A stretch of DNA of 64,000 nucleotides from Hyphomonadaceae bacterium. GTDB taxonomy: Bacteria > Pseudomonadota > Alphaproteobacteria > Caulobacterales > Aquidulcibacteraceae. The notes under the pieces are model-generated. The model made no database searches, was not told where the DNA came from, and worked only from the letters and a program-made list of their open reading frames with translations. The stretch covers positions 62,001 through 126,000 of the forward strand of contig JALHQO010000009.1 of assembly GCA_022841905.1 (NCBI GenBank), read 5' to 3'. The position numbers and the translations under genes are program-made. This document shows, one piece after another, positions 1-64,000 of this stretch (positions within the stretch are counted from its first letter, which is position 1; each line of letters begins with the position of its first letter).

Positions 1-1579
1 AATAGAATATGCGCAATGTCGCGCCGGAAAGTCCGGGCAACGCGGCGAGCCAGAAAAGTTGGTCTGTGGTGTAATTGAAGCCGATGAGCGGGAGCTTGGC
101 CACGACGACCGACCAAACCATCCAGACGGCAAACGAAAGGAACAAGGACGGGACCGACAGCCATAGATTACGTGAAGCGATCTTCTTTCCGGTCTCATTC
201 CAAAACATCGGCTCTTCCGGGCGCCAATCTGCGATGGGGCCAGCCCCACGCGCGCCATGCTGGCCGGGCTTGTGAATTGGCTCCATCTCCGGAAATTGCG
301 GCAGCGTCTCTAGGATGGCCTCCGCCGCACGGCTCTCCATGCGCTGGATCGCGAAATGCATCCAAAGCAACGCTGCCCCGGCGACAACAAACAACAGCAT
401 GAAACAGCTGGTCCAGATGCCGGTGAGGTCATTGAGCACGCCGAACGCGATCGGCAACACGAATCCGCCGAGACCGCCAATCATGCCCACCAGGCCGCCA
501 ACGGCGCCGACGTCCTTCGGATAGTAGACTGGAATGTGCTTATAGACCGCGGCCTTGCCTAAACTCATGAAGAAGCCGAGCACGAATAGGATCACCGTGA
601 AGGCGACAAGCCCGGTCTCAAGTCGAAAAGCGATTGGTCCGTGAATCCCATCCACGACGTAGGATGTCGGCGGATACGACAGGATGAACGCGGCGGCGAC
701 GCTTATAAGGAATGTCCAGTACATCACCTGGCGCGCGCCGACGCGATCGGAGAGATATCCACCATAGACACGGAAGAGCGACGCGGGAACCGAGAACGCA
801 GCGGCCACCATACCGGCCGTCTTTAGGTCGAGGCCGTAGACGCCGACTAAGTAGCGCGGCAACCACAATGCCAGCGCGACAAACGCGCCGAACACGAAGA
901 AGTAATAGAGCGCGAACCGCCACACCTGGATGTTCTTCAGCGGCGCGAACTGCTCGAGCATCGGTCGCGGCTTCAGCCCCTTGGCGCGCCGCTCCACGAG
1001 TTCTGAATCGTCCTTCGTGAACAGAAAGAACAACACCGCGATCGCGACGAGCCCGACGGCCCAGATCTGCGCCACCGCCTGCCAACCCATGGCGATCAGG
1101 ACAAAGGGCGCCACGAACTTAGTGACGGCGGCGCCCACATTGCCCGCACCGAAAATTCCAAGAGCCGTCCCCTGCTTTTCTGCGCCAAAAAACTTCGACA
1201 CGTAGGTCACGCCGACTGCAAACGTGCCGCCGGCGATGCCCACACCAAGCGCCGCGACAAGAAACTGCGGATAGGTCTCCGCGTATGACAGCAGAAAGGT
1301 CGCGCTGGCGGCGGCCAGCATCACAAGGGGATAAATGACGCGGCCGCCAAACTGGTCAGTCCACACGCCCAGCACGAGGCGGATCAGCGAGCCGGTTAAT
1401 ATCGGGGTGCCAATCAGCAAGCCGAATTGAGTATCCGACAAGCCCAAGTCTTGTTGGATCTGCACTCCGATGATCGAAAAGATTGTCCAAACGGCAAAGC
1501 TCGCAGTGAAGGCGATTGTGCTCAGCCAAAGCGCCGCATCAGCGCCGCGTCGCTTCGTTGCTCCCGTCTGTAGAGACAT
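1..1579 (-). CDS. narK: NarK-family nitrate/nitrite MFS transporter, apparent NarK1-NarK2 fusion, truncated by window start
   Basis: Reverse-strand reading from ATG at 1577-1579 gives MSLQTGATKRRGADAALWLSTIAFTASFAVWTIFSIIGVQIQQDLGLSDTQFG...; a second NarK-like N-terminus (EPMFWNETGKKIASRNLWLSVPSLFLSFAVWMVWSVV) begins near the window edge. Not in the ORF track because it runs off the window. Confidence 0.88.
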   Translation of the reverse strand, partial: MSLQTGATKRRGADAALWLSTIAFTASFAVWTIFSIIGVQIQQDLGLSDTQFGLLIGTPILTGSLIRLVLGVWTDQFGGRVIYPLVMLAAASATFLLSYAETYPQFLVAALGVGIAGGTFAVGVTYVSKFFGAEKQGTALGIFGAGNVGAAVTKFVAPFVLIAMGWQAVAQIWAVGLVAIAVLFFLFTKDDSELVERRAKGLKPRPMLEQFAPLKNIQVWRFALYYFFVFGAFVALALWLPRYLVGVYGLDLKTAGMVAAAFSVPASLFRVYGGYLSDRVGARQVMYWTFLISVAAAFILSYPPTSYVVDGIHGPIAFRLETGLVAFTVILFVLGFFMSLGKAAVYKHIPVYYPKDVGAVGGLVGMIGGLGGFVLPIAFGVLNDLTGIWTSCFMLLFVVAGAALLWMHFAIQRMESRAAEAILETLPQFPEMEPIHKPGQHGARGAGPIADWRPEEPMFWNETGKKIASRNLWLSVPSLFLSFAVWMVWSVVVAKLPLIGFNYTTDQLFWLAALPGLSGATLRIFY

Positions 1580-1653
1580 ATCGACCCCCGAACACTCGCA
1601 AGACTGAGACGGCCTCGCAGACTTCTAAGAGCGTCAAGTCGGCGTTGGAGCGT

Positions 1654-1667
1654 TTGATGAAGATCAA
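1654..1667. promoter_or_regulatory. FNR/DNR-type box TTGAT-GAAG-ATCAA upstream of narK
   Basis: Perfect dyad TTGATgaagATCAA in the narK/crp divergent intergenic region, ~75 bp upstream of narK start. Confidence 0.8.
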
Positions 1668-1796
1668 GCGAGCAGCGCGATCACCAGAAAAATTGCGCGT
1701 TCGGCGTGCGCACGCCGCCAGGATTGATCTTTGTCCGCCTCATGATTTGCGGAATATCAAGCAGTGGGCGTTTTCTGCGACTGCCTCCGCCTTCAA

Positions 1797-1810
1797 TTGA
1801 CTTGTATCAA
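1797..1810. promoter_or_regulatory. FNR/DNR-type box TTGAC-TTGT-ATCAA upstream of Crp/Fnr regulator
   Basis: Sequence TTGACttgtATCAA, ~70 bp upstream of the likely ATG at 1880. Confidence 0.72.
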
Positions 1811-1879
1811 TTCACTGCGGCCGTGACGGCGCCACAAGACTCCCGCTGCCACCGGGAGAGCGCCGTGCGTGCGTGTGAC

Positions 1880-2674
1880 ATGGATCGGGTCAAGGGCCTG
1901 CCGCTTTTTGCGGAGATAGCGGCTGACACCTTTCGCGTCGCCACGGCTGGCGCTCATCTGCAGCGCTTCCCTGCTGGGACAATGCTATTGCTTGAGGGTG
2001 ATCCTGTAGACTTTCTCTACGTCCTGCTCGACGGCCAAGTCGAACTGCACGGGACGTGGAACGATCACGAGACTGTGCTGGCGATTTTACGCCCCGTCTC
2101 AACCTTTATTCTCGCCGCCGTCGTCCTGGACGCCGACGCCCTTATGTCGGCGCGCACACTAGAGCGTTGTGAGATTCTGATGATCCCCGGCGATGCAATT
2201 CGCACTGCCATGCGGCTCGATCCGAGATTTGCGATGGCAGTTTCCCGCGACTTGGCGGGCTGCTATCGGGGTCTCGTTCGCACGGTCAAGAATCACAAGC
2301 TCCGCAATAGCGTTGAACGTTTAGCCAACTATCTTCTCACTCTGCGTGCAGCAGACAATTCAGGCAACGTCGTGCGCCTTCATCATGAGAAGCGCGTTCT
2401 CGCCTCGTTGCTGGGTATGACGCCTGAGAATCTCTCTCGTGCATTCTCAGCGTTGCAGGCCGTTGGCGTGAACGTCCAAGGAGCCGTCGTTACTCTATCG
2501 AATGTCGTAGCGCTGGAAGCGTTAGCGAAACCAGATCCTCTCATCGATAACCACGCGCCGCGCGGTGGCGACATTGTTGCCGAGGCTGATGCGGAAGTCT
2601 GGTCGTCCGAATGGAACCGCGCCGGCGGTGTGACCGGCCCTCGCACCGCCAGCGCGGGCAAGCGCAATGATTGA
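1880..2674 (+). CDS. Crp/Fnr family transcriptional regulator (no FNR-type cysteine cluster; DNR/NNR-like)
   Basis: cNMP-binding-like N-terminus (LFAEIAADTFRVATAGAHLQRFPAGTMLLLEGDPVDFLYVLLDGQVEL) and Crp HTH (KRVLASLLGMTPENLSRAFSAL). ORF opens at 1706 but the FNR box upstream favours start at 1880. Confidence 0.88.
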   Translation: MDRVKGLPLFAEIAADTFRVATAGAHLQRFPAGTMLLLEGDPVDFLYVLLDGQVELHGTWNDHETVLAILRPVSTFILAAVVLDADALMSARTLERCEILMIPGDAIRTAMRLDPRFAMAVSRDLAGCYRGLVRTVKNHKLRNSVERLANYLLTLRAADNSGNVVRLHHEKRVLASLLGMTPENLSRAFSALQAVGVNVQGAVVTLSNVVALEALAKPDPLIDNHAPRGGDIVAEADAEVWSSEWNRAGGVTGPRTASAGKRND

Positions 2675-3275
2675 ATCGCCTCCGACGACCGCGCGCGTGG
2701 GCGGAATGCTGCTGGCGGGCGGCCAATCTCGACGCTTCGGCGCCGAGAAGGCGGTGGCGCGTTTTCGCGAACGATTAATGATGGATGCGGTTTCTGAGCG
2801 ATTTGCGCCATTTGCGCATTTTGCAATTAGCGCGCGGCCAGGTTCCGCTGCCGCGGCGCGAGCTGCGCGCTTGCGCGCCACACTCCTGAATGATGATCCA
2901 AGCCTGCCACCGGGGCCGCTTGCGGGCGTGCTGGAAGGGCTGAAGTGGGCGCAAGGCTGCAACCTAGATTTCCTCGTAACCGCCCCGTGCGACGCGCCCC
3001 TGCTGCCAACAGATTTGTTCGCGCGCCTACTGGACGCGATCGGCGCCGCGCCCGCGGCGTTCGCCGTCACTTCCGAAGGCGAGCATCCGCTCTGCGCGGT
3101 CTGGCAGGTTTCGCTTCAGACCCCACTCGAAAGTGCACTGAGAAGCGGCGTCCATCCATCGGTCCGATCTTTTCTGGCCGAGCAGCAGGCACAGCGCGTT
3201 TGGTTTGACGATGCACGCGCTTTCGCCAACGCTAACACCGCTGACGCCCTTCTCGCATTAGAGCGGTCAGCATGA
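2667..3275 (+). CDS. mobA: Molybdenum cofactor guanylyltransferase MobA
   Basis: N-terminal [18 protein letters not shown] nucleotidyltransferase motif; Moco operon context. Confidence 0.9.
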
Positions 3276-4264
3276 CCCCCCTCGTGGATCCCTTCGGTCG
3301 TGCAATCACGTATCTGCGTGTCTCGGTTACCGATCGTTGTGACTTACGCTGCATCTATTGCATGAGCGAGCGCATGCGCTTCTTGCCGCGCACAGAGCTA
3401 TTGACCCTCGAAGAGCTGGATCGATTGTGCACGGCATTCATCGACCGCGGCGTACGGCGGCTACGGTTCACCGGCGGCGAGCCGCTGGTGCGCAAGGGCT
3501 TCCTTGATCTACTGCGCAGTGTACGCCGCCATCTTGGCGAGGGTCTCGATGAAATAACGCTAACGACCAATGGCGTGCAGCTTGAGGAGTTTGCACAAGG
3601 GCTCTTCGAAGCCGGTGTCCGGCGCGTCAACGTGTCGGTGGATTCACTCGACCGCGACACCTTCGCCCGCATTGCGAGACGCGATTGCTTGCCTAAGGTT
3701 CTAGCCGGCATTGATGCCGCTGTCGCGGCCGGACTTACAGTCAAGATCAACACGGTGGCGCTAAAGCACGACAACGCCCACGAGATTCCTGATCTTATCA
3801 AATGGGCGCACGGCCGCGGCCACGACATTACTCTGATCGAAACCATGCCGCTCGGCGAGGTAGACGAGGATCGCACCAACCAGTTCCTTTCGCTCACCCG
3901 AATCCGCGAGGACATGCAAAGCTATTGGCGTCTTTCCGATTTGCCGGATCGCACGGGTGGCCCAGCTCGGTATGTGCGCGTCGAGGAAACCGGCGGACGC
4001 CTAGGCTTCATAACGCCGCTCACGCACAATTTCTGTGAAGGCTGTTCGCGCGTTCGGCTCACCTGCACTGGCCGACTCTATTTATGCCTAGGTCACGAGA
4101 CGTCGGTCGATCTGCGAACACCGCTGCGCGCGGGCGCAGACGCCCAGACACTCCACGACGCAATCGATAATGGCATCGCGTTGAGGCCCAAAGGGCATGA
4201 TTTCCAAATTGAACGGCTCTCAACGCCCGCGACGCCGCGGCATATGTCGGTGACCGGCGGATGA
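3272..4264 (+). CDS. moaA: GTP 3',8-cyclase MoaA
   Basis: Radical [14 protein letters not shown] motif, [13 protein letters not shown]-terminal [21 protein letters not shown]. Confidence 0.96.
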
Positions 4265-4515
4265 CCCGAATCCTCTTCTTCGGACGCACGCGTGATGCGG
4301 CAGGCTGCGGCGAGATGGATTGCGAAATACCGGCGGCGATCGAAAGCGTGGCGGACCTCCGGGCGTGGATCGCTTCACGTGATCCTGAACTCGGCGCCGT
4401 CATTGCGGCGAGAGATATTCGCGTTGCGGCTGACCAGTGCATTTGCGCGAATGAAGGCGCCTCCATTCGCGGCGCTTCGGAAATCGCCTTCATGCCACCG
4501 CTGAGCGGGGGTTGA
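4261..4515 (+). CDS. moaD: Molybdopterin synthase sulfur carrier subunit MoaD
   Basis: Short ubiquitin-like protein ending PPLSGG; between moaA and moaE. Confidence 0.93.
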
Positions 4516-4516
4516 G

Positions 4517-5251
4517 ATGAGCGAGACGATCCTCCTCCTTGCACTCGCGATTGCCGCTGCGGCGGCGCTTTACTCCTCCGTTGGGCACGGCGGCGCCTCA
4601 GGCTATATCGCGCTGATGGCGCTTGCCGGCCTCGCGCCTGAGGAAGTGCGCCCGGCAGCACTGGTGCTCAACATCGTGGTCGCCAGTCTTGGCGCCTATC
4701 GCTTCCTGCGCGCCGGTCGCTTCGACTGGACCGTGTTTTGGCCGTTCGCTGTGACCGCAATCCCTGCCGCGTTTCTCGCGGGACGCATCGACGTGCCGGA
4801 AGCGCTGTACCGGCCGCTCCTTGCCGTAGCACTTGCAGCCGCAGCACTTCGCTATCTTGTCTGGCCGCAGATCGACGCGATCAAGCCGCACGCAGCACCT
4901 TCCAAATTGATCGCGCTGCCGGTTGGCATCGCGCTCGGAGGTTTGGCGGGTCTGACTGGCATAGGCGGCGGCGTCTATCTCTCGCCGCTCCTTGTCTTCG
5001 CCGGCTGGAGCGATCCTCAGCGCGCCACGGGCATCGCCGCTTGCTTCATCGTCGTCAACTCGGTGGCTGGTCTTGCGGGACGCGCCTCTTCGCTGACGCT
5101 TTTGCCGAGCTACCTTCCCTGGCTTGTGCTGGCCGCCAGCATCGGCGCCGTGATCGGAACGACGTGGAGCCTTAGGGGCCTCGACAAGACCGGTGTCCTG
5201 CGCGTGCTCGGTGTTGTGCTCGGTCTGGCGGCTGCGGCGCTAGCCACATGA
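4517..5251 (+). CDS. TSUP (TauE/SafE) family membrane permease
   Basis: Hydrophobic 244 aa protein with VGHGGASGYIALMAL and GLAGLTGIGGGVYLSPLL repeats. Confidence 0.88.
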   Translation: MSETILLLALAIAAAAALYSSVGHGGASGYIALMALAGLAPEEVRPAALVLNIVVASLGAYRFLRAGRFDWTVFWPFAVTAIPAAFLAGRIDVPEALYRPLLAVALAAAALRYLVWPQIDAIKPHAAPSKLIALPVGIALGGLAGLTGIGGGVYLSPLLVFAGWSDPQRATGIAACFIVVNSVAGLAGRASSLTLLPSYLPWLVLAASIGAVIGTTWSLRGLDKTGVLRVLGVVLGLAAAALAT

Positions 5252-5706
5252 TTAGAACGCTAATCACCCCCGACCCGTTTTCTCCGGAAGCAGCGATGCA
5301 AGCGCTCTCGAGCGAGCGCGATGGTGAAGCTGGTGCGCTGGCGAGCTTCGTTGGTTATTGCCGGACAGCATCACCCAACGGCGTCGTGAACCAACTCGAA
5401 CTGGATCACTACCCCGGCTTCACCGAGAGGGAAGTCTCCCGTCTCGCTCATAGCGTCGCTGCGCGCCATCACCTGCTCGACCTGATCGTCATACATCGGA
5501 TCGGCGTCATCCTAGCCAATGATCCGATCGTACTCGTCGCTGCCCTAAGCAGCCACCGCGCCGAAGCCTTCGCCGCAGTCACCGAGATGATGGATTACCT
5601 CAAGACCGATGCGCCCTTTTGGAAGCGTGAAACGGGTCCGCATGGCGCTCGCTGGATTGAACCCACTGCGGCGGATTATGCGCGCCGCGCGGAGCACAGC
5701 AAATGA
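5248..5706 (+). CDS. moaE: Molybdopterin synthase catalytic subunit MoaE
   Basis: GALASFVGYCRT..., VIHRIGVILANDPIVLVAALSSHRAEAF, DAPFWKRE motif. Confidence 0.94.
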   Translation: MIRTLITPDPFSPEAAMQALSSERDGEAGALASFVGYCRTASPNGVVNQLELDHYPGFTEREVSRLAHSVAARHHLLDLIVIHRIGVILANDPIVLVAALSSHRAEAFAAVTEMMDYLKTDAPFWKRETGPHGARWIEPTAADYARRAEHSK

Positions 5707-6251
5707 CAGACACTTCCCAAATCTGCCGCATCGACGAGACGCTGCCATTTAAGCCAGTGCGCATCACCATCCTTACCGTTTCCGATACGCGTGATCAGGA
5801 AACCGACACATCTGGCGCCCTGCTCGCCGAGCGCGCCGCCCGCGACGGCCACATCGTCGCCGCGCGCGCGTTGGTACGGGATGATACCCGCGCCATTCGC
5901 GCGCAAGTGAACGACTGGATCGCCGATCCACAAATCGATGTGATCATCAGCACGGGCGGCACCGGTCTCACAGGTCGCGACGTCACGCCAGAAGCGTTGA
6001 GGCCGCTGTTCGAGAAAGAGATCGAAGGCTTTGCCGTCGTTTGGCATATGCTGAGCTATCAGAGCGTTGGCCTCTCCACACTCCAGTCGCGCGCCTGCGC
6101 CGGCGTCGTGCGCGGCAAGTTCGTCTTCGCGCTGCCGGGCTCGAATGGCGCCTGCAAGGATGGCTGGGAAAAAATCATCCGCTGGCAACTCGATAGCCGC
6201 CACATGCCCTGCAACCTGGTGGAAATCATGCCGCGGCTGACGGAGCGTTGA
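5703..6251 (+). CDS. moaB: Molybdenum cofactor biosynthesis protein MoaB
   Basis: ITILTVSDTRDQETDTSG, DVIISTGGTGLTGRDVTPEAL. Confidence 0.93.
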   Translation: MTDTSQICRIDETLPFKPVRITILTVSDTRDQETDTSGALLAERAARDGHIVAARALVRDDTRAIRAQVNDWIADPQIDVIISTGGTGLTGRDVTPEALRPLFEKEIEGFAVVWHMLSYQSVGLSTLQSRACAGVVRGKFVFALPGSNGACKDGWEKIIRWQLDSRHMPCNLVEIMPRLTER

Positions 6252-6739
6252 GTATGGACAATTGTTTGACGCACCTCGACGAAAACGGGCGCGCGCGGAT
6301 GGTCGATGTCGGCGACAAGAGCATCACGCACCGCGAGGCCGTCGCCAGTGGCCGCATTCGCATGCAGCCCGACACATTCCGGCGCGCCCAGAGCGGCGAT
6401 TTGCCAAAAGGAGACGTGCGAGCAGTCGCTGAGATTGCGGGCGTCATGGCGGGCAAGCGTACTTGGGAGTTGATTCCGCTTTGTCATCCACTCGCCCTGA
6501 GCAGCTTGCAGGTGGACGTGTCACCGGATGAAAGCCTTCCCGGATTTGTTGTCACCGCGCGCGCGCGTGTGACTGGTCAGACAGGCGTCGAAATGGAGGC
6601 GCTCACCGCCGTTTCGGTCGCCTGCCTCACACTCTATGACATGTTGAAGGCGGTCGACCGCAGCATGATTATCGAGGCGATCACATTGGAGGAGAAGCAC
6701 GGCGGCGCGAGCGGCTCTTATACCCGGGTCGAAGCATGA
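6248..6739 (+). CDS. moaC: Cyclic pyranopterin monophosphate synthase MoaC
   Basis: ARMVDVGDKSITHREAVASGRIRM, ELIPLCHPL, TGQTGVEMEALTAVSVACLTLYDMLKAVD. Confidence 0.95.
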   Translation: MSMDNCLTHLDENGRARMVDVGDKSITHREAVASGRIRMQPDTFRRAQSGDLPKGDVRAVAEIAGVMAGKRTWELIPLCHPLALSSLQVDVSPDESLPGFVVTARARVTGQTGVEMEALTAVSVACLTLYDMLKAVDRSMIIEAITLEEKHGGASGSYTRVEA

Positions 6740-7923
6740 TTAGCGTCTCCGAGGCCCGCATGATCGTTCTTGCCAACGCTGCGCCGTGCGAGTTCGAAAC
6801 AGTCGAAATACGGATAGCTCTGGGCCGTACACTTTGCCAGGATGTTCGATCATTCCGTGCCCAGCCGCCTTTCCGCGCTTCGGCCATGGATGGATACGCG
6901 CTGCGCGCCATCGACACGCCCGGCGTACTCCAAATAATCGGCGAAGCCGGAGCCGGCCGTGCGCTTAGTGGGCAGCTCCGTGACGGACAATGCGCGCGGA
7001 TCTTCACTGGCGCGCCGCTCCCGGCGGGCGCAGACTCTGTTTTGATCCAAGAGGACGCCGTTCGCGACGGTGAACTCGTGACAGCGCCTGCCGTCGAGCT
7101 TGGCCGCCACGTGCGCAGCGCCGGCGTGGACTTTGCGGCCGGCGAAGTCCTGCTTCGCGCCGGCACCGTCCTCGATGCGCCCGCCATCGCGCTTGCCGCT
7201 GCTGCCGGTAAGCCATCACTTGTTGTCTCACGAAAGCCCCGCGTCGCCATTGTGAGCGGTGGAAACGAGTTGGTGGCGCCGGGGCTACAGCCGGGCGACG
7301 ATCAAATCTTCGACTCGATGGGTGTCGGAATCGCAGCGCTCGCAGAACAATGGGGGGCGCATGCAACGCGCGTTGGGCCCCTTGCAGACGATGCGCGAGA
7401 AATCGCCGAAGGCATCACCGCTACGATGTCAGGAAACGATCTCACGATTGTCGTGGGCGGCGCTTCAGTTGGCGACCACGATCACGCGCGTCCCGCTGTG
7501 CGCGAACTCGGCGGTGAGCTTTTTTTCGAGAAAGTGGCGTTGCGTCCCGGCAAACCCACCTGGCTTGCACGCGTCGGCAAACACCTCATTCTTGGACTGC
7601 CGGGAAACCCCGCGTCAGCATTCGTGTGCGCCCGTCTCTTCCTGCGCCCTCTGCTTGACCAGATGTGCGGCCGCGATTCCGCCGCGTCGATACGCACTGT
7701 AAAGGCCAGAACTCGCACGCCACTAAGCGCCAACGGCGCGCGCGAGACGTACATGCGCGCTGCACTCGAAACCGATGAAACCGGTCAGACTTGGGCGTTA
7801 GCGCCGGCCCGACAAGATTCCTCGCTGCTGTCTGTTTTCGCTGGTGCTCAAGCGCTAATTCTACGCACGGCGGATGCAGCTGAAGCGCCTGCCGGCGCCA
7901 TCGTGGATGTACTCGCAAGCTGA
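6736..7923 (+). CDS. moeA: Molybdopterin molybdenumtransferase MoeA
   Basis: SAMDGYALRA, GGASVGDHDH, LGLPGNPASAFV motifs. Confidence 0.95.
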   Translation: MISVSEARMIVLANAAPCEFETVEIRIALGRTLCQDVRSFRAQPPFRASAMDGYALRAIDTPGVLQIIGEAGAGRALSGQLRDGQCARIFTGAPLPAGADSVLIQEDAVRDGELVTAPAVELGRHVRSAGVDFAAGEVLLRAGTVLDAPAIALAAAAGKPSLVVSRKPRVAIVSGGNELVAPGLQPGDDQIFDSMGVGIAALAEQWGAHATRVGPLADDAREIAEGITATMSGNDLTIVVGGASVGDHDHARPAVRELGGELFFEKVALRPGKPTWLARVGKHLILGLPGNPASAFVCARLFLRPLLDQMCGRDSAASIRTVKARTRTPLSANGARETYMRAALETDETGQTWALAPARQDSSLLSVFAGAQALILRTADAAEAPAGAIVDVLAS

Positions 7924-7950
7924 AGCTGCGCGCTTGGGCCGCATCCTGAG

Positions 7951-7964
7951 TTGATCAACATCAA
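7951..7964. promoter_or_regulatory. FNR/DNR-type box TTGAT-CAAC-ATCAA upstream of hemN
   Basis: Perfect dyad TTGATcaacATCAA, ~34 bp upstream of the hemN ATG at 7998. Confidence 0.82.
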
Positions 7965-7997
7965 TCGCGCCCGAGGCTCGTAGGCTGACGATGGCCC

Positions 7998-9326
7998 ATG
8001 GATCCGCAACTCCTTCCATACGCGGAACGCCAAGCGCCCAGGTACACATCGTATCCGAGCGCCAACCACTTCGACGCTTCGGTCGATGCGAAAACCTACG
8101 AAGGCTGGCTAAGAGCGCTTGGGCAGAGTGCGACGCTCTCGCTTTACTTACATATCCCCTATTGTCGGCAGATATGCTGGTACTGCGGCTGCAATACGTT
8201 CCTGACGCGCGGTGGCGATATCGCCGACTTCGTCACTACTCTCATGATGGAAGTAGATCTCGTTGCATCAGCGCTTGGCTCGCGGAATGTCGACGAGATT
8301 CATTGGGGCGGCGGAACACCGAACGTCCTATCACCGGCGGAGTTTCGCCGTCTTTTGCATCACATCGATTTCTGGTTCGACCTATCACCCCAGATTCGGC
8401 ACGCAGTTGAACTTGATCCGCGTTACGTCACGGCGGAGCTCGCCACTACCTATACTGATGTAGGCGTCACTCGCGTTTCGCTTGGCGTCCAGGACCTTAA
8501 CCCGCACGTCCAGGAGGCGATCGGCCGTGTTCAGCCTTTCCAGCAGGTGCGCGACGCCGTCCACACATTGCGGGACGCGGGGCTACGCGAACTTAGCTTT
8601 GACCTCATGTACGGCCTCCCACAGCAATCGTGCGCCGACCTCGCGAAAACGATCAGGTTGGCCGCCGATTTAGAGCCAAGTCGCATCGCCCTTTTCGGAT
8701 ATGCACACGTCCCTTGGTTCAAACGCCGGCAGAGATTGATCAACGCTGATGCGCTGCCTGGACAGAGCGAGCGCTACGAACAGGCTGAACTCGCCCGGCG
8801 CATGCTGGCGGATCTCGGATATGAGAGCGTTGGCCTCGATCATTTTGCGCGCTCCGACGACCCACTGGTGATCGCCGCACGCACCAAATCGATGCGGCGC
8901 AACTTCCAGGGTTATGTGGCAAGTGAAAGCGACGCGCTGATCGGTTTCGGCCCCTCGGCAATCTCACATCTGCGCTGCGGATACGCACAAAACATCTCGA
9001 CCATCGGCGCCTGGCGGCAGGCAATTGAGTCAAACACGCTGCCCACAGCGCGCGGGCATGTGCAATCGGCCGAAGATTGGCGCAGAGCGGCGATTATCCA
9101 GACGCTCATGTGCGACCTTGAGATTGATCTGGCGCCATGGGGTGGTTGGGACATGTTTCCAGACGCCTACCCAGCGCTGGCGCAGCTGGCCGCAGACGGC
9201 ATCGTCGAACTGCGTGGCAATTCCCTCAAAATCCCTCCCTCGATGCGCCAATTTTCTCGTCTCGTGGCCATGACGTTCGACGCCTATTCCTCGCCTTCCA
9301 GCGCAGCGCACTCTCGCGCCATTTGA
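7998..9326 (+). CDS. hemN: Oxygen-independent coproporphyrinogen III oxidase
   Basis: RYTSYPSANHF, LYLHIPYCRQICWYCGCNT, HWGGGTPN motifs. Confidence 0.96.
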   Translation: MDPQLLPYAERQAPRYTSYPSANHFDASVDAKTYEGWLRALGQSATLSLYLHIPYCRQICWYCGCNTFLTRGGDIADFVTTLMMEVDLVASALGSRNVDEIHWGGGTPNVLSPAEFRRLLHHIDFWFDLSPQIRHAVELDPRYVTAELATTYTDVGVTRVSLGVQDLNPHVQEAIGRVQPFQQVRDAVHTLRDAGLRELSFDLMYGLPQQSCADLAKTIRLAADLEPSRIALFGYAHVPWFKRRQRLINADALPGQSERYEQAELARRMLADLGYESVGLDHFARSDDPLVIAARTKSMRRNFQGYVASESDALIGFGPSAISHLRCGYAQNISTIGAWRQAIESNTLPTARGHVQSAEDWRRAAIIQTLMCDLEIDLAPWGGWDMFPDAYPALAQLAADGIVELRGNSLKIPPSMRQFSRLVAMTFDAYSSPSSAAHSRAI

Positions 9327-9339
9327 CCACAGAGGACGA

Positions 9340-10539
9340 ATGACAACGACGACTGCAGAGCGCTATCGCGCCTATCGAGGCCTCCCGCTTTTTAGTATGG
9401 GGTTTCGCCCTTTCTTTTTGCTTGCGGCTCTTTGGGCCGCCTTTGCCGTTCCGATATGGATCGGCGCGAACGCAGGCTGGCTGCCGGCGCAACATTTCAC
9501 GCGCGACTGGCATGCTCACGAAATGCTGTTCGGCTATCTGAGCGGCGTGATTGCGGGCTTTCTGCTGACGGCCGTGCCCAACTGGACAGGTCGCCTGCCC
9601 GTCACGGGCGGCCCGCTTGTCGCTCTCGTGTTGCTCTGGTGCGCCGGGCGCGCGGCCATGCTCATCCCGTCCTTTGCAGCAGCGCCCTTCATCGACAGCG
9701 CGTTCATCTTCGTTTTCGCGATGGTGGTCGGTCGCGAGATTATCGCCGGCCGCAACGCAAAAAACCTGCCTGTCTTGATTCTATTGACCGTGTTGGGGAG
9801 CGCCAACGTCCTGTCTCATCTCCATACGTTTGAGCCTGAACTGGCGCTCCTCGGAGAACGCATCGGCCTAGCGGTCGCCGCGATGCTGGTTTCACTCATC
9901 GGCGGCCGGATAGTGCCGAGCTTCACGCGCAATTGGATGGCAAAGCAAAAGCTCAAACCAGAACCGGCGCCTGCAGGATGGTTCGACGCGGTTGTCTTGG
10001 CCACAAGCGCGCTCGCTTTGGGGCTTTGGGCCGCGGCGCCCCACTTTTTCGCGACGGGCTTCGCGCTCGCTTTGGCAGGCGCGCTCCACTGGGTGCGGCT
10101 GGCGCGCTGGCGAGGCTGGCGCACGCGCGCCGAGCTCTTGGTGCTCATCCTTCACCTCGGGTATGCATGGCTGGCGTTCGGCCTCACCTTGATGGGCCTC
10201 GCCATCATTTCTGTTGGCGTAGTTCCCGCTGCCTCGGGGCTGCACGCACTCACGGCAGGCGCCTTTGGCGTCATGACACTCGCCGTTATGACGCGCGCGA
10301 GCCTCGGCCACGTTGGGCAACCGCTCACAGCGACGCCTCGTATTTCAGCGATCTATGTGCTGGTGAACCTCGGAGCGCTCGTGCGCGTCATCTCCCCGCT
10401 GGCCCCGGAGATGTACACGCCCCTCCTCATCGTTTCCGCACTTCTCTGGGGCGGTGCGTTTGCGTTGTTCGTGATCGTCTACGCGCCGCTTCTCTTGCGG
10501 GCGCGAGTAGAAGCTAGCCTGCGCGGAGCTAAAGCATGA
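9340..10539 (+). CDS. nnrS: NnrS family protein (NO-response membrane protein)
   Basis: GFRPFFLLAALWA, WHAHEMLFGYLSGVIAGFLLTAVPNWTGR, MTRASLGHVGQPL. Confidence 0.94.
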   Translation: MTTTTAERYRAYRGLPLFSMGFRPFFLLAALWAAFAVPIWIGANAGWLPAQHFTRDWHAHEMLFGYLSGVIAGFLLTAVPNWTGRLPVTGGPLVALVLLWCAGRAAMLIPSFAAAPFIDSAFIFVFAMVVGREIIAGRNAKNLPVLILLTVLGSANVLSHLHTFEPELALLGERIGLAVAAMLVSLIGGRIVPSFTRNWMAKQKLKPEPAPAGWFDAVVLATSALALGLWAAAPHFFATGFALALAGALHWVRLARWRGWRTRAELLVLILHLGYAWLAFGLTLMGLAIISVGVVPAASGLHALTAGAFGVMTLAVMTRASLGHVGQPLTATPRISAIYVLVNLGALVRVISPLAPEMYTPLLIVSALLWGGAFALFVIVYAPLLLRARVEASLRGAKA

Positions 10540-12071
10540 AGGCCGCTCAAAGCCTCCTGGCGCTCGCGTCGCGCGAAGGCGTTCGCGCCTGCTTCGCCAA
10601 TCCAGGTACGTCAGAAATGCATTTGGTGGCGGCGCTCGATTCAGCGCCGGCCATTCGCCCCGTGCTCTGCCTGTTTGAAGGGGTCGCCACCGGCGCCGCT
10701 GATGGCTATGGCCGTATGGCTGAAGCGCCTGCACTCACGCTCTTGCACCTCGGCCCAGGCCTCAGCAACGGCCTCGCCAATTTGCACAACGCCTATCGCG
10801 CGAAGACGCCGATCGTTTCACTGGTTGGCGAGCATGCCACTTATCACCGCGCCAACAATCCCCCGCTCGCGAGCGACATAGTCTCAATTGCCCGACCCGT
10901 CTCATCATGGCTGAAGACAGTGGAAGCGCCCGATCAGCTACTTGGTCTAGCTCTGGAAGCAATCGAAGCCGCCCGCAACGCAGGCCCAGCAACGCTTATC
11001 CTTCCAGCTGATGTCGCCTGGAGCGATGAAGAGCTTGCGGCGCCAAGGTCGCGAGCGCGCCCAGAAGAAACACTCGATACAACCTACCTGGAAGAAGCTG
11101 CGAGTCTGCTTGGGCCGCGCACCGTGCTTTTGCTGGGCGGCCGCTTTCTCTCGGCAAGTGCTTGTTCCGCTGCACACCGGATTGGCGCCAAGACTGGCGC
11201 GCTTGTTCTTATAGAGACCTTCCCGGCTCGCGTCCGGCGGGAAGGGCCGGCGGCGGCGCTCAGGCGATTGCCCTACCTCAGCGAGATGGCGGCAAGTACG
11301 CTCTCCAACATCGACACAATTATCCTCGCCGGCGCGGCATACCCGGTCGCGTTCTTTGCCTTGCCAGGACGGCCAACCAAGCTTGCGCCGGACCATGCGC
11401 GCGTCCTGGATCTCGCGGCGCGAGGCGCCAATATGGAGCGCACGCTCAACACGCTCGCGTCGATATTGCAGGCGCCGGCAATCGAGCCCTCGATCGTGGA
11501 ACGACCAGCGAGGCCAGAGAATGGAGGCGCGATCGATCCTGTTGCGCTCGCCCAGATTATCGCCGCAACGTTGCCCGAGCACGCCATTGTTTGCGACGAA
11601 TCCAACACAGCCGGATTGTTCTGTTATGATGCCGCAGCAGGCGCTGCGCCGCACGACTGGCTGACGCTAACGGGCGGCTCAATCGGCCAAGGCTTGCCGT
11701 TGGCGACAGGCGCCGCTGTCGCTTGCCCCGATCGCCGCGTCCTCGCGCTCGAAGCCGACGGCAGCGCGCTCTACACCATCCAAGCGTTGTGGACCCAGGC
11801 GCGTGAGGGTCTCAACGTCACCAATGTTATCCTCAACAATGGGGCATACGCCATTCTGCGGCTGGAGATGATGCGCGCCGGCATCAACGAACTCTCGGAA
11901 GCAGCAAGCGCGCTCTTCGACTTGAAACGCCCCGCCATCGACTTCTGCGCCATCGCGCGCGGGTTCGGTGTGCCTGCTGAGCGGGTTGAAACGCCCGCGA
12001 AGCTCGTCGCCGCGCTTGAGCGCTCTTATGCGGCGCCGGGGCCTGCTCTCATCGAAGTGATGATCCGATGA
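10536..12071 (+). CDS. Thiamine-pyrophosphate-dependent enzyme (acetolactate synthase large subunit-like / 2-oxoacid decarboxylase-like)
   Basis: N-terminal FANPGTSEMHLVAALD, LHLGPGLSNGLANLHNA; C-terminal GGSIGQGLPLATGAAVACPDRRVLALEADGSALYTIQALWTQAR...NNGAYAI (TPP-binding). Confidence 0.88.
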   Translation: MKAAQSLLALASREGVRACFANPGTSEMHLVAALDSAPAIRPVLCLFEGVATGAADGYGRMAEAPALTLLHLGPGLSNGLANLHNAYRAKTPIVSLVGEHATYHRANNPPLASDIVSIARPVSSWLKTVEAPDQLLGLALEAIEAARNAGPATLILPADVAWSDEELAAPRSRARPEETLDTTYLEEAASLLGPRTVLLLGGRFLSASACSAAHRIGAKTGALVLIETFPARVRREGPAAALRRLPYLSEMAASTLSNIDTIILAGAAYPVAFFALPGRPTKLAPDHARVLDLAARGANMERTLNTLASILQAPAIEPSIVERPARPENGGAIDPVALAQIIAATLPEHAIVCDESNTAGLFCYDAAAGAAPHDWLTLTGGSIGQGLPLATGAAVACPDRRVLALEADGSALYTIQALWTQAREGLNVTNVILNNGAYAILRLEMMRAGINELSEAASALFDLKRPAIDFCAIARGFGVPAERVETPAKLVAALERSYAAPGPALIEVMIR

Positions 12072-13450
12072 TGGACCTGCCCAACGCACTCACGGCCCAG
12101 CTCCAGACCTTGTTGGGCGCCCGATTCAGCCGCGCCGCCGCGATCCGCGATCAACATGCCGGTGGCGGCATGCATCTGCCGGCGCTGCCGCCCCAGGCCG
12201 TAGCATCAGTGAACAATGTTGAGGAGATCATCGCGGTTGTGCACGCGTGCGCGGATCACGGCGTTCCGATCATCCCTTATGGCGCGGGCACTTCACTCGA
12301 ATGTCATGTGGGTGCGCCGCGCGGCGGCGTGTCAGTCGATGTCTCGGGGATGAAGCGCGTGCTGCGTGTGAGCGCAGACGATCAGGATTGCACAGTCGAG
12401 GCAGGGCTAACACGCGTGGCGCTGAACGATGAACTTCGCCACACGGGCCTCTTCTTCCCGGTCGATCCCGGGGCGGACGCCACAATCGGCGGCATGGCCG
12501 CGACGCGCGCATCGGGGACAACAACACTGCGCTACGGAGGCATGCGCGAGAACGTCATGGCGCTCACGGTCGTTACGGCCGACGGCCGCGTCATCAAGAC
12601 GGCCAGGCGCGCCCGCAAATCGGCAGCCGGCTATGACCTGACCCACCTCTTCGTAGGGAGCGAAGGTACTCTCGGCGTGATCGCCGACGTCACCTTGAGA
12701 CTGCATCCCGCGCCCGAAGCCACGAGCGCCGCGGTGTGTGCGTTCGAGTCATCGAGCGGCGCGACGCGAACGGTGATTGAAGCCGTGCAATGTGGACTCC
12801 CTTTAGCGCGCGCGGAGTATCTCGACGCGGCTGCCATCAACGCGGTCAATCGCGCCTTCTCGACTGACTATACCGAGAGCGACACGCTGTTTCTTGAGTT
12901 CCATGGCTCGCCTCAGGAAGTAGCAGCGCATACTGAACGCGCGAGCGCCATCGCCACCGAGAATGGCGGCGGCGAATTCCGCTGGGCGATCGAAAGCGAG
13001 GCGCGGAACCAGTTGTGGAAAGCACGTCACCAAGCGGGACTCGCAGCGCTGAGTTTGCGCCCCGGGGCACGGCCATGGTCCACGGATGTGTGCGTGCCGA
13101 TCAGCCAACTCTCCGCCTGCATCGACGAGACCAGACGCGACATCGCCCTCCTCCCGTTTCCTGCGGTAGTGCTCGGGCACATCGGCGACGGCAACTTCCA
13201 TGTGATCTTGTTGCTGGACCCCGCCAATTTAACAGAGATAGACGCTGCCAAGCGATTCAATGACACCCTGATCTCACGCGCGATTGAGATGGACGGCACC
13301 TGCACTGGCGAACATGGCATTGGTCTCGGTAAACGCGACTCGCTGCGTCACGAACTCGCCGGCGCCGTTGATCTCATGGCTGACATCAAGCACGCGCTCG
13401 ACCCACACGCGATCATGAACCCAGAGAAGATTTTTGCACCTAGAGTTTAG
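12068..13450 (+). CDS. FAD-linked oxidase, D-lactate dehydrogenase (cytochrome)/GlcD type
   Basis: PYGAGTSLECHVGAPRGGVSVDVSGMKRVL, GADATIGGMAATRASGTTTLRYG, HIGDGNFHV, GTCTGEHGIGLGKR. Confidence 0.92.
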   Translation: MMDLPNALTAQLQTLLGARFSRAAAIRDQHAGGGMHLPALPPQAVASVNNVEEIIAVVHACADHGVPIIPYGAGTSLECHVGAPRGGVSVDVSGMKRVLRVSADDQDCTVEAGLTRVALNDELRHTGLFFPVDPGADATIGGMAATRASGTTTLRYGGMRENVMALTVVTADGRVIKTARRARKSAAGYDLTHLFVGSEGTLGVIADVTLRLHPAPEATSAAVCAFESSSGATRTVIEAVQCGLPLARAEYLDAAAINAVNRAFSTDYTESDTLFLEFHGSPQEVAAHTERASAIATENGGGEFRWAIESEARNQLWKARHQAGLAALSLRPGARPWSTDVCVPISQLSACIDETRRDIALLPFPAVVLGHIGDGNFHVILLLDPANLTEIDAAKRFNDTLISRAIEMDGTCTGEHGIGLGKRDSLRHELAGAVDLMADIKHALDPHAIMNPEKIFAPRV

Positions 13451-13461
13451 GGCAGACCCGA

Positions 13462-13477
13462 AGCGGCGTGAGCCGCT
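13462..13477. terminator. Possible hairpin AGCGGC-GTGA-GCCGCT after FAD oxidase gene
   Basis: 6-bp perfect stem with GNRA-like tetraloop 12 nt after the stop codon; no clear U-tract. Confidence 0.35.
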
Positions 13478-13697
13478 AGATCAACTCAAAGCCGCCGGCG
13501 GAAGAAACGAGTTTCTGACCCGTCCAGAGTTGGACGACTATGAGAGGAGCGCCACCAAGCATTTCCTGACTTGGCAGCCCTGTCACGAGTGGATGAGTCT
13601 CGAGGAGTGATCTCCAGATCGTTGGAAAACAGCAGCCGGACTCCCGCGCCTCTCGACAGCGGCGCAGTAAGTCTTCGGCTGAAGCAACGTCCAACAC
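13476..13697 (-). CDS. Small uncharacterised protein (73 aa)
   Basis: Protein-like composition (DLLRRCREARESGCCFPTIWRSLLETHPLVTG...LWTGQKLVSSAGGFEL) reminiscent of short conserved alphaproteobacterial hypotheticals; divergent from the 13957 gene across an FNR-type box. Confidence 0.45.
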   Translation of the reverse strand: MLDVASAEDLLRRCREARESGCCFPTIWRSLLETHPLVTGLPSQEMLGGAPLIVVQLWTGQKLVSSAGGFELI

Positions 13698-13783
13698 GCA
13701 ATCCCGGCGCAGAGGACGCCATCAGTCCCTTGCGCCTACTCAAAGGCCACCCGCACGCTTGCGGCATTCGACCGCGGCGCCGT

Positions 13784-13797
13784 TTGACGTTGGTCAA
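13784..13797. promoter_or_regulatory. FNR/DNR-type box TTGAC-GTTG-GTCAA
   Basis: Perfect dyad TTGACgttgGTCAA between the divergent 73-aa ORF and the CMD-family gene. Confidence 0.72.
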
Positions 13798-13956
13798 TCC
13801 GTCCGCGCGTGCGCCGTGCTTAGCTCTCCATGGCGCTCGGGCGCCGTTGGCCGGCCGCCAGCACCCAACAGGGCGCGGAAAGCTAGGCCCGGGCACGCCG
13901 CTCCGTCTCAGCACGGAGCGGCCTGTCTGTCAGACGCCGCCTCACGGGACCCGTAC

Positions 13957-14304
13957 ATGACAAGCGACTTCCAAGCCCGCATCGCCGAGATCGATGAATA
14001 TGCGGTCGAACTGAAAGCTCTCATTCCCGACACGCTGAATGCCTTCGGAGGCTTGTCGAAGGCGGCCCAAACCATCGGAGCGCTCGACAAGAAAACCAAG
14101 GAGCTGCTGGCGCTCGCCATCGCAGTGGCGATCCGGTGCGACGGCTGCATCGGCTATCATGCACGCGGCGCCCATCGCACCGGCGCGAGCCGCCAAGAGA
14201 TCGCCGAAGCGCTTGGCGTCGCCATTCAAATGGGCGGCGGCCCGAGCGTGAATTATGCGGCCGACGCGTTGCGCGCTTTCGACCAATTCCACGCGAAGGC
14301 TTAG
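13957..14304 (+). CDS. Carboxymuconolactone decarboxylase (CMD/AhpD) family protein
   Basis: KELLALAIAVAIRCDGCIGYHARGAHRTGASRQEIAEALGVAIQMGGGPS with CxxC-H AhpD-like motif. ATG at 13957 within the longer listed ORF. Confidence 0.92.
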   Translation: MTSDFQARIAEIDEYAVELKALIPDTLNAFGGLSKAAQTIGALDKKTKELLALAIAVAIRCDGCIGYHARGAHRTGASRQEIAEALGVAIQMGGGPSVNYAADALRAFDQFHAKA

Positions 14305-14339
14305 TACGCGCGAAGTTCGGCCACTCCTGGAGATTGAAC

Positions 14340-14543
14340 ATGAGACTTCTTGAGATTGAGCACCGGGGCGATCGCCCGGAAACACGCCAAAAGACATTTG
14401 TGAACCCCGCGCAGGTTGTTGCGGTTTATGACCCCGGTCACTCGGGTACGCACATTTCGCTCGCCGATGGCCGCGTGCTCTCCGAGGTCCACATGAGTGT
14501 TGATGAAATGCGCAAGCATCTGGAGGAGAGCGGCGCCGTCTAG
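14340..14543 (+). CDS. Small hypothetical protein (67 aa)
   Basis: ATG at 14340; MRLLEIEHRGDRPETRQKTFVNPAQVVAVYDPGHSGTHISLADGRVLSEVHMSVDEMRKHLEESGAV. Confidence 0.55.
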   Translation: MRLLEIEHRGDRPETRQKTFVNPAQVVAVYDPGHSGTHISLADGRVLSEVHMSVDEMRKHLEESGAV

Positions 14544-14641
14544 CAGTCTGAGATATTGTTCGCCGTCGAGAGCGGCTGAGATGGCGGGCGCACTTGGCGG
14601 CCGCGCTAACGTAAGAAGCTTCCGCGCCCGGCCCGGAATTG

Positions 14642-14678
14642 AAGCCGAAGAAATCGAAGCTGACGATGCTTTCGGCTT
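14642..14678. terminator. Candidate hairpin/terminator AAGCCGAA...TTCGGCTT
   Basis: 8-bp outer stem and inner ATCG/CGAT stem followed by TT; downstream of the 67-aa ORF. Confidence 0.3.
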
Positions 14679-14851
14679 TTGGGGTGCTTAATTTTTTCGT
14701 CAGCGCTAGCGCGCTGGCCCGCATGATGAGTGCGTAAAGTTCGATTGCTTCGCCCCTCCGTCGCTCCCCGCGCGCGGAACGGCTTTTCTTCGAGCGCCTT
14801 GGGACTTAGACTCTGACTCGATCGCTGACGGTCGCACTTCTCGGTAGTCTG

Positions 14852-15562
14852 ATGGCACTCCACAAACTCTTCGACCGGAATGTCGCTTGGGCACAGCGTA
14901 AGACCTGTGAAGATCCAACGTTCTTTTTGCGCATGGCGGAGCAACAGTCCCCAAAGTATCTTTGGATCGGTTGCTCAGACAGCCGCGTCACCGCCAACGA
15001 TGTGCTCGGACTCGATCCCGGCGAAGTCTTTGTCCAGAGAAACATCGCAAATATCGTGCACACGAGCGACATGAATCTACTTGCGGTGCTGGAGTACGCG
15101 ATTGAGATACTAAAGGTCGAGCACGTCATTGTTTGCGGCCACTACGGTTGTGGCGGCGTCCAGCGCGCACTCGGACGCGAACGCTCCGCCTTGGTCGACC
15201 ATTGGCTCCAGCCAATCGTGATGCTCTATCGAAAGCACCGAGCGGTCTTCGACGCCATTGAAGACATGGATGCGCGCGCAAACAGAGTGTGCGAATTGAA
15301 TATCGAGATGCAGATCCGCCGCGTCGCCTCAATTCCAATTGTCGAAAACGCCTGGGCGCGAGGCCAAAGCCTCCATCTGCATGGCTGGATTTACGGCATA
15401 CATGACGGCCTATTGCGAGATGTTGGGCCGACGCTTGCCTCGATTGAAGAACGCGACGCGTTGATCAGCATTGATCAGCGTGTGCATCGACACGATGAGC
15501 CGGTTAGCGGCGTCCGCGGCCACGCAATCGATGCGTTTGGCGAAACCACCGAGACAGAGTGA
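14852..15562 (+). CDS. can: Beta-carbonic anhydrase
   Basis: YLWIGCSDSRVTANDVLGLDPGEVFVQRNIANIV, VIVCGHYGCGGVQRAL. Confidence 0.94.
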   Translation: MALHKLFDRNVAWAQRKTCEDPTFFLRMAEQQSPKYLWIGCSDSRVTANDVLGLDPGEVFVQRNIANIVHTSDMNLLAVLEYAIEILKVEHVIVCGHYGCGGVQRALGRERSALVDHWLQPIVMLYRKHRAVFDAIEDMDARANRVCELNIEMQIRRVASIPIVENAWARGQSLHLHGWIYGIHDGLLRDVGPTLASIEERDALISIDQRVHRHDEPVSGVRGHAIDAFGETTETE

Positions 15563-15717
15563 TGCTGTAGCGACCAGCAGCCCTATGAACGTGTGGCGAA
15601 CGCCTATGCCCCAATGCGCCTGACGAGGTGATGACGCGACTTGCGTTCGCAACATCATCCCCAATTTCGGACTCTGGACCTGCCGCGTCCGTGAGCGGAC
15701 GTTGGGAGGCGCCGCGC

Positions 15718-17050
15718 CTAATGCGCCGCGAAGAGCGCCCACTCCCCCGGCACGCCCTTGAGGGTTTCGACGCCACGGGGCGCAAATTGCAAGCCCGAAC
15801 CGGCGACGAGGTCTTTCACCGTGCTGGACGCCAGCACTTCGCCTGGCGATCCCTTCGCCATGATCCGTGCGCCTGTATGAACGGCGACGCCGCCAATATT
15901 GTCCCCCATGATCTCGCACTCGCCGATGTGGACGCCCGCGCGCACGTCGACGCCGAGCTGCTTCACCGCTTGCGCAATCTCCAAAGCGCAACGCACCGCG
16001 CGCGCCGGCCCGTCGAATGTCGCCAGGAAGCCGTCGCCCGCCGTGTTCGCTTCTTTGCCGCGATGGCGCGCCAGCGCCTTGCGCACCAGCGCGTAGTAGG
16101 AATTTAGCAGGCCGCGCCACGCCGCATCGCCGATGCTGCACCGCGCGTTCGGTCGAGCCCGCAATGTCGACGAACATTACCGTCGCGAGTACGCGGTCGG
16201 CCGATTCTATTGGACGCTCGCCGGTGATAAATTCCTGGATGTCGGAGAGGATCACATCCATGTCGTCGAGCGCGATGGAATGGCTGTCGCCTGCATATTC
16301 CTTGAAGATCGCGCCGGGGATGCGCGAGGCCATGTCGCGCGCGGCGTCGATGAGCGCCACCGGATCGCCGGTGCGGTTCATCACCATGGTCGGCGCCTTG
16401 ATCGCCGGCAGGATGGAGCGCGTATCGATGTCGGCGTTCATTTCCTCATACGCACGCACGGCTGAGGGGCTGGCCGCGGCGCGCATGTAGCGGAGCATGG
16501 TGTCGACGAGGGCGGGGTCGGCGTCCTTGCCCAACCCAGCGCCCGGACCCACGACGTACTCAATTGTCGGCCAGCCATCGTGGATCATGGCAAGCATGGC
16601 GTCGTGCTCTTCGCGCGTCTGGCCCCACGGATGATCTGGTGTATTGAGCCATTTTGCCTGCGCCCCCCAGATGATCAAGGATTGCACGCGCTCGGGATGC
16701 ATCGCGGCGAACATCGAGGCCATCGAGCCGCCTTCCGAACCGCCGAATAGATGCGCGCGCTCGATGCCTGCCGCGTCCATCACCGCGCGAATATCTTCGG
16801 TGCGCTCTTCAAGCGTCGCCATTCTGGTGGGACGGTCGGACAGGCCGGTCCCGCGCTTGTCGAAGCGCACAAGGCGGCAGAATCTCGAGAACTTTTCGAA
16901 GAACATCGCCCGGCGGGGATGCTCCCAATCCATGTCGAGATGCGACATGGTGCCGGGCGCCCATATCACATCGGGCGGACCCTCGCCGGTCATCTGATAA
17001 GCGATGCATACATCGCCACTGTACGCGTAACGCGTAGTTGGGTTCATCAT
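15718..17050 (-). pseudogene. Alpha/beta hydrolase fused to class III adenylate/guanylate cyclase domain, frameshifted within the cyclase domain
   Basis: Frame of ORF 15410..17050 encodes a/b hydrolase (LFGGSEGGSMASMFA) then VMFVDIAGSTERAVQ; the cyclase continues in another frame (ORF 15718..16164: IGDAAWRGLLNSYYALVRKALARHRGKEANTAGDGFLATFDGPARAVRCALEIA...). A 1-nt insertion near 16134 explains it. Confidence 0.82.
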
Positions 17051-17251
17051 GAGCGATCAGTAGCATGGCGCGCTCAGCTGCCCAGCCCTCGTAGCGACGG
17101 AATCAAGGGGCGAATAACCACCAAACCTGCCGTTTGATCCCAAGAACAGAAGTTCTTTACTCAGGGCCGCAAAGCAGACGAAGCGACTTGATAGGAAAGA
17201 CAACGGCAACTTCGCATAGCCCTTCGTCTAAAACTCTCCACGGCTAGCAGT

Positions 17252-18013
17252 TCAATCAATGAAGTGCCGGAGGTGCGGCCTGTCCTCGAGCTTCGCTACC
17301 AGAAACTCCCGCAGAGCTGCCTCACTCGCCTCGAACTCAGCAGCCGTCAACGCGCCCCTGAACAATTCGTAGCGCAGCCAGACACGATAGGTGTTCACAA
17401 CGTCGGTTTCGCAATACTCGGCGACTTCTTGAATTCGGCCATCGCGAACGAACTGCGCGACCTGCGAGCCCTCGATACCGTCGGGCTTTCCCGGAAGGTT
17501 CAATGTTCGACACAGCATGTCGAGGCTCACCTTCCCGCGCCCGTCGAAAGACGAGAGCACGTCGCAAAGGTCAACGGCGTCCTCGGTGTAGCGATTGAAA
17601 TAAGATCGTGTCGCGAGTCCAGGCGCCGGCACACAGTGCAGCATCGCACGGTAGCGCAGCACTGGTAGGTCGAACCCCTGCCCGTTGAACGTGACCAGCT
17701 TGGGCCGCAGCGACGCGATGCGCTCGACGAACGCGGTGATGAGCTCTCGCTCCGCTCGCTCGCCCATGTGCGGTGCGCCTAGGGCGCGCACCGACCATCC
17801 CGCCTCTTCCTTCTCCGCTATCAACGCACCGATGCACGCAATCTGATGGAGCGGAAGCTTGGGAAACTTGGGTTTCTCGCCCTCCGCTGGTTCTTCAACT
17901 TCGCCATTCGGCGCGCCCGCGATCCGAGCTGCGGCAGCGGCGTCCGGGATCGTTTCAAGGTCCCACACTATGACATGCTGGCCTGTTGTGGTTGCGCCGG
18001 GCATTGGCCCCAC
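17252..18013 (-). CDS. Predicted 3'-5' exonuclease, PolB-like
   Basis: VIVWDLETIPD, LVTFNGQGFDLPVLRYRAM, YCETDVVNTYRVWLRYE exonuclease motifs. Confidence 0.85.
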   Translation of the reverse strand: MGPMPGATTTGQHVIVWDLETIPDAAAAARIAGAPNGEVEEPAEGEKPKFPKLPLHQIACIGALIAEKEEAGWSVRALGAPHMGERAERELITAFVERIASLRPKLVTFNGQGFDLPVLRYRAMLHCVPAPGLATRSYFNRYTEDAVDLCDVLSSFDGRGKVSLDMLCRTLNLPGKPDGIEGSQVAQFVRDGRIQEVAEYCETDVVNTYRVWLRYELFRGALTAAEFEASEAALREFLVAKLEDRPHLRHFID

Positions 18014-18191
18014 TCCCTGCGATTGGCTCTCTGGAGAGTCACGTTCGATATTCCCGCATCAGTAAGCATTTGTTAACCATCGCGCCATCAGATCGGATTC
18101 GAAACAATGATCCGGGTGCCCACATGAGTAACGAGACGGGTTGGCTCCAGATTTACACCGAGGGGCATCGTTAGCCGGCACCGCACGTTGC

Positions 18192-18488
18192 TCACCGAGC
18201 CGGCAACGACTCGAACCAAGCGCGCAGACCGTCTGCCGAAATGAGCGTTCGATTGCCCAGCTTCACCACCTTGAATGCGCCCGCTTTCATCGCCTGATAG
18301 AGCGTTGTCTTGCCAACGCCCAAGGATGGCGGCGGCGGTGCGACCTCAACGGTCTTCTCCTCCACATGAGGCGCGCTGGCGATCTCCTCGAAAACTCCGA
18401 TCGCGGCGCGCAGGTGTTGGCACAGCAGAAAGACTCGCTGGTCGCGATGTTTCATCTGCGCGTGCTGAAAATCGCCCAATCCTCGCAT
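18192..18488 (-). CDS. Excisionase/AlpA-type helix-turn-helix protein
   Basis: C-terminal SLGVGKTTLYQAMKAGAFKVVKLGNRTLISADGLRAWFESLP. Confidence 0.7.
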   Translation of the reverse strand: MRGLGDFQHAQMKHRDQRVFLLCQHLRAAIGVFEEIASAPHVEEKTVEVAPPPPSLGVGKTTLYQAMKAGAFKVVKLGNRTLISADGLRAWFESLPAR

Positions 18489-18684
18489 GTCACGATCTCC
18501 GTTGCTGGCGAGCGATAACGCCCCGTGCCAATCAACATCAAATATGCGCGGAACGGTTCGTCTCCATCGCGGGTCGATAATCGGTAGTTATCGGCGCATC
18601 ACCGATGTCGCTTTATCCCACGAACAGACGTCCCCGCCGCTACTTCTCCAAAGCAGACACTACGGCAGTCGACTAGGATCCAAT

Positions 18685-19578
18685 TTATCCAGGAGCGCAG
18701 ACAGCGCGAATGCAGGCTCGAAGCCACCGATGAACGGGGTCAGCATCCAGTCTCGGATGCCATACAAGCGAAACCGTGAATCCGGTGGCGCTCACAGGCA
18801 GCGCAAAACTGTAGGTGCCGTCACGTAGCGAGGCCGTGTGTAATTCAGGCACGGTCGCGATCAAGTCTGAATGTCTCGCTACCGCTAGTGCAGTCGCAAA
18901 TCCCCCTACCGAACACGCGACATGCCGCTTGAAGTGTTCGGGCAGCAACTTTCCTTCCATCGAGTCTTCGTCAAGGCCACTGCGCGAGACGATGACGTGA
19001 CGCGCCTCGGCGTAGTGTTTAGCGCTAATCTTCTTTCGCGCTAGCGGATGAGTCGCACCAATGACGCCGATTAGACGATCCCGAAAGAGCGCTTGAGTGC
19101 GTAGTTCAGGGCCCATCGTTGGCTCCACCACAGCGGTCTCAAGATCAATACGTCCCTCGCGAAGCGGTGCGCTGTCTTTGTCCGGCTTTTGTAGAAAGTT
19201 CAGGCGAATACCAGGCGCGTCTGCACCAAGGCGCCCCAACAAGCGTGGCCCGAAGTTTTCTACGAAGCCGTCGCTGGCTCGCATCGTAAACGTACGCTCC
19301 ACTGCTGCGAGTTTCAAAACCTTCGACGGCCGCAAGAGCGTTTGCCCCTCGTCGACCAACGATCCGACACGTTCCTGAAGCTCAAGAGCGCGCGGTGTCG
19401 GGACAAGCCCACGCCCTGCCCGCACCAGGAGCGGATCGCCCGTCGCTTCGCGCAGTCGCGCCAGGGTGCGGCTCATAGCCGAAGGGCTAAGCCGCAAACG
19501 GTCTGCCGCGCCCGCCACGCTGCCCTCTTCGAGGAGCACGTCTAGCGCCACGAGCAAATTCAGGTCAGGGGTCGCCAT
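18685..19578 (-). CDS. LysR family transcriptional regulator
   Basis: N-terminal DLNLLVALDVLLEEGSVAGAADRLRLSPSAMSRTLARLREATGDPLLVRAGRGLVPTPRA. Confidence 0.93.
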   Translation of the reverse strand: MATPDLNLLVALDVLLEEGSVAGAADRLRLSPSAMSRTLARLREATGDPLLVRAGRGLVPTPRALELQERVGSLVDEGQTLLRPSKVLKLAAVERTFTMRASDGFVENFGPRLLGRLGADAPGIRLNFLQKPDKDSAPLREGRIDLETAVVEPTMGPELRTQALFRDRLIGVIGATHPLARKKISAKHYAEARHVIVSRSGLDEDSMEGKLLPEHFKRHVACSVGGFATALAVARHSDLIATVPELHTASLRDGTYSFALPVSATGFTVSLVWHPRLDADPVHRWLRACIRAVCAPG

Positions 19579-19691
19579 GGCCCTTCCTACGATGATATGG
19601 CGTCAAACGCACGAATAATGTGCAATCAATGCGTCTTCCGCCTCATCTTGAGGGCCCTCATCCTCCTCACCACCCGCAGAGGAGACCCGAG

Positions 19692-20237
19692 ATGTCATCA
19701 AACACGCTGGAAACGACTATGGCGCGCATGAGCGCCATCTGGGGGCCGCTGACATCCGAACTTGTCACCGCCGCTCGCGCTCTGATCGAAGCATTGGCGC
19801 AAGCCTCCCCCGAAGAGCCATGGCTAACTGAGCTGCACCGAGACCAACCGGCGAGCCGTGAACTCTATCGCGACGCGGAAAGCGGCTTCGTGCTGCTCGC
19901 GCACTTCGAAAACGCAGCGCTTTATCGCCCGCCGCACGATCACGGCCGAAGCTGGGTGATCTACGCCGTCCAACAGGGCGAAAGCGAGATGGGCACGTAT
20001 GCACGTGTCGAAGACGAAGCTGGCAAGACAAGGCTGGTCAAGCGCAATGCGACGCTGGTGAGACCCGGCCAAGCTCAGGTGTACTTGCCCGGCGACATCC
20101 ACGACACGCTTTGCGTGTCAGGTCCGGCGCTTCTCTTTCGTTTCACGGAGCGTGACCTGAAGAAAGAAGACGCTGTCGATAAGAAGGTGACCCGATATGT
20201 GCAGCGCGACGGCATTTGGGTTCCAAGCACGCCATGA
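19692..20237 (+). CDS. Cysteine-dioxygenase-like cupin protein
   Basis: PPHDHGRSWVIYAVQQGESEMGTYARV...GDIHDTLCVSG metal-binding cupin motifs. Confidence 0.72.
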   Translation: MSSNTLETTMARMSAIWGPLTSELVTAARALIEALAQASPEEPWLTELHRDQPASRELYRDAESGFVLLAHFENAALYRPPHDHGRSWVIYAVQQGESEMGTYARVEDEAGKTRLVKRNATLVRPGQAQVYLPGDIHDTLCVSGPALLFRFTERDLKKEDAVDKKVTRYVQRDGIWVPSTP

Positions 20238-21604
20238 CCGCGCGGAGCGAGCGCAGCGGCGGCAGCGACCGCGCTACAACATCTTTTGATCCGCGGCGCG
20301 CTGTCGCGATTGGCGCCGTTTTGTCCGCGATGGCGCTCGTTGTCATCGACGCTGGGGGTTTAAACCTAAGCCTGCCGTCTATCGCCTCGTCCTTGAGCAC
20401 AGATCCTTCGACGGCCATTCTCGTCGTAACCACCTATCAGCTCGCAGTTGTCATGGCCCTCTTGCCCAGCGCAGCGTTGGGCGAGCAGTTTGGCTTGCGG
20501 CGCGTTTTCGCGGCGGGCGTTATCGCGTTCACCGCTGCAGCCTTGATGGCCGCGGCATCGGCGTCGTTGCCTTGGCTTCTTCTTGCCCGCTTTGCTCAGG
20601 GGCTGGGCGCGAGCGCGATCCTAGCACTGGGCGTCGCATTGCTCAGATCAACGGTTTCCGACCGCTCGCTCGGCGCAGCCATCGGCTGGAACGCGATGAC
20701 TGTTGCGCTTGCAGCTGCCGCTGGTCCCGCCATAGGCGCGCTCGTTCTGGGAAACTTAAATTGGAACTGGCTCTTCGTGTTCGAAGTGCCGCTGGGCCTA
20801 TTGGTTCTTATCGCCGCACGCGCCTTGCCGCGAGTCGCGCCCAACAGTCAGCGTTTGGATTTTGCCAGCATAGCTCTCAACTTCGCAGCATTCGGACTGC
20901 TGATTTTCGGGATCAACTTAGCCGCACTCCGTCCAACAACGGCTGTATGCGTGATCCTAGCCAGCGCCTTAGTCTTCGCGACTCTTGTCGCTCGTGAAGC
21001 CAATCATGCTCGGCCGCTGTTGCCGCTAGACCTTTTGCGCGGCGCCTCGTTTCGCAACTCAATCCTGGCGTCGGTGCTTTGCTTTATCGGCCAGACGGCT
21101 GGGTTGATAGCCCTGCCCTTTTACCTCCAAGAGGGCCTAGGTCTGTCGCCTCTGGTTGCTGGCCTGTACATGACCGTGTGGCCGCTCAGCGTCGCAGGCA
21201 CAGCACTCTTTGCTGGACGCTTCCCACGCTGGGCAAGCACCAGCGCCCTTTGCGCATTGGGTGGAGCATTGCTTGCTCTGGGGATGTTCGGAGTAGCGTG
21301 TTGGCCATCGAGCAGTCCCGGCCTTCTCGTACCTTTCACGATGACATCGGGGATCGGCTTCGGCCTCTTTCAGATCGCCAACAACCGCAACATGTTTCTC
21401 GCAGCGCCGATAGCCCGCAGCGGCGCTGCCGGCGGAATGCAGGGGACCGCTCGTTTGCTCGGACAGGCAGGCGGCGCCGCCCTTGTCGCGCAGCTCTTCG
21501 TTTTCGTTCCGATGGATGCAGCGCCCAATCTCGCGATGGGGGTGGCAGCCGTGTTCGCCTTGTCGGCGAGCGTCGTCAGCGTGTTTCGACCGAACACGCG
21601 ATGA
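20234..21604 (+). CDS. MFS transporter, DHA2/EmrB-like
   Basis: LSAMALVVIDAGGLNLSLPSIASSL, QGLGASAILALGVALLRSTVSDRSLGAAIGWNAM; 12-14 TM-like. Confidence 0.87.
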   Translation: MTARSERSGGSDRATTSFDPRRAVAIGAVLSAMALVVIDAGGLNLSLPSIASSLSTDPSTAILVVTTYQLAVVMALLPSAALGEQFGLRRVFAAGVIAFTAAALMAAASASLPWLLLARFAQGLGASAILALGVALLRSTVSDRSLGAAIGWNAMTVALAAAAGPAIGALVLGNLNWNWLFVFEVPLGLLVLIAARALPRVAPNSQRLDFASIALNFAAFGLLIFGINLAALRPTTAVCVILASALVFATLVAREANHARPLLPLDLLRGASFRNSILASVLCFIGQTAGLIALPFYLQEGLGLSPLVAGLYMTVWPLSVAGTALFAGRFPRWASTSALCALGGALLALGMFGVACWPSSSPGLLVPFTMTSGIGFGLFQIANNRNMFLAAPIARSGAAGGMQGTARLLGQAGGAALVAQLFVFVPMDAAPNLAMGVAAVFALSASVVSVFRPNTR

Positions 21605-21643
21605 ATGCCCACTTCCAATAAACGCTTCTCAGGAAAACAGGCC

Positions 21644-22507
21644 ATGCCGACTTTGACGGGAATATTCCTCAACAGCAAAAAGCGGCTCCACAATGGGTGG
21701 TGGATCGTTATTTTCTTCGCGTTGCTAGCCACGCTTCTACTGCCGGCGCTGCTGGTATCGATTCAAATGCATCATGAGCTTTCGGTGTGGGAACAGGCTG
21801 GCATCATCTTGATCGCTACGCTGATCGTTCAATTCTTGCGAAAGAGATCGATTTCCGAAGTCACCGGTGAGCCCAACGCCCTCGCGCTAAGGGATCTGGG
21901 AGTGGGCATCGCATTTGGTTTCTTGCTGATGGCTGCACCCGCCGCAATGCTGTGGTGTGGAGGCTTCGTCCACTTCTCACTCACGCCGTTACAGACGGAA
22001 CGCATCTTGGCCGCCGTGGTACTGATGGCCGCTGTAGCGATCGCCGAAGAACTGCTCTTTCGCGGCGTGATATTTCAGAGGTTGGTCGCTGCTGTGGGTG
22101 AATGGCCGGCACAGATCGTCATCGGGCTACTCTTTGTGCTAACCCACCTCGGAAATCCGGGAATGGATGGCGCTACCAAGGCGTGGGCAGGCGCAAACAT
22201 CTTTCTCGCATCCATTCTTTTTGGGAAGGCATTCTTGCGCTCAAAGGGTTTGGCGCTCCCCATCGGCTTGCACTTCATGGCGAACGTCACTCAGGGCGTC
22301 GTGCTCGGCTTCGGTGTCAGCGGCAATGACACAGCGAGTTTGCTCTCCCCGCAGTTCACGATTGAAGCGCCCTGGCTCACTGGGGGAGCGTTTGGCTTAG
22401 AGGCTAGTCTGCCCGGCCTGATCACCCTGTCACTGATGCTCGCGTACTTCGTTTTCAGCACGGACCCAAGACAAGGTAGCGGCTGGTCAATTGAGAACAA
22501 GAACTGA
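21644..22507 (+). CDS. CPBP family intramembrane glutamic endopeptidase
   Basis: AEELLFRGVIFQRLV (EExxxR), FVLTHLGNPG, LHFMANVTQG. Confidence 0.85.
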   Translation: MPTLTGIFLNSKKRLHNGWWIVIFFALLATLLLPALLVSIQMHHELSVWEQAGIILIATLIVQFLRKRSISEVTGEPNALALRDLGVGIAFGFLLMAAPAAMLWCGGFVHFSLTPLQTERILAAVVLMAAVAIAEELLFRGVIFQRLVAAVGEWPAQIVIGLLFVLTHLGNPGMDGATKAWAGANIFLASILFGKAFLRSKGLALPIGLHFMANVTQGVVLGFGVSGNDTASLLSPQFTIEAPWLTGGAFGLEASLPGLITLSLMLAYFVFSTDPRQGSGWSIENKN

Positions 22508-22768
22508 CCAATCGTTTCATCCCAACAACGGCCCTTCCAGCTTTGTCGTCGCAAAGCGGACTTTGGCGCGACGTGGGCACGCTGCTTAACTGCCCGCTCT
22601 TGCCTCCCTCTCAGGCGCTCCAACCTCGGTCTTAGCGCCCTACGCTCCTCGTCCGTGCTGAAGCAGACCATGACTTCGGCGTCCCAGCGCTGGACCCATC
22701 TCGTTCGACAGCGGGACAACCTTCCTGTACGCAAGTGCAGCTGGTCGATGCGATTGTAGGGCTGCGAG

Positions 22769-25138
22769 ATGGGACGGGGTAAGCACGCCGGCATTCGGAA
22801 CATTGTCTACCTAATGCTCGAAAACAGGTCGCTCGATAACGTGCTTGGCTGGCTGTACGAGCACGACAAGCCCGCTCAAGTGCTGCCGCCTGGCTCTTCG
22901 CCAGATTTTGACGGCCTAAACCCGGACCTCTTTCAACGAGACGCTAAAGGCAAGGAGCACCGTGTCATTCGCGGCACGGGCGGCCGCCACGCCGTCCCTC
23001 GCTACGACCCGCATGAAACATACGAACACGTCAACTATCAGCTCTTCGGCGCCGAGGGCACGCCGCCCGGCGACACCCCACCCAAAATGGACGGCTTCTA
23101 TCGCGACTACGCCAAGTGGTACCGAAACAACGACGAAATCATGATGAGCTACACACCGGAAGAGCTTCCGGTGTTGAACACCCTCGCCCGACGCTTCGCA
23201 GTTTCCGATCAGTACTTCTCGTCCGTTCCGACGCAGACCAACTGTAACCGCGCTTTCGCAGCCGCCGGTAATTCTCTCGGCCTCGACAAGAAGGGCGAAC
23301 TAAAGGGCTGGGTCAACAACCGCCATTCGAGTTGGCTGGCGCGCCCAGGCGGCGTTCAGTTCAGCGAGCGCACGATGTGGAATGTGCTCGACGAGCAAGG
23401 GCAAGGCTCACCGAGCGATTGGATGATCTTTCACAGCAAAGGCAATTGGCTGGAGAATGCGCTCGGCGCCGAAGGCTACCCCTACACGCGGCGCATCATG
23501 GAGAAACTGCAGGACCGCCGCTTCGACGGAAACTTTGCACCAGTCGCCGCACTGTTCGACATGATCGCGAACGGCACGCTGCCGCGATTCAGTTTCATCG
23601 AGCCATCATGGACGCTGCCCTTCGGCCCTGGCCTCGGTCCCAATGGCACGGACTATCACCCGCCAGGCGACATCCGTAAGGGCGAGCGCTTTCTCCAACA
23701 TTTGTACGACGCGCTTTCGGGCGATCCCGAAATCTGGAACTCGCTGCTCTTCATCATCAACTTCGATGAGCACGGCGGCACATATGATCACGTTGCACCG
23801 CCCAGTGGCGCCAAGCCACCGTGGCACGAAAACGCGGACACGCCGAAGCCCGCACTTTGCGAGCAGGACTTTGGCTTTGACCGCTTCGGCGTACGCGTGC
23901 CGCTCATTCTTGTCTCCCCGTTCGTGCGCGAAAGCACAGTCTTCCGCTCCGACACCGACACGCCGTTCGATCACACTTCTGTCCTCGCGACGGTGCTGCA
24001 CTTGATGGGGGTAGACGAGCGTCATTGGCGTCTCGGCGCCCGCGTGGCCAACGCGCCGCGCTTCGACAACGTGCTCAGCGAGCGAGCGCGGGACGACATC
24101 CCCTCTCTCACAGGTGGCGCGATGCAAAAGCAGAGCATGAGCGAGCGTCTCTATCGGGCGCTGGAAAGCGACTATCCGGACCACCGCGCCGACATGCGAC
24201 CGGTGCACGCGGTTGGCATCGGCGCTACGGGCTATTTTGTCCCCTCGAACGCGGCGCGCAACTTCACCCACGCCGAACAGTTTCAGGGCGGGCAAGTCCC
24301 GGTGACGCTGCGCTTCTCCAATGGCTCCGGATCGCCAGTGGAGCATGACAGCGCCCTCGATGTGCGCGGCATGGCGGTCAAGTTTCATCTCAAGGATGGC
24401 GGCGAATCCGACCTCATCGCAATCACGCTGCCGATCTTCTTTGCGCAGAACCCGGAAGAATTTCTCCAATTCGCCGCAGCAGGCGTGCCGGTCCCCGACA
24501 AACCGGAGAACTGGCTGCAGCGTTTTTGGGATATGCTGCAGCTACGCACGCCCGCGCGTCCGCCGGACCTGCCAGAGGACGGGACAGCCGGCGTCATTCG
24601 CTATGCCAACACGCACATGGCCGCGCGGCCGGGCACAGTGGCGGCGACCATGTTGGTCACGCCAGCCAGTTACGGGCGCGCCGCTTATCACGCGCTGCAC
24701 ACCTTCAAGCTCATCGCAGCAGATGGCGGGGTTACGTTCGGCCGTTTCGATTGGGAGCCGGTAGCCGGCGTCGAGCCCTTCCTCGAGAAGGGCGTGCACA
24801 ATCAATTCCTGCACCAGGAGCTTCGCGAACGCATCAAGCGTGGGCCGATCCGCTTCGTGTTGCGCATGAACATCGCCGGCCAAGGCGATGATCTCGGCGA
24901 CCCCACTAAGGTTTGGGACACGACACGCGTGCGTGTGGTGCTTGGCGAATTGTGGATCACGGGGCTTGCTGACGACAATGGCGCCGGGTGCGAGCGGCTC
25001 AGCTTCAATCCGACGCGATTGGCGCCCGGCATCGAATGTTCAGACGACCCGGTGCTCGCAGCGCGCCGCGGGGCCTACGAATATTCGTGCCGGCTCCGCG
25101 GCGGCAGCGGCTGTCCAGTGGGAGGTGACACGTGGTGA
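22769..25138 (+). CDS. Fusion of PlcC/AcpA-type phosphoesterase and catalase-family (SrpA-like) domain
   Basis: N-half: NIVYLMLENRSLDN, PTQTNCNRAF, NFDEHGGTYDHVAPP, FDHTSVLATVLHL. C-half: RPVHAVGIGATGYF, VTLRFSNGSGSP, DVRGMAVKFHLKDGGESDLIAITLPIFFAQNPEEF, CERLSFNPTRLAPGIECSDDPVLAARRGAYEYS. Confidence 0.88.
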   Translation: MGRGKHAGIRNIVYLMLENRSLDNVLGWLYEHDKPAQVLPPGSSPDFDGLNPDLFQRDAKGKEHRVIRGTGGRHAVPRYDPHETYEHVNYQLFGAEGTPPGDTPPKMDGFYRDYAKWYRNNDEIMMSYTPEELPVLNTLARRFAVSDQYFSSVPTQTNCNRAFAAAGNSLGLDKKGELKGWVNNRHSSWLARPGGVQFSERTMWNVLDEQGQGSPSDWMIFHSKGNWLENALGAEGYPYTRRIMEKLQDRRFDGNFAPVAALFDMIANGTLPRFSFIEPSWTLPFGPGLGPNGTDYHPPGDIRKGERFLQHLYDALSGDPEIWNSLLFIINFDEHGGTYDHVAPPSGAKPPWHENADTPKPALCEQDFGFDRFGVRVPLILVSPFVRESTVFRSDTDTPFDHTSVLATVLHLMGVDERHWRLGARVANAPRFDNVLSERARDDIPSLTGGAMQKQSMSERLYRALESDYPDHRADMRPVHAVGIGATGYFVPSNAARNFTHAEQFQGGQVPVTLRFSNGSGSPVEHDSALDVRGMAVKFHLKDGGESDLIAITLPIFFAQNPEEFLQFAAAGVPVPDKPENWLQRFWDMLQLRTPARPPDLPEDGTAGVIRYANTHMAARPGTVAATMLVTPASYGRAAYHALHTFKLIAADGGVTFGRFDWEPVAGVEPFLEKGVHNQFLHQELRERIKRGPIRFVLRMNIAGQGDDLGDPTKVWDTTRVRVVLGELWITGLADDNGAGCERLSFNPTRLAPGIECSDDPVLAARRGAYEYSCRLRGGSGCPVGGDTW

Positions 25139-25773
25139 AGTTCTTCTCGAACATCTGGATGATGCTGCGCCACCTCTTCGAGCGCATCTTGATTGCGTTC
25201 TGGCGCCGCGTCGCACCGGTGAAGACGCCGCAACCCGGCTATTCCACGGCGCTTGCGGACAATCTGCAAATGCACATGAACCTGGTGATGCCGCTGGCCG
25301 ACCAGACGCCGGTCGGGCGCGCTCGGGCGGCGGCGGCGATCGCCGCCAATATCGACGAACTCTTCACCGGCCTCAGCAATGTCGGCACCGTGCATTTCGC
25401 GCGCTTCGATCTGATCGGCGGCAACCTTTGCATGTACTCGGTGTTCGACGGCGATTTCCGCGCTTACATTCGCGACTTTATCTGCGCATTCGGATCGGTG
25501 TTCGATTCACTCCTCGGCCTCGTAGCAGATCCTCCGCCCTCGCCGTCGGCGCAAAATCCCGAGGCGTTCATCGATTGGATCCATCGCCACGATTCTTTCC
25601 AAATTCCACGTGATCTCACGTCGCTGTTTCCGGAAGAGAAAAACATCAACAATCTGTCGCGCGATCTGGTGTTGCTGCTCGACGAAAACCCGAACGTGCA
25701 GCTTGGCCGCTTTAGCGGCTACCCGGGCGTATCGGTGGCGCAAATCCGCCACAGCTCGGGGCTGGGGTGGTGA
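25132..25773 (+). CDS. Uncharacterised protein in peroxidase cluster (possibly DyP-like ferredoxin-fold domain)
   Basis: Starts GTG after GGAGG; GTVHFARFDLIGGNLCMYSVFDGDFRAYIRDF segment; overlaps both neighbours by a few nt. Confidence 0.75.
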   Translation: MVKFFSNIWMMLRHLFERILIAFWRRVAPVKTPQPGYSTALADNLQMHMNLVMPLADQTPVGRARAAAAIAANIDELFTGLSNVGTVHFARFDLIGGNLCMYSVFDGDFRAYIRDFICAFGSVFDSLLGLVADPPPSPSAQNPEAFIDWIHRHDSFQIPRDLTSLFPEEKNINNLSRDLVLLLDENPNVQLGRFSGYPGVSVAQIRHSSGLGW

Positions 25774-27191
25774 GCGTGACGAGCGGGCTCAACCTCGCGG
25801 ACCTGCAAGGCAACATCCTGCGTGGCTATCACAAGCCGTTCGTGCGCCATCTCGTGTTGAGTGTTGATGCGCCAGCCGCCGCTCGCCGCTGGCTGGCCGA
25901 CGCCACGAGCGGCGACGCGAGCAAAGCGCCGCAGATCACCAACGCCGAACCGTGGGATGAACGACCGCCTTTCTGCGTCAACATCGGCATTACGCACGCC
26001 GGGCTCGCGGCGCTCGGCGTCGCGCGCGCTTCGCTCAACAGCTTTCCGCATGAATTCGTCGCCGGCATGGCCGCGCGCAATGTGATGATCGGCGACACAG
26101 GCCCCAGCGATCCCTCTCAATGGCACGAGGCGTGGCGGCGCCCCGAAGACGTGCATCTGATGATCTCGGTCTATGCCGACGACGCCAACGACCGAACGAC
26201 GATCGCCGATCGTATCCTCAGCGCGCGCGGCGCCTTCCGTTTGCGCGCGGCACTTGATGGCGAGGCTTTCAAGGGCGACCTCGTGCATTTCGGCTATCGC
26301 GACAGCATCGCCCAACCGCAATTCTACGGCGTTCACGATCCCGACGACCGCCGTGACGACCAACCGTTCGTCCAAGTTGGCGCCATGTTGCTTGGGCATG
26401 CGACGCCGATCGAGAATCTGCGCTGGCAAGTGCCGGAGCCGCATGTGCTTGGTTTCAACGGCAGCTTCAACGCGTTCCGCGTGCTTGAACAACAGGTGGA
26501 GGAATTCGAGAGTTTTCTCACCGCGTGCGCCGACAAACTGATGAAAGATCCTCTCGGCGAACAGCTGTTGCCGCCCGGCGACGAGGCACAATGGGCGCCG
26601 CCCATGACGCGCCACGCGGCGCTGCGCGAGATGGTCGCCGCGAAGATGCTTGGCCGGTGGCGCAACGGCGTGCCGCTCGCTCTGTCGCCGACATCGCCGT
26701 CACCCACGCCGCCGATCGGCAATGCGGGTCTCAACAATTATGGCTACTCGACCGATCCGGATGGTCAGCGCTGCCCGATTGGCAGTCATATGCGGCGCAG
26801 CAACCCACGCGACGCCCGGACTGTGCAGCGCAACACCAATCATACCCGCCGCCTGGTTCGCCGCGGGATGCCCTACGGCCCGCACTACGATCCAGCTCAT
26901 CCAGTAAAAGCAGAGCGCGGGCTGCTCGGGTCATTCATGTGCGCAAGCCTCACAGGGCAGTTCGAAGCGATTCAGTACGACTGGACCAATCTCGGGCTGC
27001 AAGATCCCCGCATCACCGGCTCGAACGATCCAATCCTCGGCAACAATGATCCCCTGTTCAGCCGCTTCTCCTTTCCGGTGGGAGACAATGCCGTTACGTT
27101 CCGGGGCTTCTCTAGTTTCGTGCATACGAAGGGCGGCGCTTACTTCTTCCAACCAAGCATGAGCGCCATCCGTCACCTCGCTTCGCTCTAA
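25767..27191 (+). CDS. Dyp-type heme peroxidase
   Basis: LADLQGNILRGYHKPFVRHLVL, GYRDSIAQPQFYGV (GxxD-type motif), GSHMRRSNPRDARTV (proximal His region), LVRRGMPYGP. Confidence 0.9.
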   Translation: MVSVTSGLNLADLQGNILRGYHKPFVRHLVLSVDAPAAARRWLADATSGDASKAPQITNAEPWDERPPFCVNIGITHAGLAALGVARASLNSFPHEFVAGMAARNVMIGDTGPSDPSQWHEAWRRPEDVHLMISVYADDANDRTTIADRILSARGAFRLRAALDGEAFKGDLVHFGYRDSIAQPQFYGVHDPDDRRDDQPFVQVGAMLLGHATPIENLRWQVPEPHVLGFNGSFNAFRVLEQQVEEFESFLTACADKLMKDPLGEQLLPPGDEAQWAPPMTRHAALREMVAAKMLGRWRNGVPLALSPTSPSPTPPIGNAGLNNYGYSTDPDGQRCPIGSHMRRSNPRDARTVQRNTNHTRRLVRRGMPYGPHYDPAHPVKAERGLLGSFMCASLTGQFEAIQYDWTNLGLQDPRITGSNDPILGNNDPLFSRFSFPVGDNAVTFRGFSSFVHTKGGAYFFQPSMSAIRHLASL

Positions 27192-27224
27192 AGCGCGGCC
27201 GCCATCCGATAGGATCTTGGGGTC

Positions 27225-30200
27225 ATGCCGACCGAACAACTGACCATCCTGTTCACCGATCTTGTCGGCTCCACGGAATTGTCGCAGGCGCACGCGCCCG
27301 ACAAGGCCGATGAAATTCGCCGGCAGCACACCGCCCTTTTGCGCCAAGCCATCACTGAGCACGGCGGCACGGAGGTCAAGAATCTCGGTGACGGCGTGAT
27401 GGTTGCGTTTGGATCTGCTTCTGCTGCGCTGACATGCGCTGTCGCCATGCAGCAACGCGTCGATCTCGACAATCGCCGCGAACAGCGTCTGAACGGCCTG
27501 CGGGTTGGCATCAGCGCCGGTGAAGTCGTGCGCGAGCAGGACGACTATTTTGGCGACGCTGTGGTGGAAGCGGCGCGCCTTTGCGGACACTGCGAAGGCG
27601 GCCAGGTGTTGCTGGCCGAAGTGGTTCGTCTGCTTGCCGGACGCCGGAACGCACACGAATGCCGCTCGATGGGTTCGGTTACGCTAAAAGGTCTAAACAC
27701 ACCCGTTGATGTCATCGAAGTGGTCTGGCCGCGCCTTGAGCATGTCGGCGCAGCCTCACGCATCCCGCTTCCCGCCAGGATCGAACGACCGGCCGCAAAC
27801 TTTGTCGGCCGTTCTGAAGAACTCAGGTCGCTCGACGCTGCGTTCTCAAGAGTGTCCGCGGCTGGCGCACGAGAGATTGTCCTGGTTGGGGGCGAGGCGG
27901 GGCTAGGCAAAACGACGATGGCCGCTTACGCAGCCCGCGCCGCGTTCGACAAAGGCGCGAACGTCCTGTTCGGCCATTGCGAAGAAGACCTTGTAACACC
28001 CTACCAGCTCTTCGCCGAAACGTTGCGCCACTACGTCACGCATGCGCCAGAGGAAGACTTGCGCGCGCATGTGGCCGAACACGGCTCAGAACTCGCGCGT
28101 CTCGTCCCGGCACTGGCGGGCCGCATCCCAGACCTGCCGCCGACCAAGGCCACCGACGCCGATTCCGAGCGCTCACTGCTGTTCGCGGCTGTCGTCGGCA
28201 TGCTGGCCTCGGCGTCCGCCGAACGCCCGCTCGTGCTGGTGCTCGATGACGTGCAATGGGCCGACAAAGGCAGTCTGCTTTTGCTGCGCCACCTCAGCAT
28301 CGTGGACCGACCGATGCGCCTCCTCGTGGTGGCGACCTATCGCGACAACGAACTCAGCGCCCTTCTCGACACGCTCGCTGCTCTCCATCGCCAGACTGGC
28401 GTCACGCGCATCGATCTCAAGGGCCTCGACGACAGTGAGGTTCTGCAATGCGTGGCCTCTATCGTGGGGCGCGCCAAAGCTGAGGTTGCGCGCGGGCTCG
28501 CACGCGCCGTGCACAACGAAACCGACGGCAATCCGTTCTTCGTGACGGAGTTGTTGCGCCACCTGACCGAGACCGGCGCTGTTTCCCAGGATGGCCAGTG
28601 GACGTCCGGTGGCGGCATCGACAAGCTAAGCCTTCCCGACAGCCTCCGCGAAGTTATCGGCGCGCGCGTCGCCCGGCTTGGCAGCGATTGCGGCCGCGTG
28701 CTCGGCTTCGCTGCTGTCATAGGGCGGGATTTCGACTTCGACCTCCTCGCCCGTGCGACCGAAATGAAGGAGGACGCGCTTTTAGATACGCTGGACGGCG
28801 CAATAGATGCGGCGCTCATCCAGGAACTGTCCGAGGGCGTCGGCCGCTATCACTTTGCGCACGGCCTCATTCAGCACGCGCTCTATCAGGAGCTCAGCGC
28901 CACGCGCCGCGCCAAGGCGCATCGCACCATAGCAATTGCGCTCGATGAACTCTGCGGCGCGCGACTTGGTCCGCGTATCGGTGAGTTGGCGCGTCACTGG
29001 TGCCACGCCCCGCTCCGCGAAGACGCGCCCAAGGCCGTCGCCTATGCCTACCAGGCCGGCAATGCGGCGCTGAGCGCCCTCGCTCCCGCCGACGCGATCG
29101 ACTACTTCGCCACCGCCAAGAAGTTGATCGCCGAGTACGACGTCTCCGATGATGCGATGGAGCTTGACCTCGCCATTGGCCTCGGCGCGGCGCAGCGCCA
29201 GACCGGCGATCCGGCGTCCCGCGAGACCTTGCTCGCCGCCGGCGCCCGCGCCGCTGCGCTCAACGACACCGGACGGTTGGTCCGCGCTGCACTCGCCAAT
29301 GACCGCGGTTGGCACAGCACCACGGGCGCCGTAGACGCAGAGAAGATCGCGTTGCTGGAACTGGCGCTAGAGCGCTTGCCCGCCGGCGTGCCTGATCGTG
29401 CGCTCGTGCTGGGCACACTCTGCGCAGAACTTGCCTTCGGCAGCACGCTAGAACGCCGACGCGCCCTTGCGGACGAAGCTCTAGCCATAGCCGAAGCCAC
29501 CGGAGACGATGCGATCATGGTTCGCACGTTGAACCACATGGCCTTCTCGCTGACGCTGCCATCGTTGCTCGAGTCTTCGCTGAAGTGGACAGCCGAAGCG
29601 CTCACGCGGGCCGAACGTTTGGGCGATCCAATGCAGCTCTATTTCGCCGCCATGTACCGTGCGACCGCGGCCGTACGCGCGATCGACATCGCTGAGGCGG
29701 ATCGCTGCTACGCCATTGCAGGCGATCTCGTGCGTCGACTCGATCTTCCGCCGCTGCGCTGGGAGTTTGGCTTCCACATGTCAAAACGCGCGCAGCTGGC
29801 CGGAGACTTGGCCGAAGCCGAACGGCTCGCCGGTGAGGCGGCTTCAATTGGCGCCGACTGCGGCCAGCCTGATGCACAGACCTTCTTCGGCGTGCAGCTT
29901 GCCGCCATAAGTTGGATGCGCGGCGCCATGGGCGACTTGGCGCCTTTGCTTGAGATGATGATGCACGCCAATCCGGGCCTGCCCACCATCCGCGCCTCGC
30001 TCGCGATGGCCTTGGCGCAAGCCGAGCGGCTCGACGATGCGTCGCGCATTCTCGGCGAGTTTGCCGCCACCGGCTATGCGCTTCCCGAGGACGCAGCGTG
30101 GCTGAACGGCATGACCGAGTACGCCGATGCTGCTGTCAATTGCAACGACCGGGTCGCCGCCCAGGCGCTCTATGATCTCTTATCGCCATGGGAAACGCAT

Positions 30201-30515
30201 TTCTCCGCCGCTGGCGGACTAACCGCGGAAGGTCCAGTGTCTATGCACCTTGGCGGACTTGCAACGGTGCTCGAGCGTTACGATGACGCTGAACGCCACC
30301 TCACCCACGCCGCCGACCTTTGCACGCGGCACAAAATCAAATTCTTCGGCGCTCTAACGGACTTGCGCCTCGCTCAACTCATGCTTCGGCGCGGCGAGGA
30401 CAGCCACATTGAAGCCGCGCGGCACTTGTTGGCGCGTGCCAAGGCAACGGCGGCGACGCATGGCTACGGCGCCGTTGAACGCCAAGCTACCGCGACTCTG
30501 GCGCAATTGACCTGA
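27225..30515 (+). CDS. Class III adenylate/guanylate cyclase-AAA ATPase-TPR multidomain regulator
   Basis: ILFTDLVGSTELSQ, VKNLGDGVMVAFGSASAA, AARLCGHCEGGQVLLAEVVR; P-loop VLVGGEAGLGKTTMAAYAAR; long helical C-terminal repeats. Confidence 0.92.
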   Translation: MPTEQLTILFTDLVGSTELSQAHAPDKADEIRRQHTALLRQAITEHGGTEVKNLGDGVMVAFGSASAALTCAVAMQQRVDLDNRREQRLNGLRVGISAGEVVREQDDYFGDAVVEAARLCGHCEGGQVLLAEVVRLLAGRRNAHECRSMGSVTLKGLNTPVDVIEVVWPRLEHVGAASRIPLPARIERPAANFVGRSEELRSLDAAFSRVSAAGAREIVLVGGEAGLGKTTMAAYAARAAFDKGANVLFGHCEEDLVTPYQLFAETLRHYVTHAPEEDLRAHVAEHGSELARLVPALAGRIPDLPPTKATDADSERSLLFAAVVGMLASASAERPLVLVLDDVQWADKGSLLLLRHLSIVDRPMRLLVVATYRDNELSALLDTLAALHRQTGVTRIDLKGLDDSEVLQCVASIVGRAKAEVARGLARAVHNETDGNPFFVTELLRHLTETGAVSQDGQWTSGGGIDKLSLPDSLREVIGARVARLGSDCGRVLGFAAVIGRDFDFDLLARATEMKEDALLDTLDGAIDAALIQELSEGVGRYHFAHGLIQHALYQELSATRRAKAHRTIAIALDELCGARLGPRIGELARHWCHAPLREDAPKAVAYAYQAGNAALSALAPADAIDYFATAKKLIAEYDVSDDAMELDLAIGLGAAQRQTGDPASRETLLAAGARAAALNDTGRLVRAALANDRGWHSTTGAVDAEKIALLELALERLPAGVPDRALVLGTLCAELAFGSTLERRRALADEALAIAEATGDDAIMVRTLNHMAFSLTLPSLLESSLKWTAEALTRAERLGDPMQLYFAAMYRATAAVRAIDIAEADRCYAIAGDLVRRLDLPPLRWEFGFHMSKRAQLAGDLAEAERLAGEAASIGADCGQPDAQTFFGVQLAAISWMRGAMGDLAPLLEMMMHANPGLPTIRASLAMALAQAERLDDASRILGEFAATGYALPEDAAWLNGMTEYADAAVNCNDRVAAQALYDLLSPWETHFSAAGGLTAEGPVSMHLGGLATVLERYDDAERHLTHAADLCTRHKIKFFGALTDLRLAQLMLRRGEDSHIEAARHLLARAKATAATHGYGAVERQATATLAQLT

Positions 30516-30594
30516 CCTGAGGCGCGGGTGGCGCCGCGCCGGGCATAACGGAGTCGCGCCGGACGCGGCGTAGATCTCTAATCTGGAGCAGCGC

Positions 30595-31228
30595 TTAGAC
30601 GTCAATGCTCTCGGCTATCGCCAGAGCGTCCTCGACTTAGACGCCCAGATACCGAACCGTGCTGTCGAGCTTTGTATGCCCAAGCAGTAGCTGCACTGCG
30701 CGAATGTTGCCGGTCTTTCGATAGATGAGCGCTGCTTTAAGTGCGACGTAACGAATGCGTTCCATATGCCGATGGCGCTAGGCCAATCGCGGCGATCCAC
30801 TCATCAACCAGGCGGCCGTACTGACGCGTCGTCATCGGCTTGGTCTTGTCCACCCTACTCGGGAATAACCAATCCGATCCCTGCAGTGCCTTACCTCTTA
30901 CCCAAGCTGCGACGGCGGCGCGCGCTTGCTCGGTGATCTCGAATTGTACGGGCGCACCAGTCTTGCGCTGCGAAACTAGGGCGCGCGTTCGCACCTGATC
31001 GCCTTGCATGACGTCTTCGACGGGCAAGTGAACCAAATCACAGCCACGCAATTTGCTGTCGATGGCGACATTGAATAGCGCCAGGTCGCGAACCCGATCG
31101 GATATCTGCAACCGCACTCGGATAGCCCAGACTTCTCGCGGTTTAAGCGGCGGCTTTTGGCCGGTTGCTCTCCCCTTGTTCCAAGGCACGAACGGTTTCT
31201 GCGTTAGGTCGTTTAGATGCGTCTCCAT
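30595..31228 (-). pseudogene. Tyrosine recombinase/phage integrase pseudogene
   Basis: Intact frame to SAYGTHSLRRT, then a 1-nt frameshift (~30737-30743) to KAALIYRKTGNIRAVQLLLGHTKLDSTVRYLGV, an in-frame TAA (30637-30639), then VEDALAIAESIDV. Confidence 0.85.
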
Positions 31229-31640
31229 GACATTTCTCCTTCATTGGAGAACTGGAATGGCGGCGCTTGTCACGCAGCCATTTCAAGCGAAGACACCCGC
31301 ATCCAACGCCCGTCGCAACCAGGCGAGTCCAACGTCCGCTTCCGGAGCACCAACCGACCGCCAGGACGTCTCAATTTGCCCCGGGACGGACGTTCGCGCC
31401 CATGGTCAGCGCCACGCCCTTGTCGGATTTACCGAGCCCTCGTTTCCTCAACGCTCAGCGCCAGTCAAAGCGTAAGTTCGACTGGACTTCGAGCCTGAAG
31501 AGAGCGTGTGTGTTGCTGCAACCAGAGCAAGGGAACGCCAGCGGAACGTCGCTACGCTTCACGCCGAACTAGCCCTATCCGCCCCGATTTTTCGGGGCTT
31601 GCCCTCGTGCCGGCGCTTTGCCGGCATCAGGAGCAAAGCA

Positions 31641-31928
31641 ATGGCCGCGAAAGCAGCACCCAAGAAAGCCCGCACATCCGCACGCCCGGCGAAAGCCCGC
31701 AAGCCAGCATCTTCTTCGCCGAATAGCGCCTCCAAGATCGATGCAATGATCGCGGCGTTACGCGCGCCCAAGGGCGCGTCGATCCCAGCGCTGATGAAGT
31801 TGACCGGCTGGCAGCAACACTCGGTGCGTGGTGCGATCGCCGGCGCCATCAAGAAGAAGCGCGGGCTCAACGTTACTTCTTCCAAATTTGATGACGAACG
31901 CATCTACCGCATCGGAGCTGGGAAATGA
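31641..31928 (+). CDS. DUF3489 domain-containing protein
   Basis: SKIDAMIAALRAPKGASIPALMKLTGWQQHSVRGAIAGAIKKKRGLNVTSSKFDDERIYRI. Confidence 0.85.
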   Translation: MAAKAAPKKARTSARPAKARKPASSSPNSASKIDAMIAALRAPKGASIPALMKLTGWQQHSVRGAIAGAIKKKRGLNVTSSKFDDERIYRIGAGK

Positions 31929-32139
31929 TCGCGCGCAAGGTCGCCAAGCGCGCACTTGGCGCCGTCTGGCAAGCGATGCTGGAGCTAGCTGAGGGCGGCG
32001 CCGACCACGTTGCGTACCCCGCGCTCCACACCCGACACATAGGTGCGGTGAAGCCCCGCCTCCTCCGCCAAGTTTTCTTGCTACCAGCCGCGCGCGATCC
32101 GCATTCGGGCGAGGTTTCGCGCAAGGCGGCGACGATGTC

Positions 32140-32371
32140 CATGGCGCGCTCAAGCGTCCGCGCAAGATTGATGGCGACACGATCGAAAACTTGGCCACGG
32201 GCGAGCGCATCCGCCTTGAGAACATCGACACGGCCGAGTGAGCGGGCACACCGCAGCGCTGAGCGGGAACATGGCGAGCGGGCAAGCCGCGAAGCAAGGC
32301 GCTTAGTCGGAGCCACGGACGTTTTCGAAGTTCGCCGGAGCGCGCCCTTATCCGACGCGCGCTTCAACTAG
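32140..32371 (+). pseudogene. Thermonuclease (SNase-like) remnant
   Basis: IDGDTIENLATGERIRLENIDTAE then TGA (32239-32241); continuation HRSAEREHGERASREARRLVGATDVFEVRR in a different frame. Confidence 0.65.
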
Positions 32372-32580
32372 ATTAAACAAGGCGCCTGAATCGTTAATCG
32401 TCCAGATCACATCATGATTGCAACGACGTTGCTGAGTCTGACGCTCAGCGCCTCCGCACTCAATACCGGAGAAAAGGATCTAAAGCACAGCCAACTTGAC
32501 TGCGACCAGAGCCTCGCTCAGCGCCATGAAAAGTCGAAAAATAGGACATACGAGCAAATGCGATCGATTTCGTCGAGATC

Positions 32581-33381
32581 CTATCCTATTTTCGCAGCCA
32601 TCAGTATGCGGCGCTCCATCGTGTACCGGTCGGTGACGGCCTTCACACTGCAAACTACCCCATTCTCAACATCCGCAAACCCCGTTGCGTAAAGCGCAGC
32701 GTCGCCGCCTTCATGTCCACTTAGCTCCTGCAGGCCACCCGCATACTGGCCGGCCACAGCAACCTGAAACGCCACACGCTTGCCCGCCGACATGATGTCA
32801 ATGATCTCCGTTTGGGCATTCAAAAGAAGCACGCGCGAAATGGAAGGTGCCACGCGCTCGTCATCGAGACTACCGAGCTTGCTCTTGAGCAGACCTCCAT
32901 CCTTAAGCCATGAGGACACCAAGGCCTCGCTCGCCGGATCGGCCTTCTCGACCGGCGCGGTCCACGGCGCATAGGCGGGCTGGTCCACGGGGTCTGGCAG
33001 CTTCGTCAGCAATTGACGGCGGCGTCCGTAATAGTCCTGCTCAATGCGACATTCGGTGAGGCGGTCGCCGTTCCAGCGATAGAGGCTAACACCGTGCCAG
33101 GCCGTGTTCGCGCCGTACTGAATTGAATGGCCGTACTCGCTGAAGTACATTGCGCATCGGTCGCCATTTGAAAAAAAGTCGTGAACGGCGAATCCGAGCC
33201 CAGGATAGGCTTTGAATTGGCGATCGGCGGCTGGCTTGTATGCCTCTTCCCGTCCGGTGAAGGCGTGCTCACCCATGTAGAAGGTGTAGTCGTCCGTCAT
33301 GATCTGGTCGGCCACAGAGAAGTCGTGCGTCGCAGTATAGGCGAAGCAATACCGTTGCAGCAATTTGCTCAGGGGATCCAA
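32581..33381 (-). CDS. SnoaL/NTF2-like fold protein
   Basis: LLQRYCFAYTATHDFSVADQIMTDDYTFYMGEHAFTGREEAYKPAADRQFKAYPGLGFAVHDFFSNGDRCAMYFSEYG. Confidence 0.7.
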   Translation of the reverse strand: MDPLSKLLQRYCFAYTATHDFSVADQIMTDDYTFYMGEHAFTGREEAYKPAADRQFKAYPGLGFAVHDFFSNGDRCAMYFSEYGHSIQYGANTAWHGVSLYRWNGDRLTECRIEQDYYGRRRQLLTKLPDPVDQPAYAPWTAPVEKADPASEALVSSWLKDGGLLKSKLGSLDDERVAPSISRVLLLNAQTEIIDIMSAGKRVAFQVAVAGQYAGGLQELSGHEGGDAALYATGFADVENGVVCSVKAVTDRYTMERRILMAAKIG

Positions 33382-33502
33382 GTTACGGCTACCTTCCGCT
33401 CATTTATGCGACAGTCCGAACGTACGATCGAGTGTTTGTTCTGAAAACGCTCACGATAGCTTGCGCCCGAAATAAATGTCCGAATTCGGGCCTGGCTGAG
33501 GC

Positions 33503-34591
33503 TCAGCGCGCCCATCTGGCTTTCACGGTGGCTGGCTCGGTAACGTTGGGGTTCGCACTTTTGGCGGCTCCTGGCGTGCGCGAAAAGCGCGGGGCCGGCG
33601 CGGGTTGGGTGACGCCATCGAGGTCGATGAAGGCCTCACGGGCGCGGTTGTGAGGATGATTGGGCGCATCGGTCATGGATAGGACCGGCGCGAAGCAAGC
33701 GTCTGTGCCTTCCATCAGACTCGTCCACGCGGCCTGCGGCTTCGAGGTGATGATCTCGGCAATACGCGCGCTCATAGCGGGCCACGCGGCCTGGTTCATC
33801 TGCTCAGCGAACAACGGATCGCCCTCCACATCGAGCGCTTTCAGCAGCAAACGATAAAATTGCGGTTCGAGCGCGCCGATGGCGACAAACTTGCCGTCAG
33901 CGCAGGTGTAGACGTCATAGAAAGGCGCGCCGCCATCGAGGAGATTTGCGTCACGCGCCTCGCCCCACACGCCAATGCCGCGCAAGCCGTAGAACAATGC
34001 CATGAGGGAAGCGACGCCGTCGGACATCGCGCAATCGATGACTTGGCCCTGCCCTGAGCGCTGCGTTTCCAAAAGGGCGGCGCAAATGCCTAACGCAAGG
34101 TAGAGCGAACCGCCGCCATAATCGCCGACCAGATTGAGAGGCGGCGAAGGCGCCGCGCCTTCTCGGCCCATGGCGTGCAGCGCGCCGGAAATAGCAATGT
34201 AGTTGATGTCGTGACCCGCAGCCGCTGCAAGCGGACCATGCTGGCCCCAGCCGGTCATGCGGCCGTAAACGAGACGGGGATTGCGGCTGAGCGCGACTTC
34301 CGGCCCAAGCCCGAGGCGCTCCATCACGCCGGGGCGGAAACCTTCAACCAGAACATCGGCCGACGCCGCAAGGTCGAGCGCGGCGGCGACGTGTTCTGCG
34401 TTCTTGAGATCGAGCGTGAGATGTTCGCGGCCCCGCCAAACGACTTCGCGTGAGGTTGGCTTTGGGCCGGCGCGATCGATGCGGACGACGTCAGCGCCCA
34501 TGTCCGCCAGAAGCATGCAGCAATGCGGGACAGGTCCAAGCCCGGCGAACTCCAACACGCGAAAACCCTTCAGCGGACCACCTGACATCAA
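33503..34591 (-). CDS. CaiB/BaiF family CoA transferase
   Basis: PLKGFRVLEFAGLGPVPHCCMLLADMGADVVRIDR, VLVEGFRPGVMERLGLGPE, MTGWGQHGPLAAAAGHDINYIAISGALHAMGR. Confidence 0.95.
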   Translation of the reverse strand: MMSGGPLKGFRVLEFAGLGPVPHCCMLLADMGADVVRIDRAGPKPTSREVVWRGREHLTLDLKNAEHVAAALDLAASADVLVEGFRPGVMERLGLGPEVALSRNPRLVYGRMTGWGQHGPLAAAAGHDINYIAISGALHAMGREGAAPSPPLNLVGDYGGGSLYLALGICAALLETQRSGQGQVIDCAMSDGVASLMALFYGLRGIGVWGEARDANLLDGGAPFYDVYTCADGKFVAIGALEPQFYRLLLKALDVEGDPLFAEQMNQAAWPAMSARIAEIITSKPQAAWTSLMEGTDACFAPVLSMTDAPNHPHNRAREAFIDLDGVTQPAPAPRFSRTPGAAKSANPNVTEPATVKARWAR

Positions 34592-34630
34592 TCACCTCAG
34601 CGGAAATTGGAAACGTTTAACGCGAAAACC

Positions 34631-35578
34631 TCAGCGGCCAACGGCCTGCCGGAAGGCAACGACGAAATTTGAAAGCTCAGCAAGGTTCTCGTCGTACGAC
34701 TTCGGTAGAATCGAGAAGTCGATAAAGTCAGTGACACCGCATGCAATGAGTTGCGGCAGCCGCTCCATGGTGGTCGGCACGTCCAGAGCGCCCGCGTCGG
34801 TGCGCGCAACGGGCAACGCGCCAACGACTTGGAATCCCTCAACGCTGCCACCCTCTTGGATCACAGCTTCCTTCATGCGCGGAATAGACTCCGCGAGATT
34901 TGCCGCATCCGGTCCCCACGGAATCCAGCGTGCGCCATAGCGCGCGATGCGCCGCGCGGTGGTGTTGCGGACGGTGCCGCTCGTCCAAATCGGAACGCCG
35001 CCGGGCTGAAGCGGCTTTGGCATTTGGTGGATCGCGTCGAACTCAAGCTCAGGAGACACGTACTTGGCGCGCATGTCGCGCCACAATGTTTGGCAAACGT
35101 CGAGTGTATGATCGAGCAAGCGGCCGCGCCCGTCGAACGGAAGGCCTGCGGCTTCATACTCGGCGCGCTGCCAACCGACGCCGACACCAAGTTCGAGACG
35201 GCCGCCGGAGAGAACGTCGAGGGTCGCCGCGGACTTGGCGAGCACGACCGGCCGGCGCAGCGCTGCGATGATAATTTGCGTACGCAGACGAATTCTACTC
35301 GTCATGCCCGCGACCACGGACAGCGTCGTCAACGGTTCGAGCCAGTGGCCGTCCGGCCCCGTCGGCTGCTTGCCGCCGGCGATGCCGCCGGTTTCGGGCT
35401 TCGCATACTCTTCCAGGTGCTCGCCAAACACGACGTGGTCGGAGACCACCAAACGATCGACGCCGGCAACGTCCGCCGCGCGCGCGAAGTCCAGCATTTT
35501 GGTCCAACTACCGGGATCTTCGGCGGCGAATGAGCGAAGGCCCAACGTGAGTTGAGGCAGTGCGGGTAATTCAGTCAT
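34631..35578 (-). CDS. LLM-class (luciferase-like, probably F420-dependent) oxidoreductase
   Basis: GLRSFAAEDPGSWTKMLDFARAADVAGVDRLVVSDHVVFGE..., AATLDVLSGGRLELGVGVGWQRAEYEAAGLPFDGRG. Confidence 0.92.
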   Translation of the reverse strand: MTELPALPQLTLGLRSFAAEDPGSWTKMLDFARAADVAGVDRLVVSDHVVFGEHLEEYAKPETGGIAGGKQPTGPDGHWLEPLTTLSVVAGMTSRIRLRTQIIIAALRRPVVLAKSAATLDVLSGGRLELGVGVGWQRAEYEAAGLPFDGRGRLLDHTLDVCQTLWRDMRAKYVSPELEFDAIHQMPKPLQPGGVPIWTSGTVRNTTARRIARYGARWIPWGPDAANLAESIPRMKEAVIQEGGSVEGFQVVGALPVARTDAGALDVPTTMERLPQLIACGVTDFIDFSILPKSYDENLAELSNFVVAFRQAVGR

Positions 35579-36534
35579 TGCTTTAATCCTTGGCGCTTCA
35601 CGCAGATTTTCGCGAAGGCTAAAACGCGGGCCGCGAGCTCCGTCTTTTCGGCGTCGTCGTGCATTAATGTTTGTTCAACCGCACAGGTGACGCCCGAAGC
35701 TTCAATCGCGTCGCGATCATTGGCTTCAGTGCGATCCAGCACGAAGCCGTCGATCAGATCGTTGTAGTGAGCTGCAACAGCGGCGCCCGATACGGGCAAC
35801 CCGAACTCGCGCATGATCTTGGCGGTCGGCCCCTTTACGGCCGCGGCCGCGATAATTGGCGTCACCGCGACAATGGGGACGCCTGCCCCACGCAGCGCAG
35901 CCCGGCAGCCATGGATGGCGAGAATGGGATCGACGCTCAGAAAAGGATTAGACGGGGCGATAATGATTGCTTCCAACGATGGATCGCGAAGCGCGGCATG
36001 GATGACAGGCGATAGCCGGGCGGTCGCTGCGCCTTCGTAGTCCAGCCGGAAAATGGCTGGCTCAGCGCGATGGCGGACGAAGTAGTGCTGGAAGGACAGC
36101 GCGCCTTTATCGGTATGCACGGTTGTACGGACGGCTTGGTCGGTCGCCGGCGTTATTATGGGCGCCACGCCGAAACGCTCGCGTATCACGCTCGCGCAAG
36201 CGTTGGCCGTCAGCCCTTCGGCGCGGAGCTGTGCGCGGAAGAGATGAAGCGCGATGTCTTTATCACCGAGATTGAACCAATCCTCGCCGCCGAGCGCGCG
36301 TAGCGCATCCATCGCGCGCCAAGATTCCCCCTCCCGGCCCCATCCTTGTTGCGCGTTGGCGACGCCGGCGAGTGTGTAGAGCGTTGTGTCGAAGTCCGGC
36401 CAGACTTCGAGACCGAGGTGAACAAAATCGTCTCCAGTGTTGACGGCAACGACGAGCGCGTTCGGTTCCAAAACGCAACTTAAGCCAAGTACGAGCTTCG
36501 CGCCGCCAATGCCGCCGCTGAGACAGAGGATCAT
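35575..36534 (-). CDS. cofD: 2-phospho-L-lactate transferase (CofD/FbiA)
   Basis: MILCLSGGIGGAKLVLGLS, VNTGDDFVHLGLEVWPDFDTTLYTLAG, NLGDKDIALHLFR, IIAPSNPFLSVDPIL. Confidence 0.95.
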   Translation of the reverse strand: MILCLSGGIGGAKLVLGLSCVLEPNALVVAVNTGDDFVHLGLEVWPDFDTTLYTLAGVANAQQGWGREGESWRAMDALRALGGEDWFNLGDKDIALHLFRAQLRAEGLTANACASVIRERFGVAPIITPATDQAVRTTVHTDKGALSFQHYFVRHRAEPAIFRLDYEGAATARLSPVIHAALRDPSLEAIIIAPSNPFLSVDPILAIHGCRAALRGAGVPIVAVTPIIAAAAVKGPTAKIMREFGLPVSGAAVAAHYNDLIDGFVLDRTEANDRDAIEASGVTCAVEQTLMHDDAEKTELAARVLAFAKICVKRQGLKQ

Positions 36535-37313
36535 CGAAACACATCCTGGTCGCGTGGACGCAACAGATTGCGGGCGGCGCCGTCCTCGCTTTCGTGGGCG
36601 AAGCCGCGGATCAGCACGACGGGCACGCTTTCGGCCGCTTGGCCCATGACGAGGTTCGCCGCCGCAGCCAGTTCATCGCCCACCGCCTGCAGCGAATGGC
36701 GCAATGGCGCGCCAAACAAATCCGGCGTGCCGCGCAGATCGCGCAGCGGCGCGAGGCCGGCGACACCAAGCGCCGCGCCGGTGGTGCCGAGACGCCAAGG
36801 CCGCCCCCAGGAATCACTCAGGATCACAGCGATGCCGACGGCGTGGCGGGCCTGCAGCGTGTCACGTAAGGTCCGCGCGGCGGCGTCTGGATCAGGTGGC
36901 AGGATAATGACGAGGTCGCGGCCCCCGGCTGTATCGACGTTCGACCGATCGACCCCGGCATTGGCCATGATCGCGCCGCAAAGATGCTCAGCGATCAGCA
37001 AGTTCGGACGCACGACAACGATGTCGCGACTCTGCCGCAGCACGACTTCAATGTGGCGCGGATCGCCGCCATGGATTTCGGCGATCTCGAAAGCGCGCGC
37101 GCTAGGCTTTACATCCGCCAGATCGATGACGAGGCCTGCCGCCTTGGACACGATCTTCTGTGTCACGACGAGCACGTCGCCGTTCTGGAGTTCGCAGCCA
37201 GCAACTTTCATTGCGTCGGCGATCAGTGCACACACGTCATCGCCCGCTTTGATCAGCGGCATGCCTTCGACGGGAATGAGCGCGATCAATCGCGGCTCCA
37301 CGCGGGCATGCAC
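36531..37313 (-). CDS. cofE: Coenzyme F420-0:L-glutamate ligase (CofE), single-domain
   Basis: GDVLVVTQKIVSKAAGLVIDLADVKPSARAFEIA, VVVRPNLLIAEHLCGAIMANAGVDRSN, DSWGRPWRLGTTGAALGVAGL. Confidence 0.94.
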   Translation of the reverse strand: MHARVEPRLIALIPVEGMPLIKAGDDVCALIADAMKVAGCELQNGDVLVVTQKIVSKAAGLVIDLADVKPSARAFEIAEIHGGDPRHIEVVLRQSRDIVVVRPNLLIAEHLCGAIMANAGVDRSNVDTAGGRDLVIILPPDPDAAARTLRDTLQARHAVGIAVILSDSWGRPWRLGTTGAALGVAGLAPLRDLRGTPDLFGAPLRHSLQAVGDELAAAANLVMGQAAESVPVVLIRGFAHESEDGAARNLLRPRDQDVFR

Positions 37314-37885
37314 GCGGCGCGCACGGCGTCGTCAATCTGATCCACGGTATCAACGTCATGAGCGAGAGCCGCTGTGTGCACATGCGCGACGGTGAGATGG
37401 CGCTTCTCGGCCTCCCAGGCGTGGCGCTGAGCGCTGCCTATGCCGAAATGGTTGAACTCCGCCTCCGTCGCTGGAAAGATCAAGGCGTTGGTGCCCTGCC
37501 CTGGTGCATCAGCAGCGATCACGACCTCAGCTTTCGCGTTTAAGAGCGCGCGGATATCGGCGGGCTGGATCAAGGGCAGGTCGGACGCGACAACCACGAC
37601 CCGCGAGACGCCGCGCTCAACCAAGGTTGCGCGCGCGAACTCTATGGCGTCGTTGTGATCTAGCGGCTGCTCCAAGATCGTGACGCCCGCTGGCGCACGC
37701 AACGCTGCGCGCGCGCGCGTGATTACGACGACCGGCAGCCCAAGCGCCGCGCCGCGCACAGCACGTAGAACATTTGCCAACATGCGTTCGCTCAGCACAT
37801 CGACCGCCGCGGCGGGCATGGCGGCGCGCAGGCGTGTCTTGCCGAAACGTTGGCCACGGAATGGGATGATGAAGCCGGCGGTCAC
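37286..37885 (-). CDS. cofC: 2-phospho-L-lactate (or 3-phosphoglycerate) guanylyltransferase CofC
   Basis: IIPFRGQRFGKTRL, VVVASDLPLIQPADIRALL, GTNALIFPA, GIGSAQRHAWEAEKRHL. Confidence 0.92.
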   Translation of the reverse strand: MTAGFIIPFRGQRFGKTRLRAAMPAAAVDVLSERMLANVLRAVRGAALGLPVVVITRARAALRAPAGVTILEQPLDHNDAIEFARATLVERGVSRVVVVASDLPLIQPADIRALLNAKAEVVIAADAPGQGTNALIFPATEAEFNHFGIGSAQRHAWEAEKRHLTVAHVHTAALAHDVDTVDQIDDAVRAACMPAWSRD

Positions 37886-40356
37886 AGGGGTGTCCTTGCC
37901 CGGCGTCGCTGCTGCGAGACAGGGGTTAGCACGATCTCTGCGAGGTCGGGCGCAATCGACGCCGTGTCGTAACGTTCTTGTAGTGCGGATTGATAAAGGG
38001 TGGTGCGCATGCGGGGAGAACGGCCCGCATCACGAATAAGCGATTCCAGCGACTGTGGATTCAGCTCTTGGCCGTGCGTGCTGCCGGCAGCGCGGGTGAT
38101 GCTTTCATTCATCAGCGAGCCGCCCAGATCATTGGCGCCCGCCGAAAGCGCCGCCCTGGCCCCTTCTGGGCCCATCTTCACCCACGATGTCTGAATGTTC
38201 GGGATAAGCGGGTGGAGCACGATACGCGCGACCGCGTGCATCAGAAGCGCTTCGCGAAAGGTCGGGCCCGGGCGACTTTTGCCGCGATGATAGATCGGCG
38301 CTTCAGCAGCGACGAACGGGAGTGGCACGAATTCAGTGAAGCCGCCCGTCTCGCTTTGCAGTGCGCGCAGCGCCAACAAGTGCGCCGCCCAGTGATCGTA
38401 GCCGTCCACATGGCCGAACATGATCGTGGAGGTCGTCGGCAGACCTGTGACGTGTGCTTGGCGCATGACGTTTAGCCACTCGTTGGCGCTAAGCTTGTCG
38501 GGACAGATGCGGGCGCGAACGTCGTCGCAAAGAATCTCCGCGGCCGTGCCGGGAAGACTGCCGAGACCTTCTGATTTGAGCGCCGAAAGATACTCGCACA
38601 GCGAAACACCGAGCGTTTGAGCGCCGTGAGTGATCTCGAGCGGCGAGAAGGCGTGCACATGGATGCCGGGTGCGCCGCGTTTGGCGGCGCGGACGATCTC
38701 GATATAGGTCTCGCCGGTGAAATCGGGATGGATTCCGCCTTGCAGGCAGACTTCAGTGGCGCCGCGGCGCCACGCCTCCGCCGTACGGCGCGTGATTTCG
38801 TCGAATTCGATATTATACGGCGTCTCACGGCGGCCATCGGCGACAGGGCTCTTCGAGAATGCGCAGAAGCCACATTTGTAGGTGCAGACATTCGTGTAGT
38901 TGATGTTGCGGTTGACAACGTAGCTGACCACGTCGCCACACATTTCGCGACGCATCGCATCGGCAGTTGCGCAGATTGCGGCGGCGTCCCCGCCCCGGGC
39001 GTTAAACAGCGTAGCGATCTCGCCGCGAGCTTCACTCGGATTGTCGCGCGCCTTGCACAGCAGCGTGGCGATGTCAGCGTTGATCCCGAGCGCCGGCCGG
39101 CGCTTGAAGGTCGGCGCGGTCTTGGAGACACCGGCGCGCCATTCGTCGTCGCGCACGAGGCCGTGACCATCGACGCGTTCGAGCACAGCGCGCTGCAAGC
39201 CCGGATCGACCCACTGTTCCAAGGTGCGCACATATGCTGGGTAGAGCGCGAGCCGCTCCGTGAGGCGCCAGCCATCCTGCGCTAGTTGCGCTTTAAGTTC
39301 GGCGACATGCGGCCATGGCGCCTCGGGGTTCACGAAGTCGGGCGTCAGCGGCGAGATGCCGCCCAGATCATTCGCGCCGGCGCTGAGCACCTGCGCGATC
39401 GCGTCGCGGCTCAAATTGGGCGGCGATTGGATATTCATCGCCGGACCAAGGATCATGCGCGCAGCGGCTATCGTCCAGCGCAAGTCTGCGAGATCGGGCT
39501 CGGGCGCATCGGCCATGCGCGTACCGGCCTTGGCGCGGAAGGGCTGTACGATGACTTCTTGAATGTGGCCCCACGTCTCGTGGCTACGCTTGATGGCGAC
39601 GAGTGCTTCCAAACGTTCGCGACGGGTTTCGCCGATGCCGATGAGGATGCCGGTCGTATAGGGAATGCGTAGCCGTCCGGCTGCGTCGAGCGTTTCAAGG
39701 CGGACGCTAGGACGTTTGTCGGGACAGCCAAAATGCGGGCCGCCGCGCTCGCACAGGCGTTCGGACACCGACTCCAACATCATGCCCATTGAGATAGAGG
39801 CGGTGCGCAAGCTGTGAAGCTCGCCCTCCGTCATGACGCCCGCATTGAGATGCGGCAGCAGGCCGGCTTCCTTGAACACAAGGCGCGCCAGATGGCCGAC
39901 ATAATCAAGCGTCGAGGGAAAGCCCATGTCGCGCAGGGCCTTGGCAGCTTGCGGCCAGCGATCCTCCGGCTTGTCGCCGAGCGTGAACAGCGCTTCGTCG
40001 CACGCGAGCGCGCGCCCCTTGCGCGCGACGTCGAGCACTTCATCCGGCGTCATGAAGGCGGGTGCGCCGGCTTGGGGAGACTCCGCAAAGACACAGTACC
40101 GACACGTGTTGCGGCACAGATGCGTGATTGGTAGAAAGACTTTACGCGAATAAGTGACGAGTTGGCCATGCGCCGCGAGTGTCGCTTGGCGCGCGCGCTC
40201 GATTAATCCGACTGCGTCTTCGGCGCAGATCGCGTCGACCTGCGCCCGCTCGTCATCGTTCAACTCAAACGAAGGGCCCGTCTGCTGCATGGGCTCATAT
40301 CTTTCCGGCAGTGGCGCCGAGGCCGGTGACGCGTACGCCGGCTTCGTTGCAGCCAT
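37882..40356 (-). CDS. fbiC: FO synthase, fused CofG-CofH (FbiC)
   Basis: Two radical SAM motifs: CRNTCRYCVFAES and CTYKCGFCAFSK; NIQSPPNLS and NIQTSWVKMG motifs. Confidence 0.96.
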   Translation of the reverse strand: MAATKPAYASPASAPLPERYEPMQQTGPSFELNDDERAQVDAICAEDAVGLIERARQATLAAHGQLVTYSRKVFLPITHLCRNTCRYCVFAESPQAGAPAFMTPDEVLDVARKGRALACDEALFTLGDKPEDRWPQAAKALRDMGFPSTLDYVGHLARLVFKEAGLLPHLNAGVMTEGELHSLRTASISMGMMLESVSERLCERGGPHFGCPDKRPSVRLETLDAAGRLRIPYTTGILIGIGETRRERLEALVAIKRSHETWGHIQEVIVQPFRAKAGTRMADAPEPDLADLRWTIAAARMILGPAMNIQSPPNLSRDAIAQVLSAGANDLGGISPLTPDFVNPEAPWPHVAELKAQLAQDGWRLTERLALYPAYVRTLEQWVDPGLQRAVLERVDGHGLVRDDEWRAGVSKTAPTFKRRPALGINADIATLLCKARDNPSEARGEIATLFNARGGDAAAICATADAMRREMCGDVVSYVVNRNINYTNVCTYKCGFCAFSKSPVADGRRETPYNIEFDEITRRTAEAWRRGATEVCLQGGIHPDFTGETYIEIVRAAKRGAPGIHVHAFSPLEITHGAQTLGVSLCEYLSALKSEGLGSLPGTAAEILCDDVRARICPDKLSANEWLNVMRQAHVTGLPTTSTIMFGHVDGYDHWAAHLLALRALQSETGGFTEFVPLPFVAAEAPIYHRGKSRPGPTFREALLMHAVARIVLHPLIPNIQTSWVKMGPEGARAALSAGANDLGGSLMNESITRAAGSTHGQELNPQSLESLIRDAGRSPRMRTTLYQSALQERYDTASIAPDLAEIVLTPVSQQRRRARTPL

Positions 40357-41002
40357 AGTGGCGATTGATGAAGATCAGCAGTGAGGTCATCGCTTCGGCG
40401 GCGACGGAGTTTGCGAGAGGGCCGGCAATCACGCCGCGCATTCCAGCGGCCTCGACGAGAGGAACGACGGCTTCGCGCGCCTCCGCATCGTCGCCGCAGA
40501 TGAGCACGTCGCAGTCGATAGCGTGTTCGAGATCGTAGAGGTGCTTCGCTCCCACATTCTGAAATGCGGAGACCACCCGCACCTGCTCGCCCAAGAGCCC
40601 CTGCGCCCGAAGCCCGGCAGAGCCCTCCGCCGGCATTTGCACGCGCGACACTTTCGGCGGAACCAGCGGCGCCGTGCAATCCACCAACACCTTGCCAGCG
40701 AGTGCGTCTTTCACTTGCGACAGCACCTCATCCTGAGACTTGAATGGAACGGCCAGCACGCTCAGCGCGGCGGCGCTGGCGGCGTCGGCATAGGACATCG
40801 CCCTGATCGCGGCGCCGCTCAGCGCGCTCAATTCGATTGCCCGCGCCGCTGCACGTTCAACGTCACGCGAACCGAGGAGGACCTGGTAGCCTGCCCTCGA
40901 CCAGCGCAGCGCGAGACCGGACCCGAGCGCGCCAGTTCCACCCAGTACGGCCAATGAGGGCTTCTCGTTTGCAGCGATCGTCACATGAGTCCTTCGCGTC
41001 AA
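40295..41002 (-). CDS. npdG: NADPH-dependent F420 reductase
   Basis: LAVLGGTGALGSGLALRWSRAGYQVLLGSRDVERA; QNVGAKHLYDLEHAIDCDVLICGDDAEAREAVVPLVEAAGMRGV. Confidence 0.92.
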   Translation of the reverse strand: MTRRTHVTIAANEKPSLAVLGGTGALGSGLALRWSRAGYQVLLGSRDVERAAARAIELSALSGAAIRAMSYADAASAAALSVLAVPFKSQDEVLSQVKDALAGKVLVDCTAPLVPPKVSRVQMPAEGSAGLRAQGLLGEQVRVVSAFQNVGAKHLYDLEHAIDCDVLICGDDAEAREAVVPLVEAAGMRGVIAGPLANSVAAEAMTSLLIFINRHYGCNEAGVRVTGLGATAGKI

Positions 41003-41173
41003 GTCCAGATGCTGAGAATGATATCACTCGGCTGAAGTACTCACACCACTTCGATGCACCCCCAATTGCCCGAAATGCGGATAAAAATCTGCACCTCCTG
41101 ACGTGATGTCTCACCGGCCCGCTTGCGACTGCGGCAGCCTTTACAAGCGCTGCGCTGCACCGACTAATGACCG

Positions 41174-42355
41174 TTGAAGGATCCCGCCACGATGAATGTT
41201 CTGAACCTCCCCATTCCCGACTTCATGCAAGACGACGAGCTACGCATGTTCGAAGACAGCGTGGAGCGTTTTCTCGACGAACACGCCCCGGCGGCGAAAT
41301 TGGCGGCTTGGCGCGAAGCAGGCATGGTGCCGCGGGAAGCATGGGAGGCGGCCGGGCGCGCTGGCCTCTTATGCCTCTCCACGTCAGCTGACTATGGCGG
41401 GATCAGCGGCGACTTTCGGCACGAGGTCGTGTTCATGCGCGCGCTCGGACGCCGCGGCATTGAAGGTTGGGACGCGCCGCTCCACAACGCCATTGTCGCG
41501 CCGTACATCGAGACGTTCGGCTCCGAAGAGCAAAAACAGAGCTGGCTCCCCAAAATGGCGAGTGGAGAGCTGATCTCCGCTATCGCGATGACGGAGCCTG
41601 GCACCGGCTCGGACCTGCAAGCCATCGCGACGCGAGCCGCCAAGATAGATGGCGGCTACGTGATTAACGGCGCCAAGACGTTCATCACCAACGGCCAGAA
41701 CGCCAATATCATCATCGTCGCCTGCAAGACCGACCCGACGCTTGGAGCCAAGGGCCTTTCGCTGCTTGTCGTTGAGACGGATAAGGTCGATGGCTTCGCC
41801 CGCGGCCGCAACCTCGACAAAATCGGCCGCGACATGGCCGACACCTCCGAGCTTTTCTTCAATGAGGTATGCGTACCAGCAGAAAACCTGCTCGGCGGCG
41901 CCGAAGGGCGCGGCTTTTACCAGCTGATGGAAAAGCTGCCGCAGGAGCGGCAGATCATCGCTGTCCAATGCATGGCGGCGATCGAATACGCGCTGGCCGT
42001 AACGATCGAGCACGTGAAGGGTCGCAAGGCGTTCGGCAAGACGCTGCTGGACTTCCAAAACACGCAATTCAAGCTGGCGGAGGCCAAGACCGAGGCGACG
42101 ATCGCGCAAGTGTTCGTCGATCACTGCTCCAAGCAATTGCTCGAGGGGAAGCTCGACAGTGCGACGGCTTCGATGGCGAAGTACTGGGTATCCGAGCTTC
42201 TGTGCAAGATCGTCGATGAGTGCCTGCAGCTGCACGGCGGCTACGGCTACATGAACGAATACCCGATCGCGACCGCCTATCGCGACGCGCGTGTGAACCG
42301 CATCTATGGCGGCACCAGCGAAATCATGAAGCTGCTGATCGCGCGGACGCTCTAG
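41174..42355 (+). CDS. Acyl-CoA dehydrogenase
   Basis: AIAMTEPGTGSDLQAIATRA, ITNGQNANIIIVACKTD, LHGGYGYMNEYPIATAYRDARVNRIYGGTSEIMKLLIAR. Confidence 0.96.
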   Translation: MKDPATMNVLNLPIPDFMQDDELRMFEDSVERFLDEHAPAAKLAAWREAGMVPREAWEAAGRAGLLCLSTSADYGGISGDFRHEVVFMRALGRRGIEGWDAPLHNAIVAPYIETFGSEEQKQSWLPKMASGELISAIAMTEPGTGSDLQAIATRAAKIDGGYVINGAKTFITNGQNANIIIVACKTDPTLGAKGLSLLVVETDKVDGFARGRNLDKIGRDMADTSELFFNEVCVPAENLLGGAEGRGFYQLMEKLPQERQIIAVQCMAAIEYALAVTIEHVKGRKAFGKTLLDFQNTQFKLAEAKTEATIAQVFVDHCSKQLLEGKLDSATASMAKYWVSELLCKIVDECLQLHGGYGYMNEYPIATAYRDARVNRIYGGTSEIMKLLIARTL

Positions 42356-42358
42356 CGC

Positions 42359-43558
42359 ATGACGGACGCTGAGACACTGTCCGGCTATATAGCGCAAGCC
42401 GCCATTAAACTGCCGGGAGTAGCGGAACTTGGCGAGACGCCGGGTCCGCTCGTTGCGCTTTCGAATATGGTGGGCGAGGCACGGATCGTCGCCATCGGCG
42501 AGAGTTTTCATCACACGCACGAGCAACTGGCGCTGCGAGAGCATTTGCTCCGCCATCTCATCACGCAGGTTGGTTTCAATGCCATTCTGCTTGAGGTGCT
42601 GACCCCCGGGCCAAATCCGATCGAGGCGTTCGTGCGCGGGGGCGCGGGCGACGCCGAGAGCGCGCTGATCGCGGCCGGGGCGCGGATGTGGCGCAATCAA
42701 GAAGCCGCTTCGCTCGTACGATGGGTGCGGACGCACAACGATGCGAACGCAAATGCAACGGTGTCGGTACGGGGCCTGGATGTGCTGGCGGTCGGACCCT
42801 TGATGCGGGCCGTGTCGGCGCAAACGCGGCCGGCGGACATGGAGCGCATCGAGGCGTGGAGTTACGGCTTCGACGTGGACGGGCGGTCGGATCAGGCATC
42901 CTACAACCAGCTCGCCGAGCATGAGCGGGCGGCGCTGCATAGAGTTTATGACGAAGCGCTCGAGACTCTGACGGAGAGCGATGCCCTGTATGAAGCCGCG
43001 TTGACGGTGCGCAATGCGCTGAAAATGCTCCAGGCCGGCGCCAGTGGATGGACGAAAGGCTTTGCTCTGCGTGATCGCGCTATGGCCGAAGCGGCCATCC
43101 GCTTCATCGACCGCACCGACGCCAAGGTCATCGTCCTATCGCACAACACACACATCGCGGCGCGCGCGTCCTCCACCTCGCCGACGCACCTGCCCATGGG
43201 CGCGTTTCTTCGTGCGCGGTATGGCGACAACTATTTTGTGCTGGGCGCCGCGTTCGGGCGGGCGATGTTTGATCCGCCGATCTACGGCGTGGGCGCGCTT
43301 GATGGCGAACCGAATTCAGCGGATCAGGCCATCGCCGCGCTAGGTTGTCACGCCGCGTTGGTCGATCTGCGAGAAGCCAGCCAAGCCCAACCGCTGCGCC
43401 TGCAGGGCGTTGGCATCGGGCCACTGCCTTACATGGAGTATCCCGCGCTCAACGCTTTCGACGCTTTGGCGTACGTCGATGTGCTCACCAACGCCCGCCA
43501 ACTTGTTGATACCGAACTTAGCCTCGACGCAAAGGCCGTTGACGCGACGCGGCGTTAG
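42359..43558 (+). CDS. Erythromycin esterase (EreA-like) family protein
   Basis: ARIVAIGESFHHTHEQLALREHLLRHLITQVGFNAILLE, VIVLSHNTHIAA, PMGAFLRARYGDNYFVLGAAFG. Confidence 0.85.
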   Translation: MTDAETLSGYIAQAAIKLPGVAELGETPGPLVALSNMVGEARIVAIGESFHHTHEQLALREHLLRHLITQVGFNAILLEVLTPGPNPIEAFVRGGAGDAESALIAAGARMWRNQEAASLVRWVRTHNDANANATVSVRGLDVLAVGPLMRAVSAQTRPADMERIEAWSYGFDVDGRSDQASYNQLAEHERAALHRVYDEALETLTESDALYEAALTVRNALKMLQAGASGWTKGFALRDRAMAEAAIRFIDRTDAKVIVLSHNTHIAARASSTSPTHLPMGAFLRARYGDNYFVLGAAFGRAMFDPPIYGVGALDGEPNSADQAIAALGCHAALVDLREASQAQPLRLQGVGIGPLPYMEYPALNAFDALAYVDVLTNARQLVDTELSLDAKAVDATRR

Positions 43559-44409
43559 TTGGCCGAATACACCGTCGGAAAGTTTGGATGGTTGAACAGC
43601 TCGTTCGGCACGAGGCCAAGGCCATCGGTGTTGAAGTTCATCGCGCCTGTGTAGCGGCAAGTCGCCGACATGCGATAGCTCGACATGGCCCAACGCACGC
43701 GATCGGTGACGTTTTCGCCGGAATAGTGCCACGTCATGGCATGGTGGAAGACAACGCCGCCTTTGGGCACGGCGTGCAACTGGCTCACATGATACTCTTC
43801 AAACAGCTCCGGGAAGAGCTTGGTGGCGTCTTCGCCGAAGCCATCGCGGATGCCAGGCATCGAGCGGTGCGAGCCGATCAGGTGTTGCATCGGCCCCATG
43901 TCCTCGGTCACATCAACAAGTGCGATCCAGGTTTGCGCGGCTTGCGCGCGATCGATCGGCAGCCAGGGAAAATCTTGGTGCCAAGGAAAGCTACGGCCAC
44001 GGCCTGAGGCGCCGGGCATTTTCGCGTGCAGCGTTTCGGTGAGGATCTTCACCTCCTTGACCTTGAGCAACTTAGCGACCGCTTCGCCAAATTTGCGTTG
44101 CGTCACGTAGTTGAACATCCAGGGGTCTTCTTGGCGAATGGCGAAGAACCATTTCGGCTTCTTCGACGCTTCGTCGATCGCCTTGCGGAAAGCTTCCTGC
44201 TCAGCGGGATCGGACGGCCATTCCTTCCAGCGCAGGCCGGTCCAGTTGGTGAAGTGATCGACGACCCGGTCGCAAAGTTCGGGCGCAACGAAATCATTGA
44301 TCTGGACGAAGCCATCGCGCCAGAATTGCCGAACATGCTCTGCAGTTACATCGCCGATGTATTGCGAGAGGTCCTCGTAAACCCGTTCCAGTTTTTCAGC
44401 TGCGCTCAC
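43555..44409 (-). CDS. Phytanoyl-CoA dioxygenase (PhyH) family protein
   Basis: FWRDGFVQINDFVAPELCDRVVDHF, FPWHQDFPWLP, VVFHHAMTWHYSGENVTDRVRWAMSSYRM. Likely GTG start at 44409; ORF opens at 44523. Confidence 0.9.
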   Translation of the reverse strand: MSAAEKLERVYEDLSQYIGDVTAEHVRQFWRDGFVQINDFVAPELCDRVVDHFTNWTGLRWKEWPSDPAEQEAFRKAIDEASKKPKWFFAIRQEDPWMFNYVTQRKFGEAVAKLLKVKEVKILTETLHAKMPGASGRGRSFPWHQDFPWLPIDRAQAAQTWIALVDVTEDMGPMQHLIGSHRSMPGIRDGFGEDATKLFPELFEEYHVSQLHAVPKGGVVFHHAMTWHYSGENVTDRVRWAMSSYRMSATCRYTGAMNFNTDGLGLVPNELFNHPNFPTVYSAN

Positions 44410-44528
44410 GACAACCTCCTGATGGTGTTTGCTCCGGCCGCCGAGGCGCCGGTTGTTGTTGTCCGTCACTCTATGCCGATGGCGCGTCCCACAAACATCG
44501 CCGCCATTCTTCGATATCCACATGGTGG

Positions 44529-45278
44529 CTACAAGCTCATGCCTCCATCGACGATCAGCGTTTGGCCCGTCACGTACGCCGCGCGTGATGACGCGAGGAA
44601 GGCCACCGCTTCTGCCACGTCCTCAGCGTCGCCGTAGCGGCGGAGCGGTACGCGCTTTTTTTGTTCCTGCCAAAACTCTGCTGGTTGCGTTTGCTCCATG
44701 ACCGCGCGGCCCAGGCCGGCGTCGATCACGCCGGGCGCCACCGAATTGGCGCGCAGCCCAAAGCGTCCCTCCTCTTTGGCGACGGCGCGCGTTAGCATCT
44801 CGATGGCGGCTTTCGGCACGCCAGAAATCGCATCGCCCGGCGGGAACCAATAATTGGCAAAGGATACAACGCTCACGAGCGCACCGCCGCCGCGGGTGCG
44901 AAACACCGGCAATGCAAGGCGCACAAGTCGCGTGAAACCACGCAGCTCAATGTCGATCGAGTTGTCCCATGTCGCTTGCGACATCCGGGAAACGAATGGC
45001 TGAAGGATGTTCGCTCCGGCAGTGAAGACAAGACCCTTCAGACCACCGAGCGCTTCCGCGCCAGCGATCGCAGCTTCAACATCCTCGTCCTCGCGGATGT
45101 CTGCACGCAGGGCGCGCACCTCGCCGCGTTTGGAAAGTTCGTCGCGCAATTGCGAGGCGGCGCCAGCGTTGCTGTGATAGGTAAGGATCAGCGCGCTCCA
45201 GTCGTCGAGCAAGCGGCGGCAGATGCTCTGGCCGAGCCCGCCGCTCCCACCCACGACCAGGATCGCGCCCTCTTGCAT
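44529..45278 (-). CDS. SDR family oxidoreductase
   Basis: ILVVGGSGGLGQSICRRL, YITGQTLIVDGGMS; GxxxGxG motif. Confidence 0.93.
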   Translation of the reverse strand: MQEGAILVVGGSGGLGQSICRRLLDDWSALILTYHSNAGAASQLRDELSKRGEVRALRADIREDEDVEAAIAGAEALGGLKGLVFTAGANILQPFVSRMSQATWDNSIDIELRGFTRLVRLALPVFRTRGGGALVSVVSFANYWFPPGDAISGVPKAAIEMLTRAVAKEEGRFGLRANSVAPGVIDAGLGRAVMEQTQPAEFWQEQKKRVPLRRYGDAEDVAEAVAFLASSRAAYVTGQTLIVDGGMSL

Positions 45279-45282
45279 CGCG

Positions 45283-45984
45283 CTAGCGCTTAGCGCCGGG
45301 CAGCGTTTGCTTTGCGGTCATTTCCGGTTTCCAGTCGCCGCCGCCGCCGTGCCACTCACTCTCAGTCGAGAGCGTGCGCGCTTGGGCGATGAGCTCATCG
45401 ACCTCTTCTTCAGTCAGCGTCCCGGTCTTGAACGTTTCCATCATGCGCATGATCCAGGTCAGCCACATGATGAAACCAGTATATTCCACTAAGCCGCGCG
45501 TCCCCAGACGCTTTTCCATGCGCTTGTAGATCGCATCCGTGACTTTGCCTTTGATGACTTGGCGGATGTACTTCGCCAACAACAACTCATCCTCGGTGAG
45601 CAGATCGTCACGGCGGGCGCGGAGCGCATCCACTGCTTCAATGCGCACGCCCGATTTCACGGCGTCGATAATGTGGACGTTCTGAACGACGTTGGATTTG
45701 TATTCCGCCGCCAGCACCTGATCGACAAACTCACGGTCCGCGTGAGAGTAAGAGCCGGGCGTGTTGCCGACCTCTCGGAACATCGCGCCCATTTGCGACG
45801 CCAGCGCGCACATGGGTGGGCTGTTGAGCAGCGCCCCGAAGTACGTGCCGACTTCGAAGTGTTCTTCCGGCGGCGCATCACCGGCCTGATACCAGGCGCG
45901 GAAGCGCTTTACGACGGTATCGTAGGCCGGTTGCTCATCGGCGGGGATCGTTTCCCGGCGCGGTTGCTTCGGCGGACGGCTCAT
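45283..45984 (-). CDS. Carboxymuconolactone decarboxylase-like/AhpD-like family protein
   Basis: LLNSPPMCALASQMGAMFREVGNTPGSYSHADREFVDQVLAAEYKSNVVQNVHIIDAVKSGV. Confidence 0.65.
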   Translation of the reverse strand: MSRPPKQPRRETIPADEQPAYDTVVKRFRAWYQAGDAPPEEHFEVGTYFGALLNSPPMCALASQMGAMFREVGNTPGSYSHADREFVDQVLAAEYKSNVVQNVHIIDAVKSGVRIEAVDALRARRDDLLTEDELLLAKYIRQVIKGKVTDAIYKRMEKRLGTRGLVEYTGFIMWLTWIMRMMETFKTGTLTEEEVDELIAQARTLSTESEWHGGGGDWKPEMTAKQTLPGAKR

Positions 45985-46008
45985 CCAGGCTTCTCCTTAG
46001 ATCCTAAT

Positions 46009-47016
46009 TTATGTGTTCTGTTGCACGGCTGCGTTCGCAACGCCCGGCGTTTCGCCAAACGCACGCGTCACGGGAATGATCTCTTGGCCAAACCAATCGA
46101 GGCGCGCGAGGTACTCCTCGAACGACCGCGATGGCATAAGCTTGCCACGCTCAGCGTAGGAATTGAGCGGCGTCGTCGTCACGTTGATCTTGCAGTCGCC
46201 AAGAAAGCGCGCGCGCTCGATGATCGCGGCGTCGCCAATTGGGAACTCGGGCGCCACCGTCTCCTTGTGCGACACCGGATCGTGCGTCGGATCGACGAAA
46301 TAGCAGAAGATATCAAGCGGACGCGTCTCGGCGCCCGGCTGCGCGCGGATATAGTCGACGGCGGCCGGAATGTCGGCGGCGGCAGTCGCGTAGGACATCC
46401 AGCCGTCGCCATACTTCGCCATGCGGCGCAGCGCACGTTTGGCGCGGCCGCCGAACCAAAGCGGGATGCGCCCGCGGCGCGGCTTTGGCTCGAACACAAG
46501 TTCCGGCACCTTCACGAACCGGCCGTCATAGCTCGGCTTGGCCTCGCCCCAGAGCCTCAGCATGGCTTCGACGTAATCATCCGTCACGGCGTCGCGGTTT
46601 TCGTAATCGGCGCCAAGAAGACCGAACTCCCATTGCACGTAGCCGGACAAAATCACCGGCAGGCAGCGCCCGCCCGACATCCAGTCCAACGTCACAAGCG
46701 CCTTCGCCAACTCGATCGGCTGGTGACACGGCGCCACGACGAGCGGCGCCACTTGAATGGTGCGCGTCGCGCCAAGCAGCATGCCTGCGGCGGCGATGGA
46801 GTGCGGCCAGCGCGCGCCCATGTTCAGGGCGAACTCGTCAGGCGGCATCGCCATGTGCCACGGAATCACGAGATGTGAAAAGCCCAGCTTTTCCGCACGC
46901 TCAGCAATGATGCGGATATGATCTGGCGTCAGATCATTGGCCCAACCAGGTTGTCCGCCTAAGCCGGGAAACGTCGTGAGGCCTGGAATGGTGAGCGTAT
47001 ATCTCAATCTCGCCAC
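46009..47016 (-). CDS. LLM-class (luciferase-like) oxidoreductase, candidate F420-dependent
   Basis: IIAERAEKLGFSHLVIPWHM, VAPLVVAPCHQPIELAKALVTLDWMSGGRCLPVI, PRRGRIPLWFGGRAKRALRRMAKYGDGWM. Confidence 0.92.
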   Translation of the reverse strand: MARLRYTLTIPGLTTFPGLGGQPGWANDLTPDHIRIIAERAEKLGFSHLVIPWHMAMPPDEFALNMGARWPHSIAAAGMLLGATRTIQVAPLVVAPCHQPIELAKALVTLDWMSGGRCLPVILSGYVQWEFGLLGADYENRDAVTDDYVEAMLRLWGEAKPSYDGRFVKVPELVFEPKPRRGRIPLWFGGRAKRALRRMAKYGDGWMSYATAAADIPAAVDYIRAQPGAETRPLDIFCYFVDPTHDPVSHKETVAPEFPIGDAAIIERARFLGDCKINVTTTPLNSYAERGKLMPSRSFEEYLARLDWFGQEIIPVTRAFGETPGVANAAVQQNT

Positions 47017-47441
47017 TCCACTTGCAGGTTACCCTCGGCGCCGACCTCGTGGTCGAAGTCGCCGCTCGACTCGTAAATAACGAGCGGCAAGCCGTGGAAA
47101 TTTGCGCCGTAATAGAATTCGCGCAGGCCGCCCGCCGTGGTCACCGATTGCACGAAATCGAAGCCCGCCGCTTCCATACGGCGATTGATCTCTTCGGCGT
47201 CATCGACGCGGATGCAGATGGCGGCGACCGGCCCGCGCCAATGCTTGGCTAAGCGCGGTTGCTCGACGGCTTTCTCGACCAGCTCGACGCCTTTGTTGCC
47301 AACGGCGGCGCGGATGCCCAGTTGCTCGGCGTGGACGACGCGCAGATCAATCTCGAAAATGTCTTTGAGCGATCTCGCGACCGTCGTCATGTCCTCGACG
47401 ACGAGCGCGACCCGGCCTAATTCCGCAATCGACATGGGCAA
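47004..47441 (-). CDS. VOC/glyoxalase-like family protein
   Basis: ELGRVALVVEDMTTVARSLKDIF...ICIRVDDAEEINRRMEAAGFDFV. Confidence 0.8.
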   Translation of the reverse strand: MPMSIAELGRVALVVEDMTTVARSLKDIFEIDLRVVHAEQLGIRAAVGNKGVELVEKAVEQPRLAKHWRGPVAAICIRVDDAEEINRRMEAAGFDFVQSVTTAGGLREFYYGANFHGLPLVIYESSGDFDHEVGAEGNLQVEWRD

Positions 47442-47454
47442 TTCTCCGCGCGCG

Positions 47455-48339
47455 CTAGTGCGCGCCTGCTATTGGCGTTGGATAAATGATCGGGAAGCGG
47501 GCGTGCTTGAACTCGTCGCCCATCTGAATGCCAGTGTCGGCGACGTTGTAATAGGGCGCGCCGGTGTAGCGGGAATCGGCAGGCATGTAGGCCATAACAT
47601 AGCCGATGCGCCACTTATCGGTTGTGTTCGACGGGGCGCAATGAATCGTTAGAGAGCTGTGGATGGTGGCATCACCGGGCTTGAGCGTCACGGGCTCCGA
47701 GAGGCGCACGCCCTCCGCTTCCATCAGCGCCTGATAAGACGCGAGCACGCTTTCGTGGTCGTCGTCATGGAGGCCCAGCGGGCCTAACCGATGCGATCCG
47801 GAGTAGAAGCGCAGCGCGCCCTGTTCGGCTTCCACGTCATCGAGCGCAATCCAGTAATTGTGATTGCCGACGCGATCGAATGGCACGTTGACGAAGTCCT
47901 GATGCGGCGCAGTGGGGCGATTGGCTGGGCTGTCGGTCGGGCCGGGCACTTTGACCGCCACGAAATCGGTGTTGAAGCGAACGCCGATGTCGCGTCCGAG
48001 CAGCCGTTGCGAGTTGCGGCCGATGTCCTCACCGAACGCCACTGCGTGAAATGGTTCGCGGCGATCGTCGCGGGCGATGAAATGATAGTCTCGCCAATAG
48101 CCTGAATCGACGACGCGCGAGCCCCAGTCCTCGAGCTTTGGCGCCTTGCGATCCTGATCGGCGACGTCCGGCGTTTCGACGAGCGGGCGGACGATTTTCA
48201 GCATCTCAGCCGCGATCTCGGGCGCAATCAGCGCTTCAGCCTTCACCCAGCCGTGGGCGCGGTAGAAGGCGATCTCGTCGTCCCTTAAAGCGCGCACCAG
48301 AGGCCGGCCGCGGGCGCGGTAACGCTCGATTTCGGACAT
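47455..48339 (-). CDS. Phytanoyl-CoA dioxygenase family protein
   Basis: AFYRAHGWVKAEALIAPEIAAEMLKIV, APHQDFVNVPFDRVGNHNYWIALDDVEAEQGALRFYSGSHRLGPLG. Likely ATG at 48339 (MSEIERY). Confidence 0.88.
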   Translation of the reverse strand: MSEIERYRARGRPLVRALRDDEIAFYRAHGWVKAEALIAPEIAAEMLKIVRPLVETPDVADQDRKAPKLEDWGSRVVDSGYWRDYHFIARDDRREPFHAVAFGEDIGRNSQRLLGRDIGVRFNTDFVAVKVPGPTDSPANRPTAPHQDFVNVPFDRVGNHNYWIALDDVEAEQGALRFYSGSHRLGPLGLHDDDHESVLASYQALMEAEGVRLSEPVTLKPGDATIHSSLTIHCAPSNTTDKWRIGYVMAYMPADSRYTGAPYYNVADTGIQMGDEFKHARFPIIYPTPIAGAH

Positions 48340-48386
48340 CTCTCTCCCACGCGGCCATAGGCTGGCCGTCGAGCATTCATCCCACC

Positions 48387-48404
48387 CTACCATACGGTTG
48401 ATTG
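48387..48404. promoter_or_regulatory. Operator-like element CTACCATACGGTTGATTG
   Basis: Shares the CTACCATACG half with the near-palindrome at 49093-49110; upstream of PhyH gene. Confidence 0.55.
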
Positions 48405-48494
48405 TCAAGACGCTAGGTCGCCGCGCTGCACCCGCATCACCCCGGCGTGACCCACGCTGGCAGCGATCCGGCCGGGATCAGACGCCAGCAGCGC

Positions 48495-49022
48495 CTAAGC
48501 CGGCGGGTTCATGAGCGGCCGCTGGTAGGTTGGGTCGCTTCGATCGCGTGCGCCAGAGACGGCCCCCGCCTGCTTCACCATCGCCGTGTTGCGCGCATCG
48601 GCGTCGGCTTGCCATTCGGGCAGGACGACGCGCAACGCGATCTTCCAGACGCCGTCACGGCGCTCGAACCGGTCGGCGTAGCGGCCACCAATCAGCGCAC
48701 CCTGGTCTTGCGCCGTTTGCTTTATGAAAACGAAGAAATAGCTCTCCACATGGGCAATATCGCCATCGAGATCTATGGTCTGGTTGGTGACGAAATGCTG
48801 GGTCGCCTCTCGCCCGGCCTGCTGCGGCAGCCACCACGCCAACAAGCCCTCGACCGACCCGCGGACATCGCGCGTGTGGTTATCGAGGGCGTCATCATGA
48901 AAGGCGGATTTGATCAGATCGACGTCAACGCGATCGATGCCCCTCAAATAGCGCAGAAAGCAGTCGCGGATCGCTTCCTTGTCCAGCAACGCCCTCAGGG
49001 CGCGCTCTATCGCCTGGTCCAT
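48495..49022 (-). CDS. SnoaL-like/NTF2-fold protein
   Basis: LDKEAIRDCFLRYLRGIDRVDVDLIKSAFHDDALDNH...GGRYADRFERRDGVWKIALRVV. Confidence 0.88.
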   Translation of the reverse strand: MDQAIERALRALLDKEAIRDCFLRYLRGIDRVDVDLIKSAFHDDALDNHTRDVRGSVEGLLAWWLPQQAGREATQHFVTNQTIDLDGDIAHVESYFFVFIKQTAQDQGALIGGRYADRFERRDGVWKIALRVVLPEWQADADARNTAMVKQAGAVSGARDRSDPTYQRPLMNPPA

Positions 49023-49092
49023 TTTGCCTCGCCGAATGATCGCAGCCCATTGGCTTCGGACGCCGCCGCTTGCGCAGCCGCCTGACGTCGTT

Positions 49093-49110
49093 CTACCATA
49101 CGTATGATAG
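49093..49110. promoter_or_regulatory. Operator-like palindrome CTACCATACGTATGATAG
   Basis: 18-bp inverted repeat with one mismatched pair (16/18) in the divergent SnoaL/MaoC promoter region. Confidence 0.65.
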
Positions 49111-49206
49111 TTGTTCTACGGTCCGGCACGACCGGCTCAAGGCTGAAACAATGGACGATCGGACGCCAAGACACGGCCACGGCATCAGGCGCCGCTGCGA
49201 GGGCGC

Positions 49207-49653
49207 GTGAGCGGCATTGGCTCCCCGCCGGATGTGGCCGGCCTCTCGCTCGACGGGACGGCGACCGTCATCATCACGGCCGAGGAGAATCGGATGCTCT
49301 GCGAAGGCATGGGCATAAAGCCCGCGTCAGACGGCCAAGCCCATCCCTCCTACTATTACACCGCCACCCAGATCGGCATGCGGCTCAGCGTTCGCCAACT
49401 CTGCGAACACTGCGATTTTGACGTTGAGAACGCACCGATGATGGCGACCAGTGAAGCCCGCTACCTGGCGCCGCTGATGACCGAGACGCCGTACCGCGTG
49501 CGCGGCCATGTCGAGAGCTTGGTCCGCAAGCGCAGCCGCAAACTCGGCGTGATGGATCTGCTGGATTACCGCTTGAACCTCATCGACCGCAACGGCGAGA
49601 CAGTGCTCGAAACGTCCAACGTCTGGGTGCTGCCAAGGCCTGAATTGTCATGA
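49207..49653 (+). CDS. MaoC/FAS1-like dehydratase domain protein
   Basis: ITAEENRMLCEGMGIKPASDG...HPSYYYTATQIGMRLSV...YRVRGHVESLVRKRSRKLGVMDLLDYRLNLIDRNGETVLE; GTG start; directly precedes a MaoC gene. Confidence 0.7.
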   Translation: MSGIGSPPDVAGLSLDGTATVIITAEENRMLCEGMGIKPASDGQAHPSYYYTATQIGMRLSVRQLCEHCDFDVENAPMMATSEARYLAPLMTETPYRVRGHVESLVRKRSRKLGVMDLLDYRLNLIDRNGETVLETSNVWVLPRPELS

Positions 49654-50054
49654 CGCTCGCCCTTGGTCAAAAACTGACAACGCCTGAGCAGATCGTCCGG
49701 CCTGAGATGATGCATGTCTGGGCCCAAGTGCTGCGCGACCCCAATCCGATTCACACCGATGTCAAGGCCGTTCGCGCGCGCGGGTTGGGAGACCGGGTCA
49801 TCAATCAGGGCCCCGGCAATGTTTCCTACATCATGAACATGCTGCTGGCCACGTTTCCGCAGGGACGTTTGGCAGGCATCAAGATGCGCTTTCTGGACAA
49901 TGTGTTCGGCGACGAGCGGGTCACGCCCAGCGCCGTCGTCCAAGGCGTCGAAGATACCGCCGAGGGGCGGCGCATTTCACTCACGATCGCGCTTCATGCA
50001 GAGGGCCGTCTAGTGCTCGACGGCGACGCCGTCGTCCTGACGCCGTCCGCTTGA
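49650..50054 (+). CDS. MaoC-family (hotdog) dehydratase
   Basis: WAQVLRDPNPIHTDVKAVRARGLGDRVINQGPGNVSYIMNMLLATFPQGRLAGIKMRFLDNVFGDERVTPSAVVQGV. Confidence 0.85.
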   Translation: MTLALGQKLTTPEQIVRPEMMHVWAQVLRDPNPIHTDVKAVRARGLGDRVINQGPGNVSYIMNMLLATFPQGRLAGIKMRFLDNVFGDERVTPSAVVQGVEDTAEGRRISLTIALHAEGRLVLDGDAVVLTPSA

Positions 50055-50085
50055 AAGCGCCGAATACGCACTGAAGGGGACTAAG

Positions 50086-51249
50086 ATGCAGTTTGCGCTT
50101 TCTGAGGAGCACCGCGCGTTTCGCGACATGGTGCAGCGCTTCGTTGCGGCGGAAATGCCGAAGGATTGGGCGCGCGAATTGGAGCGCAAGGAGGATGAGT
50201 ACCCCTTCGAGCTTTGGGACAAGTTCACCGAGGGCGGCTTTCACGGCTTAGGTATTCCAGAAGAATACGGCGGCATCGGCGGCGACGTGATGATGCAAGT
50301 CATCGCGGCGCGCGCGCTCTCTCGCACGCTGTCCGGGCTCGCTTGGCTTTGGGGCATCACGCAATTCGCCGGCGCCAAGTCACTGACGTTACACGGCACC
50401 GAGGAGCAGAAGCGCCGCTTTTTGCCAGACATCGCCTCGGGCAAGCTGCGCGCTTCGATCTCACTGACGGAGCCAGGCGGCGGCACCGACGTTCTGGGCG
50501 CCATGCGCACGATGGCGACCCCGACTGCGAACGGCTGGATGATACAGGGCGAGAAAATCTGGAGCTCACAAAGCCATGTCGCGGATTATCTCTTAGTCCT
50601 GGCGCGCAGCGACAAGAGCGTGGCGAAAAACCATCATGGCCTCACGCTCTTTTGGGTGCCTGCCAAATCGCCAGGCATCACCATTACGCCGTTGAAGAAG
50701 CTTGGCATGCGGGCAATGGGCAGCTGCTCGATTCACTTCAATGAAGTTGAAGTCGGCCACGACGCCGTGCTCGGCACGCCGGGCACTGGATGGCAAATGA
50801 TACTGCCGATGCTCAACAATGAGCGATTGCTCATGAGCGCGTTCTGCCTCGGCTATATCGACGGAGTGCTGGAAGACGCGCTCGACTACGCCAAACAACG
50901 CAAGGCGTTCGGAAAGGTCATTGGTCAATTCCAGGCCATTCAGCACTTCATCGCGAACATCAAGATGGCGCAGTATTCCGTCGAGTGCATGTTGATGGAC
51001 TGCGCAAGCAAGAGTGCATCGGGGCAAGAGACGCTGCTCGAGAGCACCATCCTGAAAGTAATTTCGGCCGAAGAAAGCAATCGCTGCGCCGACCTCGGCA
51101 TCCAAATCCTAGGCGGCATGGGCTATTCAGCGGACACCGACATGCAACGCTATTGGCGCGATAGCCGCCTGCAGCGGATCGGACCGATCACAGACGAAAT
51201 GGCGCGCAATCTGATCGCCGAGCAATTGGGGCTGCCGCGCTCGTTCTAA
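50086..51249 (+). CDS. Acyl-CoA dehydrogenase
   Basis: ASISLTEPGGGTDVLGAMRTMA, KIWSSQSHVADYLLVLARSDK, QILGGMGYSADTDMQRYWRDSRLQRIGPITDEMARNLIAEQLGLPRSF. Confidence 0.95.
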   Translation: MQFALSEEHRAFRDMVQRFVAAEMPKDWARELERKEDEYPFELWDKFTEGGFHGLGIPEEYGGIGGDVMMQVIAARALSRTLSGLAWLWGITQFAGAKSLTLHGTEEQKRRFLPDIASGKLRASISLTEPGGGTDVLGAMRTMATPTANGWMIQGEKIWSSQSHVADYLLVLARSDKSVAKNHHGLTLFWVPAKSPGITITPLKKLGMRAMGSCSIHFNEVEVGHDAVLGTPGTGWQMILPMLNNERLLMSAFCLGYIDGVLEDALDYAKQRKAFGKVIGQFQAIQHFIANIKMAQYSVECMLMDCASKSASGQETLLESTILKVISAEESNRCADLGIQILGGMGYSADTDMQRYWRDSRLQRIGPITDEMARNLIAEQLGLPRSF

Positions 51250-52034
51250 AAACTGAGCCGCGCTTCCTTCAAGATGAGAGCGAGTTGGTGGACACGGGTG
51301 GCGGATAGACGCTCGCTCGGCGCCGAGATGCTCAGGCCCAGCATTGGCCGACCCGCCTTCGCGGGCAGCACAATGCCAACCGCGCCGACGCCCAGCACGG
51401 TCGTATCACGCGACACGGCATAATGGTTGCCGCGGGCGGCGGCGACAGCACGAAGAATGCCATTACGGGTCACGCGCGGGTGATTGGCGATCTCGCGATC
51501 AAGGGATGTCAGCACCTTCTGCACGCGATCTTCGTCCATCATCGCCAGCATCGCTATGCCCGCCGCGCTGAAGCCAAGCGGCCGACGGCCGCCGATGTCG
51601 AGCGCCGCGGCCCGCAACGGCTTTAGGCCATCGACACGATCGATACAGACCGATTCCAACCCGGAGTACTGATGGAGATAGACCGTATCGCCACTCTCCG
51701 AGGCAATCCGCTCCAGTGCGGGACGCAGATGGTCGCGAAACTCGAGCTTCACCCCGGAGGCGAGACCGAGTTCGAAATTGAGCGGCCCCAGGCGATAGCG
51801 CTTGGTGGCCGCGTCGCGCACGACCAGTCCTTCTTCGACAAGGCATTTCAGCAGACGGCTCGTCGTCGGATGCGGCAGGTTGGAGGCCTTGGTGATTTCG
51901 CTGAGCCGCCAGCCCGGCGCACCGCGCCGCGTCATCAGGCGCAAGATCATGATCGCGCGCTGAACCGTTTGAGTGCCGTGGCGTACGGTTTCATCGGCCT
52001 CGCGCTTAGAGCGATCCGCGCGCGCCTTCGTCAC
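51246..52034 (-). CDS. IclR family transcriptional regulator
   Basis: GTQTVQRAIMILRLMTRRGAPGWRLSEITKASNLPHPTTSRLLKCLVEEGLVVRDAATKRYRLG. ORF is open to 52298; GTG at 52034 is a likely start. Confidence 0.93.
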   Translation of the reverse strand: MTKARADRSKREADETVRHGTQTVQRAIMILRLMTRRGAPGWRLSEITKASNLPHPTTSRLLKCLVEEGLVVRDAATKRYRLGPLNFELGLASGVKLEFRDHLRPALERIASESGDTVYLHQYSGLESVCIDRVDGLKPLRAAALDIGGRRPLGFSAAGIAMLAMMDEDRVQKVLTSLDREIANHPRVTRNGILRAVAAARGNHYAVSRDTTVLGVGAVGIVLPAKAGRPMLGLSISAPSERLSATRVHQLALILKEARLSF

Positions 52035-52053
52035 CGCGGGCCCGGCATATGCA

Positions 52054-54231
52054 TCAACGTGAGCGATCTCTATCTCCTTCGTGATCGAGCTGTTCGTAGA
52101 TGCTGTCGCCTTTATCGGCCATGGCGCGAAGCCAGGCCGATGGCGCAAAGCGGGGGCCATAATCTTGCGCCAAGCGATCGGCTTCGCGCACGAATTGCTT
52201 GAGACCAATCGTGTCGATGTAACTGATCGTGCCGCCGGTCCAGGCCGGAAAGCCCCAACCATAAACCGCGCCAAGATCGGCGTCTTGCGGTGTTTCAAGC
52301 ACGCGTTCTTCTAGGCAACGCGCCGTCTCGATGGCTTGCGAGAAAAGGATGCGCTTCTTGAGTTCATCCTGCTCCGGCTGGTCGGCTTTCACAGGAAACG
52401 CATCGCCGAGACCCGCCCAGAGGCGCTTCTTGCCGTCCGCCGGATACTCGTAGAACCCTGCGCCCGACTTGCGGCTGGTGCGGCCGAGCTCGCGCATTTT
52501 GTACATCGCTGGCAATCCGACCGCGGGGGCGTAATCGCCTCCCTCCTCGGCGCGCGACGTTTCGACGATCTTTATCGGCAGATCGATCGTCACCTCGTCG
52601 AGCAGCGCAAGCGGGCCGACTGGGAAGCCCGCCGACTTTGCGGCGTTCTCGATCCGCGCGGGCGCGACGCCCTCGGACAACATCGCCGCGCCTTCGTTGA
52701 TCAAGATTTGAAACACCCGACTCGTGTAGAATCCGCGGCTATCATTGACGACAATCGGCGTTTTGCGGAGCTTGGCGGCAAGATCGAGCGCAGCCGCGAG
52801 CGCCGCTGGCGATGTCTTCTTGCCGACGATGATCTCCACCAATTCCATCCGTTCGACCGGCGAAAAGAAATGCATGCCGATAAACTGATCCGGGCGCTTC
52901 GAGGCGTTGGCGAGAGTGCTGATCGGCAGGGTCGACGTATTGGTGGCGAAGATCGCAGAGGCGCCGAGCGCCTTCTCCGCCTTCTGCGTCACATCGGCTT
53001 TGACTTGCGCATCTTCGAAAACAGCTTCGATGCAGAACTGGGCGCCGGCGAGTTGGATGTAATCTTCGGTCGGATGGATGCGGGCGAGAGTTGCATCGGC
53101 GGCGGCGCGATCGAGCGCGCCCTTGTCCACCTGCTTAGCGAGCGCCTTGGCGGCGTAATCTTTGCCCTTCTGCGCCGTTGCGACGTCGCGATCCAGCAGA
53201 ACGACGTCGAGTCCCGCTTGCGCGGACACAAGCGCAAGGCCTGCGCCCATCATCCCCGCGCCAAGTATGCCGATCTTGCTGAAGGTCGACGTGGGCAAAT
53301 CTTTCGGACGGCGCGCGCCTTTCACGGCGGCCTGCTTCGAGATGAATGTCGTGCGGATAATGTTGCGCGCGACCGGATCGGTGAGCAGTCGAGCGAAATA
53401 CTTGCCCTCAACCGCGAGCGCGCGGTCGATCGGCAGCTGCAGCCCTTCAAAGACGCAGGAGACGATCGCCGGCGGCGCCGGAAGATTGAATCCGAACCGC
53501 TCCACCACGCTCGCCGTGGTTGCGGAGAAAAGACCCGCCGCCTCGGGGTTGACCATGCCGCGCGATTCCGGCGTCGCGAACCCCTTCTTGTCCCAAGGCC
53601 GAACCGAATCGGGATTGGTGTTCAGCCACGCGGTGGCTGCGTCGAGAAGCTTGTCGGCGGGCACGACCTCATCGACGAGGCCGAGCTTCAGCGCATCAGC
53701 CGGCCTGTACGATTTACCGCCAAGCAACACGTCAAGCGCAGCTTTGGCGCCGATCATGCGCGGTAAACGTTGCGTGCCGCCGGACCCTGGCAACAAACCA
53801 ACGCCGACTTCCGGCAACCCAACAACTGCCTTCGGATCATCCACGACAATGCGCCGGTGACAGGCGAGCGCAAGTTCGTAGCCGCCGCCGAGCGCCAACC
53901 CGTTGAGCGCCGCCACGACGGGCTTGCCCATCGTTTCCAGCTCACGGTGCATCTTCGTCGCCTTCTGGCTGAACGCGAAAGCGTCCCTCGGCGTGAAATT
54001 GCGATAAGCGTCGACCAGCACTTTGAGATCGGCGCCAGCCATGAAGGACTTCTTGGCCGACATGATGATGAGACCGGAGACACTAGCGTCATCCTTCACG
54101 TCGGCGACGGCGGCCGACATTTCATCGAGCCATTCGGGCGAGACGACGTTCATGCTCGCGTCAACGCTGTTAAGCGTGAGGGTGGCTACGCCACTCTTCT
54201 TTTGCAGTGTGATGTGACGCATGGCGGTCAT
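52054..54231 (-). CDS. fadJ: Bifunctional enoyl-CoA hydratase/3-hydroxyacyl-CoA dehydrogenase (FadJ/FadB-like)
   Basis: GLALGGGYELALACHRRIVVDDPKAVVGLPEVGVGLLPGSGGTQRLPRMIG; IGILGAGMMGAGLALVSAQAGLDVVLLDRD; GMHFFSPVERMELVEIIVG. Confidence 0.94.
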   Translation of the reverse strand: MTAMRHITLQKKSGVATLTLNSVDASMNVVSPEWLDEMSAAVADVKDDASVSGLIIMSAKKSFMAGADLKVLVDAYRNFTPRDAFAFSQKATKMHRELETMGKPVVAALNGLALGGGYELALACHRRIVVDDPKAVVGLPEVGVGLLPGSGGTQRLPRMIGAKAALDVLLGGKSYRPADALKLGLVDEVVPADKLLDAATAWLNTNPDSVRPWDKKGFATPESRGMVNPEAAGLFSATTASVVERFGFNLPAPPAIVSCVFEGLQLPIDRALAVEGKYFARLLTDPVARNIIRTTFISKQAAVKGARRPKDLPTSTFSKIGILGAGMMGAGLALVSAQAGLDVVLLDRDVATAQKGKDYAAKALAKQVDKGALDRAAADATLARIHPTEDYIQLAGAQFCIEAVFEDAQVKADVTQKAEKALGASAIFATNTSTLPISTLANASKRPDQFIGMHFFSPVERMELVEIIVGKKTSPAALAAALDLAAKLRKTPIVVNDSRGFYTSRVFQILINEGAAMLSEGVAPARIENAAKSAGFPVGPLALLDEVTIDLPIKIVETSRAEEGGDYAPAVGLPAMYKMRELGRTSRKSGAGFYEYPADGKKRLWAGLGDAFPVKADQPEQDELKKRILFSQAIETARCLEERVLETPQDADLGAVYGWGFPAWTGGTISYIDTIGLKQFVREADRLAQDYGPRFAPSAWLRAMADKGDSIYEQLDHEGDRDRSR

Positions 54232-55436
54232 TAAATCCGTTCGATGATCGTGGCGGTGCCGAGACCGTTGCCAGCGCACAGCAGCGCCATCGCAGTGCTC
54301 TTGTCGCTGCGTTCAAGTTCGTCGAGCGCGGTCCCCAGGATCATCGCGCCAGTCGCGCCCAAGGGATGGCCCAGCGCGATTGCGCCGCCATTAACGTTCA
54401 TTCTGCTGTGATCGATTTCGAGCTTGTCCATGAAGCGCATCACGACGCTCGCGAAAGCTTCGTTCAGCTCGAAAATGTCGATGTCTTCCTTCTGCATTCC
54501 GGCATTGCGGAGCGCCTTTCTGGCGACATCGACAGGCGCTGTGAGCATGATGGTGGGGTCCGAGCCGATGGAAGCCCAGGCGCGGATGCGTGCGCGCGGC
54601 TTCAGGCCGGAGGCTTTGCCGAAACGCTCGTCGCCAACCAGAAAGCCCGCCGCGCCATCGACGATGCCGCTTGAATTGCCGCCAGTGTGAACATGCACAA
54701 GCTCTTCGATTTCCGGATAGCGCTCGCGTGCAACTTTGCCATAGCCGGACGCCGCTAACGCCGGAAACGCTGCCTTGAGATTGCCGAGGCCTTCCATCGT
54801 GGTGCTAGGCCGGCGATGTTCATCGTGATCGAGGATGACTTCACCCATCGCATCTTTGACCGGCACGACCGAACGGCTGAAACGGCCCTCGTCCCATGCC
54901 TTCGCCGCACGCCGCTGGCTTTCGAGCGCATAGGCGTCAACGTCTTCGCGCGTGTAACCTTCGATCGTCGCGATCATATCCGCGCCGATGCCCTGCGGTG
55001 CGAAGTAGTTGTGAAACGCCACGCGCGGGTCAGAGGTCCAGGCGCCGCTATCATAACCCATTTGCACGCGGCTCATGGACTCAACGCCGCCGCCAATGCC
55101 AGCGGAGCTCATGCCGGCTTTGATTTGGCCCGCGACATTGTTGATGGCTTCCAGCCCGGACGCGCAGAAACGGTGAATCTGCTGCGCCGCGACGGTTTTC
55201 TCGTAGCCCGCATTGAGCACAGCCGCGCGCGCCAGAACGCCGCCCTGCTCCGCTACCGGCTGCGCACAGCCGATCACAACATCATCGAGCAGTGCCGTAT
55301 CGAGGCCGCTGCGATCTCGCAGCGCTTCAAGCACTTGGGTGACAAGTTGAACCGCCGGGATTTCGTGTAACGCCCCATCGGGGCGGCCCTTGCCTCGCGG
55401 CGTGCGGGCGTGATCGTAAATGAAAACGTCGCTCAT
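54231..55436 (-). CDS. Thiolase (acetyl-CoA C-acyltransferase)
   Basis: [72 protein letters not shown]. Confidence 0.96.
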
Positions 55437-55461
55437 ATCGTCTCGCTGGAATGCTTGGTCA

Positions 55462-57084
55462 TCAGGATTGGACGCCGCTGTCGCTCTTGCCGCTCAGTTC
55501 GGCCTCAAGGCGCTCGCGCAGCCGGTATTTGACGATCTTCGTCGCCGACATCGGCCACTCGTTTACGAACCGCACGTGACGCGGAATTTTGAAGCGCGCG
55601 ATCTTGCTGGCGCAGAAGTCGATGATTTCGCGTTCGGTCGCGACCGCTCCAGCCCTCAGCTCTACGAAGGCGGCCGGCACCTCGCCATATTTCTCATCGG
55701 GAAGGCCTACGACTTGCGCGAGGCTGACGGCCGGGTGAGTCATCAGGAAGGATTCCACCTCAAGCGCGGAGACGTTCTCTCCGCCGACTTTGAGTTGATC
55801 CTTGAAGCGGCCGTGGAAACTGAGCCGCCCTTCTTCGTCCAATGAACCGGTATCACCGGTGAGAAAGAAGCCGCCTTCTGTATGCTGACGTTTCGTGAGC
55901 TCGGGCTCGTTGAAATAGCCGTCGAATAAGCCGACGCCGCGCACGGCGATTTCTCCGCGCGCGCCAATCGGCAGGTCCTGACGAGTCTGCGGATCGACAA
56001 TGCGAACCTCCCAACCCGGCAGCGGATGACCGCAGGTTTGAAATCGCGCTTCGGCGTTATCGGACGGGATACCGTAGGCGACGGTGCCGGCGGTTTCCGT
56101 CATGCCGAACGCGGCGCAGAGAGGCGCATGCGGCACGCTCGCCTGCACTTTGCGCTGCAAGTCGGTAGGCGCGAGATTGAACATCAAGCGCATTTTGCTG
56201 TGATCCAGCGTCTTGAAGCGCGGATGATCGATCACTGGCAAAGTGATGGTGGGAAAAAGCGGATAGAACACGGTGGGCGGGTGGCGCTCCAACATGTCGA
56301 TCGCTTTGTCGGCGTCGAAATGGCTCATGCCGGCGTAGATTCCGCGCGCGGCCAGCATGGTCATAACGAAGAGAATGCCGCCGATGTGGAACATGGGCAG
56401 CGGGCACCACCACACATCCTCTTCTCCAAGTGAGAAGCGATCGACGATGGACCAAGCATTGGAGAGGATCGCGCGGTTAGCGATCATGCAGCCCTTCGGG
56501 TTTGCTGTCGTGCCAGAGGTGTACATCAACAGCAGCGTTTGATCGGGCGTCGGCGGCTTCGACAGATCGCCCTGAAAGAGCGCGACATCGGACTCGGGCA
56601 GGAAGCGAGGGTAAGAAGCGTCGAGCGCAATAATTGTGCGCAATTTCGGCGCCGCTTCTAAATCCAGGCTCGCCGGATCTTTGACATTGGCGAAGCCAGG
56701 CAGCGCCTCTTCCAGCAAGGGGCCGAATTCGACCACGCCTTCGATCGCGGCGCGGGTGTAGAGCGCGGACATGCCGGAATCGACAATGAGATGCTTAAGC
56801 TCGCGCGCTTTGTATCGCACATTCATCGGCACGGTGACGGCGCCGATCAGGGCCGCCCCGAGCATGATTTCAACGTATTCGATGCAATTCGGCAGCAGCA
56901 CGCCGACACGGTCGCCGCTGCGCACGCCTGCGCCGAGCATTTGACGCGCGCGGCGCTCAGCGGCCTGGGCGAGCGTGCGGAAACTCACTTCGGTTTGGTC
57001 GAGAAGCATGGCCGGGCGGTCGCCCTGCGCCGAGGCGCTGGCCTTTAGGACGCCTGCCAAGGTCATCTCTCGTTGCTGGGCCAC
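55462..57084 (-). CDS. AMP-dependent acyl-CoA synthetase/ligase
   Basis: LLLMYTSGTTANPKGCMIANRAIL, AAFGMTETAG, FHGRFKDQLKVGGENVSALEVE. Confidence 0.95.
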   Translation of the reverse strand: MAQQREMTLAGVLKASASAQGDRPAMLLDQTEVSFRTLAQAAERRARQMLGAGVRSGDRVGVLLPNCIEYVEIMLGAALIGAVTVPMNVRYKARELKHLIVDSGMSALYTRAAIEGVVEFGPLLEEALPGFANVKDPASLDLEAAPKLRTIIALDASYPRFLPESDVALFQGDLSKPPTPDQTLLLMYTSGTTANPKGCMIANRAILSNAWSIVDRFSLGEEDVWWCPLPMFHIGGILFVMTMLAARGIYAGMSHFDADKAIDMLERHPPTVFYPLFPTITLPVIDHPRFKTLDHSKMRLMFNLAPTDLQRKVQASVPHAPLCAAFGMTETAGTVAYGIPSDNAEARFQTCGHPLPGWEVRIVDPQTRQDLPIGARGEIAVRGVGLFDGYFNEPELTKRQHTEGGFFLTGDTGSLDEEGRLSFHGRFKDQLKVGGENVSALEVESFLMTHPAVSLAQVVGLPDEKYGEVPAAFVELRAGAVATEREIIDFCASKIARFKIPRHVRFVNEWPMSATKIVKYRLRERLEAELSGKSDSGVQS

Positions 57085-57183
57085 GCGCGCTTTCCTACCC
57101 CATCGTAGGCGCGTCTTTTACGCCCCTTTTCAGGACCGTGCGCGCCGACGCCACTATGTTACACTCCAGCGAACGTCAGTTGT

Positions 57184-57201
57184 CAATCGAACGGTAGATT
57201 G
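57184..57201. promoter_or_regulatory. Operator-like element CAATCGAACGGTAGATTG
   Basis: 18-bp inverted repeat (CAATC...GATTG) in the CoA ligase/NTF2 divergent promoter region; related to the elements at 48387 and 49093. Confidence 0.5.
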
Positions 57202-57236
57202 CTAATCTGTCGCCTGCTGGGGCGCGGGGAGCAGCC

Positions 57237-57629
57237 ATGAGTTTCAAGCCGGTTTTCGAGCGCTTCATGGCCGCTACCCGCACCGGCGATAAGGCCACGC
57301 TGGCCGAACTGGTTCATCCAGAATTTGAACTCATAGAGCCAACGGGCGTCCCCTATGAGGGCACGTTCCGGGGTTTGGATGGTTGGCGCAAGCTGGCCCG
57401 GGCGGTGATCGAAGCGTGGGACGAGTTCAAGGTCGAGCCGATCTCGTTTCCAGGCGAATCAGCGGATTCGCTGGTTGTGAATCTGCGTTTGTCCGGACGC
57501 TCACGGAAGACCGGCCGGCATTTCAGCATGTCGGTTCTGGAGTTGTGGACGTTTCGTGATGGCAAGGTGATCAGCATCGCCCCGCACTACTTCGACACCC
57601 ACCTTCTGGCGAAGATCGATACTCCATGA
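57237..57629 (+). CDS. SnoaL-like/NTF2-fold protein
   Basis: FERFMAATRTGDKATLAELVHPEFELIEPTGVPYEGTFRGLDGWRKLARAV. Confidence 0.85.
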   Translation: MSFKPVFERFMAATRTGDKATLAELVHPEFELIEPTGVPYEGTFRGLDGWRKLARAVIEAWDEFKVEPISFPGESADSLVVNLRLSGRSRKTGRHFSMSVLELWTFRDGKVISIAPHYFDTHLLAKIDTP

Positions 57630-57746
57630 AACGCGGGAGGCGAGTGGCGCAACGGCGCATAAATTGCCGCCACAGTGCGCACGAAATCGAGGCAGGCAGG
57701 GCAATATCGCGCCAGCCTCGGATGCGGTTTGACGTTACGTTAGAAA

Positions 57747-57772
57747 TGCATTGAAAACAAACGATTGATGCA
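57747..57772. promoter_or_regulatory. Imperfect dyad upstream of TetR regulator (TGCATTGA-N10-TTGATGCA)
   Basis: Inverted arms TGCATTGA/TTGATGCA (6/8 complementary) just upstream of the TetR start. Confidence 0.35.
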
Positions 57773-57792
57773 TCAGAACAGGTGTCTAGATT

Positions 57793-58521
57793 TTGAAGGT
57801 TTCCGACATGGCCGTTCCCGAACGCAAGACCCGACGCGCAAAGCCGGAGCCTCAGAACATGCGCGCGGATGCGGCCGAGCGCTGGCAGCAGATCACGCGC
57901 GTCGCAACCGACCTGTTTCGCCGCAAAGGCTTCTCCAGCACATCGATGCAGGACATTAGCGATGCGGTGGGTCTGCTCAAAGGCAGCCTCTACTATTACA
58001 TCGACTCAAAAGAAGATTTGCTGTTCGAAATCCTGCGCGATCTGCACAAGGATGGCGAACGCATCATCGCTCAGGTGAATTTCGATTCCGGCGACCCGCT
58101 GACCGAATTGCGCACCTATTTGAAGCAATGCGCCGTCTTCGGCGCGCTCCACGCTGACCGCCTTGCGATCTTCCTGCGCGATTTCCATTACGTTCCGCCG
58201 GAACGTCAGGGCGAGATCATTTCCGAACGGAAGATGTATCAGCGAACTGTTGCGACGCTCGTCAAGGAAGCCAAGGAATTGGGGCTAACGCCGCCGCATC
58301 TCGACATCTCACTCGCGGCAACGCTGATCTCCGGCGCCGTCGCCGGCGTGCACGAATGGCTCCACCCGGACGGGCCGCGCCCGCTGGATCAGGCAGCTGG
58401 CGACATCGCAGAGGTTCTCACAAATTCGATTCGAATTCCGTCGGAGGCTGTGGTTAAGTCAGTCGCCAAAAAAGGCCGACCGCGCGCGAAAGTCTCGAGC
58501 AAGGCGCGGCGTCCAGCCTGA
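57793..58521 (+). CDS. TetR family transcriptional regulator
   Basis: RWQQITRVATDLFRRKGFSSTSMQDISDAVGLLKGSLYYYIDSKEDLLFEIL. Confidence 0.94.
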   Translation: MKVSDMAVPERKTRRAKPEPQNMRADAAERWQQITRVATDLFRRKGFSSTSMQDISDAVGLLKGSLYYYIDSKEDLLFEILRDLHKDGERIIAQVNFDSGDPLTELRTYLKQCAVFGALHADRLAIFLRDFHYVPPERQGEIISERKMYQRTVATLVKEAKELGLTPPHLDISLAATLISGAVAGVHEWLHPDGPRPLDQAAGDIAEVLTNSIRIPSEAVVKSVAKKGRPRAKVSSKARRPA

Positions 58522-58802
58522 GCAATCATCGCGCGTCGCGCAGCGTTTGTCCGTGTAATCACAGTTACGATGCCTCTCGGGCGTCGCCAATAGGGGCACC
58601 GCTTGCTCTGCTGATCTTGCTGCCCCGCCTGGCAACGGCTCGTGGACTAGGATCGCGCAAGCTTAGCGCAGTGGCCTCTTAGTCACGACTATCTGCATCG
58701 CAGCGCACGCTCAGCAGTCCCTATGCTCTCGGTTGCCAAACGTTTGTTCGATTAGTAGCGTGCGGCCGTGGTTTAGCTCAAATCAGGGTCTGTGGCTCTC
58801 TA

Positions 58803-59573
58803 ATGTTCCAACACCTTTTCAATCTCGAAGGCAAAACCGCGTTAGTCACTGGCGGCGCCAACGGCATGGGCCGAATGATCGCGGAGGGCCTCACCTCAGC
58901 AGGCGCGCGCGTCCTGCTAACGTCGCGCAAAGCAGCTGATGCGGAGGGCGCCGCGAAAGCATTGAGCGGCGCGATCGGCATCGCAGCCGACCTGACCAGC
59001 GCCGATGGCTGTGCTGCGCTCGTCGAGCACGTGCGCCAGGAATGCGACACGCTGGAAATCTTGGTCAACAATGCCGGTCGCACGTGGGGCAACGCACTCG
59101 AGACCTTTCCCGACAAGGGCTGGGACTCGGTCTGGCCGATCAATGTGCAAACGCCATTCCGGCTCGTCCGCGATTTGCTTCCGCAACTGAAGGCCGCCGC
59201 ACGCGAGGGCGATCCGGCGCGCGTGATCAATATCGGCTCGATTTCCGGCAAAGCAATCGAGCCGCTGCGCGCTTATTCCTATGTCGCCAGCAAAGCGGCG
59301 ATCCACCATCTGAGCCGCGCGCTCGCGGCCGATCTCTCAATGCACAACATCACGGTCAACGCCATCGTGCCGGGGTACTTTCCCACGCATATGACCGACC
59401 ATATGCGTGACGACCCTGAAGTGATGACCGATCTGATTTCACGCGTTCCTCTAGGACGCATGGGCACGCCGCAAGATATCGCAGGGGCGTGCATCTTTCT
59501 GTCGTCACGAGCTGGCGCCTACGTCACCGGCGCGGAGCTGGTGGTCGACGGCGGCATGGCCGGTTGCCGATAA
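58803..59573 (+). CDS. SDR family oxidoreductase
   Basis: LEGKTALVTGGANGMGRMIAEGLTSAGARVLLTSRK, YSYVASKAAIHHLSRALAADLSMHNITVNAIVPG. Confidence 0.95.
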   Translation: MFQHLFNLEGKTALVTGGANGMGRMIAEGLTSAGARVLLTSRKAADAEGAAKALSGAIGIAADLTSADGCAALVEHVRQECDTLEILVNNAGRTWGNALETFPDKGWDSVWPINVQTPFRLVRDLLPQLKAAAREGDPARVINIGSISGKAIEPLRAYSYVASKAAIHHLSRALAADLSMHNITVNAIVPGYFPTHMTDHMRDDPEVMTDLISRVPLGRMGTPQDIAGACIFLSSRAGAYVTGAELVVDGGMAGCR

Positions 59574-59587
59574 CTGGGACGCCTTCA

Positions 59588-60757
59588 ATGACACAATCGA
59601 CGACGCAACGGGCGGACACTCAGGCCCATCGGAACAGCGCCACGGCCAACGATGTGCTCGCGCCCCTGTTTGAGCCCTTCGAAGGCGGCGGGCTGACGCT
59701 CAAGAACCGCATCGCCATGTCGCCCATGACGCGCTGGAAATCGCCCGACCAATTTCCGGGCCCCGATGTCGCGGCATACTATCGGCGGCGTGCGGAGAAC
59801 GAGGTCGGCCTCATTATTACCGAGGGCACCACGGTCGATCACCCGGTCTCGTCTTATTCTGAGCGCGTCCCCGCTTTTCACGGACGCGCGCTGGAAGCCT
59901 GGCGCCGCATTGCGGACGAAGTGCACGAAGCAGGCGGGAAGATCGTGCCGCAGCTTTGGCACGTCGGCATCATGCGCGATCCGCGCACCGACGATTATCC
60001 CAATCGCGATCTGCCGAGCGTCAGCCCTTCAGGTATCTTCAAGCCGGGCGGCAAGAGCGTGTTCAATCCGGCCAGCAAGAGCGAGATCGAAGCGATCAAG
60101 GATAGCTTCGCGCGCGCGGCAGTCGCGGCGCGAGAGATCGGTTTCGATGGCTGTGAAATCCACGGCGCGCACGGCTACATCCTCGATCAGTTCTTGTGGG
60201 GGCCGCTCAATCGCCGCAATGACGAATACGGCGGCGATGATACAGAGCGCACACGTTTCGCCGTGGAGCTGATTGAGCGCGTCCGCACCGAGGTCGGACC
60301 TGACTTTCCGATCATCCTGCGCATCTCGCAATGGAAGCAGCAAGATTACAAAGCCAAGCTTGCTGACACGCCGGAGAAGCTGAAAGCGATCTTTCGACCG
60401 ATCGCCGACGCCGGCGTTGACATCTTCCATGTCTCGCAACGCAAATTGTGGGAGCCGGAGTTTCCCGGCTCTGACCTGAACGGTGCTGGCTGGATCAAGA
60501 AGCTCACCGGCCGCCCGACCATTACTGTTGGCAGTGTCGGGCTTTCCGGACCGATGTCTGTAACCGAAATTGGCGAAGCCGCCGGCGTTTCGGTCGACCT
60601 GGCGCCGATCGCCAAACGCCTTGCCGCAGGCGAATTCGACATCGTCGCCGTCGGCCGCGCCCTGCTCGCGGACCCAATGTGGGTGCGCAAGGTCAAAGAC
60701 GGCCGCTTCAACGAACTCATTCCGTTCAGCAAAGACGTGCTCGACACACTATACTAA
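59588..60757 (+). CDS. NADH:flavin oxidoreductase (Old Yellow Enzyme family)
   Basis: LFEPFEGGGLTLKNRIAMSPMTR, GFDGCEIHGAHGYILDQFLWGPLNRRNDEYGGD, VGRALLADPMWVRKVKDGR. ATG 59588 within longer ORF. Confidence 0.94.
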   Translation: MTQSTTQRADTQAHRNSATANDVLAPLFEPFEGGGLTLKNRIAMSPMTRWKSPDQFPGPDVAAYYRRRAENEVGLIITEGTTVDHPVSSYSERVPAFHGRALEAWRRIADEVHEAGGKIVPQLWHVGIMRDPRTDDYPNRDLPSVSPSGIFKPGGKSVFNPASKSEIEAIKDSFARAAVAAREIGFDGCEIHGAHGYILDQFLWGPLNRRNDEYGGDDTERTRFAVELIERVRTEVGPDFPIILRISQWKQQDYKAKLADTPEKLKAIFRPIADAGVDIFHVSQRKLWEPEFPGSDLNGAGWIKKLTGRPTITVGSVGLSGPMSVTEIGEAAGVSVDLAPIAKRLAAGEFDIVAVGRALLADPMWVRKVKDGRFNELIPFSKDVLDTLY

Positions 60758-60770
60758 CGGAAAAAGCGAA

Positions 60771-61511
60771 ATGCGCGTTGGCATCATGGGCGCGGGCAAT
60801 ATCGGCGCAACACTTGCGCAACAGCTGGTCGCGGCTGGCTGCGAAGTGGTGATTGCGAACTCGCGCGGGCCAGAGACGCTGGGCGATGTCGCGAGATCAA
60901 CGGGCGCGCACGCCGTCTCGATCGAGGACGTCGGCGCCGGCGTTGATGCGCTCGTTCTTTCGATCCCGCAGCGCGCGACGCCTTCTCTACCGCCCGAGGT
61001 GTTCGCCCGGGCGCCGGTCATAATTGACGCCAACAACTATTATCCCTTCCGCGACGGCCGAATTCCAGCACTCGACAACGGCCTCGCCGACAGCGTCTGG
61101 GTTGCCCAGCACGTGCGGCGACCCGTGGTGAAAGCACTCAACAGCATCCAGTCGAATAGCTTGGCGCACTATGGCCGGCCGGCTGGCGCCGTGGACCGGA
61201 TCGCATTGCCGCTTTCTGGCGACGATGAACGCGCGCTGCAAACCGCAGCCGCGCTTATCGAAGCTGCGGGCTTTGACGTTGTGGTGGTCGGAGACCTGGA
61301 CTCCTCGTGGCGTCAGCAGCCAGGCTCACCAGTTTACTGCACCGATCTCAGCGCCGACGAGTTGCGCCGCCTACTTCCGTTAGCGGAACGCGAAAGATTG
61401 CCTGACCTGCGCGACGCAGCGATCCGGGCATTTATGACGATGTCGCCAGCGCCGACGCCTGAACAACGGCGCGAAATATTTCGCCGCCTCTACCTACCGC
61501 GTGCGGCTTAG
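60771..61511 (+). CDS. NADPH-dependent F420 reductase-like NAD(P)-binding protein
   Basis: MRVGIMGAGNIGATLAQQLVAAGCEVVIANSRGPETL...VKALNSIQSNSLAHYG. Confidence 0.8.
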   Translation: MRVGIMGAGNIGATLAQQLVAAGCEVVIANSRGPETLGDVARSTGAHAVSIEDVGAGVDALVLSIPQRATPSLPPEVFARAPVIIDANNYYPFRDGRIPALDNGLADSVWVAQHVRRPVVKALNSIQSNSLAHYGRPAGAVDRIALPLSGDDERALQTAAALIEAAGFDVVVVGDLDSSWRQQPGSPVYCTDLSADELRRLLPLAERERLPDLRDAAIRAFMTMSPAPTPEQRREIFRRLYLPRAA

Positions 61512-62668
61512 CGACGATAGCCCATCTCCTTGTAGGTCTCTCGTGCGATCAGCACTTTCATAATCTCGTTGGTGCCAGCACCGATCTCGTGGTGCTTTCC
61601 ATCGCGGTAGAAACGCGCGGTTTTGTTGGCTTCCAACTGCCCGGCTCCGCCCCAGATCTGCACCATGTCTGACGAAGACTGCGTCAACATCTGCGACGAA
61701 AAGAATTTTAGAATCGCCGCCTCACGCGTCACGCGCTCGCCGCGATCGATAGCGCGCAGCAAGCGATAAAGCATCGAGCGCGACATCTCGATCCCGGTCG
61801 CCATGTTGGCGATCTTTTCCTGAATTAATTGGTAGTCGCGGATCATCTCGCCAAATACTTCCCGCTCATTGGCGTAACGAACGGCTTCGTCGAGACAGCC
61901 TTGTGCTTGGCCCACAGTCGATGCGCCAACCAACACGCGCTCCGTGTCTAGCGAATCCACCAAACTGCGGAAGCCTTGCCCTACCTCGCCAAGGACATGC
62001 TCCTTGCGCAGCTGCACATCATCGAGAAAGACTTCGCCCGTCGGCGACGAGCGCATGCCAAGTTTATCGAATGGCTTACCAGTTGTGAAACCGGGCATGC
62101 CGCGCTCGACGATGAACCAAGTGCCGCCATCAAGGCGGCTTCGGCCCTCTCCAGTGCGCGCAATGACCAGTACAAAGTCAGCGATCGGCGCGTTGGTGAT
62201 CCACGTCTTTTGACCCTTTAGGACAAAGCCCGAGCCGTCCGCCTTGGCTGTCGTCGATGGGCTGAGCGCATCTGAGCCGCCGCCTGGCTCTGTGATCGCC
62301 ATGGCGCCGATTTTCTCGCCGGCGAGCACAGGGCGCAAATATTTCTCTTTCTGCGCCGGGGTGCCGCAACGCATCAGCGCTCGCCCAAACAGAACAACAT
62401 CGGCGAACAGGACAAGGTCGAGGCCCGCACACACACGCGCCGTCTCTTCGCTGACGATGGCGCGCGTCGCTAAGGACCCGCCGCTGCCACCGTCCTCTTC
62501 GCTAAAGAATGTACCGAGGAAGCCGAATTCGGCGAAGCGCTTGAACAGGCTCCTTGGCGGCTCTCCGTCCGCTTCCATTTTCGGGACGAGTGGCTCAACT
62601 TCCTGAAGCATGAAGCGGCGAACGCTATCTTGAAGGCTGCGTTCTTCGTCGGTGAGAAGGTCATTCAT
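61508..62668 (-). CDS. Acyl-CoA dehydrogenase
   Basis: AMAITEPGGGSDALSPSTTAKADGSGFVLKGQKTWITNAPIADFVLVIART; MVQIWGGAGQLEANKTARFYRDGKHHEIGAGTNEIMKVLIARE. Likely ATG 62668. Confidence 0.95.
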   Translation of the reverse strand: MNDLLTDEERSLQDSVRRFMLQEVEPLVPKMEADGEPPRSLFKRFAEFGFLGTFFSEEDGGSGGSLATRAIVSEETARVCAGLDLVLFADVVLFGRALMRCGTPAQKEKYLRPVLAGEKIGAMAITEPGGGSDALSPSTTAKADGSGFVLKGQKTWITNAPIADFVLVIARTGEGRSRLDGGTWFIVERGMPGFTTGKPFDKLGMRSSPTGEVFLDDVQLRKEHVLGEVGQGFRSLVDSLDTERVLVGASTVGQAQGCLDEAVRYANEREVFGEMIRDYQLIQEKIANMATGIEMSRSMLYRLLRAIDRGERVTREAAILKFFSSQMLTQSSSDMVQIWGGAGQLEANKTARFYRDGKHHEIGAGTNEIMKVLIARETYKEMGYRR

Positions 62669-62669
62669 A

Positions 62670-63482
62670 TTAAGACACCTGACTCGCGGCATCCCAGCCG
62701 AGATCGAACAGTTTCACGAGCCTTCGGCGATTCTTCTCATCCATCTTCTCGAACATCCCAACACGGCTGGCCACAGGGACGTTGAAGCATTTGGTGAGAT
62801 CTACACGAACCTCGGCGAACTTCAGGCCGACGGAAATCGTATCAAGGATTGGCACGCCCATCTCGGGCACTTCCGAAAGCTCAGTGTTCGACGCCATTAC
62901 ACTTAAGCCAGCGCTGCCAAGCACGATCACATTGGCACCGCGTGCAACGAGTTTCTTCGCAGCGCGGATGATCGCCTCGCGGACAGGCGCAGGATTGGCA
63001 AAGCCTTCTGTGAAGGCAACCGGCGATGGGATATCGATGCTCTCAACGCCAGCAAGGCGCGATGAGAGACCGGCCGTATCCGCCATCGTCTCACATGCCT
63101 CGACCCAGGACGGATCGAGCGCTGTGACAATGCCGATCTTGCGGCCGTATTGCGCAGCGAGGTGCAGCGCCGCTTCCATAGGCCCGACCATCGGGATGTC
63201 AAGCAGCGTCCGCGCTTCAATAACGCCGGGATCGCCGGAACATGCCACCAGAACGGCGTCGCAACCCTCCGCCTCTGCTTCCACCGCGCGCTGCACAACA
63301 TCAATCTTGTTCAGGAGGATTGGGAACGCCAGCACGGTGTCTGAAGCGCGGCGCAGATGCGCGACGTATTTGTGGACGACCTCGGTATCCTTGCGCTTCA
63401 CGCGATCGAGATTCTTCTCCACCAGCTTGGTGTAGTCACGCGAAAGCTCCTCGCAATTGACGTGAATGACACAGATCTTCAT
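62670..63482 (-). CDS. Aspartate/glutamate/hydantoin racemase family protein
   Basis: AEGCDAVLVACSGDPGVIEARTLLDIPMVGPMEAALHLAAQYGRKIGIVTA, ANVIVLGSAGLSVM. Confidence 0.85.
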   Translation of the reverse strand: MKICVIHVNCEELSRDYTKLVEKNLDRVKRKDTEVVHKYVAHLRRASDTVLAFPILLNKIDVVQRAVEAEAEGCDAVLVACSGDPGVIEARTLLDIPMVGPMEAALHLAAQYGRKIGIVTALDPSWVEACETMADTAGLSSRLAGVESIDIPSPVAFTEGFANPAPVREAIIRAAKKLVARGANVIVLGSAGLSVMASNTELSEVPEMGVPILDTISVGLKFAEVRVDLTKCFNVPVASRVGMFEKMDEKNRRRLVKLFDLGWDAASQVS

Positions 63483-63495
63483 CGGCTAGTCCTAG

Positions 63496-64000
63496 CTATT
63501 TTCCCCGAAAGTCAGCAGTCCGCTTTTCGATGAAAGCGGCGATGCCTTCCTTAACGTCATGCGAGCGGAAGAGTTCACCCAAAAGCCGCGCCTCGAGGCG
63601 CAACGCTTCGGAGAGGTTGAGTTCGACGCCAAGGTTCACCGCGCGCTTGGCGGCGGCGACGGCGAGCGGCGCGTTCTTGGCAATGCGCTGGGCCAGAGCC
63701 ATCGCTTCGTCCATAACGGCGGTTGCCGGCACGACTTGGTCGACAAGGCCAATCCTCAGCGCCTCGGCAGCGGAGATGCGGTCTCCCGTGAACAGCAGCT
63801 TCTTTGCCGTGCCGATCGGGACAAGGCGCGGCAGATTCTGCGTGCCGCCGGCCCCGGGAATGACACCCAAAGTCACCTCAGGTTGGCCGAACACAGCGTC
63901 CTCAGACGCAACGCGAATATCGCAGGCCATCATCAGCTCGCATCCGCCGCCCAGGGCGCTGCCGTTGAGTGCTACAATCACAGGCGCTTCGAAGTGGAGC
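63496..64000 (-). CDS. Enoyl-CoA hydratase/isomerase, probably 5'-truncated by window end
   Basis: IVALNGSALGGGCELMMACDIRVASEDAVFGQPEVTLGVIPGAGGTQNLPRLVPIGTAKKLLFTGDRISAAEALRIGLVDQVV; start lies beyond the window. Confidence 0.93.
   Translation of the reverse strand, partial: LHFEAPVIVALNGSALGGGCELMMACDIRVASEDAVFGQPEVTLGVIPGAGGTQNLPRLVPIGTAKKLLFTGDRISAAEALRIGLVDQVVPATAVMDEAMALAQRIAKNAPLAVAAAKRAVNLGVELNLSEALRLEARLLGELFRSHDVKEGIAAFIEKRTADFRGK

What the first reader, a model, noticed from the sequence alone, without database searches (positions are those of the whole stretch)
22769..25138. Phosphoesterase-catalase domain fusion in one polypeptide
One 789-aa ORF joins a PLC/AcpA-type phosphoesterase, retaining ENRS-DN, QTN-NR and FDEHGGTYDHV motifs, to an SrpA/catalase-family heme domain that retains the catalytic-His region (VHAVGIGATGYF), RFSNG and DVRGMAVKF motifs. 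Both halves look catalytically competent. This could couple phospholipid headgroup cleavage to lipid (hydro)peroxide chemistry, i.e. a membrane-lipid repair or oxylipin-type enzyme.
Basis: partly seen in the sequence, partly recalled or inferred. Interest (0 to 1): 0.78.

Follow-up and report, generated by a model that had tools for sequence, protein, structure and literature searches.

The report
Phospholipase-catalase fusion enzyme in lipid-peroxide cassette
A soil and freshwater bacterial lineage has welded a membrane-lipid-cutting enzyme to a small catalase-like heme enzyme, and the fusion sits in a widespread, apparently undescribed gene cassette (a small protein, a DyP peroxidase, and a catalase or P450, often with lipases) that probably oxidises fatty acids or handles their peroxides.

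Summary
ORF 22769-25138 encodes 789 aa: a PF04185 phospholipase-C-type domain (residues 9-415) plus a short catalase-family domain (about 455-789). The fusion is real: full length in five other species of the genus (82-97% identity), both halves under purifying selection (dN/dS 0.05-0.12). It was not found outside the genus among 399 phylum and 299 order genomes. 'Both halves competent' needs qualifying. The PLC half keeps 7 of 8 catalytic residues of plant NPC4 (His79 is Glu83). The heme half keeps distal His480 and proximal Arg766/Tyr770 but lacks the catalase distal Asn, so it resembles organic-peroxide minicatalases, not true catalase.

The surroundings matter more. The fusion overlaps a 213-aa protein ('SML', no Pfam, NCBIfam or PHROG match), which overlaps a D-type DyP peroxidase; a cyclase/AAA protein follows. 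An SML profile found DyP beside or fused to SML in all 26 Pseudomonadota genomes hit; sixteen also carry a P450, seven a catalase-family protein. Lipid genes recur: patatin, LCAT, GDSL lipase, PLC, FadL, thioesterase, oleate hydratase. Best reading: a lipid-hydroperoxide (oxylipin-like) cassette in which one lineage fused a lipid hydrolase to the catalase partner. The chemistry is untested; detoxification remains a live rival.

The parts
22769..25138 (+). PLC-minicatalase fusion protein, 789 aa, no recognisable signal peptide
   Evidence: conserved in 6 genomes of one genus
22793..24013 (+). PF04185 phosphoesterase domain (residues 9-415): E18, N19, D80, E83, T157, H297, D333, E334 aligned to NPC4 E23, N24, D76, H79, T158, H264, D299, E300
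   Evidence: NPC4 residues from PMC9837106
24131..25135 (+). minimal catalase-like heme domain (residues 455-789): distal H480, proximal R766 and Y770 kept; distal Asn replaced by I552/T553
25132..25773 (+). SML: 213-aa small protein, amphipathic N-terminal helix, family without a database name; overlaps the fusion by 7 bp
25767..27191 (+). D-type DyP peroxidase, 474 aa (heme-pocket D179, H341, R366 kept); overlaps SML by 7 bp
27225..30515 (+). adenylate/guanylate cyclase + AAA_16 protein, 1096 aa, probable regulator; 33 bp after DyP and conserved there in sister species

Best explanation
The 789-aa protein is a bifunctional enzyme in a four-gene unit: PLC-catalase, SML, DyP, cyclase-AAA. The NPC/PLC-like half probably cleaves membrane phospholipids at the cytoplasmic face, releasing (oxidised) diacylglycerol through a phospho-Thr157 intermediate. 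The fused heme half is a minicatalase-type organic-hydroperoxide enzyme (peroxidase, isomerase or lyase), not a hydrogen-peroxide catalase, and processes lipid hydroperoxides together with the DyP peroxidase. SML, with its amphipathic N-terminal helix, is probably the membrane or partner adaptor for DyP. In other bacteria the heme partner is a separate catalase-family protein or a P450, and the lipid hydrolase is a patatin, LCAT-like, GDSL or alpha/beta hydrolase; this lineage fused the two. Shown: the fusion, its conservation, catalytic-residue retention, and the cassette association. Inferred: substrates, reaction, membrane location, order of steps.
For: Domains and solved relatives. 7 of 8 NPC4 catalytic residues. 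Heme ligand and distal His kept. Fusion conserved, dN/dS <= 0.12. Start/stop overlaps of fusion, SML and DyP. SML profile: DyP adjacent or fused in 26/26 SML genomes, P450 in 16, catalase family in 7. P450s within 6 kb: 13 loci by Pfam alone against 0.24 expected, and the only P450 of five genomes lies there. Lipid genes in the same clusters: LCAT, patatin, GDSL lipase fused to SML-DyP-P450 (51), FadL, PLC, oleate hydratase, 3-hydroxyacyl-CoA dehydrogenase and thioesterase. An unfused catalase-SML-DyP set exists in another family of the same order. Precedents: Nostoc 10S-dioxygenase with a catalase-related hydroperoxide lyase, coral catalase-AOS/HPL-LOX fusions.
Against: No biochemical data for any member of the cassette. 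PLC yields diacylglycerol, not free fatty acid, whereas the lipases of other clusters would release fatty acid; so the analogy is incomplete. The general-acid His79 of NPC4 is Glu83 here. A lipid hydrolase was seen in only a minority of SML-DyP clusters, and not every flank was annotated. Both AlphaFold models were too poor to use. DyP peroxidases are not known fatty-acid dioxygenases.
Confidence: 0.55

Rival explanations
1. Plain oxidative-stress defence: minicatalase and DyP reduce H2O2 and organic peroxides generally, and the PLC half removes damaged phospholipids or is only a localisation aid. No specific lipid mediator is made.
For: The closest solved heme relative (3e4w/3e4y) is, from memory of its publication, an organic-peroxide peroxidase with a proposed protective role; distal Asn lost; DyPs are peroxidases.
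Against: P450s with heme-Cys motifs replace the catalase at most loci; lipases, FadL and oleate hydratase recur; the own genome already has a large KatE-like catalase.
Confidence: 0.25
2. The PF04185 half acts on another phosphodiester or phosphomonoester (acid-phosphatase-like), and the fusion merely fixes co-expression.
For: PF04185 also holds phosphatases (sub-cutoff acid_phos_Burk hit); related domains are joined to unrelated modules; His79 of NPC4 is Glu83.
Against: Best solved hits are phospholipases C; lipid hydrolases of other folds sit in sister clusters; a PF04185 protein also lies near an SML-DyP pair in G422.
Confidence: 0.15
3. A signalling or defence unit: the PLC makes diacylglycerol and the cyclase-AAA protein makes a nucleotide messenger, with the heme enzymes as effectors or sensors.
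For: Cyclase-AAA or TPR proteins adjoin many SML-DyP loci; weak PADLOC PycC hits to the cyclase domain.
Against: The PycC hits probably reflect the shared cyclase fold; no PADLOC hit for the other three genes; cyclase-AAA-TPR proteins are common regulators.
Confidence: 0.04
4. Assembly or frameshift artefact joining two genes.
For: Fusion found only in one genus.
Against: Six independent assemblies, one open frame, low dN/dS across both halves.
Confidence: 0.01

Closest known systems
Minimal catalase MAP-2744c type (PDB 3e4w/3e4y) within PF00199
   Same: Catalase core of ~320 aa without the long C-terminal parts; distal His and proximal Arg/Tyr kept; RFSNGSG and RGMAVKF motifs
   Different: Fused behind a PLC domain; part of an SML-DyP operon; activity untested. 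The protein name MAP-2744c for 3e4w is from memory.
Non-specific phospholipase C (Arabidopsis NPC4, PDB 8hav)
   Same: PF04185 fold, Thr nucleophile, 7 of 8 catalytic residues
   Different: Glu83 for His79; lacks the NPC4 C-terminal domain, a heme domain follows instead; bacterial and probably cytoplasmic
Nostoc 10S-dioxygenase with catalase-related hydroperoxide lyase; coral catalase-related AOS/HPL-lipoxygenase fusions
   Same: Small catalase relative paired or fused with an oxidising enzyme on fatty acids; P450s play the same part in plants and fungi
   Different: Here the partner is a DyP, not a COX-like dioxygenase or LOX, and the fusion partner is a lipid hydrolase
D-type DyP peroxidases (PDB 8re3, 2d3q)
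   Same: Window 25767-27191 matches over its length and keeps heme-pocket residues
   Different: This subfamily travels with SML and with a P450 or catalase

Membership tests
PF04185 phosphoesterase / NPC-type phospholipase C | Profile match above gathering score | tested here: met
   189.6 bits against 23
PF04185 phosphoesterase / NPC-type phospholipase C | NPC4 catalytic residues E23, N24, D76, H79, T158, H264, D299, E300 | tested here: inconclusive
   7 of 8 identical; H79 is E83
PF04185 phosphoesterase / NPC-type phospholipase C | Hydrolyses phospholipid to diacylglycerol | not testable with these tools
   needs an assay
TIGR03396 phosphocholine-specific PLC | Score above 580.25 bits | tested here: not met
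   111 bits
PF00199 catalase superfamily | Profile match above gathering score | tested here: met
   125.9 bits against 25
PF00199 catalase superfamily | Proximal Tyr ligand with Arg four residues before, and distal His | tested here: met
   Y770, R766, H480
True (H2O2) catalase | Distal Asn (human Asn148) | tested here: not met
   aligned residues I552/T553
Minicatalase, MAP-2744c type | ~30-35 kDa catalase core, best match to 3e4w | tested here: met
   best solved hit, E 4.7e-43, ~335-aa domain
Minicatalase, MAP-2744c type | Organic-hydroperoxide-dependent peroxidase activity | not testable with these tools
   needs an assay
Catalase-related AOS/HPL | Converts fatty-acid hydroperoxides | not testable with these tools
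   distal Asn of coral AOS (Asn137, cited) is absent here; chemistry unknown
DyP-type peroxidase (window 25767-27191) | Distal Asp and Arg, proximal His | tested here: met
   D179, R366, H341 invariant in A4; GYRDS in place of GxxDG
DyP-type peroxidase (window 25767-27191) | TIGR01413 score above 100.5 bits | tested here: not met
   84.5 bits; yet DyP_N PF21105 is above its cut-off and solved DyPs match to 2.5e-52

The most novel reading that the evidence does not exclude
SML-DyP is the core of an undescribed bacterial fatty-acid oxygenation pathway in which a DyP peroxidase, with SML as membrane or substrate adaptor, makes or uses lipid hydroperoxides that a P450 or a catalase relative converts to oxylipins. 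The PLC-catalase fusion is one solution for feeding membrane lipid directly into it.
Probability: 0.3. Interest if true: 0.88.

Novelty: new variant of a known kind. Interest (0 to 1): 0.7.

Why it matters
The biological role of most DyP peroxidases is unsettled, and bacterial oxylipin pathways are known from few examples. A recurrent cassette that ties a DyP subfamily to interchangeable P450 or catalase partners and to lipid hydrolases gives a concrete, testable substrate class. The window's fusion is strong domain-fusion evidence that lipid hydrolysis and heme peroxide chemistry belong to one process. It also gives a function to look for in SML, a protein family that has no name.

Tried and rejected
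AlphaFold of the fusion (pLDDT 26.6) and of SML (47) failed for lack of alignment depth; no fold search was made from them. The genome-contig scan used PLC-half peptides only and found just the known genus members. Plasmid tblastn with SML found nothing, because the family is too divergent for single-sequence search; a profile worked. TIGR03396 and HPII equivalog assignments rejected (far below cut-off). Assembly artefact rejected. A defence-system reading got no support beyond weak cyclase hits. Literature searches found no paper on a PLC-catalase fusion or on an SML-DyP-P450/catalase cassette, but the library holds only open-licence papers. The first greedy ORF maps hid some genes and were replaced.

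Full report
Observation. The frame 22769-25138 (+) is a single 789-aa ORF with no internal stop. Pfam finds PF04185 at residues 9-415 (E 1.2e-55) and PF00199 in two stretches from residue 469 (E 2.7e-36). Solved relatives of the first half are all phospholipases C, with Arabidopsis NPC4 (8hav) best; the best relative of the second half is 3e4w/3e4y, a minimal catalase of about 320 residues. The window lies in G000:C9:62001-126000, a 3.56-Mb genome. Records of the same genus are titled Hyphomonadaceae, Caulobacteraceae or Alphaproteobacteria MAGs.

Is the fusion real? Yes. Five other genomes of the genus encode it in one frame (96-97% in two, 82-83% in three), followed by the same small gene, DyP and cyclase wherever the contig reaches. 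NG86 dN/dS against the own sequence is 0.069-0.116 for the PLC half and 0.054-0.096 for the catalase half, so both are selected as proteins. No second lineage with this fusion was seen in 399 phylum genomes (BLAST) or 299 order genomes (profile), nor in plasmids. It is thus a genus-restricted fusion, in 6 of 30 genomes sampled there. In another family of the same order, G753 has a free-standing close minicatalase at a contig end; a second contig begins within the same catalase sequence and continues with SML and DyP. That is probably the unfused state.

Active sites. NPC4's functional residues are E23, N24, D76, H79, T158, H264, D299 and E300, with T158 the nucleophile (PMC9837106). By the alignment they correspond to E18, N19, D80, E83, T157, H297, D333 and E334; all eight columns are invariant in the fusion family, and only H79 differs (Glu). 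In the catalase half, an alignment with two full-length catalases of the same genus puts H480 at the distal His, R766 and Y770 at the proximal Arg/Tyr, and I552/T553 at the position of the distal Asn. So the heme can be expected to bind, but the enzyme is not a canonical catalase. Minicatalases in the Rhizobium and Terrarubrum clusters also lack the Asn. My recollection, not checked here, is that the 3e4w protein was described as having little catalase and strong organic-peroxide peroxidase activity. The N-terminus runs straight into the first strand motif (residues 9-19), leaving no room for a signal peptide, so the protein is probably cytoplasmic (direct reading).

Operon. The fusion ends at 25138 and the next gene starts at 25132; that gene ends at 25773 and DyP starts at 25767; DyP ends at 27191 and the cyclase-AAA gene starts at 27225. 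The 7-bp overlaps suggest translational coupling. The 213-aa product (called SML here) has no Pfam, NCBIfam or PHROG match. It begins with a helix rich in aromatic and basic residues (hydrophobic moment up to 0.61; the only part of its model with pLDDT near 78), consistent with membrane association. DyP keeps D179, H341 and R366 and matches solved D-type DyPs.

The cassette elsewhere. Annotated plasmids first showed minicatalase, small hypothetical protein and DyP side by side in Rhizobium and Terrarubrum, and the hypothetical proteins are homologous to SML. A profile of 16 members (A5) hit 26 other Pseudomonadota genomes of 399. Gene maps of all of them show: DyP adjacent to or fused with SML, or one gene away (G422), in 26/26; a P450 in the same cluster in 16, including single ORFs P450-SML-SML-DyP of 1408-1535 aa and an SML-DyP-P450-GDSL-lipase ORF of 1587 aa (L112); a catalase-family protein in seven, one fused as DyP-catalase (L107, 900 aa); neither in three (G157, G111, G422). 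Some P450 and catalase calls rest on profiles built from cluster members, with heme-Cys or His/Tyr motifs checked. Counting only Pfam hits, 13 loci have a P450 within 6 kb against 0.24 expected from genome-wide counts (Poisson P about 1e-18). The 26 genomes are not independent (19 genera), so that P value overstates the case; but in five genomes the only P450 present lies in this cluster.

Lipid context. In the same clusters: LCAT-like hydrolase (L049); patatin (L051, L057, L089, L090); FadL-family outer-membrane transporter beside patatin and P450 (L089; L090 has the equivalent ORF); DUF676/alpha-beta hydrolase (L102) and alpha-beta hydrolase (L034); PF04185 PLC in G422 (L110). Among 14 plasmid DyP loci all have SML and 11 a catalase-family gene. 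Three share a block with a TetR regulator, acyl-CoA thioesterase, 3-hydroxyacyl-CoA dehydrogenase and oleate hydratase; these look like recent copies of one element. Another has thioesterase and patatin, another P450 with ferredoxin and flavoprotein. I did not compute enrichment for lipid genes as was done for P450.

Interpretation. A heme oxidising enzyme paired with either a P450 or a catalase relative is the known layout of fatty-acid hydroperoxide metabolism: Nostoc 10S-dioxygenase with a catalase-related lyase, fungal dioxygenase-P450 fusions, coral catalase-AOS/HPL-LOX fusions, plant CYP74. Finding both partner types interchangeably beside one DyP subfamily, together with lipid hydrolases, makes lipid (hydro)peroxides the likeliest substrate class. 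The window's protein adds a PLC to the catalase partner. Against over-reading: PLC gives diacylglycerol and not fatty acid; no chemistry has been measured; peroxide detoxification explains part of the pattern.

Verdict. The fusion is a new architecture of known domains; the SML-DyP-P450/catalase cassette is the more general and more interesting find.

Noticed in passing
window 25132-25773; alignment A5: Small protein family (consensus TIHFARW...LLFxSNFDGxxxxYLxDF) without a Pfam, NCBIfam or PHROG match, found with D-type DyP in all 26 genomes and 14 plasmids examined.
   Followed up: yes
L092, L093, L095, L099, L100, L109: Single ORFs of 1408-1535 aa joining P450, SML, SML and DyP: a two-heme fusion.
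   Followed up: partly
L112:392-5155: 1587-aa ORF SML-DyP-P450-GDSL lipase: another physical link of a lipid hydrolase to this heme module.
   Followed up: partly
L107:10188-12890: 900-aa DyP-catalase-family fusion with a second catalase-family gene nearby; L107, L102 and L103 carry Asn at the distal His position, so their chemistry may differ.
   Followed up: partly
L128, L134, L135 (plasmids): Catalase-SML-DyP beside TetR, acyl-CoA thioesterase, 3-hydroxyacyl-CoA dehydrogenase and oleate hydratase in Shinella, Novosphingobium and Roseomonas mucosa: apparently a mobile block.
   Followed up: partly
L088:6385-7779: RoxA-like cytochrome c protein close to an SML-DyP pair.
   Followed up: no
L110:10710-11717: 335-aa protein without a Pfam match between SML and DyP in G422, the cluster that also has a PLC.
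   Followed up: no
window 27225-30515 and CYC genes: Adenylate-cyclase-AAA/TPR proteins adjoin many SML-DyP loci, perhaps regulators sensing the product.
   Followed up: partly
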